Both the position numbers and the translations under genes were made by a program. From Sedimenticola sp. (GTDB taxonomy: Bacteria; Pseudomonadota; Gammaproteobacteria; Chromatiales; Chromatiaceae), in the NCBI GenBank assembly GCA_011051655.1, contig DRKS01000073.1:1-52564 (forward strand): DNA of 52,564 nucleotides, given 5' to 3'. How positions within the stretch are numbered: the first letter of the stretch is position 1; the number at the start of each line of letters is the position of its first letter. The notes under the pieces are model-generated. The model had not been told where the DNA came from. It worked only from the letters and a program-made list of their open reading frames with translations, and searched no databases. Positions 1-52,564 of this stretch are shown piece by piece.

Positions 1-141
1 ATCGTTCAAGATGCGAAGCCAGATTGTTCCAAAAACCAAATAGGACAGAGTATAAATTAACCGCCATCACCTTATGAGGCTAAGTACATTGAATTTCATA
101 AATTTCTCAATTAACCGGGTCCGCCTGGTGAGAAATGCGGG

Positions 142-573
142 TTAGCCGCTGATGCTGTGGGTCTCCAGGGGGTATCCCCGGTCCTTGTAGAAGCGGAAGC
201 GGACGCGGCCGGCGTTGCGGGTTTCCGCGTCCTGGTCGATGGGCTCGGCCAGCCGCTCGAAGCGGCTGAAAAAGTCCGGAACCAGGGGGTGGAGGTTGAT
301 CAGGACGTCGTGCTCCTCCTCCGCATCCGCTCCGCTGCCGATGAGCACCGGGGTCAGGGCGGGGTCCGCCTGGCCCAGCAGCCCGTGGGGGACGAAGCTG
401 CCGTCGCGGAAGGTCCACAGCAGGCGGTCTATGTGTCGCGCCTCGGCGTCGGAGCCGGTGTGCAGGAAGACCCGGCGGCCCTGCCGGTAGGCCTTGTCCG
501 CCAGGCGGCAGGCCAGGGTGTAGCGGTTGCCGCGGGACCCTTCGGACAGGATGTAGAAGCCTACCCTGGTCAT
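142..573 (-). CDS. holC: DNA polymerase III chi subunit
   Basis: Chi belongs to the clamp-loader complex and links it to single-stranded DNA-binding protein at the replication fork. The 143-residue product is close to the usual length of about 147. It begins MTRVGFYIL and has the family features FYIL near the N-terminus, RVFLHT (nucleotide-binding-like fold) and a late DRGYPLE segment. The start at 573 is chosen because it overlaps the pepA stop in an ATGA junction; a longer open frame upstream merely runs antiparallel through pepA coding sequence. The pepA-holC pair is a standard gammaproteobacterial arrangement, so the two are probably cotranscribed and translationally coupled. The stop is TAA. 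Positions 1-141 downstream are AT-richer and show no gene I can support. Confidence 0.93.
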   Translation of the reverse strand: MTRVGFYILSEGSRGNRYTLACRLADKAYRQGRRVFLHTGSDAEARHIDRLLWTFRDGSFVPHGLLGQADPALTPVLIGSGADAEEEHDVLINLHPLVPDFFSRFERLAEPIDQDAETRNAGRVRFRFYKDRGYPLETHSISG

Positions 574-2069
574 GGGGTCAGCCGGCAGCGTTTGAGCAGG
601 AACTGGGTCAGCAGGGGCACCGGCCGGCCGGTGGCGCCTTTTTCCTTGCCGGAGTTCCAGGCCGAGCCGGCGATGTCCAGATGGGCCCATTTGAATTTCC
701 TGGCGTAGCGGGAGAGGAAGCAGGCGGCAGTGATGGTGCCGCCGCCCTTGCCGCCGATGTTGGCCATGTCGGCGAAGTTGCTGTCGAGCTGGCTCTGGTA
801 TTCCTCCCACAGGGGCAGGCGCCAGGCCCGGTCGCCGCTGTGTGTGCCCGCGGCCAGTATTTCATCGGCCAGGGCGTCATCGCCGCTCATCAGCCCCGAG
901 GCGTGCTTGCCCAGGGCGATGACGCAGGCCCCGGTGAGGGTGGCGATGTCGATGACGGCGGCGGGTTCGAAGCGTTCGCAGTAGGTGAGGGCGTCGCACA
1001 GGATGAGGCGGCCTTCCGCATCGGTATTCAATATCTCGATGGTCTGCCCGGACATGCTGGTGACGATGTCGCCGGGTTTGTTGGCGGCGCCGTCGGGCAG
1101 GTTCTCCGCGGCCGGCACCACGCCGATGACGTTGAGGGGCAGCTTCAGCTCCAGGCAGGCGGCCAGGGTGCCGAGGACGCTGGCTCCGCCGCACATGTCG
1201 TACTTCATCTCATCCATGGCCGGGGAGGGTTTGATGGAGATGCCGCCGGCGTCGAAGGTGAGTCCCTTGCCCACCAGCACCACTGGCTTGCTGTTCGGTT
1301 TGCCGCCGCGATATTCCATGACGATCAGCCTGGCGGGCTGGCGGCTGCCCCGGGCGACTGAAAGCAGCGCCCCCATGCCCAGCTCTTTCATTTGCTTCTC
1401 TTCCAGGATCTTGACCCGCAGCCTGCGGGACTTCCGCCCCAGGGCCCGGGCCCGGTCCGCCAGGTGGCTTGGAGTGCAGAGGTTGCCGGGAAGATTGCCC
1501 AGGTCTTTCGCCAAGTTCATGCCCAGGGCCATGGCGCGGCCGTGCTCGACGGCATGCTCGGCGGTCTTCAGGCGCCGCCGGTCTCCGACCAGCAGGGTGA
1601 GTTTCTTCAGGGGGCGCTTGGGCGGCTTCGGCTCGCTTTTGCACTGGTCGAACCGGTAGGTGCTTTCTTCCGCCCTGAGCACGGTATCCCGGATCCTGGT
1701 GTAGAGGTCGGTGTCCTTGGTTTCCAGGTCGGGCAGACAGAGCGTTGCATCCATGGCGTGGCCGTCGTTCAGGAGGGTGACGGCCCTGGCGACGGCCTTG
1801 GCGTGCCTTGCCCGGTTGAACTCCTTTTTGGTTCCGCAGCCGATCAGCAATATGCGATCGCACAGGATTCCCGGGGTCTCATACAGCATCAGCGCCTGAT
1901 TTTCCTCCCCATCCATGTCGCCCTTCTTGAGGATGCGGCTGAGGGCGCCCCTGGCCGCCTTGTCCACCGCCCGGGCGGGGTCGGACAGCTTGCGTTTGGA
2001 AAATACACCCAGCACCAGGCAGGCGCTGCGTTGCTTGGACGGGTCTCCGGTCTTGACGCTGTAGTCCAT
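570..2069 (-). CDS. pepA: Leucyl aminopeptidase (M17 family)
   Basis: Cytosolic di-metal aminopeptidase that removes N-terminal residues from peptides; in Escherichia coli PepA also binds DNA in cer recombination and carAB control. The 499-residue product matches the family length (about 500). The M17 signature NTDAEGRL is present, as is the metal-ligand region VGKGLTFDAGGISIKP. The start at 2069 (MDYSVKTGDP) is preferred over an in-frame ATG 105 nt further upstream because AGGAA sits just before it and the upstream extension would be translated heptamer repeat. It diverges from lptF, as in many gammaproteobacteria. Confidence 0.95.
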   Translation of the reverse strand: MDYSVKTGDPSKQRSACLVLGVFSKRKLSDPARAVDKAARGALSRILKKGDMDGEENQALMLYETPGILCDRILLIGCGTKKEFNRARHAKAVARAVTLLNDGHAMDATLCLPDLETKDTDLYTRIRDTVLRAEESTYRFDQCKSEPKPPKRPLKKLTLLVGDRRRLKTAEHAVEHGRAMALGMNLAKDLGNLPGNLCTPSHLADRARALGRKSRRLRVKILEEKQMKELGMGALLSVARGSRQPARLIVMEYRGGKPNSKPVVLVGKGLTFDAGGISIKPSPAMDEMKYDMCGGASVLGTLAACLELKLPLNVIGVVPAAENLPDGAANKPGDIVTSMSGQTIEILNTDAEGRLILCDALTYCERFEPAAVIDIATLTGACVIALGKHASGLMSGDDALADEILAAGTHSGDRAWRLPLWEEYQSQLDSNFADMANIGGKGGGTITAACFLSRYARKFKWAHLDIAGSAWNSGKEKGATGRPVPLLTQFLLKRCRLTP

Positions 2070-2099
2070 TGGGAATTCCTCGATAGTTGCTAAGCGTTG

Positions 2100-2186
2100 A
2101 CAGTTTACGGTTAACGGTTGGCGGTTAAAAGTGCTAACCCGACAAATTGAAGGACTGTCAACCGTAAACCGCAAACGGTAAACTGT
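2100..2186. repeat. Inverted heptamer repeat array between pepA and lptF
   Basis: The spacer has a 7-bp period. The left part (2101-2130) runs as TTTACGG, TTAACGG, TTGGCGG, TTA. The right part (2158-2184) runs as CAACCGT, AAACCGC, AAACGGT, AAACTGT. The two halves are imperfect reverse complements, so the DNA could form a cruciform and RNA from either strand a hairpin with a loop of about 25 nt. The array fills most of the divergent promoter region of pepA and lptF and ends about 10 nt before the lptF start. It belongs to the same class as the arrays at 9558, 11864, 29014 and 47440. Confidence 0.8.
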
Positions 2187-2194
2187 GGATCGTC

Positions 2195-3301
2195 ATGCTT
2201 TCCATTATTGACCGCTACCTGTTGCGCGAGACCCTGAAAGGGTTGTTCGCCATTCTCGCCGTCTTGCTGCTGATCCTGCTGAGCAATGCCTTCATTTCCA
2301 ATCTGCGGCGGGTGGCGGTGGGGGCGCTCACCCAGGATGTGATACTGGATCTGCTGGGGCTGGAGACCCTGCGCCTGTTGGGTGTGCTGCTGCCGGCGGC
2401 GTATTTCTTCTCCATCCTTTATACCCTCGGCCGCATGTACCGCGACAATGAGGTGACCGCCTTGTCTTCCTGCGGCCTCGGCACCTTCCGGATCTACCGC
2501 TCGTTCTTCTATGCCATGCTGCCGCTGGCCGGCCTGGTCGCCTGGATGACCCTGGCGGTGATGCCCTGGGCCAACCAGTATATTGAGGAGATCCGGCACG
2601 CCCAGAAGTCCGAGGCGGATATCGCCAATATGGCGGCGGGACGCTTCAACGAGTTCAGCAAGGGCGATCTGGTGTTTTATGTGGAGGACCTGCTTCCGAG
2701 CAAGCGCATGCACAATGTCTTCGTGCAGAACCGCCAGCACGGGACCGTGGGGCTGATCACCGCCGAGGAGGGCTACCAGTACGTGGATGAGCAGACGAAG
2801 GACCGTTTCGTGGTCCTGTTGCGGGGGCAGCGCTATGAGGGGATCCCGGGAAACCCGGACTATTCCGTCAGTGATTTCGGCAAGTATGCCGTGCGGATTC
2901 TTCAGGAGGAACAGGGCCCCACGAGGCTGAGATACAAGTCCCGCCCCACGGGTTCGTTGTGGAAAACGGATAACATAAGAGACAGTGCGGAGCTTCAGTA
3001 CCGCCTGGCCTTTCCGCTGGCGGTGGTGGTGTTCACCCTGGTCAGCGTGCCATTGAGCCGGTCGGCGCCGCGCCAGGGGATGTACGGACGCTTGTTCATT
3101 GCATTTCTGGTCTATTTCACCTTCTTCAATCTGCTGGGCGTGTCGGGTACCTGGATGGAGAACGGTGTCACGCCCCAATGGCTGGGGCGGTGGTGGGTCC
3201 ATGTGCTGATGCTTTTGCTGGCGGCCCCCCTGGCCTTGCGCGACTCCATGTGGACCGCGGCCCTGAGGCGCTGGCTGCTGGAGAGGAGGCGCGGGGCATG
3301 A
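2195..3301 (+). CDS. lptF: LPS export permease LptF
   Basis: Inner-membrane subunit of the LptB2FG transporter that extracts lipopolysaccharide and passes it to LptC and the periplasmic bridge. At 368 residues it matches family length. The N-terminus MLSIIDRYLLRETLKG is typical, followed by a first membrane helix (about residues 15-33), two more helices (about 50-115), a large periplasmic domain (about 120-265) and three C-terminal helices. The stop overlaps the lptG start (ATGA), which indicates coupled translation. The start lies immediately after the heptamer array and no strong ribosome-binding site is visible. Confidence 0.95.
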   Translation: MLSIIDRYLLRETLKGLFAILAVLLLILLSNAFISNLRRVAVGALTQDVILDLLGLETLRLLGVLLPAAYFFSILYTLGRMYRDNEVTALSSCGLGTFRIYRSFFYAMLPLAGLVAWMTLAVMPWANQYIEEIRHAQKSEADIANMAAGRFNEFSKGDLVFYVEDLLPSKRMHNVFVQNRQHGTVGLITAEEGYQYVDEQTKDRFVVLLRGQRYEGIPGNPDYSVSDFGKYAVRILQEEQGPTRLRYKSRPTGSLWKTDNIRDSAELQYRLAFPLAVVVFTLVSVPLSRSAPRQGMYGRLFIAFLVYFTFFNLLGVSGTWMENGVTPQWLGRWWVHVLMLLLAAPLALRDSMWTAALRRWLLERRRGA

Positions 3302-4368
3302 GGCTGAAGATACTGGATATCTATATCGGCCGGGCCGTCGTTGTCGGCACCCTGGCGGCCATGATGGTGCTGCTGACCCTGCTCGGCTTCCTGGCGTTGA
3401 TGGACGAGCTGGGGGATGTGGGCAGGGGCCGTTACCAGACCGGGGACGCCTTTCTTTTCGTCATGATGATCCTGCCCCGCTATGCCTACGAGGTCTTCCC
3501 CGCCGCCGCCCTGCTGGGAAGCCTGATCGGCCTTGGCGGCATGGCCAGCCATTCGGAGCTGATTGCCATGCGGGCGGCCGGGGTGTCCTTCGCCCGCATC
3601 GTGCTCGCCGTGCTGAAGACCGGCGTCGCAATGATGCTGGTCGCCATCCTGGTGGGGGAACTGGTGGCGCCGGAGGCCGAGCAATACGCCCAGACCATGC
3701 GCTCCCAGGCCATGGCCAAGCAGGTCACCCTCAAGACCAAGTACGGCTTCTGGGCCCGGGACGGCGACGCCTATATCAATATCCGCAGAATCCTGCCGGG
3801 CTCCCGGCTGGAGGACATCTATATCTACGAATACGGCAAGAACAGGCGCCTGAGGTTTGCGACCCATGCCGCCTTCGCCCATCATCAGAAGGGCCAGTGG
3901 CATCTGCGGGACATCAGCCAGAGCCAGTTTACGGAGGAAGGGGTGGAGGTTCGCAGGCTGAAGCGGGCGACCTGGGATTCCATGCTGGATCCGGGGTTGC
4001 TGAGCGTAGTGTCGCTCAACCCGCATATCCTGCCCGCCTGGGGCCTGTACAAGTATATCCAGTTCATGCATGCCAACGGCCAGGAGGCCAAGGACTACGA
4101 GGTGGCCTTTTGGGGCAAGATCGTCACCCCCCTGGTGACCCTGGTCATGCTCTATCTCTCCCTGCCCTTCGTCTTCGGCCTGCTGCGCAATGTGGGCATC
4201 GGACAGCGGCTGTTTATGGGGTCCATGGTCGGCAGCGGATTTTATCTGGTGAGCAAGGCCTTTTCGTACATGGCCGTGGTTTATGACATGAACCCCCTGT
4301 TTGCCGCCTCCTTTCCGGCGCTCGTGCTCTTGTGCGCGGCGCTCTTCTTCAGCCACAGGGTCAATTGA
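3298..4368 (+). CDS. lptG: LPS export permease LptG
   Basis: Partner of LptF in the inner-membrane LPS extractor. The 356-residue product begins MRLKILDIYIGRAVV, followed by a membrane helix, the RAAGVSFARI coupling-helix region that contacts the ATPase LptB, a periplasmic domain and three C-terminal helices. The start at 3298 overlaps the lptF stop. An in-frame start 120 nt upstream would lie inside lptF and add a proline- and alanine-rich tail foreign to the family. The order lptF-lptG opposite pepA is the common one. Confidence 0.95.
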   Translation: MRLKILDIYIGRAVVVGTLAAMMVLLTLLGFLALMDELGDVGRGRYQTGDAFLFVMMILPRYAYEVFPAAALLGSLIGLGGMASHSELIAMRAAGVSFARIVLAVLKTGVAMMLVAILVGELVAPEAEQYAQTMRSQAMAKQVTLKTKYGFWARDGDAYINIRRILPGSRLEDIYIYEYGKNRRLRFATHAAFAHHQKGQWHLRDISQSQFTEEGVEVRRLKRATWDSMLDPGLLSVVSLNPHILPAWGLYKYIQFMHANGQEAKDYEVAFWGKIVTPLVTLVMLYLSLPFVFGLLRNVGIGQRLFMGSMVGSGFYLVSKAFSYMAVVYDMNPLFAASFPALVLLCAALFFSHRVN

Positions 4369-4522
4369 TAGAGGCGAACATCCCCGAAATTGGCTAAAAT
4401 TGGTTCAAAGTGCGGCCGGGTACAAGGGACAGTCACCGTCACCGGCCTGGGAAACAGCATCGAACAAGAGGGATCTCTTATTACCAACCGGATTTTTCGA
4501 TATTCGAGACAGGAGGGCTGGG

Positions 4523-4870
4523 ATGGAGCATCGGTGTGCAATACGAAAACCCATAGCGTTGGATGTCGTCATAAGCTATCAGGCCCTGGGGTTGGTTCAG
4601 GGACGCACGATCAATATCGGCGTTGGCGGCATGTTCGTGGAGACCGGTTGTGTTGAATTGCCGGTCAATGCCCTGGTAAAGACCTCTTTTTTCCTGGAAG
4701 ACGATGGATTGCAGCGGCCCTGCAATACCAGCGCCATGGTGGTGCACAGCCAGGACAGCGGCGCCGGACTGATGTTCAATGATCTCGATGACGAACTGCA
4801 CGAGGTGCTGCACCGGCTGGTCGTAAATCATGGGGATGAAGAGGAAGAGGCCCGGCCCTCCATGAGTTAG
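4523..4870 (+). CDS. PilZ domain protein
   Basis: Small soluble protein of 115 residues that is essentially one PilZ domain, the usual receptor for cyclic di-GMP. The bipartite signature is visible: RCAIR (RxxxR) at residues 4-8 and NIGVGGMF ([D/N]xSxxG-like, with G in the Ser position) about 30 residues later. AGGAGG at 4511-4516 sits just before this ATG; an open frame extending upstream to 4301 overlaps lptG and is not needed. The PilZ protein lies before the flagellar cluster but is separated from it by a transporter gene. A role in motility or surface switching is plausible but unproven, and ligand binding depends on the Gly substitution being tolerated. Confidence 0.85.
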   Translation: MEHRCAIRKPIALDVVISYQALGLVQGRTINIGVGGMFVETGCVELPVNALVKTSFFLEDDGLQRPCNTSAMVVHSQDSGAGLMFNDLDDELHEVLHRLVVNHGDEEEEARPSMS

Positions 4871-4917
4871 GGCCTGTTAACAGGTTTTAGGCCGGCGGGG
4901 ACCGACGATGTACTGCA

Positions 4918-6207
4918 ATGGTTGAGTCCGGAATCCACGGCCGCCGGCAGATTGTTTCCTGGGCCCTTTACGACTGGGCCAATTCCGCCTTTGCCACTAC
5001 CGTGATGGCCGGCTTTTTCCCGGTCTTTTTCAAGCAATACTGGTCGGGGGCCAGGGATGCCGCCGAGAGCACTTTTTTGCTGGGTGGCGCCAACTCCCTG
5101 GCCAGCATCCTGGTGGTGATCCTCGCCCCCGTGCTCGGGGCCATTGCCGATCACGGCAGCGCAAAAAAGCGTTTTTTGATGTTTTTCGCCCTGATGGGGA
5201 TCGTCATGACCGGCGGGCTCTATCTGGTGGAGCAGGGAGACTGGCTGGCGGCCCTGGTGCTTTATGTCCTGGCGGTCCTCGGCTTTTCTGGCGGCAACCT
5301 GTTCTACGATGCCTTGCTGGTGGATGTGGCGGAGGAATCCGGCCTGGACCGGGTGTCGGCCTTCGGTTTCGCCCTGGGTTATCTCGGCGGCGGGCTGCTG
5401 TTCGGTTTCAATGTCCTGCTGACCCTGTTTCCCGCCTTTTTCGGCCTGCCGGATGCGGCGGCGGCAGTGCGGATCTCATTTCTCAGCGTCGCCCTCTGGT
5501 GGGCGTTGTTTTCCGTCCCGGTGATGCTGTTCGTGCACGAGACCCGCCCGCCCAGGGCGACGGGCTGGTTGGCCAGTATCCGCGGCGGACTGGCTCAACT
5601 GGCGGATACCTTTCACCGGGTGCGCCAGTTGCGCATGACCTTTCTCTTCCTGCTGGCCTATTGGCTCTATATCGATGGGGTGGACACCATTGTGCGCATG
5701 GCGGTGGACTATGGGTTGTCCCTTGGCTTTGATTCCAATGGCCTGATCGTCGCCCTGCTGATTACCCAGTTCGTGGGTTTTCCCGCCGCCATCCTGTTCG
5801 GCCGCCTGGCCCGCTGGCGGGGTCCCCGTCAGGGTATCTGGATTGCGATTTCCGTCTATTTGCTGGTTATTCTCTGGGCCTCCCAAATGGACCGGATATG
5901 GGAGTTCTATGTCCTGGCGGTGGCCATCGGCCTGGTGCAGGGAGGCATCCAGGCCCTCAGCCGTTCCTTTTATGCCCGCCTGATTCCCCGGGACAAGGCC
6001 GCGGAATTCTTTGGCTTTTACAACATGCTGGGGAAATTCGCCGCCGTGGTCGGGCCTCTGTTCATGGGTTGGGTCGGTGTGGTCACCGGAAACCCCCGCC
6101 TGTCCATTCTTTCCATCCTGGTGCTGTTCCTGCTCGGGGCGGCGGTGCTGGCGCTGGTGGACGAGAATGAGGGCCGCCGCCAGGCGCGGATGCTGGAAGA
6201 GACCTGA
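4918..6207 (+). CDS. MFS transporter, UMF1 family
   Basis: Membrane protein of 429 residues with about 12 hydrophobic segments. The N-terminal SWALYDWANSAFATTVMAGF matches the UMF1 (Atg22-like) branch of the major facilitator superfamily, whose bacterial substrates are mostly unknown. Other supporting segments are the GAIADHGSAKKRF loop after helix 2 and LSRSFYARLIPRDKAAEFFG in the C-terminal half. It follows the PilZ gene by 47 nt on the same strand, and a 180-nt spacer with the fliL promoter follows. I cannot assign a substrate. Confidence 0.88.
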   Translation: MVESGIHGRRQIVSWALYDWANSAFATTVMAGFFPVFFKQYWSGARDAAESTFLLGGANSLASILVVILAPVLGAIADHGSAKKRFLMFFALMGIVMTGGLYLVEQGDWLAALVLYVLAVLGFSGGNLFYDALLVDVAEESGLDRVSAFGFALGYLGGGLLFGFNVLLTLFPAFFGLPDAAAAVRISFLSVALWWALFSVPVMLFVHETRPPRATGWLASIRGGLAQLADTFHRVRQLRMTFLFLLAYWLYIDGVDTIVRMAVDYGLSLGFDSNGLIVALLITQFVGFPAAILFGRLARWRGPRQGIWIAISVYLLVILWASQMDRIWEFYVLAVAIGLVQGGIQALSRSFYARLIPRDKAAEFFGFYNMLGKFAAVVGPLFMGWVGVVTGNPRLSILSILVLFLLGAAVLALVDENEGRRQARMLEET

Positions 6208-6336
6208 ATCATACCCTCCGGCCTGCCGCCGGGATTTCGCCTTTCTGCCCGCCCGATCTTAGTCAATAGTCTGACGCTCCACTGTTTTGATCTTATAACT
6301 TCCTGAATATATTGAGTTAATAATTTTGATATGGGA

Positions 6337-6352
6337 AGGCACGGTTATTGCA
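6337..6352 (+). promoter_or_regulatory. Sigma-54 promoter for fliL operon
   Basis: The segment AGGCACGGTTATTGCA has GG at 6338-6339 and GC at 6350-6351, exactly 10 nt apart, and it matches the sigma-54 consensus TGGCACG-N4-TTGCA at every defined position but the first. Transcription would start near 6363, about 25 nt before fliL. This fits the known RpoN control of middle flagellar genes in polar-flagellated gammaproteobacteria. It also shows that the longer fliL frame starting at 6326 cannot be right, because the promoter lies inside it. Confidence 0.85.
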
Positions 6353-6388
6353 AACATCTGGTTGAACCTTAATCCGGGAACTATGCAA

Positions 6389-6937
6389 ATGAACGACGAA
6401 TCGCCTGATGACGATCTGGACCTGGGAACCGAGAAGACCCCGCGCCCCTGGAAGAAGATCCTGATTATCGTGGTGGGGGTGCTGTTGCTCCTGGGAGCGG
6501 GCGGTGGCGTGACCTATTTTCTCCTGGGCCCCAGTGAAGAGGCCGGGAAGAAGGGAGAGGAGCAGGCCGGAGCCGACGTGGCGGGAGAGCCGGAGGAGGT
6601 GGTGCAGGAAGAGAAGGGACCGGCGGTCTATCACTCCCTCGCCCCGGTATTCGTTGTCAATCTCCCATCGAACGGCAGGGCCAGGCTGCTTCAGGTCGGT
6701 GTTGAGGTGATGACGCGCAGCGCCGATCTGGTGGAGTTCCTGAAGCATAACGATCCCATGGTGCGCCACAACCTGCTGAAGCTGTTCGGCTCCCGCAGGG
6801 TATCCGATCTTTCAGACCGGGCGGGCAAGGAAAAACTGCAGGCGGATGTGCTGGCGGAACTGCAAAGGATTATCGAAGAACTGAGCGGACCCGGCGAGGT
6901 CGAGGCCGTGTATTTTTCCAGCTTTGTAATGCAATAA
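6389..6937 (+). CDS. fliL: Flagellar basal body-associated protein FliL
   Basis: Single-pass inner-membrane protein that forms a ring around the stators and supports torque. The 182-residue product has an acidic N-terminus (NDESPDDDLDLG), a membrane helix at about residues 23-46, a Glu-rich linker and a periplasmic stomatin-like domain ending EAVYFSSFVMQ, which is typical of FliL. GGGA upstream is spaced 9 nt from the ATG at 6389; another in-frame ATG at 6383 is only 3 nt away from it. It opens the flagellar operon here; fliK, often just upstream in relatives, is absent from this position. Confidence 0.92.
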   Translation: MNDESPDDDLDLGTEKTPRPWKKILIIVVGVLLLLGAGGGVTYFLLGPSEEAGKKGEEQAGADVAGEPEEVVQEEKGPAVYHSLAPVFVVNLPSNGRARLLQVGVEVMTRSADLVEFLKHNDPMVRHNLLKLFGSRRVSDLSDRAGKEKLQADVLAELQRIIEELSGPGEVEAVYFSSFVMQ

Positions 6938-6941
6938 GACC

Positions 6942-7964
6942 ATGAGCGCAAACGATCTGCTTTCCCAGGACGAGATCGACGCCCTGTTGCATGGCGTCGA
7001 CAGCGGCGATGTAGAGACGGGCACCGATGAGGTTGAGGACGGCGGCGTCCGCGGCTATGACTTCGCCAGCCAGGACCGTATCGTTCGCGGCCGTCTCCCC
7101 ACCCTGGAGATGATCAATGAGCGGTTCGCCCGCTATTTTCGCAACAGTCTGTTCAATCTCCTGCGCCGTACGCCGGATATCGCCGTTTCCGGGGTGCAGA
7201 TGCTCAAGTTCTCCGAATTCATGCACAGCCTGTTCGTCCCCACCAGTCTGAATATCGTGCGCGTGCCGCCGTTGCAGGGCAAAGGCCTGTGTGTGCTGGA
7301 TCCCAAGCTGGTGTTTTGCGTCGTGGACAACTTCTTTGGCGGCAGCGGCCGCTTTCACACCAAGATCGAGGGCCGTGAATTCACGCCCACGGAGTTACGC
7401 GTGGTGCAGATGCTGCTGGAGCTGGCCTTCAAGGATTTACACGAGGCCTGGAAGCCGGTGCTGGATCTCGAATTCAAATACGTGGGCTCCGAGGTCAACC
7501 CCCAGTTCGCCAACATCGTCAGTCCCTCCGAGGTGGTGGTGGTGACCACATTCCATATTGATCTGGAGACGGGGAGCGGGGACCTGTACGTCACCATGCC
7601 CTATTCCATGATCGAGCCCATTCGTGAACTGCTGGATGCCGGGGTCCAGAGCGACCGGGGTGAACGGGATATCCGCTGGGCCAAGGCCCTCAAGGAGGAA
7701 ATGCTGGAGGCCGAGATGGAGCTGCGCAGCACCCTGGCGCAAACCCAGCTCAGCGTGAGGGAGATTTCGAACATGAAAAAGGGGGATGTCATTCCTCTGG
7801 ATATTCCCGATATCGTCGAGGTGTATGCGGAGGATGTGCCGATATTCAAGGGCCAGTTGGGCGTTTCCGAGGGGAATTACGCCATCAAGATTACAGAATG
7901 GATCAAGCGTCCGAAGCGCATCTCTTTGCTGGATCTGCAGCAATCCGCTGATAGTGAGAATTGA
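6942..7964 (+). CDS. fliM: Flagellar motor switch protein FliM
   Basis: C-ring component that binds phospho-CheY and switches rotation direction. The 340-residue product begins MSANDLLSQDEIDALLHG, the conserved CheY-binding N-terminal motif (LSQxEIDALL). It continues with the CheC-like middle domain (FGGSGRFHTKIEGREFTPTE) and a C-terminal SpoA domain (DVIPLDIPDIVEVYAEDVP). It lies 4 nt after fliL and almost abuts fliN, which is consistent with one operon. Confidence 0.97.
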   Translation: MSANDLLSQDEIDALLHGVDSGDVETGTDEVEDGGVRGYDFASQDRIVRGRLPTLEMINERFARYFRNSLFNLLRRTPDIAVSGVQMLKFSEFMHSLFVPTSLNIVRVPPLQGKGLCVLDPKLVFCVVDNFFGGSGRFHTKIEGREFTPTELRVVQMLLELAFKDLHEAWKPVLDLEFKYVGSEVNPQFANIVSPSEVVVVTTFHIDLETGSGDLYVTMPYSMIEPIRELLDAGVQSDRGERDIRWAKALKEEMLEAEMELRSTLAQTQLSVREISNMKKGDVIPLDIPDIVEVYAEDVPIFKGQLGVSEGNYAIKITEWIKRPKRISLLDLQQSADSEN

Positions 7965-7966
7965 TT

Positions 7967-8398
7967 ATGAGTGATACAGAAAACGATCCGAATGAAGCCC
8001 TGGCCGATGAATGGGCCGCGGCGTTGGAAGAAGCGGGCGATGCCCGGGAGAACGAAGGCGCTGCCGATGCCGCCCCGGCGGCCGAGTCGGCGCAGTTTCA
8101 GGAGCTGCAGGCGGAGCCGGCCGGGGGGGATCCCAGCGAGCTGAACCTGGATTCCATCCTGGATGTACCGGTCACCATCTCCATGGAGATCGGCCGCACC
8201 CGCATCAATATCCGCAATCTTCTGCAACTCAACCAGGGCTCCGTGGTGGAGCTGGACCGGCTGGCCGGCGAGCCCATGGACGTGCTGGTCAACGGCACCC
8301 TGATCGCCCAGGGAGAAGTGGTGGTGGTGAATGAGAAGTTCGGCATTCGCCTGACCGATGTGATCAGTCCCGCCGACCGGGTGAAGAGGTTGCAATGA
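7967..8398 (+). CDS. fliN: Flagellar motor switch protein FliN
   Basis: C-ring base protein that also docks the export ATPase complex via FliH. The product has 143 residues with an acidic, Ala-rich N-terminal tail (about 60 residues) and a C-terminal SpoA domain: LDSILDVPVTISMEIGRTRI followed by LNQGSVVELDRLAGEPMDVL and a final GIRLTDVISP. The ATG at 7967 is preferred to a TTG at 7961 that overlaps the fliM stop. The stop overlaps the fliO start (ATGA). Confidence 0.96.
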   Translation: MSDTENDPNEALADEWAAALEEAGDARENEGAADAAPAAESAQFQELQAEPAGGDPSELNLDSILDVPVTISMEIGRTRINIRNLLQLNQGSVVELDRLAGEPMDVLVNGTLIAQGEVVVVNEKFGIRLTDVISPADRVKRLQ

Positions 8399-8829
8399 GG
8401 TATCCACGCCGCAGCCTTGGAGCGCCGCTCCTGATGCTGCCGCCGGCGCTGGGCGCGGCGGAGGCGGACGGCAAGGCCGCCAGGCTGGCGGAGCTTCCCA
8501 TCGACAGCGGCAGTCTCGTGAATACCGCTATTGGCCTGGTATTGGTGCTGGCCCTCATTGTAGGGCTGGCCTGGGTGCTGCGGCGCTTCGGCGGGCTGCC
8601 CAGTATCGGCAAGGGGGTGGTGAGCATCCTTGGCGGTGTTTCGCTGGGGCCCCGCGAGCGTGCGGTATTGCTCCAGGTGGGCCGTACGCGCCTGCTGGTG
8701 GGTGTCGCCCCGGGGCAGGTCCGGGCCCTGCATGTATTGTCCGAGGACGAGTGGGAAGACGCCGGTGAGGACGACGCCGATCGGTTTGGACAGCGCCTGG
8801 AGGCCGTGATGAAGGAGCGGCGGCCATGA
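8395..8829 (+). CDS. fliO: Flagellar biosynthesis protein FliO
   Basis: Small bitopic membrane protein that assists assembly of the FliPQR export gate. The 144-residue product has a hydrophobic N-terminal segment (about residues 8-22, possibly a signal sequence), a membrane helix near residues 44-62 ([20 protein letters not shown]) and a cytoplasmic tail with the typical pattern [20 protein letters not shown] followed by GVAPGQV. ATGA overlaps join it to fliN and fliP, which places it without ambiguity. Confidence 0.93.
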
Positions 8830-9557
8830 GATTCCTCTGGCTGGCGCTGCTGTTGATGCCGGTGCTTGGCCAGGCGGCGCCGGGCATGGAGGCCATAACC
8901 GTGTCGCCGGCGGACGGTGGCGGTCAGACCTACTCCCTGACCATCCAGGTCCTGCTGTTCATGACGGCCCTGAGCCTGCTGCCCGGCGCCCTCATGATGA
9001 TGACCTCCTTCGCCCGTATCGTCATCGTGCTGGCCATACTGCGCCAGGCCCTGGGCACCGCCCAGACCCCATCCAACCAGATCATGCTCGGACTCGCCCT
9101 GTTTCTCACTTTCTTCATCATGACCCCGGTTTTCGATGAGGTGAACCAGGTGGCGCTGAAGCCGTACCTGAATGACGAAATCACCAGCACCCAGGCCCTG
9201 GAGCAGGCGCAGAAACCAATGCGTGAATTCATGCTCGCCCAGACCCGGGATGACGATCTGATACTGTTTGCGAATATAGCGGGGCGGGACGATATCCGGT
9301 CTCCGGAGGAGACGCCCTTTTCCCTGTTGATGCCCGCGTTCGCCACCAGTGAACTCAAGACCGCCTTCCAAATCGGCTTTCTGCTCTTCATCCCCTTCCT
9401 GATTATCGATCTCGTGGTGGCCAGCGTGCTCATGTCCATGGGCATGATGATGCTCTCGCCGCTGATTATCTCCCTGCCGTTCAAGATCATGCTGTTCGTG
9501 CTGGTCGACGGCTGGGCCCTGGTGCTGGGAACCCTGGCATCCAGTTTTTATGTATAG
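8826..9557 (+). CDS. fliP: Flagellar export gate protein FliP
   Basis: Core of the type III export gate; five FliP subunits form the channel with FliQ and FliR. The 243-residue product has an N-terminal signal sequence (about residues 1-19, ending LGQAAP), then four membrane helices. The diagnostic segments [20 protein letters not shown] and [20 protein letters not shown] are present. The start overlaps the fliO stop, and the stop is followed directly by the heptamer array at 9558. Confidence 0.97.
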
Positions 9558-9662
9558 CTGTTAGCGATTAGCAATTAGCGATTAGCAATTAGCGATTAGC
9601 TAACAGCTAACAGCTAACCGCTAACCGCTAATCGCTAACAGCTAACAGCTAACAGCTAACAA
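9558..9662. repeat. Perfect-phase inverted heptamer array between fliP and fliQ
   Basis: Fifteen consecutive 7-bp units without a single phase slip. Six units read CTGTTAG, CGATTAG, CAATTAG, CGATTAG, CAATTAG, CGATTAG (9558-9599). Nine units of the complementary type then follow, CTAACAG, CTAACAG, CTAACCG, CTAACCG, CTAATCG, CTAACAG three times, and CTAACAA (9600-9662). The symmetry point is at 9599/9600. The RNA would fold into a hairpin of about 42 paired positions with regular mismatches. The array begins at the base after the fliP stop and runs into AAAGGAG, the ribosome-binding site of fliQ. Its length (105 nt) is unusual in an operon whose other junctions overlap or nearly touch. Confidence 0.95.
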
Positions 9663-9674
9663 AGGAGTACCGGA

Positions 9675-9944
9675 ATGACGCCAGACACCGTTATCAATAT
9701 TGGCCAGCAGGCGCTTGAGGTGACGACCTTGCTGGCCGCCCCGATCCTGCTGTCCGCCCTGGCTATCGGCTTGCTGATCGCCATGTTTCAGGCCGCCACC
9801 CAGATCAATGAAATGACTCTGAGTTTCGTGCCCAAGCTCATGATCGTGGTGGTGGTGCTGATGATGACCGGGCCCTGGATGCTGCGGGTGATCACCGGGT
9901 TTACCGAGAGGCTGGTGGAGAGCATTCCGACATTGATTGGGTAG
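9675..9944 (+). CDS. fliQ: Flagellar export gate protein FliQ
   Basis: Export-gate subunit of 89 residues with two membrane helices, the normal size and layout. The sequence begins MTPDTVINIGQQALEVTTLL and contains the family segment LLIAMFQAATQINEMTLSFVPK between the helices. AAAGGAG at 9661-9667 gives a 7-nt spacing to the ATG. It is separated from fliP by the heptamer array. Confidence 0.96.
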   Translation: MTPDTVINIGQQALEVTTLLAAPILLSALAIGLLIAMFQAATQINEMTLSFVPKLMIVVVVLMMTGPWMLRVITGFTERLVESIPTLIG

Positions 9945-9963
9945 GATTGAGGACTGCGCGGCC

Positions 9964-10743
9964 ATGACCTTCACCGAAACGGCTCTAAGCACCTGGCTGG
10001 CCGGCTTCCTCTGGCCCCTGATGCGTATCGGTGCGATGTTCGCGGCGGCGCCCGTCTTCGGCTCTCGCCAGATTCCCATGCGCTGGCGCGCCATGCTGGC
10101 GGTGATGATCACCTGGATCGTAGCGCCCGTTCTGCCTCCGCCCCCGGTGGTGGAGACCTTCAGTCACGAGGCGCTGCTGATCGCGCTGCAGCAGATCGCC
10201 ATCGGTGTGCTGATCGGCTTTATTCTGCAAATGGTGTTTTCCGCCCTGGTGTTTGGCGGCCAGATCGTGGCCTACAGCATGGGGCTTGGTTTCGCCTCCA
10301 TGATGGACCCGCAAAACGGTGTTCAGGTGCCGGTGGTGTCCCAGTATTACCTCATCCTGGCGACCCTGGCCTTTCTGCTGCTGAACGGCCATCTGATTCT
10401 TATCGAGGTCGTCGTCGACAGCTTCCGGACCTTGCCCGTCGCCGCGGACGGGCTGACGCGAAACGGCCTCTGGGACATCGCATCCTGGGGGGGGCGTATT
10501 TTCGCCGCCGGCCTGCTGATGGCCCTGCCCGCCGTCACCGCCCTGCTGCTGGTGAACCTGGGCATGGGCATCGTCGCCCGCGCCGCCCCCCAGCTCAATA
10601 TCTTCGCCGTGGGGTTTCCCATGGCGATGCTGATCGGCTTTCTGCTCATGTGGGTGACCCTGCCCGATGTCATGGCCAACTTCGGTGAATTGGCGAACGA
10701 GGGTTTCCGGCTGGTCATGCAACAACTGCTCATCGGGAGATAG
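9964..10743 (+). CDS. fliR: Flagellar export gate protein FliR
   Basis: Single-copy subunit that closes the FliP5-FliR gate. The 259-residue product has about six hydrophobic segments and the typical segments FLWPLMRIGAMFAAAPVFGS near the N-terminus, QIVAYSMGLGFASMMDP in the middle and LLMWVTLPDV near the C-terminus. The ATG at 9964 is preferred over an earlier in-frame start at 9937 that overlaps the end of fliQ, because GAGG lies about 10 nt upstream of the ATG and the family N-terminus begins here. Confidence 0.95.
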   Translation: MTFTETALSTWLAGFLWPLMRIGAMFAAAPVFGSRQIPMRWRAMLAVMITWIVAPVLPPPPVVETFSHEALLIALQQIAIGVLIGFILQMVFSALVFGGQIVAYSMGLGFASMMDPQNGVQVPVVSQYYLILATLAFLLLNGHLILIEVVVDSFRTLPVAADGLTRNGLWDIASWGGRIFAAGLLMALPAVTALLLVNLGMGIVARAAPQLNIFAVGFPMAMLIGFLLMWVTLPDVMANFGELANEGFRLVMQQLLIGR

Positions 10744-10746
10744 GCC

Positions 10747-11892
10747 ATGGCTGAGAATCAGGACGGCCAGGAGAAAACAGAACAACCCACGGCGAAACGG
10801 CTGGACGATGCCCGCAAGAAGGGGCAGGTCGCCCGCTCCCGGGAGCTCAACACCATGGCGGTGACCCTGGTGGGGGCCATAGCCCTGATCAGCATGAGCG
10901 GGCATTTCGGCGCCGGGCTGCGGGAGGTGATGACCAACAACCTGTCGGTGGCCCGGGCGGATCTGTTCGAACCCCTGGCCATGATCCGGCACCTGGCGGA
11001 TGGGATGCGGGACGCCCTCTGGATGCTGGCGCCCTTTTTTCTCATTCTCATGGCGGTGGCGGTGCTCGCCTCCGTGGCCCTGGGAGGGTTCTCCTTCAGC
11101 ACGGAGGCGCTGGCCCCCAAGTTCGAAAAGCTCAATCCCCTCAAGGGCATGAAGCGTATCTTCTCCCTCAAGGGGCTGGTGGAGCTGGTGAAGGCCCTGC
11201 TCAAGTTCCTGCTCATCGCCGGTGTGACCGGCCTGGTGCTGTGGCTCTCGGTGGAGGATTTCATCGGCCTGAGCCGCATGGAGATCGGCCCGGCGCTGGC
11301 GGAGGTGGGCGCGCTGGTCGGCGGGTCCTGCATCATCCTGGCCTCGACGCTCATCCTGATCGCCCTGATGGACGTGCCCTTCCAACTGTGGGACCACAAG
11401 CGCCAGATGCGCATGACCCGGCAGGAGGTGCGCGAGGAAATGAAGGAGACCGACGGCCGGCCCGAGGTCAAGAGCCGCATCCGTTCCCTGCAGCGCGAGA
11501 TGGCCATGCGCCGCATGATGGACGAGGTGCCCAAGGCTGACGTCGTCGTCACCAACCCCACCCACTATGCCGTGGCGCTGCGCTATGACCAGGACAGCAT
11601 GTCCGCCCCCAAGGTGGTGGCCAAGGGCAAGGAACTGGTGGCGGCCAATATCCGCAACATCGCCGCGGAGAACGATGTGCCCCTGGTGGAATCCCCCATG
11701 CTGGCCCGTGCCCTCTATTTCAGCACCGAGCTGGGCGACGCCATCCCCGCCGGGCTCTATCTGGCCGTGGCCAAGCTGCTGGCCTATGTCTTCCAGCTTC
11801 GGGTCTATTGGACGGACGGCGGTGAAAAACCGCGGCCGCCGGAGGATTTGCCGGTGCCGGATGAGTACCAAGTACCGGCTGACGAGAACTGA
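10747..11892 (+). CDS. flhB: Flagellar export substrate-switch protein FlhB
   Basis: Export-gate protein whose autocleavage changes substrate class from rod/hook to filament. The 381-residue product has four membrane helices in the first 210 residues and then the cytoplasmic domain with the self-cleaving NPTH motif at residues 270-273. The N-terminus shows the family pattern EKTEQPTAKRLDDARKKGQV. The last residues after VPDEYQ are partly encoded by heptamer repeat (see 11864-11918), so the extreme C-terminus is likely lineage-specific and dispensable. Confidence 0.97.
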   Translation: MAENQDGQEKTEQPTAKRLDDARKKGQVARSRELNTMAVTLVGAIALISMSGHFGAGLREVMTNNLSVARADLFEPLAMIRHLADGMRDALWMLAPFFLILMAVAVLASVALGGFSFSTEALAPKFEKLNPLKGMKRIFSLKGLVELVKALLKFLLIAGVTGLVLWLSVEDFIGLSRMEIGPALAEVGALVGGSCIILASTLILIALMDVPFQLWDHKRQMRMTRQEVREEMKETDGRPEVKSRIRSLQREMAMRRMMDEVPKADVVVTNPTHYAVALRYDQDSMSAPKVVAKGKELVAANIRNIAAENDVPLVESPMLARALYFSTELGDAIPAGLYLAVAKLLAYVFQLRVYWTDGGEKPRPPEDLPVPDEYQVPADEN

Positions 11893-11918
11893 AAACTGAG
11901 AACCGAAAACCGAGAACT
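11864..11918. repeat. Heptamer repeat array overlapping the flhB 3' end
   Basis: Two units AGTACCA and AGTACCG (11864-11877) lie inside flhB. Five units GAGAACT, GAAAACT, GAGAACC, GAAAACC, GAGAACT (11884-11918) then span the flhB stop codon and fill most of the spacer to flhA. There is no inverted partner here, unlike at 2100 and 9558. The stop codon TGA is formed across two units. Confidence 0.8.
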
Positions 11919-11926
11919 TCAGACCA

Positions 11927-14020
11927 ATGAATGCAGTAGCCGTATTTGACAATGTAAAGCAGTTCGGCGCCCGCGGGCTGGGCGCCCCCATCGTGCTGAT
12001 GATGATCCTGGCGATGGTGGTGTTGCCCCTGCCGCCCATCGCCCTGGATGTTTTCTTCACCTTCAATATCACCCTGTCGCTGGTGGTGCTGCTGGTGGTT
12101 GTCTATACCCTGAGGCCCCTGGATTTCGGCGTCTTCCCCGGGCTGCTGCTGGTGGCGACCCTGCTGCGCCTGGCCCTGAACGTGGCCTCCACCCGGGTGG
12201 TGCTGCTGGAGGGTCATCAGGGGGGGGATGCGGCCGGCAAGGTGATCGAGGCCTTCGGCTCCTTCGTCATCGGCGGCAACTATGCCGTGGGCCTGGTGGT
12301 GTTCTTCATCCTGGTGATCATCAACTTCGTGGTGGTCACCAAGGGCGCCGGGCGGGTCTCGGAGGTGAGCGCCCGCTTCACCCTGGACGCCATGCCCGGC
12401 AAGCAGATGGCCATCGACGCCGACCTGAACTCCGGCCTCATCGACCAGGAGGAGGCCAGGGCGAGGCGTGAATACGTGGCCAAGGAGGCGGATTTCTACG
12501 GCGCCATGGACGGCGCCAGCAAGTTCGTGCGCGGGGACGCCGTGGCCGGCATCCTGATCCTGTTCATCAACATCCTGGGCGGCCTGGGCATCGGTGTCCT
12601 GCAGCATGGCCTGGATTTCTCCACCGCCATGCGTTTTTATGTCCTGCTGACCATCGGCGACGGCCTGGTGGCCCAGATTCCCTCCCTGCTGCTCTCCACC
12701 GCCACCGCCATTATCGTGACCCGGGTGGCCGGCACCCAGGACATGGGCGGGCAGGTGGTGAGCCAGTTGTTCAACGAACCCAAGGCCCTGGGGGTGGCGG
12801 CGGGGGTCCTGGGGATCATGGGCGTCATCCCCGGCATGCCGAACGTGGCCTTCCTGACGCTGGCGGGCGCGGCCGGCGGCGGCGCCTGGCTGATCGCCAA
12901 GCGCCGGCGTGCGGAGGCCGAGCAGCCGGTGGCGCCGCCGCCGGAGGAGGCGGCGCCGGTGCAGAAGGAGCTTACCTGGGATGATGTGCAGCCGGTGGAC
13001 ATCATCGGCCTGGAGGTGGGTTACCGGCTGATTCCCCTGGTGGACCGCAGCCAGGGCGGCCAGCTCATGAACCGCATCAAGGGGGTGCGCAAGAAGCTTT
13101 CCCAGGAGCTGGGATTCCTCATCCAGCCGGTGCATATCCGTGACAACCTAGACCTGGCGCCCAACGCCTACCGCATCTCCCTGCACGGGGTCGCCATCGG
13201 CGAGGCGGAGATCCACCCGGACCGGGATCTCGCCATCAACCCGGGCCAGGTGTTCGGGAGCCTGCAGGGCATCCCGGGCAAGGATCCCTCTTTCGGCCTG
13301 GACGCGGTCTGGATCGAGCCCGGCCAGCGGGACCACGCCCAGACCCTGGGCTACACGGTGGTGGACGCCAGCACCGTGGTGGCGACCCATTTGAGTGAAA
13401 TCCTCCAGGGCCACGCCCATGAGCTGCTGGGCCACGAGGAGGTGCAGCAGTTGCTGGACACCCTGGCCCGGAGCGCGCCCAAGCTGGTGGAGGATCTGGT
13501 GCCCAAGACCCTCTCCCTGGGGCAGGTGTTGCGGGTGCTGCAGAACCTGCTGGCGGAGAGGATCCCGATTCGGGATATCCGCACAATCGCCGAAACATTG
13601 GCGGAGCACGCCCCCAAGAGTCAAGACCCCGGCGTTCTCACGGCCATGGCGCGGATCGCCCTGTCGCGCTCCATTGTGCAGCAACTCGTTGGCCCCGCTG
13701 AAGAAATTCCGGTCGCCGTGCTGGATCCGGGTTTGGAACAGATATTGCAAAAGACTCTGCAGGCCTCAGAGGACGGGGCGGCGGGTTTCGAGCCGGGACT
13801 GGTGGAGCGGTTGCAGCAGGCCCTCACCGAGACCGCCAACCACCAGGAGACGGCGGGACAGGAAAGCATCCTGCTGGTGGCGGCGCCGATCCGGCCATGG
13901 ATGGCCCAGTTTGTCAAGCAGAGTGCCCTGAATATGAATGTTTTGTCTTACAACGAGATTCCCGGCAACCGCCAGATCAAGGTGGTTGCGACCATAGGCA
14001 AGGCCAGTGGGGAAGAGTGA
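11927..14020 (+). CDS. flhA: Flagellar export gate protein FlhA
   Basis: Largest export-gate component; a nonameric ring that receives substrate-chaperone complexes and couples export to proton flow. The 697-residue product has eight membrane helices in the first half and a large cytoplasmic domain in the second. The FHIPEP-family segments PGLLLVATLLRLALNVASTR and SARFTLDAMPGKQMAIDADL are clear. It starts 34 nt after flhB, with the heptamer array between them, and I see no strong ribosome-binding site. A terminator-like hairpin follows the gene. Confidence 0.97.
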   Translation: MNAVAVFDNVKQFGARGLGAPIVLMMILAMVVLPLPPIALDVFFTFNITLSLVVLLVVVYTLRPLDFGVFPGLLLVATLLRLALNVASTRVVLLEGHQGGDAAGKVIEAFGSFVIGGNYAVGLVVFFILVIINFVVVTKGAGRVSEVSARFTLDAMPGKQMAIDADLNSGLIDQEEARARREYVAKEADFYGAMDGASKFVRGDAVAGILILFINILGGLGIGVLQHGLDFSTAMRFYVLLTIGDGLVAQIPSLLLSTATAIIVTRVAGTQDMGGQVVSQLFNEPKALGVAAGVLGIMGVIPGMPNVAFLTLAGAAGGGAWLIAKRRRAEAEQPVAPPPEEAAPVQKELTWDDVQPVDIIGLEVGYRLIPLVDRSQGGQLMNRIKGVRKKLSQELGFLIQPVHIRDNLDLAPNAYRISLHGVAIGEAEIHPDRDLAINPGQVFGSLQGIPGKDPSFGLDAVWIEPGQRDHAQTLGYTVVDASTVVATHLSEILQGHAHELLGHEEVQQLLDTLARSAPKLVEDLVPKTLSLGQVLRVLQNLLAERIPIRDIRTIAETLAEHAPKSQDPGVLTAMARIALSRSIVQQLVGPAEEIPVAVLDPGLEQILQKTLQASEDGAAGFEPGLVERLQQALTETANHQETAGQESILLVAAPIRPWMAQFVKQSALNMNVLSYNEIPGNRQIKVVATIGKASGEE

Positions 14021-14042
14021 GTTAGTCAAGGTGCAGTGGTTA

Positions 14043-14081
14043 GGTCACCGGCTGGGCCAACAGCTGGTGACCCTCTTTTTT
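14043..14081 (+). terminator. Intrinsic terminator-like hairpin between flhA and flhF
   Basis: GGTCACCGGCTG (14043-14054) pairs with CAGCTGGTGACC (14061-14072) with one mismatch, around a 6-nt loop, and is followed by CTCTTTTTT ending at 14081. This is a textbook Rho-independent shape. It lies inside what is usually one operon, so it is either a true end with flhF driven from another promoter, or a partial terminator that lowers flhF/flhG/fliA expression relative to the export gate. Confidence 0.75.
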
Positions 14082-14097
14082 CGGGGAATCCCAGGCC

Positions 14098-15327
14098 ATG
14101 AAGATTAACCGGTTTTTTGCGGCGGATATGCGTCAGGCCATCCGCCAGGTGCGTGAGGCCCTGGGGCCTGATGCCGTTATCCTTTCAAACAAGACGGTTG
14201 ATGGCGGCGTGGAGCTGGTGGCCGCCATCGATTATGACGAGTCCGCCGTCAGGGCGGCCGTGGAGAAGACCCATTCCCGGGAGGAGGCCCAGGCCCGGCC
14301 TGACGGCGTCACGCCCATCCGGGCCAAACAGGCGCAGGAGCGGCAAGGCGGGAAGGCCCGGGAGCCCGCCCGCGTGGAGTGGAGCCAGGACCCGATACTG
14401 GTGGAAATGCGCCAGGAAATGCAGGCCATGCGCCGCATGATGGAGAACGAATTGTCCGAGCTGACCTGGCGGGACATGGGTGAGCGCCGGCCCCAGGTTC
14501 AGGAGTTGCTGCGGCGCTTGATGGGGCTGGAGTTGAGCCCCGACATCTGCCGCGAGCTGGTGGCCCGGGTGGATGATACCGGTAACCTCGACCGGGCCTG
14601 GCGCAAGGTGCTGCATCATTTGGCCGGCGAACTGCCGGTGGCGGGCGAGCAACTGCTGGACCAGGGGGGCGTGGTGGCCATCATCGGCCCCACGGGTGTC
14701 GGCAAGACCACCACCGTGGCCAAGCTGGCCGCCCGCTTCTGCCTGCGCCACGGCTCCCGTCATGTCGCCCTCGTCACCACGGACAGTTTCCGCATCGGCG
14801 CCAGGGAGCAGCTCAATACCTATGGGCGCATCCTGGACGTGCCGGTGCGCTCCGCCGGCACGGTGGAGGAACTCAACAATGCCCTCAACGCCTTCTGCGA
14901 CCGGCGCCTGATCCTGGTGGATACCGCCGGCATGAGCCAGCGTGACGTGCGGCTCAGCGAGCAGCTCTCCATGCTCAGCGCCGGCAACCAGCCGGTGCGC
15001 AGTTTCCTGGCCCTCCCGGCCACCACCCAGCAGGCGGCCCTGGAGCAAGCCATCAAGGCGTTTTCCGCCGTGCAGCTGGATGCCTGCATTCTGACCAAGA
15101 TCGATGAGGCGGCCTCGCTGGGCGGCGTTTTTTCCGCCGTTATCCACAGCGGCCTGCCCATGGCGTTCACCACGGACGGCCAGAAGGTGCCCGAGGACCT
15201 GCAACTGGCCCGGCCCCATTCCCTGGTCGGCCGGGCGGTGGCCCTGACCCAGGGGGCGGAAGAGAGGCAGGACGATGAATATCTGGCCCTGGCGTTGGGA
15301 GGTGCGAGAGCTCATGCTCATGTCTGA
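14098..15327 (+). CDS. flhF: Signal-recognition-particle-type GTPase FlhF
   Basis: SRP-family GTPase that sets the polar site of flagellar assembly. The 409-residue product begins MKINRFFAADMRQAIRQVRE, as expected, followed by a variable B domain (about residues 60-130), an N domain and the G domain with the P-loop GPTGVGKTTTVAKLAARF near residue 197, then DTAGMSQRD and TKIDEAASLG. The spacer upstream carries the hairpin at 14043-14081. The end overlaps flhG by 14 nt. Confidence 0.96.
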   Translation: MKINRFFAADMRQAIRQVREALGPDAVILSNKTVDGGVELVAAIDYDESAVRAAVEKTHSREEAQARPDGVTPIRAKQAQERQGGKAREPARVEWSQDPILVEMRQEMQAMRRMMENELSELTWRDMGERRPQVQELLRRLMGLELSPDICRELVARVDDTGNLDRAWRKVLHHLAGELPVAGEQLLDQGGVVAIIGPTGVGKTTTVAKLAARFCLRHGSRHVALVTTDSFRIGAREQLNTYGRILDVPVRSAGTVEELNNALNAFCDRRLILVDTAGMSQRDVRLSEQLSMLSAGNQPVRSFLALPATTQQAALEQAIKAFSAVQLDACILTKIDEAASLGGVFSAVIHSGLPMAFTTDGQKVPEDLQLARPHSLVGRAVALTQGAEERQDDEYLALALGGARAHAHV

Positions 15328-16201
15328 TGTTATAACTGACCAGGCCTCCGGCCTGCGGCGCATGGTGAACGCCCGTCCGGTGCGGGTGATTGCGGTGACC
15401 GGCGGCAAGGGGGGGGTCGGCAAGACCAACGTCTCCATCAATCTGGCGGTGGCCATGGCGGAACTGGGCAAGCGGGTCATGCTGCTGGACGCAGACCTGG
15501 GGCTGGCGAATATCGACGTCTCCCTGGGATTGCATCCGGAGTACGACCTGTCCCATGTGCTGCGGGGCGAACGCTCCCTGGAAGAGGTGGTGCTGGAGGG
15601 TCCCGCCGGGGTGCGGGTGGTGCCTGCCGCCTCCGGCGTGCAGCAGATGGCGGAGCTGAGCACCGCCGAGCACGCCGGCCTGATTCGCGCCTTCAGTGAT
15701 CTCGGCAACGATCTGGAGGTGCTGGTGGTGGATACCGCGGCCGGCATCTCGGATACGGTGATCAGCTTCAGCCGGGCCGCCCAGGAGGTGGTGGTGGTGG
15801 TGTGCGACGAGCCGGCCTCCATCACCGACGCCTATGCCCTGATCAAGCTGCTGAACCGGGAATACGGCGTCAACCACTTCCGGGTCCTGGCGAACATGGC
15901 CCGCGGCACCCGGGAGGGGCGGGAGCTTTACAAGAAACTGTACCGGGTCACGGAGCGCTACCTGGATGTCATGCTCAACTTCATGGGCAGCATTCCTTAT
16001 GACGAAAGCCTGCGCAAAGCGGTCAAGGGCCAAAGGCCGGTGGTGTGCGCCTACCCCCGCAGCCCCGCATCGCGGGCATTCAAGAATCTGGCGAAGAAGG
16101 CCGATAACTGGCCTGTACCGGCGGGTGCCAGCGGGCATCTCCAGTTCTTTGTCGAGCGGCTGATCCAATATGCAAGTCACAACGGGGAGGCGGGACGGTG
16201 A
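15314..16201 (+). CDS. flhG: Flagellar number regulator FlhG (FleN), MinD-type ATPase
   Basis: ATPase that limits flagellar number, stimulates FlhF GTPase activity and in Pseudomonas restrains FleQ. The 295-residue product carries near its N-terminus DQASGLRRM, the DQAxxLR motif that activates FlhF, followed by the deviant Walker A motif GGKGGVGKTN at about residues 30-39. The ATG at 15314 is chosen because GGGAGGTG lies about 10 nt upstream; an earlier ATG at 15275 is possible but adds 13 residues unlike the family. It overlaps flhF by 14 nt, and its TGA overlaps the GTG of fliA. Confidence 0.94.
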   Translation: MLMSDVITDQASGLRRMVNARPVRVIAVTGGKGGVGKTNVSINLAVAMAELGKRVMLLDADLGLANIDVSLGLHPEYDLSHVLRGERSLEEVVLEGPAGVRVVPAASGVQQMAELSTAEHAGLIRAFSDLGNDLEVLVVDTAAGISDTVISFSRAAQEVVVVVCDEPASITDAYALIKLLNREYGVNHFRVLANMARGTREGRELYKKLYRVTERYLDVMLNFMGSIPYDESLRKAVKGQRPVVCAYPRSPASRAFKNLAKKADNWPVPAGASGHLQFFVERLIQYASHNGEAGR

Positions 16202-16944
16202 ACGGTCTGGCAGCTTATTCAGTTATGCAAGAGCAAGAGCAGAATTACGATGAACTGGTTAACCGGCATGCGCCGCTGGTCAAGCGTATCGCCTATCACC
16301 TGATGAACCGGCTTCCGCCCAACGTCCAGGCGGACGACCTGATCCAGGCGGGCATGATCGGGCTGCTGGAGGCCGGCCGGAACTATGACCCCAGCCAGGG
16401 CGCCAGCTTCGAGACCTATGCGGGCATCCGCATCCGCGGCGCCATGCTGGATGAGATCCGCCGCAGCGACTGGACGCCGCGGTCGGTGCACCGCAAGGCG
16501 CGGGTGGTGGCGGATGCCATGCGGGAGATTGAAAACGAACAGGGCCGGGACGCCCGTGACGTGGAGGTGGCCGAGGCGCTGGGTATTTCCCTGAAGGAAT
16601 ACCACGCCATCCTGCAGGATGCCTCGGGCTGCCGGATCTTCAGCCTGGATGAGCTGAACTCCGTGGGCGACGTCACGCGGGGCGAAGTCGGCGGCGTGCA
16701 CGCCGGTCCCTTCGAAGGGCTGCAGAAAGACGCCTTCAAGGGGGCCCTGGCGGATGCCATCGCCGGCCTGCCGGAGCGGGAACGGCTGGTGATGGTGCTC
16801 TATTACGATGAAGAACTGAATCTGAGAGAAATAGGCCAGATATTGGGCGTCAGCGAATCCAGGGTCTGCCAGATCCACAGCCAGGCGGCGCTGCGGTTGC
16901 GCTCCCGCCTGGAGGAGTGGCTGGTGGATTCCAGAGAAGACTGA
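16198..16944 (+). CDS. fliA: Flagellar sigma-28 factor FliA
   Basis: Sigma factor for late flagellar and chemotaxis promoters. The 248-residue product has region 2 ([20 protein letters not shown], then [14 protein letters not shown] and [15 protein letters not shown]), region 3 and region 4 ([20 protein letters not shown] and [19 protein letters not shown]). The start is GTG, overlapping the flhG stop as GTGA. Normally it is held by the anti-sigma factor FlgM, which is not in this window. Confidence 0.97.
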
Positions 16945-16978
16945 TGGCCGGAAATTTTTGCTGAGTTTGGAGGTTGTT

Positions 16979-17365
16979 GTGGATAAGAACATGAAGATTC
17001 TGATTGTGGATGATTTCTCCACAATGCGGCGGATTATCAAGAACCTGCTGCGGGATCTCGGGTTCAACAATACGCATGAGGCGGATGACGGCCTGACGGC
17101 GTTGCCCATGCTGCAAAACGGTGATTTTGATTTTCTGGTCAGTGACTGGAACATGCCGGGCATGACCGGCATCGACCTGCTGAAGGCGGTGCGCGCAGAC
17201 CCCAAGCTGTGCAACCTCCCCGTACTGATGGTCACCGCCGAAACCAAGCGGGAGCAGATTATCCTCGCGGCCGAGGCGGGCGTGAACGGCTATGTGGTGA
17301 AGCCGTTCACAGCCGGCACCCTGGAAGAGAAGATCAACAAAATATTCGAGCGCATAGCAGCCTGA
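16979..17365 (+). CDS. cheY: Chemotaxis response regulator CheY
   Basis: Single-domain receiver that binds FliM when phosphorylated. The 128-residue product has the acidic pair DD at residues 11-12, phosphoacceptor Asp56 in [11 protein letters not shown], the T/S switch residue in MVTAE and the conserved Lys in VVKPFT. The start is taken as GTG at 16979 because GGAGG lies 5 nt before it; ATG at 16991 would leave that site 17 nt away, and TTG at 16958 would lie before it. It follows fliA by 34 nt. Confidence 0.95.
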
Positions 17366-17381
17366 ACCAAGGGGGAAGCGC

Positions 17382-18107
17382 ATGGATAAATGCACCGAAA
17401 GGGACGAGCGTTTGGCCCAGGCGCGGGCATTGGTCGCCTCTCTCGAAGGCGGAGACGATGTTGAGGCCGACCGCATAATCCAGAATTTCCGGCCCCGGGT
17501 GGATGATGCCCTTTTCCAGGAGGTGGGGCGCCTGACCCGTGAACTGCACGAGGCGATTATCGGTTTTGTGCTGGACGACGACCTGGTGCAGGTCACCCGG
17601 CACGAGATACCGGACGCCGCCGAACGGCTGCAGTACGTCATTGACATGACGGAGCAGGCCGCCAACACGACCCTCAAGGCGGTGGAGGAAAGCATACCGG
17701 TTTCGGAAGAGCTGGCGGACGTCTCCAACAGGCTGGCCGGTGAATGGGACCGCTTCCGCGACCGCAAACTGGAACTGGCGGATTTCCGCGCCTTGAGCAC
17801 GGATATCGGTGATTTTCTGGCCCTTTCCAGCGGGCATTCAAAGAAACTGCACGACAGCCTGACCGAGATCCTGATGGCCCAGAGCTACCAGGACCTGACG
17901 GGGCAGATCATCCGCCGGGTCATCGGCCTGGTGAGGGATGTGGAGGAGAAGCTCGTCCGCCTGGTGGCCATTTCCGGGGCGTCCCGCAAGCCGGTGGAGA
18001 AAAAGGCCGTGGAGCTGGAGGGTCCGGCGGTGCCCAACATCGAGCAGGGGGACATGATAGACAACCAGAATGACGTGGATGATTTGTTATCCAGCCTGGG
18101 GTTTTGA
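17382..18107 (+). CDS. cheZ: CheY-P phosphatase CheZ
   Basis: Dephosphorylates CheY-P. The 241-residue product is mostly long helices, as expected for the CheZ four-helix bundle. The catalytic region is recognisable as EILMAQSYQDLTGQIIRRVI (Gln in SYQDLTGQ), and the C-terminal DDLLSSLGF tail is the CheY-tethering peptide. It lies 16 nt after cheY with GGGGGAAG before the ATG. Confidence 0.95.
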   Translation: MDKCTERDERLAQARALVASLEGGDDVEADRIIQNFRPRVDDALFQEVGRLTRELHEAIIGFVLDDDLVQVTRHEIPDAAERLQYVIDMTEQAANTTLKAVEESIPVSEELADVSNRLAGEWDRFRDRKLELADFRALSTDIGDFLALSSGHSKKLHDSLTEILMAQSYQDLTGQIIRRVIGLVRDVEEKLVRLVAISGASRKPVEKKAVELEGPAVPNIEQGDMIDNQNDVDDLLSSLGF

Positions 18108-18109
18108 GC

Positions 18110-20176
18110 ATGAGTCTTGATACCGACGACGAGATCCTGCAGGACTTTCTGGTCGAGGCAGGGGAGATACTCGAGGAACTGAATGAAGAACTGGTCGACC
18201 TGGAACAGCGGCCGGACGACTTCGACTTGCTGAATTCCGTTTTCCGGGGATTCCACACCATAAAGGGCGGCGCCGGCTTCCTTGGAATCGAGGCCCTGGT
18301 GGGGGTCTGCCACCGGGCGGAGGACGTATTCAATGTGCTGCGCCAGGGGGAGCGGAGCGTCGACGCGGAGCTGATGGATGCGGTTTTGCAGGTGCTCGAT
18401 ACCGTAAACGGCATGTTCGAGGTCATAAATGGAGGTGAAGAGCCCGAGCCCGCGGATCCGGATCTGCTGGAGAAGCTCAGGCTGTTGGCATTGCCGACGG
18501 ATGAGAATACGGCAACCGGACAGGAAGAGGCCGCCGCGGAAGAGATGCCTGCCGAAGAGACGGCCCCCGTGGAGGATGAGCCGGCCGTTGTGCCACAGGC
18601 GGCGGAGGCCGGTTCCGATGATGAAATAACCGAAGACGAATTCGAGGCCCTGCTGGACCAGTTGCACGGCGAAGGCCGGCACGGCGGCGTTCCCGCCAAA
18701 CCCCCGGCGGCGGAGACTCCCTCCGCCGAAGAGCCCGCGCCGGCGGGGACCGATGACATCACCGAGGAAGAGTTCGAGGCCCTGCTGGACCAGCTGCACG
18801 GCAAAGGCAAACATGGTGGGGTGCCGGCCGGTGCAGCCCGGCCACCGGCTCCAAAACAGCCGGCCCCGGAGCCGGCCGGCGAACCGGCGCCGGCGCCCGA
18901 CGAGGCCGTCCCGGCCCCGGCGCAGCAGGCGGCCACCCCGGCCAGGCCGGCAGCCACCCCGGCAAAGGCCGCCGGTGCCAAGGCCGCGGCGAAAAAACGG
19001 GCCAGCGGCGAAACCACGGTGCGGGTCGATACCAGCAGGCTGGATGAAATCATGAACATGGTGGGTGAGCTCGTGCTGGTGCGTAACCGGCTCGCCACCC
19101 TCAGGGCCGATCTGGGCGATGGGGCGGTCGCCAATGCGGTCAGCAACCTGGATGTGGTCACGTCCGATTTGCAATTGGCGGTGATGAAGACGCGCATGCA
19201 GCCCATCAAAAAGGTGTTCGGGCGCTTTCCCCGGGTGGTGCGTGATCTGGCCCGCAGCCTGAACAAAGAGATCGACCTGGAGATGCACGGCGAGGAGACG
19301 GATCTCGACAAGAACCTGGTGGAGGCCCTGGCCGATCCGCTGGTGCATCTGGTGCGCAACGCCGTGGATCACGGTATCGAGCTGCCGGACGAAAGAGAGA
19401 GAGTGGGCAAGGACCGCAAGGGCAAGGTCGTCCTTTCAGCCTCCCAGGAAGGGGATCACATCCTGTTGTCCATCACGGACGACGGCAAGGGCATGGACCC
19501 CGATGTCTTGCGCAGCAAGGCGGTGGAGAAGGGCATCATGGACGAGGAATCCGCCGCCCGCCTGGATGACAGGGATTGCTACAACCTGATTTTTCATCCC
19601 GGCTTTTCCACCAAGACCGAGATCTCGGACGTCTCCGGGCGGGGCGTGGGCATGGATGTGGTGAAAACCCGTATCGCCCAGATGAACGGCACGGTGGAAA
19701 TCGATTCGGAGCTGGGCAAGGGCAGCACCATTATCGTCAAGCTGCCCCTGACCCTTGCCATCCTGCCCACCCTGATGGTGGTGTTGGGCCGGCAGCCCTT
19801 CGCGTTGCCCCTCTCCAATGTGGTGGAGATCTTCAACATGGACGAGGCCCGCACCAATGTGGTGGACGGCCAGTTGACCATCCGGGTGCGCGAGCGGGCC
19901 CTGCCCCTGTTCAATCTGCACAACTGGCTGGTGACGGACGCCAGCGCGCCCCGGGCCGAGGATGGCGGCCACGTGGTGGTGGTCAATGCCGGGGGTGTCC
20001 AGGTCGGCCTGCTGGTGGATTATCTGGTGGGCCAGGAAGAGGTTGTGATCAAGCCCCTCGGCGCCCTGCTGCAGGGGCTGGAGGGCATGGCCGGGGCCAC
20101 CATTACCGGTGACGGCAAGATTGCGCTCATACTGGATGTGCCGGGGCTGATGCGCAAGTATGCGCGCAGGTTTTGA
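18110..20176 (+). CDS. cheA: Chemotaxis histidine kinase CheA
   Basis: Kinase of the chemoreceptor array; phosphorylates CheY and CheB. Domains in order: Hpt (P1) with His49 in FHTIKGGAGF; a long Ala/Pro/Glu-rich linker (about residues 125-300); P3 dimerisation; P4 ATPase with HLVRNAVDHGIE (N box) and GRGVGMDVV (G box); and P5, a CheW-like domain. I do not recognise a standard CheY-binding P2 domain. Instead the linker holds two copies of the block ITEDEFEALLDQLHG, at about residues 170-195 and 215-239. The ATG at 18110 is preferred to TTG at 18104, which overlaps the cheZ stop. The product has 688 residues. Confidence 0.95.
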   Translation: MSLDTDDEILQDFLVEAGEILEELNEELVDLEQRPDDFDLLNSVFRGFHTIKGGAGFLGIEALVGVCHRAEDVFNVLRQGERSVDAELMDAVLQVLDTVNGMFEVINGGEEPEPADPDLLEKLRLLALPTDENTATGQEEAAAEEMPAEETAPVEDEPAVVPQAAEAGSDDEITEDEFEALLDQLHGEGRHGGVPAKPPAAETPSAEEPAPAGTDDITEEEFEALLDQLHGKGKHGGVPAGAARPPAPKQPAPEPAGEPAPAPDEAVPAPAQQAATPARPAATPAKAAGAKAAAKKRASGETTVRVDTSRLDEIMNMVGELVLVRNRLATLRADLGDGAVANAVSNLDVVTSDLQLAVMKTRMQPIKKVFGRFPRVVRDLARSLNKEIDLEMHGEETDLDKNLVEALADPLVHLVRNAVDHGIELPDERERVGKDRKGKVVLSASQEGDHILLSITDDGKGMDPDVLRSKAVEKGIMDEESAARLDDRDCYNLIFHPGFSTKTEISDVSGRGVGMDVVKTRIAQMNGTVEIDSELGKGSTIIVKLPLTLAILPTLMVVLGRQPFALPLSNVVEIFNMDEARTNVVDGQLTIRVRERALPLFNLHNWLVTDASAPRAEDGGHVVVVNAGGVQVGLLVDYLVGQEEVVIKPLGALLQGLEGMAGATITGDGKIALILDVPGLMRKYARRF

Positions 20177-20250
20177 TTCGGGGGGCCGGTGATGGGGAAT
20201 CAGCGCCCAGGCATCCCGGACAGGGGGCCAGCCCCCGGAACCGACATCCC

Positions 20251-21288
20251 ATGAACGCCAAGATACGCGTGCTGGTGGTCGATGATTCCGCTTTTTTCCG
20301 CCGGCGCGTCATTGCGATGCTCGGTTGGGCCGGGGATATCGAGGTCGTGGGGGAGGCGGCCGACGGTCTCGGCGCCCTCAGGCAGGCGCGCCGGCTGCGC
20401 CCGGACGTCATTACCATGGATGTGGAAATGCCGGTCATGGATGGCATCAGCGCCCTGAAGCGCATCATGGCGGAGATTCCCACGCCGGTCCTGATGCTCT
20501 CCGCCCTGACCCGGGAGGGGGCCGCCGCCACCCTGGATGCCTTGGACGCCGGGGCCCTGGATTTTCTGTGCAAAGAGTCTGTGAAGCTGGCCGCCGACCA
20601 GGATGCCGGCATCCTGGCCGAGCGGGTGCGCGCCCTGGGCAGGGGAATGAAGAGGCGTCCGCCGCCGGCCTCCGGCCCCGCCGCTGAACCTGGCGCCCCG
20701 GCCAGGCCGGCGACGCCTGATCATTGCGAGCTGGTGGTGATCGGGGCGTCCACCGGCGGCCCTGTTGCGCTGCAGCGCATACTGACCAGTCTGCCCCGGG
20801 ATTTCCCTCTTCCTCTGCTGCTGGTGGTGCACATGCCCGCCAATTTCACGCCGGCCTTCGCGGAGCGGCTCGACCGCCAGGCGCACATCAGGATCAGGGA
20901 AGCGGTGGATGGCGATCGCCTGCAGCCGGGGCTTGCCCTGCTGGCGCCGGGGGGGAAACAGATGACGCTGCGGCGCCGTGGAAGCGGCTCTGTGGTGTGC
21001 ATTTCGGAGCCCGAACCCGGGCAGACCTACCGGCCCAGCGTGGATGTCACCTTTGAATCGGCGGCCCGGCGCTATCCCGACGGCGTGCTGGCCATAGTGC
21101 TGACGGGCATGGGCGCCGACGGCATGGAAGGGGCGCGCATGCTCAAGTCCGGCGGTTCCGCGGTATGGACCCAGAACGAGGCCAGTTGCGTCGTGTTCGG
21201 CATGCCCCAGGCGGTGGAAAAGGCGGGGCTGTCGGACCGGGTGCTGCCCCTGGATCAGATCGGCGCGGCCCTGAGCAAGGTGGTCTGA
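20251..21288 (+). CDS. cheB: Chemoreceptor methylesterase CheB
   Basis: Receiver plus methylesterase that demethylates or deamidates chemoreceptors. The product has 345 residues. The receiver has Asp57 in ITMDVEMPVMDG. The esterase triad is visible as Ser167 (IGASTGGP), His194 (VVHMPANF) and Asp290 (MGADGMEG). The ATG at 20251 fits the family N-terminus (MNAKIRVLVVDDSAFFRR); the in-frame extension back to 20173 adds an unrelated proline-rich stretch. A 74-nt spacer separates it from cheA. cheR is not in the window. Confidence 0.95.
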   Translation: MNAKIRVLVVDDSAFFRRRVIAMLGWAGDIEVVGEAADGLGALRQARRLRPDVITMDVEMPVMDGISALKRIMAEIPTPVLMLSALTREGAAATLDALDAGALDFLCKESVKLAADQDAGILAERVRALGRGMKRRPPPASGPAAEPGAPARPATPDHCELVVIGASTGGPVALQRILTSLPRDFPLPLLLVVHMPANFTPAFAERLDRQAHIRIREAVDGDRLQPGLALLAPGGKQMTLRRRGSGSVVCISEPEPGQTYRPSVDVTFESAARRYPDGVLAIVLTGMGADGMEGARMLKSGGSAVWTQNEASCVVFGMPQAVEKAGLSDRVLPLDQIGAALSKVV

Positions 21289-21289
21289 A

Positions 21290-22030
21290 GTGGATCTGCT
21301 GAGCGTCATCGGCGTCATCCTCGCCTTCGGCGCCATCCTCGGGGGCAATGCGCTGGAGGGGGGGCACCTGGAGTCCCTGGTCAATGGCCCGGCGCTGGTC
21401 ATCGTGGTCGGCGGCACCGTTGGCGCCATCCTGCTGCAGACGCCCGTCCGGGATTTCCTGCATGCCCTGAGCCTGGCCGGAAGCGTGTTCCATTTGCCGA
21501 AATACGAAATCGAGACCTCCATCGAGAAAATCATTGGCTGGAGCCATGTGGCCCGCAAGGAGGGGCTGCTGGGGCTCGAGGCCGCGGCGGAAAAAGAGCC
21601 GGACCGTTTTATACGCAAGGGGATGCAACTGCTGGTGGACGGCAGCGAGCCCGAGGTCATTCGCTCCACCCTGGAGGTGGAGATCGACAACCAGGAGCAT
21701 CATGACTTGGCGGCGGCCAAGGTGTTCGAGGGCATGGGCGGCTATTCGCCCACCATCGGGATCATCGGCGCGGTCATGGGCCTGATTCATGTCATGCAGA
21801 ACCTGGCGGATCCGAGCAGGCTGGGCGACGGCATCGCCACCGCCTTTGTGGCGACCATCTACGGCGTGGGCCTGGCCAACCTGTTCCTGCTGCCGTTCGG
21901 CAACAAACTGAAGTCCCATGCCATAACCCGCAGCCAGTACCGGGAGATGATCCTCGAAGGCATCGTCTCCATCGCGGAGGGTGAGAACCCGCGCAATATC
22001 GAGCTGAAGCTGCATGGTTATCTGAGATGA
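21290..22030 (+). CDS. motC: Flagellar motor stator protein MotC (MotA family)
   Basis: Proton-channel stator subunit of the MotC/MotD pair that is used in Pseudomonas and relatives alongside MotA/MotB. The product has 246 residues with four membrane helices and a cytoplasmic loop between helices 2 and 3. The conserved region GGYSPTIGIIGAVMGLIHVM precedes helix 3 and carries the functional prolines. The start is GTG one base after the cheB stop. Confidence 0.93.
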   Translation: MDLLSVIGVILAFGAILGGNALEGGHLESLVNGPALVIVVGGTVGAILLQTPVRDFLHALSLAGSVFHLPKYEIETSIEKIIGWSHVARKEGLLGLEAAAEKEPDRFIRKGMQLLVDGSEPEVIRSTLEVEIDNQEHHDLAAAKVFEGMGGYSPTIGIIGAVMGLIHVMQNLADPSRLGDGIATAFVATIYGVGLANLFLLPFGNKLKSHAITRSQYREMILEGIVSIAEGENPRNIELKLHGYLR

Positions 22031-22042
22031 CCGGTTAAAGAC

Positions 22043-22867
22043 ATGCGACGCAAAAGACGCCGGGAAGAGCCGGAACAACACGAGCGCTGGTTGGTGTCCT
22101 ACGCCGACTTCATTACGCTGCTGTTTGCGTTTTTCGTCGTCATGTATTCCATTTCCTCGGTCAACGAAGGCAAATACAGGGTGTTGTCGAATACGCTGGT
22201 GGAGTCCTTTCAGGACCGGGCAAAGAGCATGGATCCGATACAGGTCGGGGAGCCCGTCCGCACCCTCGTGCCGCCACCGCCGGGCCTGGTTGAAGAATCG
22301 CCGCCCGGGGTACTTCCAGGCACCGCGGAGTCGCCCCAAGAGCCGGAGCGCCAGGCGGAGGAGGAGCTTCCGTTGGCGGCCGTCGCCGCCAGGCTCGAGG
22401 CCGCCATGGCGCCCTTCATCGATCAGGACCTGGTGGAGGTGACGCAGAACGAGCACGGGGTCGAGGTGGAAATCAAGAGCAAGCTGTTGTTTCAAAGCGG
22501 CAGCGCCCGCATTTCCCACCGGGCCCTGCGGGTGCTGCGTGATATCGCCGCCATCCTCAGGCCCCTGCCGAACGCCATCAATGTGGAGGGGCATACGGAC
22601 AACGTGCCCATCAAGACCCCGGCGTTCCCTTCCAACTGGGAGCTGTCCGCCTCCCGCGCCGCCAGCGTGGTACATATATTCAGCCGGCTCGGCATCGAGC
22701 CGCAACGGCTGGCCGCCATCGGCTATGCGGAACACAGGCCCGTTTCCGATAACACGACGGCGGCCGGGCGGCAGAAAAACCGGCGGGTCTCCCTCCTGAT
22801 CATGGCCGACAACCGGCGGCGGGGGAGCCGCAACGCCATGGCGCCCCCGCCCCAAGGGACCCCATGA
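22043..22867 (+). CDS. motD: Flagellar motor stator protein MotD (MotB family)
   Basis: Peptidoglycan-anchored stator subunit paired with MotC. The product has 274 residues with one membrane helix near the N-terminus containing the proton-binding Asp (SYADFITLLFAFFVVMYS), a Pro/Glu-rich linker and a C-terminal OmpA-type domain (VEGHTDNVPIKTPAFPSNWE, SASRAASV). It begins 12 nt after motC, and its stop overlaps the parC start. Confidence 0.94.
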   Translation: MRRKRRREEPEQHERWLVSYADFITLLFAFFVVMYSISSVNEGKYRVLSNTLVESFQDRAKSMDPIQVGEPVRTLVPPPPGLVEESPPGVLPGTAESPQEPERQAEEELPLAAVAARLEAAMAPFIDQDLVEVTQNEHGVEVEIKSKLLFQSGSARISHRALRVLRDIAAILRPLPNAINVEGHTDNVPIKTPAFPSNWELSASRAASVVHIFSRLGIEPQRLAAIGYAEHRPVSDNTTAAGRQKNRRVSLLIMADNRRRGSRNAMAPPPQGTP

Positions 22868-23664
22868 AGGTCTGGACGGTCGCCAATCAGAAAGGGGGCG
22901 TGGGCAAGACCACCACGGCCGTCAGCCTGGGTGGCCTGCTGGCGGCCTGGGGATTCGAGACTTTGCTGGTGGACATAGATCCGCACGGCTCCCTGACCAG
23001 CTATTTCCGCTACGATCCGGATGCCATCGAGGAAAGCGCTTTTTCACTCTTCAAGGCCGCGGCGAAGAAAGAGCGGCTGGATCCGGCCTCCCTGATTTGC
23101 GAGACGGGGTCGGAGGGGTTGCATCTTCTGCCGGCCTCCGTGGCCCTCGCCACCCTGGACCGGCAGGCCGGCAAGCTGGACGGGCTGGGGCTGGTGTTGA
23201 AAAACGCCCTGGACCGGCTGTCGGACCGGTTTGACTATGTCCTGATCGATTGTCCACCCATGCTGGGCGTGCTGATGGTCAACGCCCTGGCGGCCTGTGA
23301 GCGCCTGATCATTCCGGTGCAGACGGAATTTCTCGCCCTCAAGGGGCTCGAGCGGATGCTGAATACCCTGAAGATGATCCTGAGGGCGCGCAAGACGGAC
23401 CTGTCCTATATCGTTGTCCCGACCTTCTTCGATATGCGGACCCGGGCTTCCAAGGATAGCCTGCGGACCTTGCGGGAGACCTGGCCCGACTGCATGTGGG
23501 ACGGCGTTATTCCGGTGGACACCAGGTTTCGCGAGGCGAGCCGGGCGGGGATTCCGCCGGCCTTCTTTGATCCGCGCGCCCGCGGCCTGAAGGCCTATGA
23601 GCAGTTGCTGGAGACGCTGCAGCGGGCGGATGCGCCCCACTCCCTGGCCGGAGCCGCCGGATGA
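22864..23664 (+). CDS. parC: ParA-type ATPase ParC, polar chemotaxis-array positioning
   Basis: The product has 266 residues, with a deviant Walker A NQKGGVGKTTTAVSL at residues 8-22 and DIDPHGSLTSYF. This is a ParA/MinD-fold ATPase but not a chromosome-partition gene by context: it sits between motD and a CheW-like gene, the place held by parC in Vibrio, where ParC recruits chemotaxis arrays to the cell pole through ParP. The Pseudomonas cluster has an equivalent gene. Junctions on both sides are 4-nt overlaps. The polar role here is inferred from family and context. Confidence 0.88.
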   Translation: MKVWTVANQKGGVGKTTTAVSLGGLLAAWGFETLLVDIDPHGSLTSYFRYDPDAIEESAFSLFKAAAKKERLDPASLICETGSEGLHLLPASVALATLDRQAGKLDGLGLVLKNALDRLSDRFDYVLIDCPPMLGVLMVNALAACERLIIPVQTEFLALKGLERMLNTLKMILRARKTDLSYIVVPTFFDMRTRASKDSLRTLRETWPDCMWDGVIPVDTRFREASRAGIPPAFFDPRARGLKAYEQLLETLQRADAPHSLAGAAG

Positions 23665-24356
23665 ACCCCGGACACAAAAACCCCAATGTCCGGCTGAGCG
23701 AGCCCGACCAGGAGGTCGCCTCCTATTTGCAGGTGCTGCTGAATGAAGTGGAGGAATACCGGGAGCCCGTTGAAAGCGCCGCGCCCGCCCCGTGCCCGCA
23801 AGAGGCGCCGGCCGGGGTTCAAGTGCCCGAAGTCCCCGATGCGGACCAGCCCCTTGTGCCGGAAGAGTCCCGGGAACCCGGGCCGGTCATCCCCGCCTGG
23901 GCCCGGGAGCCGTTCCAGTGCCTGCTGTTCGAGATCGAGGGACTGCGGTTTGCGGTGCCCTTGTCCGAACTGAACAGTATCGCCGAATGGAAAGAGGAAC
24001 TGACCTGCCTGCCGGGCCAGCCGCAGTGGCACCATGGGATACTGGAGCACAGGGGCCGCAAGGTGGGGGTGGTGAATACCGCCAGGCTGCTGATGCCGGA
24101 AAGGGCGGCGGCGGATGACTTGGCGGACACCCCCAGCCATGTGCTCGTTTTTGGCGGTGACGCATGGGGCCTGATGTGTCACAGGCTGCTCAGCCCCGTC
24201 ATGCTCGAGCCCGGGGATGTGCGCTGGTCTTCCCGGCGCGGGAACCGGCGCTGGATGGCGGGTGTGCTGCCGGACCAGTTGTGCGTTCTGTTGGATCTGG
24301 ATGTCCTGCGGGAGATGCTTTCCCCGGCCGCCCGATCAGGCACGAATGATGCATGA
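23661..24356 (+). CDS. parP: CheW-like coupling protein ParP
   Basis: The product has 231 residues, with an N-terminal Glu/Pro-rich segment (about residues 1-85) and a C-terminal CheW-like domain (FQCLLFEIEGLRFAVPLSEL onward). This matches ParP, whose C-terminal AIF domain binds CheA and whose N-terminal part contacts ParC in Vibrio. The order parC-parP-cheW is conserved. It overlaps parC by 4 nt. No other function is suggested by the sequence. Confidence 0.87.
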   Translation: MNPGHKNPNVRLSEPDQEVASYLQVLLNEVEEYREPVESAAPAPCPQEAPAGVQVPEVPDADQPLVPEESREPGPVIPAWAREPFQCLLFEIEGLRFAVPLSELNSIAEWKEELTCLPGQPQWHHGILEHRGRKVGVVNTARLLMPERAAADDLADTPSHVLVFGGDAWGLMCHRLLSPVMLEPGDVRWSSRRGNRRWMAGVLPDQLCVLLDLDVLREMLSPAARSGTNDA

Positions 24357-24426
24357 GTATTTATGCCGGCCCGCTTCGGTGTCCGGAATTTGACGCTAAT
24401 TGAATAAAGAGGATTGAGGTGCAGTC

Positions 24427-24909
24427 ATGACAAACGCCCTGGCCGAGAGTTATGCCAATGACCCGGTGATTCAACTGGTCACCTTCAGGCTTCAAGATGA
24501 GATCTACGGCATCAATGTAATGCGGGTCCAGGAGGTGCTGCGGGTTGGCGAGATCGCCCCGGTTCCCGGTGCGCCTGGTTATGTGCTGGGAATCATCAAT
24601 CTGCGGGGTAACGTGGTCACCGTTACCGATGCCCGCACCCGTTTCGGTCTGCCGACCAGCGAGATCGGCGATGCGAGCCGCATTATCGTTATCGAGTCGG
24701 ACAAGCAGGTGGTGGGTATTCTGGTGGACAGCGTGGCGGAGGTGGTGGAGCTGCGTTTGTCCGAGGTGGATACGGCGCCGAATGTGGGCAATGAAGAGAG
24801 CTCGCGCTATATTCAGGGCGTGGCCAGCCGCGATGATGAATTGCTGATCGTCGTGGACATCGACAAGCTGCTCACGGAGGATGACTGGGCGGGAGCCGCC
24901 ATGTTCTGA
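24427..24909 (+). CDS. cheW: Chemotaxis coupling protein CheW
   Basis: Adaptor linking receptors to CheA. The 160-residue product shows the family pattern QLVTFRLQDEIYGINVMRVQ, GAPGYVLGIINLRGNVV and VVGILVDSVAEVVEL. It is separated from parP by 70 nt. No clear sigma-28 or sigma-54 promoter was found in that gap. Confidence 0.96.
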   Translation: MTNALAESYANDPVIQLVTFRLQDEIYGINVMRVQEVLRVGEIAPVPGAPGYVLGIINLRGNVVTVTDARTRFGLPTSEIGDASRIIVIESDKQVVGILVDSVAEVVELRLSEVDTAPNVGNEESSRYIQGVASRDDELLIVVDIDKLLTEDDWAGAAMF

Positions 24910-24965
24910 TCGGGGGTCCCCCCCGCGGGCGGGGCCTGGATCCAACCTGCACATGAGGGCCGAAC

Positions 24966-25139
24966 ATGCCTGATATTGGTGAGACTTATCCGGTCAATCC
25001 GATCTGGCCTACCAAGCCGGGCAAGGGGCCAGAGCGGCGCAAACGCCCCAAGCCGGCGGCCGAACGTGAGAAAAAGCGGCGCGATGAACAGGAGCGGGAA
25101 GGGCCTGATGATCGCCCCCATATAGATGATTATGCTTGA
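24966..25139 (+). CDS. Small conserved-type charged protein between cheW and DUF2802 gene
   Basis: A 57-residue ORF beginning MPDIGETYPVNPIWPTKPGK, followed by an Arg/Lys/Glu-rich half and ending HIDDYA. GAGGG at 24955-24959 is spaced 6 nt from the ATG, and the end overlaps the next gene by 14 nt, both signs of a real gene. From memory, short proteins with a VxPxWPxxP opening and an acidic H-I-D-[DE]-Y-A ending occur at this place in other gammaproteobacterial flagellar clusters; this was not checked by search. No function is known to me. It has no membrane segment and is probably largely disordered. Confidence 0.72.
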   Translation: MPDIGETYPVNPIWPTKPGKGPERRKRPKPAAEREKKRRDEQEREGPDDRPHIDDYA

Positions 25140-25533
25140 TACGATAGAGATAGATTGGCTTGTCCTGGCGGCCGCGGCTTCTGTTGTTGTAGTGGGCCTG
25201 CTGCTGGCGCTGATGTTCCTGCTGGCGCGCCAGCAGGCCCGCCTGGTCCAGGCCCAGAAGCAGATAGAGTCCCTCTCCGCCAACCTGGCCGCCCTCTGCG
25301 CCGGTGCCGCCGGGGCGGACAAGCGCATCAACCGGCTGGAGCAGCACAGCCGTGATCTCAGGTCCCGCCAGGACAGCCTTGCAAGCCAGGGGCGGGACGA
25401 AGGCGCCTATGGCGAGGCCATCCAGATGGTCCGCCAGGGGGCAACGGTCTCCCGTCTGGTGGAGGAACTGGACCTCGGCCGCAACGAGGCCGAACTGATC
25501 GTCATGCTGCACGGCATGAAAAAGGCCGGCTGA
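25126..25533 (+). CDS. DUF2802 protein
   Basis: The product has 135 residues with an N-terminal membrane helix (about residues 12-33), a coiled-coil-like stretch (LVQAQKQIESLSANL onward) and a C-terminal helical motif YGEAIQMVRQGATVSRLVEE followed by LDLGRNEAELIVML. This is the DUF2802 pattern, which usually ends flagellar/chemotaxis clusters after cheW. Function is unknown. The start may be ATG 25126 or ATG 25132; both overlap the preceding small ORF. Confidence 0.85.
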   Translation: MIMLDTIEIDWLVLAAAASVVVVGLLLALMFLLARQQARLVQAQKQIESLSANLAALCAGAAGADKRINRLEQHSRDLRSRQDSLASQGRDEGAYGEAIQMVRQGATVSRLVEELDLGRNEAELIVMLHGMKKAG

Positions 25534-25593
25534 CCGCCGCCTTCCCCTGTCTTTTCTTTGTGGCCCGGCCCGTTACCGGTAAGATCCCGGGCC

Positions 25594-26973
25594 ATGGAAA
25601 AGCATTCTATGACCGGGCCGCTGCGGCGGGCCATGCCCTATTTCCGGGATAGCGCCCGCCTGTTCGAGGCCCTGAGGGATCTGCCCTGGGCGGTGTTTCT
25701 CGACAGCGGCAGGCCCCACGGCAGCCAGGGCCGCTATGACATCCTGGCGGCCGATCCCATGGCCGCGTTGGTGACCCGCGGTCTCCAGACGGAGATCCGT
25801 GACCGGCGGGCCGGCCGCCTTTCCGCGAAGGATCCGTTTCACCTGGTGCGCCAGGCGCTGCAACCCAGGACCCGAGGCTTTCCGGATATCCCCTTCTGCG
25901 GCGGCGCCATCGGCTATTTCGGCTATGATCTGGCCCGGCGCCTGGAGCGTCTGCCCGAGTCCGCCCGGGATGCGGAGCATCTGCCGGAAATGGCCGTCGG
26001 CATCTATGACTGGGCCCTGGTGGTGGACCACCAGGCGCAGCAGAGCTGGCTGGTGGGGCAGGGGCGGGATGCGGCGACACGGGAGAAGTGGGACCATCTT
26101 GTCAGGCTGTTCAGCGAGCCGGGCGAGCCGGCGGCGCGGCCGGCCTTGCGGGTGCTGGGCCATGTCCGCAGCAATATGACCCGGGCCCAGTATGCAGAGG
26201 GATTCGCCCGGATTGAACGCTATATCCGGGATGGTGACTGCTACCAGGTCAACTTCGCCCAGCGCTTCGCCGCGCCGGTGGAGGGGGATGGCTGGTCTGC
26301 CTACCGGGCCCTGCGCCAATCCAATCCCGCGCCCTATGCCGCCTATCTCAGCCTGCCGTTCGCCCAGGTGCTGAGTTGTTCCCCCGAGGACTTTCTGCGG
26401 GTGCGCGGGGATAAGGTCCTGACCAGGCCCATCAAGGGCACTTGTCCGCGGGGGGCGGACCCGGATGAGGACCGGATGCTTGCGCAAACCCTGGGCACCA
26501 GCAGCAAGGACCGGGCGGAGAACCTCATGATCGTGGATCTCCTGCGCAATGATCTGGGCAAGAGCTGCGTTGCGGGCAGCATCCGGGTCCCGCAGATGTT
26601 CCGGGTGGAGTCCTTCCCCACGGTGCATCATCTGGTCAGCACCGTAACCGGGAGGCTGGCGCCGGGCGAGGACGCCCTCACGCTGCTGCGCGGCTGTTTT
26701 CCCGGGGGGTCCATCACCGGGGCGCCGAAGCTGAGGGCCATGGAGATCATCGAGGAGCTGGAGCCCCACCGCCGCGGCATCTACTGTGGCGCCATCGGTT
26801 ACCTGGGCTTCGATGGCGATATGGATCTGAATATCGCCATCCGCACCCTGGTGTGCTCCGATGGAATCATGCGCTTCTGGGCCGGCGGCGGCATCGTCGC
26901 CGACTCGGTGATGGACCAGGAGTATCAGGAAACCTTTCACAAGGCCGCCGCCATGCTGCGGCTGTTTCATTAG
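25594..26973 (+). CDS. pabB: Aminodeoxychorismate synthase component I
   Basis: Makes 4-amino-4-deoxychorismate from chorismate for folate synthesis, with PabA supplying ammonia. The 459-residue product has the chorismate-binding core: GDCYQVNFAQRF, RPIKGTCPRGADPDEDRML, ENLMIVDLLRNDLGK and GGSITGAPKLRAMEII. ATG at 25594 is chosen; ATG at 25609 is an alternative. It is preceded by a GC-rich spacer, and no pabA or pabC gene lies nearby. Confidence 0.94.
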   Translation: MEKHSMTGPLRRAMPYFRDSARLFEALRDLPWAVFLDSGRPHGSQGRYDILAADPMAALVTRGLQTEIRDRRAGRLSAKDPFHLVRQALQPRTRGFPDIPFCGGAIGYFGYDLARRLERLPESARDAEHLPEMAVGIYDWALVVDHQAQQSWLVGQGRDAATREKWDHLVRLFSEPGEPAARPALRVLGHVRSNMTRAQYAEGFARIERYIRDGDCYQVNFAQRFAAPVEGDGWSAYRALRQSNPAPYAAYLSLPFAQVLSCSPEDFLRVRGDKVLTRPIKGTCPRGADPDEDRMLAQTLGTSSKDRAENLMIVDLLRNDLGKSCVAGSIRVPQMFRVESFPTVHHLVSTVTGRLAPGEDALTLLRGCFPGGSITGAPKLRAMEIIEELEPHRRGIYCGAIGYLGFDGDMDLNIAIRTLVCSDGIMRFWAGGGIVADSVMDQEYQETFHKAAAMLRLFH

Positions 26974-27054
26974 GGCCTTGGACCATGTCGCTTTCGGCTT
27001 GGCTGTCGGTGTAGAATGCGCCGTTTCAGACTGAGACACAGGCCGAGCTGAATC

Positions 27055-27429
27055 TTGTCACAGGTCCTTGCCATTGCCGCCGGAGGCGCCGTGGGCGCCT
27101 TGCTGCGCTACTGGGTATCCACGGGCGTCTATACCCTGGTGGGGCGCGGTTTTCCCCATGGCACCCTGGCGGTCAACCTGCTGGGCTCGCTTTTGATGGG
27201 ATTGCTGTATGTGCTGCTGCTGGAAAGGGTGACCGCCGGTCCGGAGCTGCGGGCAGGCCTGTTGATCGGCCTGCTGGGGGCCTTCACCACCTTTTCCACC
27301 TTCTCTATCGAGACCCTCAACCTCATCGAGCAGGCCGACTATTTCAAGGCCGGGCTGAATATCCTGCTCAGCGTGACGGCCTGTATCGGCGCCGCCTGGC
27401 TGGGGCTGATTATCGGGAGACAATTATGA
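27055..27429 (+). CDS. crcB: Fluoride exporter CrcB/Fluc
   Basis: Small dual-topology fluoride channel of 124 residues with four membrane helices. Family markers include GGAVGALLRYWVS, NLLGSLLMG and FTTFSTFSIE. The start is TTG at 27055; no better codon is available. The stop overlaps the next gene (ATGA). A TAGAAT box at 27012-27017 may be the -10 of its promoter. I looked for the fluoride riboswitch upstream and did not see it. Confidence 0.93.
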   Translation: MSQVLAIAAGGAVGALLRYWVSTGVYTLVGRGFPHGTLAVNLLGSLLMGLLYVLLLERVTAGPELRAGLLIGLLGAFTTFSTFSIETLNLIEQADYFKAGLNILLSVTACIGAAWLGLIIGRQL

Positions 27430-27734
27430 CCACGGAAATCACCATGGTGCGCATCTACCTCACCGAGGGGCGGCATCAGTTCCAGAAGCTGATGGAGGTC
27501 CTGCACGACGAGGAAAAGGTGCGCGGCGTCACGGCCTTCCGCGGGATCGCCGGCTTCGGCCAGTCCGGCCGCATCCACTCGTCGAGCCTCATCGACATGT
27601 CTCTGGATCTCCCCCTGGTGCTGGAGTTCTTCGACAGCCCGGACAAGGTGAAACGCGTGCTGGCGCATCTCAATACCCTGGTTGAACCGGGCCACATCGT
27701 GAGCTGGCCCGCCCAAGTGAACAGTGGTGAATAA
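27426..27734 (+). CDS. DUF190 protein
   Basis: The product has 102 residues and is of the GlnB-like-fold DUF190 family (VRIYLTEGRHQFQKLMEVLH, GVTAFRGIAGFG). DUF190 genes often follow or are fused to crcB, and here the two overlap by 4 nt, so a role in fluoride handling or its control is likely by association only. No catalytic residues are known. Confidence 0.88.
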   Translation: MTTEITMVRIYLTEGRHQFQKLMEVLHDEEKVRGVTAFRGIAGFGQSGRIHSSSLIDMSLDLPLVLEFFDSPDKVKRVLAHLNTLVEPGHIVSWPAQVNSGE

Positions 27735-29012
<1,278 letters not shown>

Positions 29013-29013
29013 G

Positions 29014-29034
29014 CGGTTTACAGTTAACGGTTTT
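29014..29034. repeat. Short heptamer repeat at the serS 3' end
   Basis: Three 7-bp units, CGGTTTA, CAGTTAA and CGGTTTT, begin one base after the serS stop and end at the stop of the convergent small membrane-protein gene. The units resemble those at 2100-2186. It is the shortest of the five arrays. Confidence 0.6.
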
Positions 29035-29218
29035 AGCGCACCATCATCACCAGCAGTATCACGAATCCCACTACCGCCAATATCGGGAGTATCGCCGCCT
29101 GCCAGTCGCCTTTTTCGGCCTTTGGGCCATGCTCGAGCCAATACTTGGCGCGGGGGAACATAAACACCAGCATCATCCCGATGGCGATGGCCGCGGCGAT
29201 TTTCATCCACAGTTCCAT
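29033..29218 (-). CDS. Small two-helix membrane protein, unknown function
   Basis: The product has 61 residues, beginning MELWMKIAAAIAIGMMLVFM, with a second helix at the end (AAILPILAVVGFVILLVMMV) and a charged loop between (PRAKYWLEHGPKAEKGDW). GGAGA lies about 6 nt upstream of this ATG on the minus strand; a start 48 nt further upstream would lie beyond it and cover the terminator region. It is convergent with serS and downstream of the Bax-inhibitor-like gene, but a terminator separates them. I do not recognise a named family. Confidence 0.72.
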   Translation of the reverse strand: MELWMKIAAAIAIGMMLVFMFPRAKYWLEHGPKAEKGDWQAAILPILAVVGFVILLVMMVR

Positions 29219-29236
29219 GCTTTTCTCCACAAGCCA

Positions 29237-29263
29237 AAAGCCCCGGCGCCAGGCCGGGGCTTT
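29237..29263 (-). terminator. Terminator after the Bax-inhibitor-1-like gene
   Basis: AAAGCCCCGGC (29237-29247) and GCCGGGGCTTT (29253-29263) form an 11-bp stem. Read on the minus strand, the stem ends in a run TTTT. It lies 31 nt after the stop of the gene ending at 29294. Confidence 0.8.
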
Positions 29264-29293
29264 CAATGTTATCGCTGATTCGGCCTGGTCTGT

Positions 29294-29965
29294 TCAATCA
29301 TCGCCGGACAGGGCGCCGAGGATGTGCAGCAGGCTGATGAAGAGGTTGAAGATGCTCAGGTAGAGTCCGTAGGTGGCGAAGATGTAGTTGGTTTCGCCGC
29401 CGTTGATCATGCGGCTGGTATCGAACAGGATAAAGCCGCTCATGAGCAGGATGATGCCCCCGGACATGGCCAATGCAAGCGCCGGCAACTCCAGGAAGAT
29501 GTTGGCCAGCATGCCGATAAACACCACCATCATGCCCACAAACAGGAAGCCTCCCATAAAGCTGAAATCGCGCTTGGTGGTGAGGGCGTAGCCGGACAGG
29601 CCAAGAAAGATGATGCCGGTGCCGCCAAAGGCGGTGGCGATGATCTGAGGCCCCTTGGGCAGGGCGAGATAATAAGTCAGCAGGGGGCCGAGGCCAAAGC
29701 CCAAAAGCCCCGTGATCAGGAAGATCACGCCGATTCCCGCGGATGAGTTGGCGGTGCGTGGCAGCACGAACATGCCGAGCAGCATGGCGCCGATGACGCA
29801 TATAAGGTATGTCCCGGGCGGGGTTTGGATCATCACGGAGGCGGCGGCCATCAAGGCGCTGAAGACCAGGGTGGCCGACAAGAGCATATAGGTGTTCTTG
29901 ATCAGCTTGTTGGTCGCCAGGGTCGATCCGGCCGGCCGGGCGACGGAAAAATCAAGACGGTTCAT
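29294..29965 (-). CDS. Bax inhibitor-1 / YccA family membrane protein
   Basis: The product has 223 residues with seven hydrophobic segments and the BI-1 family features ATNKLIKNTYMLLSATLVFS near the N-terminus and GGIILLMSGFILFDTSRMIN followed by GGETNYIFATYGLYLSIFNL near the end. In Escherichia coli the homologue YccA modulates FtsH; others act as calcium leak channels. The start at 29965 is supported by AAGGAGAG about 8 nt upstream; an in-frame ATG at 30004 lies beyond that site. Confidence 0.92.
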   Translation of the reverse strand: MNRLDFSVARPAGSTLATNKLIKNTYMLLSATLVFSALMAAASVMIQTPPGTYLICVIGAMLLGMFVLPRTANSSAGIGVIFLITGLLGFGLGPLLTYYLALPKGPQIIATAFGGTGIIFLGLSGYALTTKRDFSFMGGFLFVGMMVVFIGMLANIFLELPALALAMSGGIILLMSGFILFDTSRMINGGETNYIFATYGLYLSIFNLFISLLHILGALSGDD

Positions 29966-30011
29966 GAGGTTATACTCTCCTTCGTTGAAAGATGCAGTAA
30001 TCAAAAAGAAG

Positions 30012-30074
30012 CCTTCTTACATAAAGAAGGCCGGAACTGACCTGCAAGCATACGCAAGTAATTGGAAAGTTCAA
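30012..30074 (-). promoter_or_regulatory. Promoter and leader hairpin of the BI-1-like gene
   Basis: On the minus strand TTGAAC (30074-30069) and TATGCT (30052-30047) are 16 nt apart, a reasonable sigma-70 promoter. Downstream, GCCTTCTT pairs with AAGAAGGC (30012-30032), and the minus-strand sequence after the hairpin is CTTCTTTTTG. The hairpin therefore looks like an intrinsic terminator in the untranslated leader, about 50 nt before the start codon. Confidence 0.5.
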
Positions 30075-30161
30075 CCCATGAAAGGTTCCGGGGCACACCA
30101 GTATCTACTGGCCGGATCCCGGTGAAATCATGTATGCTTCGCCTCCATTCAATGAATTCCC

Positions 30162-30252
30162 GGAGAGGTGGCAGAGCGGTTGAATGCGGCGGTCTTGAAA
30201 ACCGTTGAGGGTTTGTAGCCCTCCGTGGGTTCGAATCCCACCCTCTCCGCCA
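30162..30252 (+). tRNA. tRNA-Ser (TGA)
   Basis: A 91-nt cloverleaf with acceptor stem GGAGAGG/CCTCTCC, a long variable arm as in serine tRNAs, anticodon TGA in the loop CTTGAAA, T-arm GTGGGTTCGAATCCCAC and an encoded CCA. TATGCT followed by TCGCCTCC at 30133-30146 could be a -10 box with a GC-rich discriminator, as is common for stable RNA genes; no good -35 is seen. A strong terminator begins at the last base of CCA. Confidence 0.97.
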
Positions 30253-30483
30253 AAATCAGAAAGGCCCCACCGTTTTTTGGTGGGGCCTTTCTGATTTTTA
30301 TGGGCAGGGCAGCCATGATGAGACCCCATAGGTTCGACGGATCGGCAGGGAAGCCGGTCCGGACGCCGGCCCAAGCCGGCGCCCCGCAGGGGTGAGGCGC
30401 AGGGAAGCGCCGAATCAATCCCACCCTCTCCGCCAAAATCAGAAAGGCCCCACCGTTTTTTGGTGGGGCCTTTCTGATTTTTA
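30234..30483 (+). repeat. rtT-like repeat: tRNA-Ser tail and terminator duplicated at 183 bp
   Basis: The last 19 nt of the tRNA (AATCCCACCCTCTCCGCCA, 30234-30252) and the terminator after it recur identically at 30417-30483, giving two exact 67-bp copies at a 183-bp interval. The 116 bp between them include GATGAGA (30317), GGTTCGAC (30331) and a GC-rich hairpin-prone part. The same layout is seen behind tRNA-Ser(GCT) at 52092-52292. The Escherichia coli tyrT locus has known 178-bp repeats that each start with 19 bp of the tRNA-Tyr 3' end and give the rtT RNA; this looks like the same kind of element. Confidence 0.85.
30252..30300 (+). terminator. Terminator of tRNA-Ser(TGA), first copy
   Basis: A perfect 20-bp stem formed by 30252-30271 and 30279-30298, with a 7-nt T-rich loop. 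The core is AGGCCCCACC/GGTGGGGCCT, and the flanks make A/T tracts on both sides, so it can act in both directions. It is duplicated exactly at 30435-30483. Confidence 0.9.
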
Positions 30484-30863
30484 CGGACAGGGCGCCCCTG
30501 GCGACCCCCCACCCCCCGGCAAAACGGCGGAAAGGCGCCTGCCTCCCTCCAAATGCCATTCAGAATACCTCTTTTTCATCCGCCCAGGCCCTACAAATAT
30601 CCCGGTATCATCATTCTGGCGGCTGCTATACTTTTGGCCGTGGCATTTATCTGATCTGCTTTACCGGCAACAGGCCGATCCTGAAATCCAGGCCGGTTGT
30701 TTTTGTTGATGAGCGGCGGGCAGGCTGCTCAAGCGGAGGATAAGCCCAGGCGCGGCCATGTCTTTGTGGTTTCCGGCGGGGCATGGATGGATGGCGCGGT
30801 CGATCACGGACTTATCAGCATAAAACAAAAACAATCAGTATTTGGCGTGGGTGGAATGCGGCA
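30484..30863 (+). other. Gene-poor spacer with possible gene remnants
   Basis: No convincing complete gene. A 33-codon ORF at 30553-30654 encodes a basic/proline segment and a hydrophobic helix (GIIILAAAILLAVAFI) but has no ribosome-binding site. A second frame at 30697-30915 reads GGQAAQAEDKPRRGHVFVVS, which looks like the end of a signal peptide, then overlaps the next gene. Together they could be a decayed exported-protein gene or chance. TATACT near 30627 could be a -10 box. Confidence 0.35.
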
Positions 30864-33800
30864 ATGGGATCGAGTTTGCGTATACCTTGGGGCTGTGCCG
30901 CCCCGGTTTTTCTGATGCTCAAGGCACAGGCGCTGCTGGCGGCTCCGGGTTGTGAAATACCCGCTGCCCGCATGGTTTCCGTTGAGGGAATCATTGAATC
31001 GAGACCCCCCGCCGGCACGGCCTGGCAGCGGGTGGAGCTGAATACCCCTGTCTGCGCGGGAGATCTGGTCCGCACCGGGCCCAACAGCCGGGGCGGCCTT
31101 CTGGTGGCCGGCAGTGACACCATGATCCGCCTGGATCAAAACACCACCTTCCAGGTCGTCACCCCGCCTCAGGAAAAAAGGCGCTCCCTCATCGATATCA
31201 TCACCGGTGCCTTGCACTTCATCAGCCGCGTCCGCCACAGCCTTGAGGTGCGCACTCCCTTTATGAACGCCGCCGTGGAGGGTACCGAGTTCATGGTCCG
31301 GGTCGGGCCGGAGCAGGCCTCGGTGGTTCTGTTCGAGGGTGTCGTCCTGGCCAGTAACGATGCGGGCAGCGTGAGGCTCGCCGCGAAACAGGCCGCCGTC
31401 GCCGAAAAGGGCCGCCCCCCCCGCCTGACCACCCTGGTGCGGCCCCTGGATGCCGTTCAGTGGACCCTGCACTTCCAGCACCTCCTCTCCGCCTTCTCCG
31501 ATGATGCCCGGGATCCACTGGGCAAGGCGCTGCAACAGGCCCGCCGGGCCCTGGGCCGGGGCGACATCGAGGGGGCCTTTGACCGGCTGAACCGGATTTC
31601 ACCAGCCGAGCGGGACGAGCGCTACCATAGTCTTCGCGCCGGCCTGCTGCTGGCGGTGGGCCGGGTGAATGAGGCCCGCCAGGCGCTGCAGCGGGCCCTG
31701 CGGCTGGATGAGGGTAACAGCGCGGCCCTGGCCCTCCAGGCCATTATCGCCGTGGCCGGGGCCGACAGGCAGCGGGCCCTCGAGCTGGCCTCCGGGGCGG
31801 TGGCGCGCAATCCCAGGTCCGCCCTGGCCCGAATCGCCCTCTCTTATGCCCGCCAGGCGGATTTCGATCTACAAGGGGCCAAGGCCTGCGTCCGCAACGC
31901 CCTGGCCCTGGCCCCGGATAACCCCTTCATCCAGGCCCGGCTGGCGGAGCTGTATCTCATGGTGGGGGACCTCGATGCCGCCGTCACCACCGCCCGGGCG
32001 GCGGTTGCGCTGGATCCGGACATCGCCCTGACCCGGCGGGTGCTGGGCTTTGCCTATCTCACCAAGGCCGAAACCGGCCAGGCCAGGGCCGCCTTCCAGC
32101 GGGCCATCGAGCTGGATCAGGCCGATCCGCTCTCCCGCCTGGGGCTCGGCCTGGCCATGATCCGCGAGGGCCGGCTGGCAGCGGGCCGCCGCGAACTGGA
32201 GATCGCCACCGTGCTGGATCCCGGCAACGCCCTGGTCCGCAGCTACATGGGCAAGGCCTACTACGAGGAGCGCCGCGACCGCCTGGCCGCCACCCAATAC
32301 GATATGGCCAAGGAGCGCGATCCCCGGGATCCCACCCCCTGGTACTACCAGGCCCTGCTCCTGCACCAGCAGGGGCGCACGGTGGAGGCCCTGCTCAACC
32401 TGCAGGCCTCCGCCGCGCGCAACGACAACAGGGCCGTCTACCGCTCCCGGCTGCTGCTGGACCAGGACCAGGCGGCCCGCAGCGCCGGCCTGGGGCAGAT
32501 CTACCGGGATCTGAATTTCGAGCAACTCGCCCTGATCGAGGGCTGGAAGACCCTGGAGACGAACCCGGAGAATCACTCCGGCCACCGGCTGCTGGCGGAC
32601 ACCTATGCCTACTTGCCCAAGCACGAAACCGCCAGGGTGAGTGAGCTGCTCCAGGCCCAGTTGCTGCAGCCGGTCAACATCACCCCCATCCAGCCCACCA
32701 TGGCGGAGACCTCCCTCTATGTGCCGGATGGCCTGGGACCATCGAACCTGGCCTTCAATGAATATGCCACCTTGTTCAACCGGGACGGGGTGCGGCTCCA
32801 GGTCAGCGCCAGCGGCGGCAGCGATGATATGCTGGGGGAGGAGGTGCTCGTCTCCGGGGTGCAGGGGGACGTCTCTTTCAGTCTGGGCCAGTATCACTTC
32901 AATACCGACGGCTTCCGGGACAATAACGATCTGGAGCAGGATATCTGGCTGGCTTTTGTCCAGGCCAACCTGTCGGATAAGACCAGTGTTCAGTTTGAGG
33001 CCCGCCGTTCCAGCAGCGAGTATGGTGATCCCCGCATTCATTTCTATCCGGAAGACGATGCGCGGCTGGGCTGGAGAAACGATGAGGACCGGGAACTGGT
33101 GCGCCTGGGTTTGCACCACCGGTTCAATCCCCGCTCTGAGCTCATCGCCTCGGTGATTCACACCCAAGTGAATGACGATGTCGATGATGCTTTCAACACA
33201 GGGACGTCTTATGTTTCAGTCGATGGAAATACCGATGGAGAGACCTGGAACGCGGAGGTGCGCCAGTTCCAGCGTTGGGATGCGGTGCGTGTTACCGCCG
33301 GCCTGGGCTATTTGGATAGGAAGCAGCATACCGATTCGACCATTGCAGTCTCCCCGGTCTTTCCGCCCGCCACCATCGTGACCCGGAGCACGGTGGATAA
33401 TGATGTCCGCCATGCCAAAGCATACCTCTATTCCTGGATTGATCTTGGGCGGGCGCTGACCCTGAATGCCGGCTTGAGCTATGACGATTACGATGAAGTA
33501 TATTCAAACAAACAGCAGTTCAATCCAAAACTGGGCCTGAGCTGGCGGGCCACGCCGCGGACTACTGTCAGGGCCGCCGCCTTTCGCACCATCAGCCGTC
33601 CAACCTCGATCAGCCAGACCATCGAGCCCACCGAGGTGGCCGGTTTCAACCAGTTCTTCAGCGGTGACGGCCAAGGGGGAGAAAGGGCCTGGCGCTATGG
33701 CGTGGCCATGGATCACCGCTTTGCAGAAACCCTGAGCGGAGGTGTTGAACTGTCACGCCGCGAGCGCATAGTGCCAAGCCTCAATTTAAATACATTACTG

Positions 33801-34235
33801 GTAACGGAAAGCCATGTTGATGATGAGCTGGGGCGCGCCTATCTTTATTGGTCGCCGACTGATCGGACGGCCGTGGCCCTGGAGTATTTTTATGAAAGAA
33901 CCTTTCGCAGTGCGAACACGGCAGAAACGACTACCCACCGTTTCCCGATGGCTGTTTCTTATTTTCACCCGTCGGGGCTTGGAGGTTCGCTGCGGCCTAC
34001 CTTCGTGAGGCAATACGGCATGTTTGACACGGCCGTGGGTAATGACAGGGAGCGCTTCTGGAACCTGGATCTCTCCATTGATTATCGCCTGCCCAGGCAT
34101 CGGGGCCAGGTTTCACTGGAGGTGCGCAATCTGTTGGATGAGGAGTTCGGTTACTTTGACAATGGTGATCCAAACAACTTCCTTTTCATGGCCGATCAGA
34201 CGATTTATCTGAAAGGGTCGTTGAATTTTCGCTAG
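30864..34235 (+). CDS. FecR-TPR-outer-membrane beta-barrel fusion protein
   Basis: A 1123-residue predicted envelope protein. Order: a signal-like N-terminus (hydrophobic about residues 6-27); a FecR-type domain (about 40-195) with GDLVRTGPNSRGGLLVAGSD and RTPFMNAAVEGTEFMV; several TPR repeats (about 225-600), for example AELYLMVGDLDAAVTTARAA and AFQRAIELDQADPLSRLGLG; then about 460 residues of alternating, aromatic-rich strands ending LKGSLNFR, a beta-barrel-type C-terminus. No TonB plug is recognisable, so it resembles TPR-plus-porin exporters (PgaA or BcsC layout) or a surface sensor more than a nutrient receptor. ATG at 30864 is chosen for its signal-like start; ATG at 30783 is possible. 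Function unknown. Confidence 0.78.
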   Translation: MGSSLRIPWGCAAPVFLMLKAQALLAAPGCEIPAARMVSVEGIIESRPPAGTAWQRVELNTPVCAGDLVRTGPNSRGGLLVAGSDTMIRLDQNTTFQVVTPPQEKRRSLIDIITGALHFISRVRHSLEVRTPFMNAAVEGTEFMVRVGPEQASVVLFEGVVLASNDAGSVRLAAKQAAVAEKGRPPRLTTLVRPLDAVQWTLHFQHLLSAFSDDARDPLGKALQQARRALGRGDIEGAFDRLNRISPAERDERYHSLRAGLLLAVGRVNEARQALQRALRLDEGNSAALALQAIIAVAGADRQRALELASGAVARNPRSALARIALSYARQADFDLQGAKACVRNALALAPDNPFIQARLAELYLMVGDLDAAVTTARAAVALDPDIALTRRVLGFAYLTKAETGQARAAFQRAIELDQADPLSRLGLGLAMIREGRLAAGRRELEIATVLDPGNALVRSYMGKAYYEERRDRLAATQYDMAKERDPRDPTPWYYQALLLHQQGRTVEALLNLQASAARNDNRAVYRSRLLLDQDQAARSAGLGQIYRDLNFEQLALIEGWKTLETNPENHSGHRLLADTYAYLPKHETARVSELLQAQLLQPVNITPIQPTMAETSLYVPDGLGPSNLAFNEYATLFNRDGVRLQVSASGGSDDMLGEEVLVSGVQGDVSFSLGQYHFNTDGFRDNNDLEQDIWLAFVQANLSDKTSVQFEARRSSSEYGDPRIHFYPEDDARLGWRNDEDRELVRLGLHHRFNPRSELIASVIHTQVNDDVDDAFNTGTSYVSVDGNTDGETWNAEVRQFQRWDAVRVTAGLGYLDRKQHTDSTIAVSPVFPPATIVTRSTVDNDVRHAKAYLYSWIDLGRALTLNAGLSYDDYDEVYSNKQQFNPKLGLSWRATPRTTVRAAAFRTISRPTSISQTIEPTEVAGFNQFFSGDGQGGERAWRYGVAMDHRFAETLSGGVELSRRERIVPSLNLNTLLVTESHVDDELGRAYLYWSPTDRTAVALEYFYERTFRSANTAETTTHRFPMAVSYFHPSGLGGSLRPTFVRQYGMFDTAVGNDRERFWNLDLSIDYRLPRHRGQVSLEVRNLLDEEFGYFDNGDPNNFLFMADQTIYLKGSLNFR

Positions 34236-34404
34236 GCCTGCCGACCCTGACCATGACAAAGCCTCATTCAGAGCCCCACAGCGCGTTCGTATCAAGGCGC
34301 GATTCGCAGGTAACGGCCCGGAATGGATTTTGCCGGGCTGGTTTAAAGGGAACATGGATGTAGTTTAATTAACAATATGCAGTACCAACAAAAGAGGAAA
34401 TAAA
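34236..34404 (+). other. Spacer before the small cysteine-rich gene
   Basis: CCCGG and CCGGG near 34316-34340 can pair around a 10-11 nt loop and may weakly end transcription of the barrel gene. The next 60 nt are AT-rich (TTTAATTAACAATAT) and could hold a promoter for the small gene, though no clear -35/-10 pair can be assigned. Confidence 0.35.
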
Positions 34405-34659
34405 ATGGCAAAGCCTGAGAAGATACGAATTACTTTAAATGAAAAGAACAAGGTGGAGACCGTCGAGGTTCAACTGAAAGGAAAGTGGGTGAAGGCCTCG
34501 CCCAGCGAATGCAAGGGCTCTGTAGCTAAAGACACTGATGCTGTGATACGTGTCGGGCAGGTGGCCGAACCCAACTCTTGCGTCCAGGACGACCGGTGTC
34601 CGGCTCCCTCCAACCTCTGCTCGATTTGGATTGATGGCTGTTACACTTATTCCTGCTAG
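34405..34659 (+). CDS. Small six-cysteine protein, unknown function
   Basis: The product has 84 residues and good initiation signals (GAGGAAA at 34394-34400). The N-terminal half is charged and lysine-rich without a signal peptide (MAKPEKIRITLNEKNKVETV); the C-terminal quarter is cysteine-rich. Cysteines are at 36, 59, 65, 72, 79 and 84, the last being the final residue, with a near-regular 6-7 residue spacing. This leader-plus-Cys-core layout resembles ribosomally made modified peptides or a small exported protein, but no modification enzyme is next to it. Codon use is AT-richer than its neighbours. A strong terminator follows. Confidence 0.72.
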   Translation: MAKPEKIRITLNEKNKVETVEVQLKGKWVKASPSECKGSVAKDTDAVIRVGQVAEPNSCVQDDRCPAPSNLCSIWIDGCYTYSC

Positions 34660-34726
34660 TTGATCAATCAAATAATGGACGAGTTGCATGGATATTAATA
34701 AAGGGCATTAACCCGGGAGTTTATAC

Positions 34727-34760
34727 AAGGGCGCCTCATTTTGGTGAAGCGCCCTTTTTT
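34727..34760 (+). terminator. Terminator after the six-cysteine protein gene
   Basis: AAGGGCGC (34727-34734) pairs with GCGCCCTT (34749-34756) and runs into TTTTTT (34755-34760). It isolates the small gene from the cyclase gene, so the latter needs its own promoter in 34761-34886. Confidence 0.88.
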
Positions 34761-34886
34761 AATGCCTGTTCCTGTGTCTTCTGTACGGGAATGCATGTGA
34801 ATCCGCAGGCCGCTTTTATGCGCAGGCAGGTTCGTGTTACCTTCGGCCAGTTTTTGGAGAAGGCGTTGCCAACCGACTGAGCTGCC

Positions 34887-37100
34887 GTGTCCCGTTTTAA
34901 ATCCCCTTTTTTGATTGCGCTGCTGAATGGGCTGTTGGGGGCCTTGTTGTTCCTCAGTCCCTGGGCTGCGCAGTTGGAGGAGGATTTCGGGCTGGGCTGG
35001 CTGTTTCTGGCCCGGGGTCCCCGCCCGGCGCCGGAGCAGGTGGCGCTGGTGACCATGGACACGGAGTCCATGAAGGCATTGGGGCTGGAGCGGTTGCATC
35101 GGAAATGGCCCCGCCGCCTGCATGCCAGGCTGATCGAGCGGCTCTCGGCGGCGGGGGCCGCCGTCATCTCCTTCGATGTCTTTTTCCGCGAACGGCGGGA
35201 TGCCGCCGGTGACCAGGCCCTGGCCGAGGCCATGCGCAAGGCCGGCAATGTGCTGCTGTTCCAGCAGGTGCAAAAGGATGCACTGGCGGTCGCTGGCGGG
35301 AAGGGCGCTACCGTTTTTGCCGAGCGGCTGTTGAATCCCGCGCCTCCGTTCGCCGATGCCGCCACCGCCCTGGCGCCGTTCACCTTGCCGGGGGTGCCGG
35401 TGAAGGTGAGCCAGTTCTGGAAGTTCAAGCCGGAGGCCGGTGATGTCCCCACGCTGCCGGCCATGGCCTTTCAGTACTATGCCCTCGGGGTCTATGAGGC
35501 GCTGCATGAGCTGCCGCCCTTGCAAGGCAGGTCCTTTCCCAAGACCTCCGGGGCCATGTTGCGGGAGCCGGGGCTGAGCGCATATATGCGGCGGATGCGG
35601 ACGATATTCATGCAGCAGGAGGATCTGGGGCCGCGCCTGCGCCAGTCCCTGTCGATGCAGGAGCTGCCCCGGCGCCGGTTGTTGTCCTCCCTCATCGCCC
35701 TTTACGAAGGGCCCCACAGCCAATACCTGAATTACTATGGCCCCCCCCGGACCCTCCGCAGCATCCCTTATCACCGGGTGCTGAGGATGCCGGCTGCGGA
35801 ACTGGAGGCGCGGTTCGGGGGCAAGGCGGTTTTCGTCGGGGTGTCGGAGGCCTTCCAGTGGGATCAGAAGGATACCTTTTACACGGTCTATTCGGACAGC
35901 GAGACGGGGCATAACATCAGCGGGGTGGAGATCGCCGCCACCGCCTTCGGCAATCTTTTGCAGGGGACCTGGCTGGAGCCGTTGGGGACGGGGTATGGCC
36001 TGACCCTGGTGTTCCTCTGGGGCGGCCTGGTCGGATTTCTTTGCCGTTCGCTGCCGGCAGGGTGGGCGGTCTTCGCCGTCGTGGCGATGGCGCCGCTCTA
36101 TCTGCTGGCGGCCCATGGGAGCTTTGCAGGAGCCGGCCTGTGGCTGCCCCTGGTCGTGCCGGTGTTTGCGCAGACCCTGCCGGTGCTCTTTTTCACCCTG
36201 TTGCTGGGTTATCGGGAGGCCCATGGCGAGCGGACCAGGATAGCCGCCGCGCTGGGGCGCTACCTGCCGGAGCAGGCGGTCAAAGACCTCGCCGAATCCG
36301 TGCACCGCACCGGCGGGCCGGCAAAGATGGTGCATGGCGTCTGCATGGCCACGGACGCGGAACAATACACCCGGCTGTCGGAGCAACTCGGCCCCCGTGA
36401 ACTGCGGGAGCTGATGAACGCCTATTATGAAATCATCTTCGATGTGATTCACAGGCGGGGAGGTTTCGTTTCGGATGTGGTGGGGGATTCCGTTCTGGCC
36501 CTGTGGGTCGCTTCGCAGTCCCAGGCCGGACAGCGTGCGCAGGCCTGCCATGCCGCCCTGGATGTGTTGGCGGCGGTGAGCGAATTCAACCGCTCACGGG
36601 ATGCTCTCAGGCTGCCCACCCGAATCGGACTGCATTACGGCGAGGTCTGCATCGGTGACGTGGGGGCCGGCCGGCATTTCGAATACCGGGCCATCGGCGA
36701 TGTGGTGAATACCGCGACCCGCATCGAGGGTGCGAACAAGTTTTTTGGCACGCGTCTGCTAATATCTGAGGAAGGGCTGGAAGGCGTTGGCGATATGATG
36801 ACAAGGGAGCTGGGGCTGTTTCGCCTGGCCGGCAAATCCAGAGAGGTCCGGTTGTTTGAACTCATGGGACGGGAACCGGGCTGTTCTGAATGCCATCCGG
36901 GGTTTGTCACGGAGTTTGGGCGGGGGTTGGCCGCCTTCCGGCGTCATGAATGGGAGGCGGCTTTTCAAAGGTTCTCCAATGCCGTGCGGATGCAGCCGGA
37001 TGACGGGCCCTCGCGGTTTTATCTGGAACTCAGTGACAAATACAGACATACCCCTCCCGGGGCCTACTGGGACGGTGTTGTGGATCTGGCGATAAAGTAA
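34887..37100 (+). CDS. CHASE2-domain class III nucleotide cyclase
   Basis: The product has 737 residues. Order: membrane helix (about 8-25); periplasmic CHASE2 sensor (about 45-370); three membrane helices (about 373-445); class III cyclase domain (about 480-660); C-terminal TPR-like segment (FGRGLAAFRRHEWEAAFQRF). The cyclase has both metal-binding Asp residues (in CMATDAEQYTRLSE and GDSVLALW) and the transition-state Asn and Arg in GDVVNTATRIEG, so it should be active. The residue that usually specifies adenine in this subclass (YT[VA]IGD) is Arg here (YRAIGD), so cAMP is likely but not certain. The start is GTG. A CRP-family gene follows within 18 nt. Confidence 0.9.
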   Translation: MSRFKSPFLIALLNGLLGALLFLSPWAAQLEEDFGLGWLFLARGPRPAPEQVALVTMDTESMKALGLERLHRKWPRRLHARLIERLSAAGAAVISFDVFFRERRDAAGDQALAEAMRKAGNVLLFQQVQKDALAVAGGKGATVFAERLLNPAPPFADAATALAPFTLPGVPVKVSQFWKFKPEAGDVPTLPAMAFQYYALGVYEALHELPPLQGRSFPKTSGAMLREPGLSAYMRRMRTIFMQQEDLGPRLRQSLSMQELPRRRLLSSLIALYEGPHSQYLNYYGPPRTLRSIPYHRVLRMPAAELEARFGGKAVFVGVSEAFQWDQKDTFYTVYSDSETGHNISGVEIAATAFGNLLQGTWLEPLGTGYGLTLVFLWGGLVGFLCRSLPAGWAVFAVVAMAPLYLLAAHGSFAGAGLWLPLVVPVFAQTLPVLFFTLLLGYREAHGERTRIAAALGRYLPEQAVKDLAESVHRTGGPAKMVHGVCMATDAEQYTRLSEQLGPRELRELMNAYYEIIFDVIHRRGGFVSDVVGDSVLALWVASQSQAGQRAQACHAALDVLAAVSEFNRSRDALRLPTRIGLHYGEVCIGDVGAGRHFEYRAIGDVVNTATRIEGANKFFGTRLLISEEGLEGVGDMMTRELGLFRLAGKSREVRLFELMGREPGCSECHPGFVTEFGRGLAAFRRHEWEAAFQRFSNAVRMQPDDGPSRFYLELSDKYRHTPPGAYWDGVVDLAIK

Positions 37101-37117
37101 CAGCAGGTGGCGTGGCC

Positions 37118-37792
37118 ATGACACCCGACGGCAAAATAGAACTGTTAAGGCAAATCCCCCTCTTCTCCGGCCTGGACGAGGCGGAGCTGCATACCCTGTT
37201 CGAGCACAGCTTCGTCCGGGCCTATCCCAAGAACACCATCATCATCCACGAGGGGGATGAAAGCAGCTCGCTCTATGTGATCGTCTCGGGAAAGGTGAAG
37301 GTTTTTCTCAGGGACGGCGGCAGGGACGGAAAGGAGGTCATCCTCAACTTCCAGGAAGCCGGCGAGTATTTTGGCGAATTGGCGCTGCTGGATCATGTTC
37401 AGAGGTCCGCATCCGTGATTACCATGGAGCCCAGCCAGTTCATCGTTATCACGCGGGCGGATTTCATGCGCTGTATCTCCATGCACCCGGAGATCGCCCT
37501 GCGGGTCATGCGGGACATGATCGCCCGGTTGCGCGAACTCACGGACAAGGTGGAGATTCTGGCGCTGATGGATGTCTATGGCCGGCTTGCCCGCACCCTG
37601 ATGAGACTTGCCCGGGAGGAGGACGGAAAGCGGATCATCTCCCGGGCGCCATCGCGCAAGGACCTGGCCAATATGGTGGGCTCCTCCCGTGAAACGGTCA
37701 CGCGCATTCTCAAGGACCTCGAGAAGGGCGGGTATATCGAAATTACCGGCAGAACCATTGTCATCCCGGGTGATCTGCCGCCGGCCTGGTGA
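37118..37792 (+). CDS. CRP/FNR-family transcription regulator, CRP-like
   Basis: The product has 224 residues. The cyclic-nucleotide pocket FGELALLDHVQRSASV (about residues 84-99) keeps the Gly-Glu and Arg-Ser pair that bind cAMP in CRP, one residue shorter than in Escherichia coli. The N-terminus lacks the FNR iron-sulfur cysteines. The helix-turn-helix recognition helix SSRETVTRIL has the Arg-Glu-x3-Arg contacts of CRP, predicting TGTGA half-sites. It lies 17 nt after the cyclase gene, so the pair probably forms one transcription unit. ATG at 37118 is preferred to GTG at 37112. Confidence 0.9.
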   Translation: MTPDGKIELLRQIPLFSGLDEAELHTLFEHSFVRAYPKNTIIIHEGDESSSLYVIVSGKVKVFLRDGGRDGKEVILNFQEAGEYFGELALLDHVQRSASVITMEPSQFIVITRADFMRCISMHPEIALRVMRDMIARLRELTDKVEILALMDVYGRLARTLMRLAREEDGKRIISRAPSRKDLANMVGSSRETVTRILKDLEKGGYIEITGRTIVIPGDLPPAW

Positions 37793-37858
37793 CCCTTGTC
37801 AAAGAAAATGCGGCTTTTCTCGTGCCCTTCCATGAGAATTGTCCGTATCCCGTGAAAG

Positions 37859-37874
37859 TGTGACTTTCATCACG
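37859..37874 (+). promoter_or_regulatory. CRP-like binding site before the CsrB-like RNA
   Basis: TGTGA-CTTTCA-TCACG matches the CRP consensus TGTGA-N6-TCACA at 9 of 10 positions, with A/T-type flanks (AAAG before, CTTT after). It overlaps an inverted repeat TGAAAGT-GTG-ACTTTCA (37852-37868). It lies 66 nt after the CRP-like gene and about 45 nt before the supposed start of the RNA. TTTTCA and TACAGT (37900) with 17 nt between could be the core promoter. Confidence 0.65.
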
Positions 37875-37911
37875 CTTTTTCATTGAAGCAGCTCTCTTCT
37901 ACAGTATCGAA

Positions 37912-38105
37912 TCCACTGTTATCGTTATTGGTACAGGATGTCGGTTACAGGAAGTTATCTCAGGTGGTGTAAGGATGCGGCGCAGGGAAGTGCGCAGGGA
38001 GGTGCTCAAGGAGGCGTACAGGGAAGCGGACAGGGAAGCGCACAAGGATGTTGTCATGCCCCGTGAAAGTATCATGGAAGTGGAAGCATGGATGCTTCCC
38101 ATTTT
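37912..38105 (+). ncRNA. Candidate CsrB/RsmZ-type CsrA-sequestering RNA
   Basis: About 195 nt with roughly 13 GGA motifs (16 if extended to 38145). It contains GTACAGGATGT (37931-37941), a match to the high-affinity CsrA consensus RUACARGGAUGU, and ACAAGGATGTT (38042). Six perfect-phase 12-nt units, consensus NRCAGGGAAGYG, run from 37981 to 38052, each with an A-N-GGA site. A hairpin GGAAGC-ATGGAT-GCTTCC (38082-38099) followed by CATTTT is a plausible 3' end and itself shows GGA in the loop. It sits next to uvrY, whose orthologues activate csrB/rsm RNAs, and csrA is in the same window. The ends are estimates. Confidence 0.78.
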
Positions 38106-38306
38106 CGGATGCGCATCCCGGCCCCGGGGACTGCGTGAAGGAATGCCTGATCAGAAACGGTTGATATCGCCCGCATAAAACCATCACGCCGGTCTTCTCA
38201 TTATGTTATTTTGCCATTATTTCAGGTATAACCGTGCATGGCTGGAGAAAGCCCTTCGTTGCCGCCAGGCCATGGCCGCCGGCCGGTTTTGCATGGGGGG
38301 ACAACG

Positions 38307-38954
38307 ATGATCAGAGTAATGCTTGTCGACGATCATGAGCTGGTTCGGACCGGTTTCCGGCGTATTCTCGAAGAATCAGACGATATAGAGGTGGTCGGCG
38401 AGGCGTCGACGGGGGAAGAGGCGGTATCGTTGGTGCGCAAGATTTCCCCCGATCTGGTATTGATGGACATCAATATGCCGGGTATCGGCGGCATCGAGGC
38501 CACCCGGCGGGTGATGCGGGTCAATCCCCGTGTCAAGGTCATCGCGGTGACGGTTCACTCCGACAGCCCCTTTCCCAGCAGGCTGCACGAGGCCGGCGCC
38601 CTGGGCTACCTGACCAAGGGCTGCCCCGCAGAAGAGCTGTTCAAGGCGATCCGCATCGTGGCCTCCGGCAAGCCCTATGTCTCCAATGAGGTCTCGCAAA
38701 AGCTGGCCCTTGCCAAAATGGCCGGCAATGATGCGGACTCACCCTTCGGCAAGATTTCCCAGCGGGAGATGCAGGTGTTGATGATGATCATTCAGGGCAC
38801 CAAGACCCAGGATATTTCGGACGCCCTTTGCCTGAGCCCGAAGACCGTCAGCACCTACCGTCACCGCCTGTATGAAAAGCTGGACGTTGAAACGGATGTG
38901 GAATTGACCCACCTGGCCATACGCCACGGTCTGGTGGAAGGCCAGATCTCATAG
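38307..38954 (+). CDS. uvrY: Response regulator UvrY/GacA
   Basis: NarL/FixJ-type regulator of the BarA-UvrY (GacS-GacA) system, which switches on CsrA-binding RNAs. The product has 215 residues with a receiver phosphoacceptor Asp54 (VLMDINMPG) and a C-terminal LuxR-type helix-turn-helix (ISQREMQVLMMIIQGTKTQD, LSPKTVSTYRHRLYEKL). GGGGGGA ends about 5 nt before the ATG. The usual neighbours uvrC and pgsA follow, with a glycosylase gene inserted between. Confidence 0.95.
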   Translation: MIRVMLVDDHELVRTGFRRILEESDDIEVVGEASTGEEAVSLVRKISPDLVLMDINMPGIGGIEATRRVMRVNPRVKVIAVTVHSDSPFPSRLHEAGALGYLTKGCPAEELFKAIRIVASGKPYVSNEVSQKLALAKMAGNDADSPFGKISQREMQVLMMIIQGTKTQDISDALCLSPKTVSTYRHRLYEKLDVETDVELTHLAIRHGLVEGQIS

Positions 38955-38966
38955 TACTCTGTCCAG

Positions 38967-39614
38967 GTGATATCCGTATCCTCCACGTTTGACCCGGATT
39001 GCCGGGCCTGTCCCCGTCTTGCCGGTTTCCTCGATCAGGTAAAGACCGATTACCCCGGCTATCATGCCCGGCCGGTAGAGCCGTTTGGCGCTGCCGACGC
39101 CCGGTTGTTGATCGTGGGCCTGGCCCCCGGGATGCACGGGGCCAATGCCACGGGCCGCCCCTTTACCGGGGATTATGCCGGCATTCTGCTGTATGAGACC
39201 CTGTATGAATACGGCTTCAGCACCTCGCCGCAATCGCTTTCCAGGGATGACGGCCTTGAGCTCATCGGCTGTCGCATCACCAATGCCGTAAAGTGCCTGC
39301 CGCCGCAGAACAAGCCGGTGGGGGCGGAGATCAATACCTGTAACGCCTATCTCAGCAACGAGTTGGCGGCGCTGCCGGAGGGGGCCCTGGTGCTCGCCCT
39401 GGGCTCCATCGCCCATAATGCGGTGGTCAAGGCGTTGGGCCTGAGGCAGAGGGCCTTTCCCTTCAGCCACAACCGGTTGCATGAGCTGAATGACGGCCTG
39501 CGGCTGCTGGATTCCTACCATTGCAGCCGCTACAACACCCAGACCAGGCGGCTGACGCCGGAGATGTTTCACGCGGTGTTCGCACGCGCCAGGGAATTGG
39601 TGGAGGATATTTAG
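38967..39614 (+). CDS. Uracil-DNA glycosylase, family 5 (UdgB type)
   Basis: Removes uracil and other deaminated bases from DNA. The product has 215 residues. Motif A reads GLAPGMHGANATGRPFTGDYAG, cut here to GLAPGMHGAN then TGRPFTGD; the C-terminal motif is SYHCSRYNTQTRRLTPEMF. Both fit family 5 enzymes. Cysteines at CRAC near the N-terminus and in GCRITNAVKCLPPQNKP are candidate iron-sulfur ligands. The start is GTG, 12 nt after uvrY. This gene breaks the common uvrY-uvrC pair, placing two repair enzymes side by side. Confidence 0.9.
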   Translation: MISVSSTFDPDCRACPRLAGFLDQVKTDYPGYHARPVEPFGAADARLLIVGLAPGMHGANATGRPFTGDYAGILLYETLYEYGFSTSPQSLSRDDGLELIGCRITNAVKCLPPQNKPVGAEINTCNAYLSNELAALPEGALVLALGSIAHNAVVKALGLRQRAFPFSHNRLHELNDGLRLLDSYHCSRYNTQTRRLTPEMFHAVFARARELVEDI

Positions 39615-39630
39615 GGCGTTGCCGCGGGGG

Positions 39631-39659
39631 ACTTCGATGTTTTCGAAGTGCCGTATAAT
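39631..39659 (+). promoter_or_regulatory. Promoter with palindrome in front of uvrC
   Basis: TATAAT at 39654-39659 ends 6 nt before the uvrC ATG, so the transcript could start at or near the initiation codon. ACTTCGA (39631-39637) and TCGAAGT (39643-39649) form a 7-bp inverted repeat with a 5-nt spacer over the -35/spacer region, an operator-like layout. No ribosome-binding site is present. Confidence 0.55.
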
Positions 39660-39665
39660 CCCTCT

Positions 39666-41498
39666 ATGAAATCCGAAATCCCGGCTGCGGAATTCGATCC
39701 CAAGGCCTTTCTCAAGACCCTGACCGGCCGCCCCGGCGTCTATCGCATGTTGGACGGGGAGGGAAGGCTGCTCTATGTGGGCAAGGCGCGCAATCTGAGG
39801 CGGCGCGTCAGCAGCTATTTTTCGCGCTCGCTGAATACGCGGCTTCAGAACATGGTCTCCCGGATCAGGAATATCGAGGTTACGGTCACCCACACCGAGG
39901 CCGAGGCGCTGATCCTGGAAAACACCCTCATCAAATCCCTCAAGCCCCGCTACAACGTGCTGCTGCGGGATGACAAGAGCTATCCCTACATCTATCTCGC
40001 CAGCGACCAGGCCTTTCCCCGCCTGAGTTGGCACCGGGGTGCCAAAAGCGGCAAGGGGCGCTACTTCGGGCCCTATCCCAACATCGGCTCCATGCGGGAC
40101 AACCTGCGCCTGCTGCAGAAGCTGTTCCCGGTGCGCCAGTGCGAGGACAGCTTTTTCCGCAACCGCTCCAGGCCCTGCCTCCAGCACCAGATCAAGCGTT
40201 GCACCGCCCCCTGCGTGGGCCTGATCAGCGAGGAGGATTACGCCCGGGACGTGCGGGATGCAATGCTCTTTCTGGAGGGGCGGGCCGGCCAGGTGGTGGA
40301 TGACCTGGTGCGGCGCATGGAGGAGGCCTCGGCCCGCCTGGAGTTCGAGCAGGCCGCCCGCTACCGGGACCAGATCGCCGCCCTGCGGCGCATCCAGGAG
40401 CGCCAGTACGTCAGCGGGGAGCGGGGGGACCTGGATATCATCGCCTGCGCGGTCCGGGGGGGCGTCGCCTGTGTCCAGCTCTTTTTCATCCGGGCGGGGC
40501 GCAACCTGGGCAACAAGGTCTTTTTTCCCAGGACGCCCGAGGGGGCGGAGGAGGGGGCCATTCTGTCCGCCTTCATGGCCCAGCACTATATCGGCGGGAC
40601 GGCGCCGCCGGGGATCATCGTCAGCGCCATGCCGGGGGATGCCCCGCTGCTGGAGGAGGTGCTGGGGGAACAGGCCGGCCGGCGGGTGAGGATCTTCGGC
40701 CGGGTGCGGGGGGAGCGGGCCCGCTGGCTGCGGATGGCGCGGCAGAATGCGCGGCTGGCGCTGGATTCCAGGCTGGCGGGCAGGGCGGGCATGCGGGCCC
40801 GGCTGGAGGCCCTGCGGGAGGCGCTGGGGCTGGACGAGACCCCCGCCCGCATGGAGTGCTTCGACATCAGCCACACGGGAGGCGAGCAGACCGTGGCCTC
40901 CTGCGTGGTGTTCGATGACCAGGGGGCGGTGAAACCGGATTACCGGCGCTTCAACATCGAGGACATCCGCCCGGGGGACGACTATGCCGCCATGGCCCAG
41001 GCCCTGGACCGGCGCTACAGGCGTCTGCAGGCGGGGGAGGGCCGGCTGCCCGATATCCTCTTTATCGACGGCGGCAGGGGCCAGTTGTCGGCGGCGGCCC
41101 CGGTATTGGAAGAGTTGGGGGTCCAGGGGGTCGTCCTGGTGGGGGTGGCCAAGGGCGCGGACCGCAGGCCCGGCCTGGAGCGGCTGTTCTTGTCCGGCCG
41201 GCGGGCCCCCATTATACTGCCTGCCAACTCACCCGCCCTGCACCTGGTCCAGCAGATCCGTGATGAGGCCCATCGCTTCGCCATCAGCGGCCACCGGCAG
41301 CGCCGCGGGCGCGGCCGCACCGCCTCGGTGCTGGAAGAGATCGCCGGAATCGGCCCCAAGCGCCGCCAGCGGCTGCTGAAGCAGTTTGGCGGCCTGCGGG
41401 AGGTGGCGCGGGCGGGTGTCGATGATCTTTCCCGGGTGGAAGGCATCAGCCGGCGGTTGGCGCAAGAGATCTACGAGGCCTTTCACGGGGACGGATGA
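39666..41498 (+). CDS. uvrC: Excinuclease ABC subunit C
   Basis: Makes both incisions in nucleotide excision repair with UvrB. The product has 610 residues: an N-terminal GIY-YIG nuclease (GVYRML, LLYVGKARNLRRRVSSYF), the UVR motif that binds UvrB (about residues 200-235), a C-terminal RNase-H-like nuclease (MECFDISHTGGEQTVASCVV, ILFIDGGRGQLSAA) and a double helix-hairpin-helix at the end. The stop overlaps pgsA (ATGA). Confidence 0.96.
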   Translation: MKSEIPAAEFDPKAFLKTLTGRPGVYRMLDGEGRLLYVGKARNLRRRVSSYFSRSLNTRLQNMVSRIRNIEVTVTHTEAEALILENTLIKSLKPRYNVLLRDDKSYPYIYLASDQAFPRLSWHRGAKSGKGRYFGPYPNIGSMRDNLRLLQKLFPVRQCEDSFFRNRSRPCLQHQIKRCTAPCVGLISEEDYARDVRDAMLFLEGRAGQVVDDLVRRMEEASARLEFEQAARYRDQIAALRRIQERQYVSGERGDLDIIACAVRGGVACVQLFFIRAGRNLGNKVFFPRTPEGAEEGAILSAFMAQHYIGGTAPPGIIVSAMPGDAPLLEEVLGEQAGRRVRIFGRVRGERARWLRMARQNARLALDSRLAGRAGMRARLEALREALGLDETPARMECFDISHTGGEQTVASCVVFDDQGAVKPDYRRFNIEDIRPGDDYAAMAQALDRRYRRLQAGEGRLPDILFIDGGRGQLSAAAPVLEELGVQGVVLVGVAKGADRRPGLERLFLSGRRAPIILPANSPALHLVQQIRDEAHRFAISGHRQRRGRGRTASVLEEIAGIGPKRRQRLLKQFGGLREVARAGVDDLSRVEGISRRLAQEIYEAFHGDG

Positions 41499-42100
41499 TT
41501 TACAGCATTCCCAACATCATAACGCTGCTGCGTATCGCCTTGATCCCGGTCTTCGTGGGGATTTTCTATCTGCCCTGGGGCTGGTCGAGCCTGGCCTGCG
41601 CCGCCGTATTCGGCCTGGCCGCCGGGACGGACTGGCTGGACGGCTACCTGGCCCGGCGCCTGGAGCAGACCTCCCCCCTGGGCGCCTTCCTCGATCCGGT
41701 GGCGGACAAGCTCATGGTGGCGGCGGCGCTGATTCTCCTGGTGGAGGCCGATCCCACCCCCGCCCTGGCGATACCGGTGGTCATCATCATCGGCCGCGAG
41801 ATCACGGTCTCGGCCCTGCGGGAATGGATGGCCGAGCTGGGGGAACGCGCCACCGTGGCGGTCTCGGCCATCGGCAAGGTCAAGACCGTGACCCAGATGA
41901 TCGCCATTACGCTGCTGATCTACCGGGATGATCTCTGGGTCGTCCCCACCTACACCACCGGTTATGTGCTGCTCTATGTGGCGGCCGTCCTGACCCTCTG
42001 GTCCATGGTCGTCTATTTGCGCGCGGCCTGGCCCAGCCTCAATGGAGAGAAGGACCCGGCCAAAGATGAGGCTCCCGCGCCCGAGCCGGATGCCATGTAG
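41495..42100 (+). CDS. pgsA: Phosphatidylglycerophosphate synthase
   Basis: Transfers phosphatidyl from CDP-diacylglycerol to glycerol-3-phosphate, the committed step of phosphatidylglycerol synthesis. The product has 201 residues with several membrane helices and the CDP-alcohol phosphotransferase signature DGYLAR-x8-G-x3-D-x3-D (DWLDGYLARR, GAFLDPVADK). It is coupled to uvrC by a 4-nt overlap and convergent with mutS. Confidence 0.94.
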   Translation: MIYSIPNIITLLRIALIPVFVGIFYLPWGWSSLACAAVFGLAAGTDWLDGYLARRLEQTSPLGAFLDPVADKLMVAAALILLVEADPTPALAIPVVIIIGREITVSALREWMAELGERATVAVSAIGKVKTVTQMIAITLLIYRDDLWVVPTYTTGYVLLYVAAVLTLWSMVVYLRAAWPSLNGEKDPAKDEAPAPEPDAM

Positions 42101-42139
42101 CCTTTGCCCGGCCATGGGCGAGATTCGTTCCAATATTTT

Positions 42140-44698
42140 TTACAGGAGTTTCTTCAGCCGGTAGAGGGCGTCCAGGGCCTGGCGGGGGCTGAGGTCGTCG
42201 GGGTCGAGCCGTTCCAGGGCCTCGACGGCGGGGTGTTTATCGGGGGGGGGCGCCGCCGGGAACAGGGACATCTGCTCCGCCTGCCGGTCGGTGTGCTGCC
42301 GGGCGGCGTCTTCCAGCTCCCGCAGGCGCCCCCGGGCGCGGTCGATGATCTCCCGGGGCACCCCGGCCAGGGCCGCCACCTGCAGGCCGTAGCTCTGGTT
42401 GGCCGGCCCCTCCCGCACGGCGTGGAGAAAGACGATGGCGTCGCCGTGCTCCACCGCATCCAGGTGGACGTTGGCGATGCGGGGGTATTCCTCGGGCAAT
42501 GTGGTCAGCTCGAAATAGTGGGTGGCGAACAGGGTGAAGGCGCGAACGCGGGTGGCCAGCTCCACGGCGCAGGACCAGGCCAGGGACAGGCCGTCGAAGG
42601 TGCTGGTGCCGCGGCCGATCTCGTCCATCAGCACCAGGCTGCGGTCGGTGGCGTTGTGCAGGATGTTGGCGGTCTCCTCCATCTCCACCATGAAGGTGGA
42701 GCGCCCCCCCGCCAGGTCGTCCGAGGCGCCGATGCGGGAGAAGATGCGGTCGATGGGGCCGATCCTGGCGCTGGCCGCCGGCACATAGCTGCCGGCGCAG
42801 GCCATGAGCACGATCAGTGCGATCTGGCGCATGTAGGTGGATTTGCCGCCCATGTTGGGGCCGGTGATGATGAGGATGCGGCGCCGGTCGTCGAGGCGCA
42901 CGCCGTTGGCCACGAAGGGGCTGTCGCTCAGTTGCTCCACCACCGGGTGGCGGCCCTCCTCGATCACCAGCCCCGGCTCGTCCGTCAGCTGTGGGGGGCG
43001 CAGGTCCAGCCGCTGTGCCCGCTCCGCCAGGTTGCACAGCACATCCAGGGCGGCCAGGGCCCCGGCGCACTGCTGCAGGGCCGGGATGCGGGACTGCAGC
43101 CGTTCCAGCAGGTCCTCGTACAGGGCCTTCTCCCGGGCCAGGGAGCGTTCGCGGGCGCTGAGCACCTCGTCCTCGAACTTTTTCAGCTCCGGGGTGATGA
43201 AGCGTTCCGCCCCCTTCAGGGTCTGGCGGCGGATGTAGTCCGCCGGGGCCCGGTCCGACTGGCCGCGGCTGATCTCGATGTAGTAGCCGTGGACCCGGTT
43301 GTAGCTCACCTTGAGATTATTGATGCCGGTGCGCTGGCGTTCCCGGGTCTCCAGGTCCAGCAGGTACTGGTCGGCGTTGCGGGAGAGGCCGCGCAGCTCG
43401 TCCAGCTCGGCGTCGTAGCCCTCGGCCAGCACGCCGCCGTCGCGGATCAGCATGGGCGGGTTTTCGATAATGGCACGGCGCAGCAGCTCCACGACGCCGG
43501 GATGGGTGTCCGCCTCCCGGGCCAGGCGGGCCAGCAGGGGGGAGCCGAGCGGCTCCAGCAGGCCCTGGAGCGCGGGCAGGCGGGCCAGGGAGTCGCGCAG
43601 CACCGCCAAGTCCCGGGGCCGGGCGGATTTCAGCGCCACCCGGGCCAGGATGCGTTCGATGTCGCCAATGCCCCGGAGTTCGTCCTGCAGCCCCGCATGG
43701 GCCTGCCGTTCCAGCAGTTCGCCGATGGCGTCATGGCGTTCCCGCACCGCCTGGATGTCGCGCAGGGGACGGTTGATCCAGCGCCGCAGCATGCGGCTGC
43801 CCATGGCGGTGGCGGTGTGGTCCAGGATGCCCGCCAGGCTGTGCCGCGGCTGCCCGGAGAGGGAGCGGTCCAGCTCCAGGTTCCGCCGGGTGGCGGCGTC
43901 GATGATGATGGCGTCGTCCCGGCGTTCCGTGACCAGGCCGCGGATGTGGGGCAGGGCGCTCTGCTGGGTGTCCGCCACGTATTGCAACAGGCAGCCCGCG
44001 GCCGAGACGGCCAGGGGCTGGTCCGCGCAACCGAAACCGCCCAGGTCGCGGGTGCCGAACTGCTGGCTCAGCAGCCGCCGGGCGCTGTCCTGATCGAAAT
44101 GCCAGGCCGGGCGGCGGGTAATGCCGGGCCCGGCGGCGATCCCGGCGGGCAGGTTGTTTTCCTCCGCAATCAGCAGCTCCGCCGGGCGCAGCCGCTCCAG
44201 CTCGCCGGTGAGGGCCTCGGCGCCCGTCAACTGCTGCACCGTGAAACGGCCGCCGGCCAGATCCAGCACCGCCAGGCCGTAGTCTCCGTTCGCCTCATGC
44301 AGGGCTGCCAGCAGATTGTCCCGGCGCTCCTCCAGCAGCGCCTCGTCGGTGACCGTGCCGGGGGTGACGATACGCACCACCCTGCGTTCCACCGGCCCCT
44401 TGCTGGTCGCCGGATCCCCGATCTGTTCGCAGATGGCGACGGATTCCCCCAGCTTCACCAGCTTCGCCAGATAGGCCTCGGCCGAATGGTGGGGCACCCC
44501 CGCCATGGGAATGGGTTGGCCGGCGGACTTGCCCCGCTTGGTCAGGGTGATGTCCAGCAGCCGGGCGGCCCGCTCCGCATCCTCGTAGAACAGCTCGTAG
44601 AAATCCCCCATGCGGTAGAACACCAGCATGTGCGGGTACTCGGCCTTGATGCGCAGGTACTGCTGCATCATGGGGGTGTGTTGCGGGGCCTTGGTCAT
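42140..44698 (-). CDS. mutS: DNA mismatch repair protein MutS
   Basis: Recognises mismatches and recruits MutL. The product has 852 residues, matching the family (about 853). Features: [12 protein letters not shown] and [18 protein letters not shown] (mismatch-binding Phe-x-Glu), Walker [10 protein letters not shown], Walker B-like [16 protein letters not shown] and the sliding-clamp peptide QMSLFP near the end. The ATG at 44698 ([11 protein letters not shown]) fits the family; GTG at 44728 would add 10 residues. Neither has a clear ribosome-binding site. The 39-nt gap to pgsA shows nothing definite. Confidence 0.96.
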
Positions 44699-44806
44699 GG
44701 GGATGGCTGGCGGTTTTTCAGGGCGCACAGTTTAGCTGAATCCAGCGGGGGCGTCAGGCGGGTGGGGGCGTTGTATCTTGCCCGCCGATGATCGATACTC
44801 TGGCGC

Positions 44807-45298
44807 ATGGAGACAGACAGAGATCTCGACGCCATCGCCATGCGGGTGGGCGAGCGCTTGTTCGCGGCGGGCGTCGTCCTGGTCACGGCGGAATCCTGCA
44901 CCGGCGGCTGGGTGGCCAAGGTGCTGACGGATATCCCCGGCAGCAGCACCTGGTTCGAGCGCGGCTTCGTCACCTACACCAACGAGGCCAAGCAGGAGAT
45001 GCTGGGGGTGCGGGAGGAGACGCTGGAGGCCTTCGGCGCGGTCAGTGAAGAGACGGTGCGGGAAATGGCCGCGGGCGCCCTCGAACGCAGCCACGGCACC
45101 CTGGCCCTGGCCATCAGCGGCATCGCCGGACCGGGGGGCGCCACGCCGGACAAGCCGCGGGGCACTGTCTGTTTCGCCTGGGCGGGCAAGGGCGGCGGCG
45201 TCTGGTCCTGCCGCCAGCATTTCGAGGGGGACCGGGAGGCGGTGCGCCGCCAGGCCGTGGCCCTGACCTTGAACGAGGTGCTGGAATACCTTGCCTGA
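44807..45298 (+). CDS. pncC: Nicotinamide-nucleotide amidase (CinA C-terminal type)
   Basis: Deamidates nicotinamide mononucleotide in pyridine-nucleotide recycling. The product is 163 residues, a stand-alone CinA C-terminal domain with TAESCTGGWVAKVLTDIPGS and the family segment GFVTYTNEAKQEMLGV, then ISGIAGPGGATPDKPRGTV. A place just before recA is common. It is followed by thpR with an overlap. Confidence 0.93.
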   Translation: METDRDLDAIAMRVGERLFAAGVVLVTAESCTGGWVAKVLTDIPGSSTWFERGFVTYTNEAKQEMLGVREETLEAFGAVSEETVREMAAGALERSHGTLALAISGIAGPGGATPDKPRGTVCFAWAGKGGGVWSCRQHFEGDREAVRRQAVALTLNEVLEYLA

Positions 45299-45818
45299 GC
45301 AACGGTTGTTCTTCGCCCTCTGGCCGGCCCCGGACCTGGTCCCGGAAATCATCCGTATAAAGCAGGGCCTGCCGCCCCACGGCGGCCGTCCGCCTCATCC
45401 CGATGATCTGCATATGACCCTGGTCTTTCTCGGCGCCGCCGGGCCGGAAAGGCTGCCCTGCGTGGAGCGGGCCGCGGATGCGGTGGAGGCCGGGCCCTTC
45501 AGCCTTGAGCTGGACCGGATCGGCTACTGGCTCCGGCCCCGCATTCTATGGTTGGGGAGCTCGGAGACCCCCGGGCCCCTGGCCGGGCTGGTGGGGCAAC
45601 TCCAGGCCGGCCTGGCGGATTGCGGCTTCAGGCCGGAAAGGCGCCCCTTCAAACCCCATGTCACGCTGGCGCGCAAGGCCAGGCCCGTCCCGCCGGCGGC
45701 CCTGGAAAGCCCCCTGCAATGGCCGGTGCGGGAATTCGTGCTGGCCGGGTCCGGCCTGGCGGACGACCCTCCCCGCTACCGGGTGCTGAGACGCTGGGCC
45801 CTGGATGAGTCCCCGTGA
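45291..45818 (+). CDS. thpR: RNA 2',3'-cyclic phosphodiesterase (2H family)
   Basis: 2H-phosphoesterase once called 2'-5' RNA ligase; opens 2',3'-cyclic phosphates in RNA. The product has 175 residues with the two catalytic HxTx motifs HMTLVFLG and HVTLARK, about 85 residues apart. The start is TTG at 45291, overlapping the pncC stop by 8 nt. The cellular role is poorly understood. Confidence 0.9.
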   Translation: MPEQRLFFALWPAPDLVPEIIRIKQGLPPHGGRPPHPDDLHMTLVFLGAAGPERLPCVERAADAVEAGPFSLELDRIGYWLRPRILWLGSSETPGPLAGLVGQLQAGLADCGFRPERRPFKPHVTLARKARPVPPAALESPLQWPVREFVLAGSGLADDPPRYRVLRRWALDESP

Positions 45819-45959
45819 TTTGCAACGGAGCGCCGGACGGGCGGTTCCCCCCATGCGGCCTCATGACGCGGGCCTGCGGGTATGTGATAATCAGCGCTTT
45901 CATCTAATCAGGGGCGGGCGCATGGAAAAGGTCCGCCGCCGTTTTCCGGAGGGGACTGT

Positions 45960-46991
45960 ATGGACGAGAATCGTAAAAAGGCCTTGAGCGCGGCCCTGAG
46001 CCAGATCGAGAAGCAGTTTGGCAAGGGTTCCGTGATGCGCATGGGGGATGTGGGCGCCGTGCGCAACGTGGATGTGGTCTCCACCGGCTCCCTGGGTCTG
46101 GACATCGCTCTCGGCATTGGCGGCGTGCCCCGCGGGCGGGTGATCGAGATCTTCGGTCCCGAGTCCTCGGGCAAGACCACCCTGACGCTGCACGTGGTGG
46201 CCGAGGCCCAGAAGCTGGGCGGCACGGCCGCCTTCGTGGACGCCGAGCACGCCCTGGATCCGGGCTATGCGGAAAAGCTCGGCGTAAACATGAACGAGCT
46301 GCTGGTCTCCCAGCCGGATACCGGCGAGCAGGCGCTGGAGATTACCGACATGCTGGTGCGTTCCGGCGCCGTGGATGTGGTGGTGGTGGATTCGGTGGCC
46401 GCCCTGACGCCCAAGGCGGAGATCGAGGGCGAGATGGGCGACTCCCACATGGGGCTCCAGGCCCGGCTCATGTCCCAGGCCCTGCGCAAGCTCACCGGCA
46501 ACATCAAACGCTCCAACTGCATGGTCATTTTCATTAACCAGATCCGCATGAAAATCGGCGTCATGTTCGGCAATCCGGAGACCACCACCGGCGGTAACGC
46601 CCTCAAGTTCTATTCCTCCGTGCGCCTGGACATCCGCCGCACCGGCGCCATCAAGAAGGGCGACGAAGTGGTGGGCAACGAGACCCGGGTCAAGGTGGTC
46701 AAGAACAAGGTTGCCCCACCCTTCAAGCAGGCCAATTTCGAAATCCTCTACGGCGAGGGCATCTCCCGGGAAGGGGAGTTGATTGAGCTTGGAGTTAGGC
46801 ACGACCTGATCAACAAGTCCGGCGCCTGGTACAGCTACAACGGGGACCGCATCGGCCAGGGCAAGGAGAATGTGCGTAACTTCCTGAAGGAGAATGCGGA
46901 CATCGCGGCCGAGATCGAAGCGGCCATCCGGGCGGCGGCCTTTCCCAAGACGCCGGTGGAGGAGGCCGGGGGCGCGGAGGTGGAGGCCTGA
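45960..46991 (+). CDS. recA: Recombinase RecA
   Basis: Forms filaments on single-stranded DNA, drives strand exchange and triggers LexA self-cleavage. The product has 343 residues with Walker [10 protein letters not shown] (about residues 66-74), Walker [10 protein letters not shown] and loop segments including [25 protein letters not shown] lies upstream of the ATG. TGATAAT near 45888 could be a -10 box. No LexA box of the CTGT-N8-ACAG type is visible in 45819-45959. Confidence 0.98.
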
Positions 46992-47449
46992 GCACAGCCG
47001 CGGATCCGTCCCGGATCGAACAGGCCTCCCTGCGCCTGCTGGCCGCCCGCGAGCACTCCAGGGCCGAGCTGCGGCGCAAGCTGTGCGCCAAGTCGTTCGA
47101 TGGCGAGGCGGTGGACCAGGTCCTGGACAGGCTGGTCCGGCAGCGCCTGCTGAGTGACGAGCGTTTTGCCGGCCAATACCTGTCGTCGCGCCAGCGGCGG
47201 GGTTACGGGCCGGTGCGCATCCGCGCCGAGCTGCGGGAGCGGGGGGTCGACGAGGGGCTGATCGAGACCTGCCTGGGCGATCCCGAAGTGGCCTGGCTGA
47301 CCTCCCTGCGGCAGGCCCATGACAAAAAATTTGGTGCGCAACCCCCGGCCGATTTAAAGGAAAAGGCCCGGAGGGTGCGATTTCTTGAATACCGGGGTTT
47401 CAGCGGGGAGCAGATACGCGGCTTTTTCCGGGATACCTTTAACTTGTAA
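46988..47449 (+). CDS. recX: RecA regulator RecX, apparent CTG start
   Basis: Small protein that limits RecA filament growth. The product has 153 residues, made of three-helix repeats. The family N-terminus ([18 protein letters not shown]) is encoded from about 47030, yet there is no in-frame ATG, GTG or TTG between the upstream stop at 46877 and GTG 47111, which would cut off 41 residues. CTG at 46988 overlaps the recA TGA (CTGA), and GGAGG at 46976-46980 is 7 nt before it, so CTG is the likely start. The last residues (FNL) and the stop are encoded by heptamer repeat. Confidence 0.88.
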
Positions 47450-47467
47450 CTTGCACCTTGTAACTGA
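47440..47467. repeat. Heptamer repeat between recX and alaS
   Basis: Four 7-bp units, TAACTTG (47440), TAACTTG (47447), CACCTTG (47454) and TAACTGA (47461). The TAA that ends recX is the start of the second unit, and the array ends 4 nt before the alaS ATG, leaving no normal ribosome-binding site for alaS. Confidence 0.75.
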
Positions 47468-47471
47468 TGGT

Positions 47472-50102
<2,631 letters not shown>

Positions 50103-50184
50103 ACCCTTTGATCCCGGGGCGAATTAGTGTTTAATCTGCGCCCTTTGAAATAACATCGGTGTTTCCCCGAAAAGCTTTGCAGGC

Positions 50185-51399
50185 ATGGCGTTAATCGTCC
50201 AAAAATATGGCGGCACCTCCGTTGGCAGCATAGAGCGCATCGAGGCCGTTGCCGACAAGGTCAAGAAGGCCCGCGACGCCGGCGACGACATCATCGTGGT
50301 CGTGTCGGCCATGTCGGGGGAGACCAACCGGCTGGTCTCCCTGGCGCACGCAATCCAGGAACGCCCCAACCCCCGGGAACTGGACGTGCTGCTCTCCACC
50401 GGGGAACAGGTCACCATCGCCCTGCTCAGCATGGCGCTGGAAGAACGCGGTTGCCCCGCCCGCTCCTATACCGGCGGCCAGGTGCATATCCTGACCGACG
50501 GCGCCCACAACAAGGCCCGGATCCAGGATATCGACGATGCCCGGGTGCGCGCGGACCTGGAGGCGGGCCGGGTGGTGGTGATTGCGGGATTCCAGGGGGT
50601 GGACGAAAACGGCAACATCACAACCCTGGGGCGGGGCGGCTCCGATACCACCGCCGTCGCCATGGCCGCCGCCCTGAAGGCGGATGAATGCCAGATCTTT
50701 ACCGACGTGGACGGCGTCTACACCACCGACCCCCGGGTAGAGCCCCATGCGCGGCGGCTGGAGCGCATCACCTTCGAGGAAATGCTGGAAATGGCCAGCC
50801 TGGGATCCAAGGTGTTGCAGATCCGCGCGGTTGAATTCGCAGGCAAATACAATGTGCCCCTTCGCGTTCTCTCGAGCTTCGAAGAAGGCGAGGGCACCCT
50901 GATCAGCTTTGAGGACGAGGGTATGGAAGAAGCGAAAATCTCCGGCATCGCGTTCAACCGTGACGAGGCGAAACTGACCATCCTGGGCGTGCCCGACCAG
51001 CCCGGTGTGGCGCACAAGATCCTCGGCCCCATCGCCAACGCCAATATCGAAGTGGACATGATCGTGCAGAACATCGCCGAGGACACCACTACCGATTTTA
51101 CGTTCACCGTCCACCGCAACGACTATAAAAAGGCGCTGGATATCCTTCGGAATACCGCTGCGGAACTCAAGGCGAGAGAAGTGAGCGGCGACGATGCCAT
51201 CGTAAAGATCTCCCTGGTGGGCGTGGGCATGCGTTCGCATGCGGGTATCGCAAGCGCCATGTTCGAGGCGCTGGCCAAAGAGGGGATCAATATCCGCATG
51301 ATCTCCACCTCGGAAATCAAGATTTCCGTGGTGGTGGATGAAAAGTACCTTGAGCTTGGCGTGCGCGCCCTGCACGAGGCCTTTGGGCTGTCGGAATAG
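50185..51399 (+). CDS. lysC: Aspartate kinase, two ACT domains
   Basis: First step of lysine, threonine and methionine synthesis. The product has 404 residues: the kinase part begins MALIVQKYGGTSVGSIERIE, followed by LSTGEQVTIALLSMAL and GRGGSDTTAVAMAAAL, then two C-terminal ACT domains (about residues 265-400) for feedback control. The Pseudomonas order alaS-lysC-csrA is preserved. In this class an internal start often yields a separate beta subunit; I see no clear site for one. Confidence 0.96.
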   Translation: MALIVQKYGGTSVGSIERIEAVADKVKKARDAGDDIIVVVSAMSGETNRLVSLAHAIQERPNPRELDVLLSTGEQVTIALLSMALEERGCPARSYTGGQVHILTDGAHNKARIQDIDDARVRADLEAGRVVVIAGFQGVDENGNITTLGRGGSDTTAVAMAAALKADECQIFTDVDGVYTTDPRVEPHARRLERITFEEMLEMASLGSKVLQIRAVEFAGKYNVPLRVLSSFEEGEGTLISFEDEGMEEAKISGIAFNRDEAKLTILGVPDQPGVAHKILGPIANANIEVDMIVQNIAEDTTTDFTFTVHRNDYKKALDILRNTAAELKAREVSGDDAIVKISLVGVGMRSHAGIASAMFEALAKEGINIRMISTSEIKISVVVDEKYLELGVRALHEAFGLSE

Positions 51400-51441
51400 C
51401 CAATATTTCGTCGTTTGATCGCGCTCAGGAGGTAAATTCCC

Positions 51442-51470
51442 TTTGGAAAACACAAAGGGGCTGGTAGAAT
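51442..51470 (+). promoter_or_regulatory. Sigma-70 promoter upstream of csrA
   Basis: TTTGGA (51442-51447) and TAGAAT (51465-51470) are 17 nt apart. Transcription would start near 51478, giving a leader of about 140 nt. CCTTTG and CAAAGG (51440-51458) also form an inverted repeat here. Confidence 0.5.
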
Positions 51471-51546
51471 CGGACGCTGCCTTGCGCTGTCGATGTTATC
51501 GTTAAGTCAAGAGGCTTGGTTGGTGGCGTTCACTCCCGTAAGGGGC

Positions 51547-51609
51547 GGACAGGAAGTCAGGGCCCCGAATTGGATGGTCGCTGTGTTACATTCAAGAATA
51601 AGGCAGGGA
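51547..51609 (+). promoter_or_regulatory. csrA leader with GGA motifs, possible CsrA autoregulation
   Basis: The leader has GGA at 51547, 51552 (within ACAGGAAG), 51572 and 51607. The last is part of the GGGAG ribosome-binding site, 10-11 nt before the ATG. In Escherichia coli CsrA represses its own mRNA through such sites; the same is likely here. Confidence 0.5.
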
Positions 51610-51620
51610 GATATTTAAAG

Positions 51621-51818
51621 ATGTTGATTCTAACTCGCCGCGTAGGCGAAACACTGATGATTGGCGATGAGGTGACCGTGACGGTGCTTGGTGTAAAGGG
51701 AAACCAAGTGCGGATCGGGGTAAACGCACCTCGAGACATAACAGTGCACCGCGAGGAAATCTACGAGCGGATCAAACGGGAACAAGCCCAGCAGCAAGCT
51801 GAGGGTGGAGAAGAATAG
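51621..51818 (+). CDS. csrA: Carbon storage regulator CsrA/RsmA
   Basis: Dimeric RNA-binding regulator that blocks or stabilises target mRNAs at GGA motifs. The product has 65 residues: [20 protein letters not shown], with Leu4 and Arg7, then [20 protein letters not shown] with Arg in the conserved RNA-binding place. The ATG at 51621 gives the invariant family N-terminus; longer in-frame starts are rejected. A stem-loop follows the gene. Confidence 0.98.
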
Positions 51819-51829
51819 TCTGTGTCCAG

Positions 51830-51853
51830 GCGGGGTTTGCGCAAGCACCCCGC
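51830..51853 (+). terminator. Stem-loop after csrA
   Basis: GCGGGGT (51830-51836) pairs with ACCCCGC (51847-51853) around a 10-nt loop. No T-run follows, so it may be a weak terminator or an RNA-stabilising end. Confidence 0.45.
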
Positions 51854-51877
51854 TCATACCACGGGTTTTGATCTAAG

Positions 51878-52004
51878 GAGAGATGACCGAACGGCTGACA
51901 TTGCTCCGGGTGATTATGCCAGCCGTAAGCCGGCCCCTGGGGGCCATGGGGAAGTCTGGAGCAATCGCCCTCTGCAATGGGCCTGTGGCCCATGCAGGGG
52001 GCGC
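51878..52004 (+). other. Structured spacer between csrA and tRNA-Ser with tRNA-like start
   Basis: GGAGAGATGACCGAACGGCTGA (51878 onward) matches the first 22 nt of the adjacent tRNA-Ser at all but three or four positions, then diverges. Next, ATTGCTCC (51900-51907) pairs with GGAGCAAT (51958-51965) and encloses GC-rich inner pairs. A second long hairpin, GCCCTCTGCA with TGCAGGGGGC plus inner GGGCC/GGCCC, covers 51967-52003. This could be a decayed tRNA-Ser copy or a distinct structured RNA. No protein gene is supported. Confidence 0.5.
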
Positions 52005-52019
52005 GTAAGAATAGTTGCT

Positions 52020-52110
52020 GGAGAGATGGCCGAGTGGCTGAAGGCGCTCCCCTGCTAAGGGAGTATGGGTTAAAAGCCCATCGAGGGTTCGAATCCCTCT
52101 CTCTCCGCCA
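52020..52110 (+). tRNA. tRNA-Ser (GCT)
   Basis: A 91-nt cloverleaf with acceptor stem GGAGAGA/TCTCTCC, anticodon GCT in CTGCTAA, a long variable arm (TATGGGTTAAAAGCCCAT), T-arm GAGGGTTCGAATCCCTC and encoded CCA. The place downstream of csrA and before tRNA-Arg matches serV-argV in Escherichia coli. Confidence 0.97.
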
Positions 52111-52292
52111 TCTTCTTTAAAAGGGGTTGGTTTTCAGCCCCTTTTAAAGAAGATTCGCTGTCGAAGAGATATAGGGATGAGAACCCGAAAAGAGGGTTCG
52201 ACGCAATCGCCGGGAGCGATTGTGAACGTGCGGAGCACGGCCCCGAAGGGGCGCAGGGTAGGATGCCCGGAGTAATCCCTCTCTCTCCGCCA
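52092..52292 (+). repeat. rtT-like repeat: tRNA-Ser(GCT) tail duplicated at 182 bp
   Basis: The last 19 nt of the tRNA (AATCCCTCTCTCTCCGCCA, 52092-52110) recur exactly at 52274-52292. Between the copies lie the hairpin at 52111, then GATGAGA (52176) and GGTTCGAC (52195) as in the element at 30234, and CCCCGAAGGGGCG (near 52241), which matches CCCCGCAGGGGTG there. Here the hairpin is not duplicated after the second copy. Confidence 0.83.
52111..52153 (+). terminator. Long hairpin directly after tRNA-Ser(GCT)
   Basis: A perfect 16-bp stem formed by 52111-52126 and 52138-52153 with an 11-nt loop, starting at the base after CCA. The stem is A/T-rich at its foot and GGGG/CCCC near the loop. The T-run on the outgoing side is short, so termination may be partial. 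Confidence 0.7.
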
Positions 52293-52347
52293 TATTGGGG
52301 CAGCCTCGAGTTTCTGTTCACGAGTAGCGAGTCCAATCAAAAAGGCC

Positions 52348-52377
52348 TTGAAAAATCAGCTGTTGACCGGCTATAGT
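52348..52377 (+). promoter_or_regulatory. Promoter of tRNA-Arg
   Basis: TTGAAA (52348-52353) and TATAGT (52372-52377) are 18 nt apart and are followed by CGCATCCC, a GC-rich discriminator typical of promoters under stringent control. Transcription would start near 52384, giving a 60-nt 5' leader. Confidence 0.7.
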
Positions 52378-52446
52378 CGCATCCCTTGCTTCAGGTGATG
52401 GATGCGGATTTACCAATAACGCGCACATCAGAAATCACAGTTATAA

Positions 52447-52523
52447 GCGCCCGTAGCTCAGCTGGATAGAGTACCTGGCTACGAACCAGGTGGTCGGAGG
52501 TTCGAATCCTTCCGGGCGCGCCA
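52447..52523 (+). tRNA. tRNA-Arg (ACG)
   Basis: A 77-nt cloverleaf with acceptor stem GCGCCCG/CGGGCGC, D-arm AGCTCAGCTGGATAGAGT, anticodon ACG in CTACGAA, T-arm GGAGGTTCGAATCCTTC and encoded CCA. The A at position 34 is normally converted to inosine by TadA so that CGU, CGC and CGA are read. Confidence 0.97.
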
Positions 52524-52561
52524 CCCATGAAAAAGCCCGCGTAAGCGGGCTTTTTCATGGG
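52524..52561 (+). terminator. Terminator of tRNA-Arg
   Basis: A perfect 17-bp stem formed by 52524-52540 and 52545-52561 with loop GTAA; core AAAAAGCCCGC/GCGGGCTTTTT. It starts at the base after CCA. Confidence 0.93.
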
Positions 52562-52564
52562 TGG

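Follow-up and report, generated by a model that had tools for sequence, protein, structure and literature searches.

We examined the DNA around a tRNA-Ser(GCT) gene of Sedimenticola sp. The whole stretch analysed, 52,564 nt, is called the window below, and the features described lie on its plus strand. The tRNA gene occupies 52020..52110 (ARAGORN; 60.6 bits with the Rfam tRNA model), and a csrA gene (51621..51818; Pfam CsrA, 89.9 bits) lies directly 5' of the locus. The final 19 nt of the tRNA, from A58 in the T loop to CCA (52092..52110), recur 182 nt on as an exact direct repeat at 52274..52292 (19 of 19 positions). A preliminary description of the window had reported this tail copy correctly, including its end at 52292. 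It had also begun the repeat at the host tail, which is too far upstream: the element proper starts at about 52163, and 52110..52154 is a separate spacer hairpin with 20-nt arms (95% complementary) that the terminator scan did not flag.

The element consists of a 5' arm (52163..52178) whose sequence complements that of the tail copy, a hairpin H0 with the stem GAACCC/GGGTTC (52181..52199), a core module of hairpins H1-H4 (52202..52273) and the tail copy. The core was delimited by the fold, by a core alignment (A8) and by a match to the covariance model R3 at 52197-52278. GGA is present in two predicted hairpin loops, those of the first and last core hairpins: H1 (52202-52224) has the loop CGGGA at 52211-52215, and H4 (52256-52268) has the loop GGA at 52261-52263. 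The middle hairpins, H2 (52227-52239) and H3 (52240-52252), were placed by the fold. In that fold, the 5' arm and the tail copy form an outer helix around the five hairpins H0-H4, and this helix corresponds to the T stem and part of the acceptor stem of the host. The predicted energy is -60.4 kcal/mol (z -3.2), and 1 of 200 shuffles folded equally well. When the tRNA and the element were folded together, a refold in which the two tails are exchanged was predicted to be slightly lower in energy (-133.3 versus -130.1 kcal/mol).

Position and strand are compatible with co-transcription of the element with its host tRNA. Promoter and terminator scans gave no signal within the element; the terminator scan returned one terminator-like site, at 52295-52309, against 1.1 expected. 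The Rfam search of the window at curated cut-offs returned tRNAs only. A permissive search returned 36 matches, mostly chance ones, and among these the RtT RNA (RF00391) matched the Ser(GCT) element at 30.2 bits (E 9.7e-4).

A copy of nt 1-22 of tRNA-Ser(GCT), cut in the D loop, was seen upstream of the intact gene at 51877..51898 (+; direct repeat D1, 19 of 22 positions by eye). It is followed by a GC-rich hairpin stretch between csrA and the intact gene, with a fold z of only -1.6 for 51877-52010, and neither R3 nor a second covariance model, R2, matched in the core of this stretch. The partial copy resembles the D-loop copies of other genomes that are described below.

Related elements behind other stable RNA genes

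The window holds a second element (30304..30435, +; 85 bits with R2) behind tRNA-Ser(TGA) (30162..30252, +; ARAGORN). The tail of this tRNA has an exact copy 183 nt on, at 30417-30435. The preliminary description had held that both tRNA-Ser elements share a core. BLAST of 52092-52296 against the own genome recovered the Pro, Gln and Tyr elements (E 1.5e-14 to 1.1e-6), and the Ser(TGA) element was absent from its matches. The core-only model R3, which was trained on the Ser(GCT) core of the window and E. coli rrB and not on the Ser(TGA) core, detected the latter at 30333-30420 with 48.9 bits (E 2.9e-14), confirming the common core. Scores of 105 and 87 bits for the Ser(GCT) copy come from models that contain that copy.

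A covariance model and the 3' flanks of tRNAs both yielded further relatives. Reading at most 800 nt per tRNA, we found exact 19-nt tail copies behind 6 of the 43 ARAGORN tRNAs of the own genome: Gln(TTG) at +152, Tyr(GTA) at +187, Pro(CGG) at +180, Pro(GGG) at +181 with an additional imperfect unit at +362, Ser(TGA) at +183 and Ser(GCT) at +182. The Rfam RtT model scored the Tyr element at 53 bits (cut-off 45). A tail copy behind tRNA-Glu(CTC) was merely a second intact tRNA-Glu, hence no element. A related element on contig C70 lies behind the tmRNA gene and lacks an intact tail copy, and contig C66 carries a piece with a tmRNA-like tail. The tRNA-Gly genes TCC and CCC each have a truncated copy of the tRNA 5' part upstream (L013 ~3376-3520 and L014 ~196-390; Rfam tRNA, 34.7 and 32.8 bits). 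Behind each truncated copy comes a GC-rich stretch in which the motifs CAGGA and ACAGGGA occur; this is a mirror, head-type arrangement whose core is unlike R2.

Model R2 covers the tail as well, and its training set consisted of tRNA-linked elements, the window's among them. At E <= 0.001 it matched 110 of the 274 genomes in the class. It gave 163 matches in 106 stretches, raw counts that are slightly inflated because some places are present twice under different names (for example L089/L143, L094/L125 and L110/L330). For 138 matches, a tRNA or tmRNA lay upstream in the stretch. The last 19 nt agreed with the end of that gene at 19 of 19 positions in 76 matches and at 17 or more in 104, versus a mean of 10.8 positions for the tails of other amino-acid hosts, which reached 17 in 3 of 4947 comparisons. 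The lower identity of the remaining 34 reflects decayed or shifted ends, second units and other structures. A host was missing from the stretch for 25 matches, several of them at contig ends. Hosts of 18 types, spread over 52 genomes, were followed by tails with at least 17 of 19 matches: four anticodons each of Ser and Arg, three of Pro, two of Gln, and Tyr, Glu, Val, Lys and tmRNA. The tie to tRNA-Ser that had been proposed at first was therefore too narrow.

Although built without any E. coli sequence, R2 also detected four units in the E. coli tyrT region (58.7-62.6 bits) and rrB behind the 5S rRNA gene of E. coli rrnB (39.2 bits). We assign 52163-52292 to the tRNA-linked repeats (TLRs), a family known in E. 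coli as rttR and rrA/B/F; both Ser elements of the window belong to this known family.

Covariation and matching of the arm to its host

The shared core could in principle have been a set of unrelated GC-rich hairpins, the alternative named in the preliminary description. We drew a structure by hand over 25 elements: 79.0% of its cells were paired, versus 67.0 +/- 0.9% in column shuffles (0 of 500), which rejects this alternative. Changes on both sides of a pair numbered 103 versus 37.1 +/- 5.1 in the shuffles (0 of 500), and they occurred in 9 of the 14 pairs of the arm helix. RNAalifold recovered only 12 pairs from the 25-sequence alignment; a model built from that result (R1) was left unused, and R2 carries the structure drawn by hand.

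Some arm starts in the alignment had been picked by complementarity to the tail, which favours pairing there; for this reason, the arm test let every host tail pair with equal freedom. With one element per genome and host (81 elements, 52 genomes), the 5' arm paired with its own host tail at -18.3 kcal/mol versus -12.6 +/- 0.34 kcal/mol with permuted tails (0 of 5000), and 44 of the 81 elements preferred their own tail over every host tail of another amino acid. The Ser(GCT) element had rank 0.0. The Ser(TGA) element, with a 5' arm that fits its own tail poorly (rank 0.85), is an exception to the arm rule. Sequence and covariation together demonstrate that the tail is identical to the host end and that it pairs with the arm; as modelled, each element RNA can form a host-specific mimic of the T stem and acceptor stem.

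We also considered that the 5' arm is a plain copy of the host 5' strand. A longer host copy to the left of a tail-type element exceeded the 99% control in one case of 109 (L098), and the other 108 showed no longer host copy there, so this explanation was dropped. The three variable T-stem positions to the left of TTCGA agreed with the host slightly above chance (1.36 versus 0.94 +/- 0.08, 0 of 5000; n=78 after three rows lacking the motif were dropped).

Cores inside longer tRNA copies

Several loci in other genomes carry a core within a longer copy of a tRNA, beside the intact gene. In L358, from an uncultured gammaproteobacterium, nt 1-22 of tRNA-Ser(TGA) are followed by a core, nt 22-73, a second core and then ATCCCACC; the intact tRNA-Ser(TGA) gene lies 137 nt past the second core match. 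A tRNA-Ser copy in L271 (Lysobacterales) has one core in the anticodon loop, where nt 36 is followed by nt 38 with one base lost, and another in the T loop. In L190 and L342 (Val), L170 (Pro) and L267 (Arg), a core follows nt 1-59 of the tRNA upstream of the intact gene, and in L349 (Gln) it follows nt 1-57. L098 carries nt 25-59 of tRNA-Arg, then a core that is 98.7% identical to the core of the neighbouring Pro element, and then nt 59-77; no other locus stands midway between full tRNA copies and elements that keep only the tail. We infer from such sequences that full copies gave rise to the tail-only elements.

We scored how well the left flank of each core aligns to a tRNA. Among the 126 listed matches to a core collection pattern (see below), 13 scored at least 19, whereas the scores of 60 shuffled controls did not exceed 13; the 13 listed comprise 7 T-loop ends and 6 D-loop ends. 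Among 218 covariance-model matches, 16 scored at least 19 (6 T-loop ends, 6 D-loop ends and 4 tRNA pieces of other kinds), and the two sets overlap, L110 and L330 being one place. The 13 T-loop rows among the matches listed have the core after TTCGA in 12 and after TTCG in one (L119), with the 7 pattern rows ending in GA by construction. The insertions in tRNA loops sit at YGA^A, with at most one base common to both sides.

In every tRNA, 18-19 nt separate the T-loop site from the CCA end. Insertion there would explain the constant host-matched tail of about 19 nt, which, if this reading is true, has a simple geometric cause. The TLR literature that we searched, in which the term tRNA-linked repeats came up in one research paper and one editorial, contained no description of T-loop insertion and no account of TLR origin.

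We consider it probable that 52163-52292 is an rtT/rrB-type TLR formed by insertion of the core into the T loop of a host tRNA copy, with a host-matched arm and tail. A dispersing core module would have entered the T loop of a duplicate of the host tRNA; later loss or wearing down of the duplicate's 5' part would have left arm, core and tail. Selection on base pairs and recombination between both tails would keep the tail matched to the host. In the RNA that the element presumably gives, the tail, equal to the final 19 nt of the host tRNA, would pair with the host-matched 5' arm; the helix would imitate the T stem and part of the acceptor stem and end in CCA, with the common hairpin core in the position of the T loop. 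The preliminary description had rightly seen a family with a common core whose 3' end is the end of the preceding gene. Its suggestion that the elements take that end is better reversed: tail and arm are better read as originating in a copied host RNA whose T loop received the common core, a last step that we infer for the Ser(GCT) element from the precise cases in other genomes.

The core away from tRNA tails

Model R3 found 27 core copies above 37 bits in the own genome (G000). Eleven lie behind tRNAs or tmRNA or carry their tails, 12 lie in a dispersed repeat of ~320 bp, and 4 are elsewhere. The 12 strong copies of the repeat are on contigs C6, C29, C12, C49, C65, C71, C3, C59, C61, C92, C101 and C67 (L396-L407), with a cut copy on C13; pairs of copies are mostly 95-98% identical. 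The assembly breaks at this repeat, and several contigs end within it. One of these 4 (L410, C90:44281-44355) lies in frame in an open reading frame for a 479-aa DEAD-box helicase, between ...VLKIVACC and RQTLLLSATL.... Rickettsia palindromic elements are likewise short palindromic repeats that also occur in frame within genes. They belong to a different class of bacteria and are likened to the TLR core by description only; to our knowledge, none has host-matched tRNA arms.

The core collection pattern returned at least 120 stretches; because it contains GAC and GGA, it cannot show conservation of either motif. Among the matches listed (126, all from named genomes), a tRNA lies upstream in 39, downstream in 15 and on neither side in 72. 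The downstream class includes a Serratia marcescens core between 23S and 5S rRNA (L248), so counted because a tRNA-Asp follows. Flank and core nearly identical to this one were seen on a 3.8-kb contig filed under Desulfosporosinus (L259), possibly a contamination. The sole match of the pattern in the viral collection was at positions 145-169 of an IMG/VR contig (L360).

All 54 tRNA-adjacent pattern matches among those listed are in sense. A tRNA or tmRNA within 450 nt was the nearest gene for 180 of 231 model matches, again all in sense, with the tail-type matches in sense by construction. Relative to long reading frames, the cores among the matches listed were 11 sense, 15 antisense, 37 without a frame and 9 at edges, an uninformative split. 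We also looked for a stem between the flanks of the core, for which 92 of the 126 matches listed were usable before thinning by left flank. Copies away from tRNAs showed a weak signal (-6.27 versus -5.43 +/- 0.32, 11 of 2000, n=45). Among the matches listed, those behind tRNAs showed none (324 of 2000, n=16), and those in front of tRNAs showed the opposite trend (1968 of 2000, n=7).

From its distribution the core looks mobile. We give about even chances to a broader reading: the core would be a mobile palindrome of ~70-80 bp, widespread in gammaproteobacteria, that enters tRNA copies in sense at YGA^A, in the T, D and anticodon loops, and that occurs besides in rRNA spacers, in intergenic repeats and in a reading frame; TLRs would be T-loop insertions in decayed host copies, many of which plant a CsrA-type pair of GGA hairpins in stable-RNA transcripts. 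If T-loop insertion is the true origin, one hairpin module links TLRs, the segment behind the E. coli rrnB 5S gene and dispersed intergenic repeats.

A selfish or neutral palindrome with no job for the cell, merely tolerated in tRNA transcripts, intergenic regions and a reading frame, would fit the YGA^A insertions with at most one common base, the in-frame helicase copy and the 12 copies in the dispersed repeat. A Y1/HUH enzyme, inserting single-stranded DNA at loops, might move it. Y1_Tnp genes were present in 7 of 8 genomes tested, and REP/BIME sequences with their RAYT are, by description, also short dispersed imperfect palindromes; unlike that system, however, the own genome (95.8% complete) gave no match to Y1_Tnp (PF01797), and the core was present in only 1 of 4 Y1_Tnp loci examined. 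The sense-only orientation beside tRNAs among the matches listed and the covariation of arms with their hosts point instead to selection on the RNA, and we regard a core with no job for the cell as unlikely.

Vertical inheritance of an ancient, conserved small RNA behind each tRNA could account for the occurrence in 110 genomes and the strong covariation: gene conversion would keep the tails and compensatory change the arms, and the tRNA copies with cores in their loops would be side products. Of 84 cores, 70 had their nearest neighbour in a different genome, which agrees with such inheritance and makes within-genome spread a modest signal in the tail-type set. Yet cores do not group by host between genomes (likeness 0.688 for the same amino acid, 0.684 for different ones), whereas cores on hosts of different amino acids in one genome are more alike (0.738 versus 0.684 +/- 0.014, 0 of 2000), with near-identical pairs on different hosts in G282 and G048. 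Together with the many copies away from tRNAs among the matches listed, this makes vertical inheritance quite improbable. That the 19-nt repeat is the att scar of an element integrating at tRNA 3' ends, which from T loop to CCA are common integrase sites, is highly implausible given that hosts of 18 types, differing in their tails, are followed by the same core, that the 5' arm matches the host and that cores also sit in D and anticodon loops.

Known relatives and GGA loops

We compared the elements with their E. coli relatives. In PMC8144298, the TLR hallmark is an 18-19 bp copy of the end of the linked gene; the repeats are dated to 1978, with Egan and Landy 1978 and Rudd 1999 cited, they are presented as having no known function before that study, and an early rtT phenotype is stated to have been retracted. 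Other papers place RtT outside E. coli (PMC4986893) and in Thioalkalivibrio (PMC8092127), mention a tandem-GA motif in an RtT context (PMC7657543, PMC8250186) and list rtT-like members among enterobacterial BIMEs (PMC2965389). The Ser(GCT) element resembles RtT RNA (RF00391, E. coli rttR) in arrangement and core motifs; it differs in scoring below the curated cut-off of 45 and in having tRNA-Ser rather than tRNA-Tyr as host.

With E. coli RrA, RrB and RrF the element shares a core whose outermost hairpin loops, the first and the last, carry GGA (alignment A8). Those RNAs, however, lie behind 5S rRNA with a 5S-derived tail and bind CsrA and Hfq, CsrA binding having been measured for RrB. According to PMC8144298, RrB bound CsrA in vitro (KD near 100 nM), and the gel shift was lost once three GGAs were changed; the 19 tRNA-linked TLRs of E. 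coli were predicted not to bind CsrA, and deletion and overexpression had modest effects only.

We counted GGA in 79 non-redundant tRNA-linked cores: it was in the first hairpin loop of 52, the last of 46, both in 44 and neither in 25, versus 16 of 124 middle hairpins. In some cores the last loop is ACAGGGATGT, which we take to agree with the CsrA SELEX consensus. E. coli TLRs have a homologous core, as the R2 matches to the tyrT and rrnB units show, and may also form tandem units. Paired GGA loops, carried here by tRNA-linked elements, are predicted to serve CsrA binding in E. coli solely in the rRNA-linked rrA/B/F. The paired GGA loops, the host-matched 5' arm and the occurrence of the core in T, D and anticodon loops go beyond the TLR literature that we searched.

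By analogy with RrB, the Ser(GCT) element may be co-transcribed with its tRNA and bind CsrA through its two GGA loops, a possibility that we advance tentatively and hold to be somewhat doubtful. With paired GGA loops on many tRNA-linked copies, the idea of a growth-coupled CsrA sponge becomes open to direct tests in bacteria other than E. coli.

At four places (L070, L064, L069 and L113), two to three near-identical units in tandem, regularly spaced, lie behind one tRNA, in line with the copy-number variation of rtT in Salmonella, where a 175-bp variant is described in PMC2658671.
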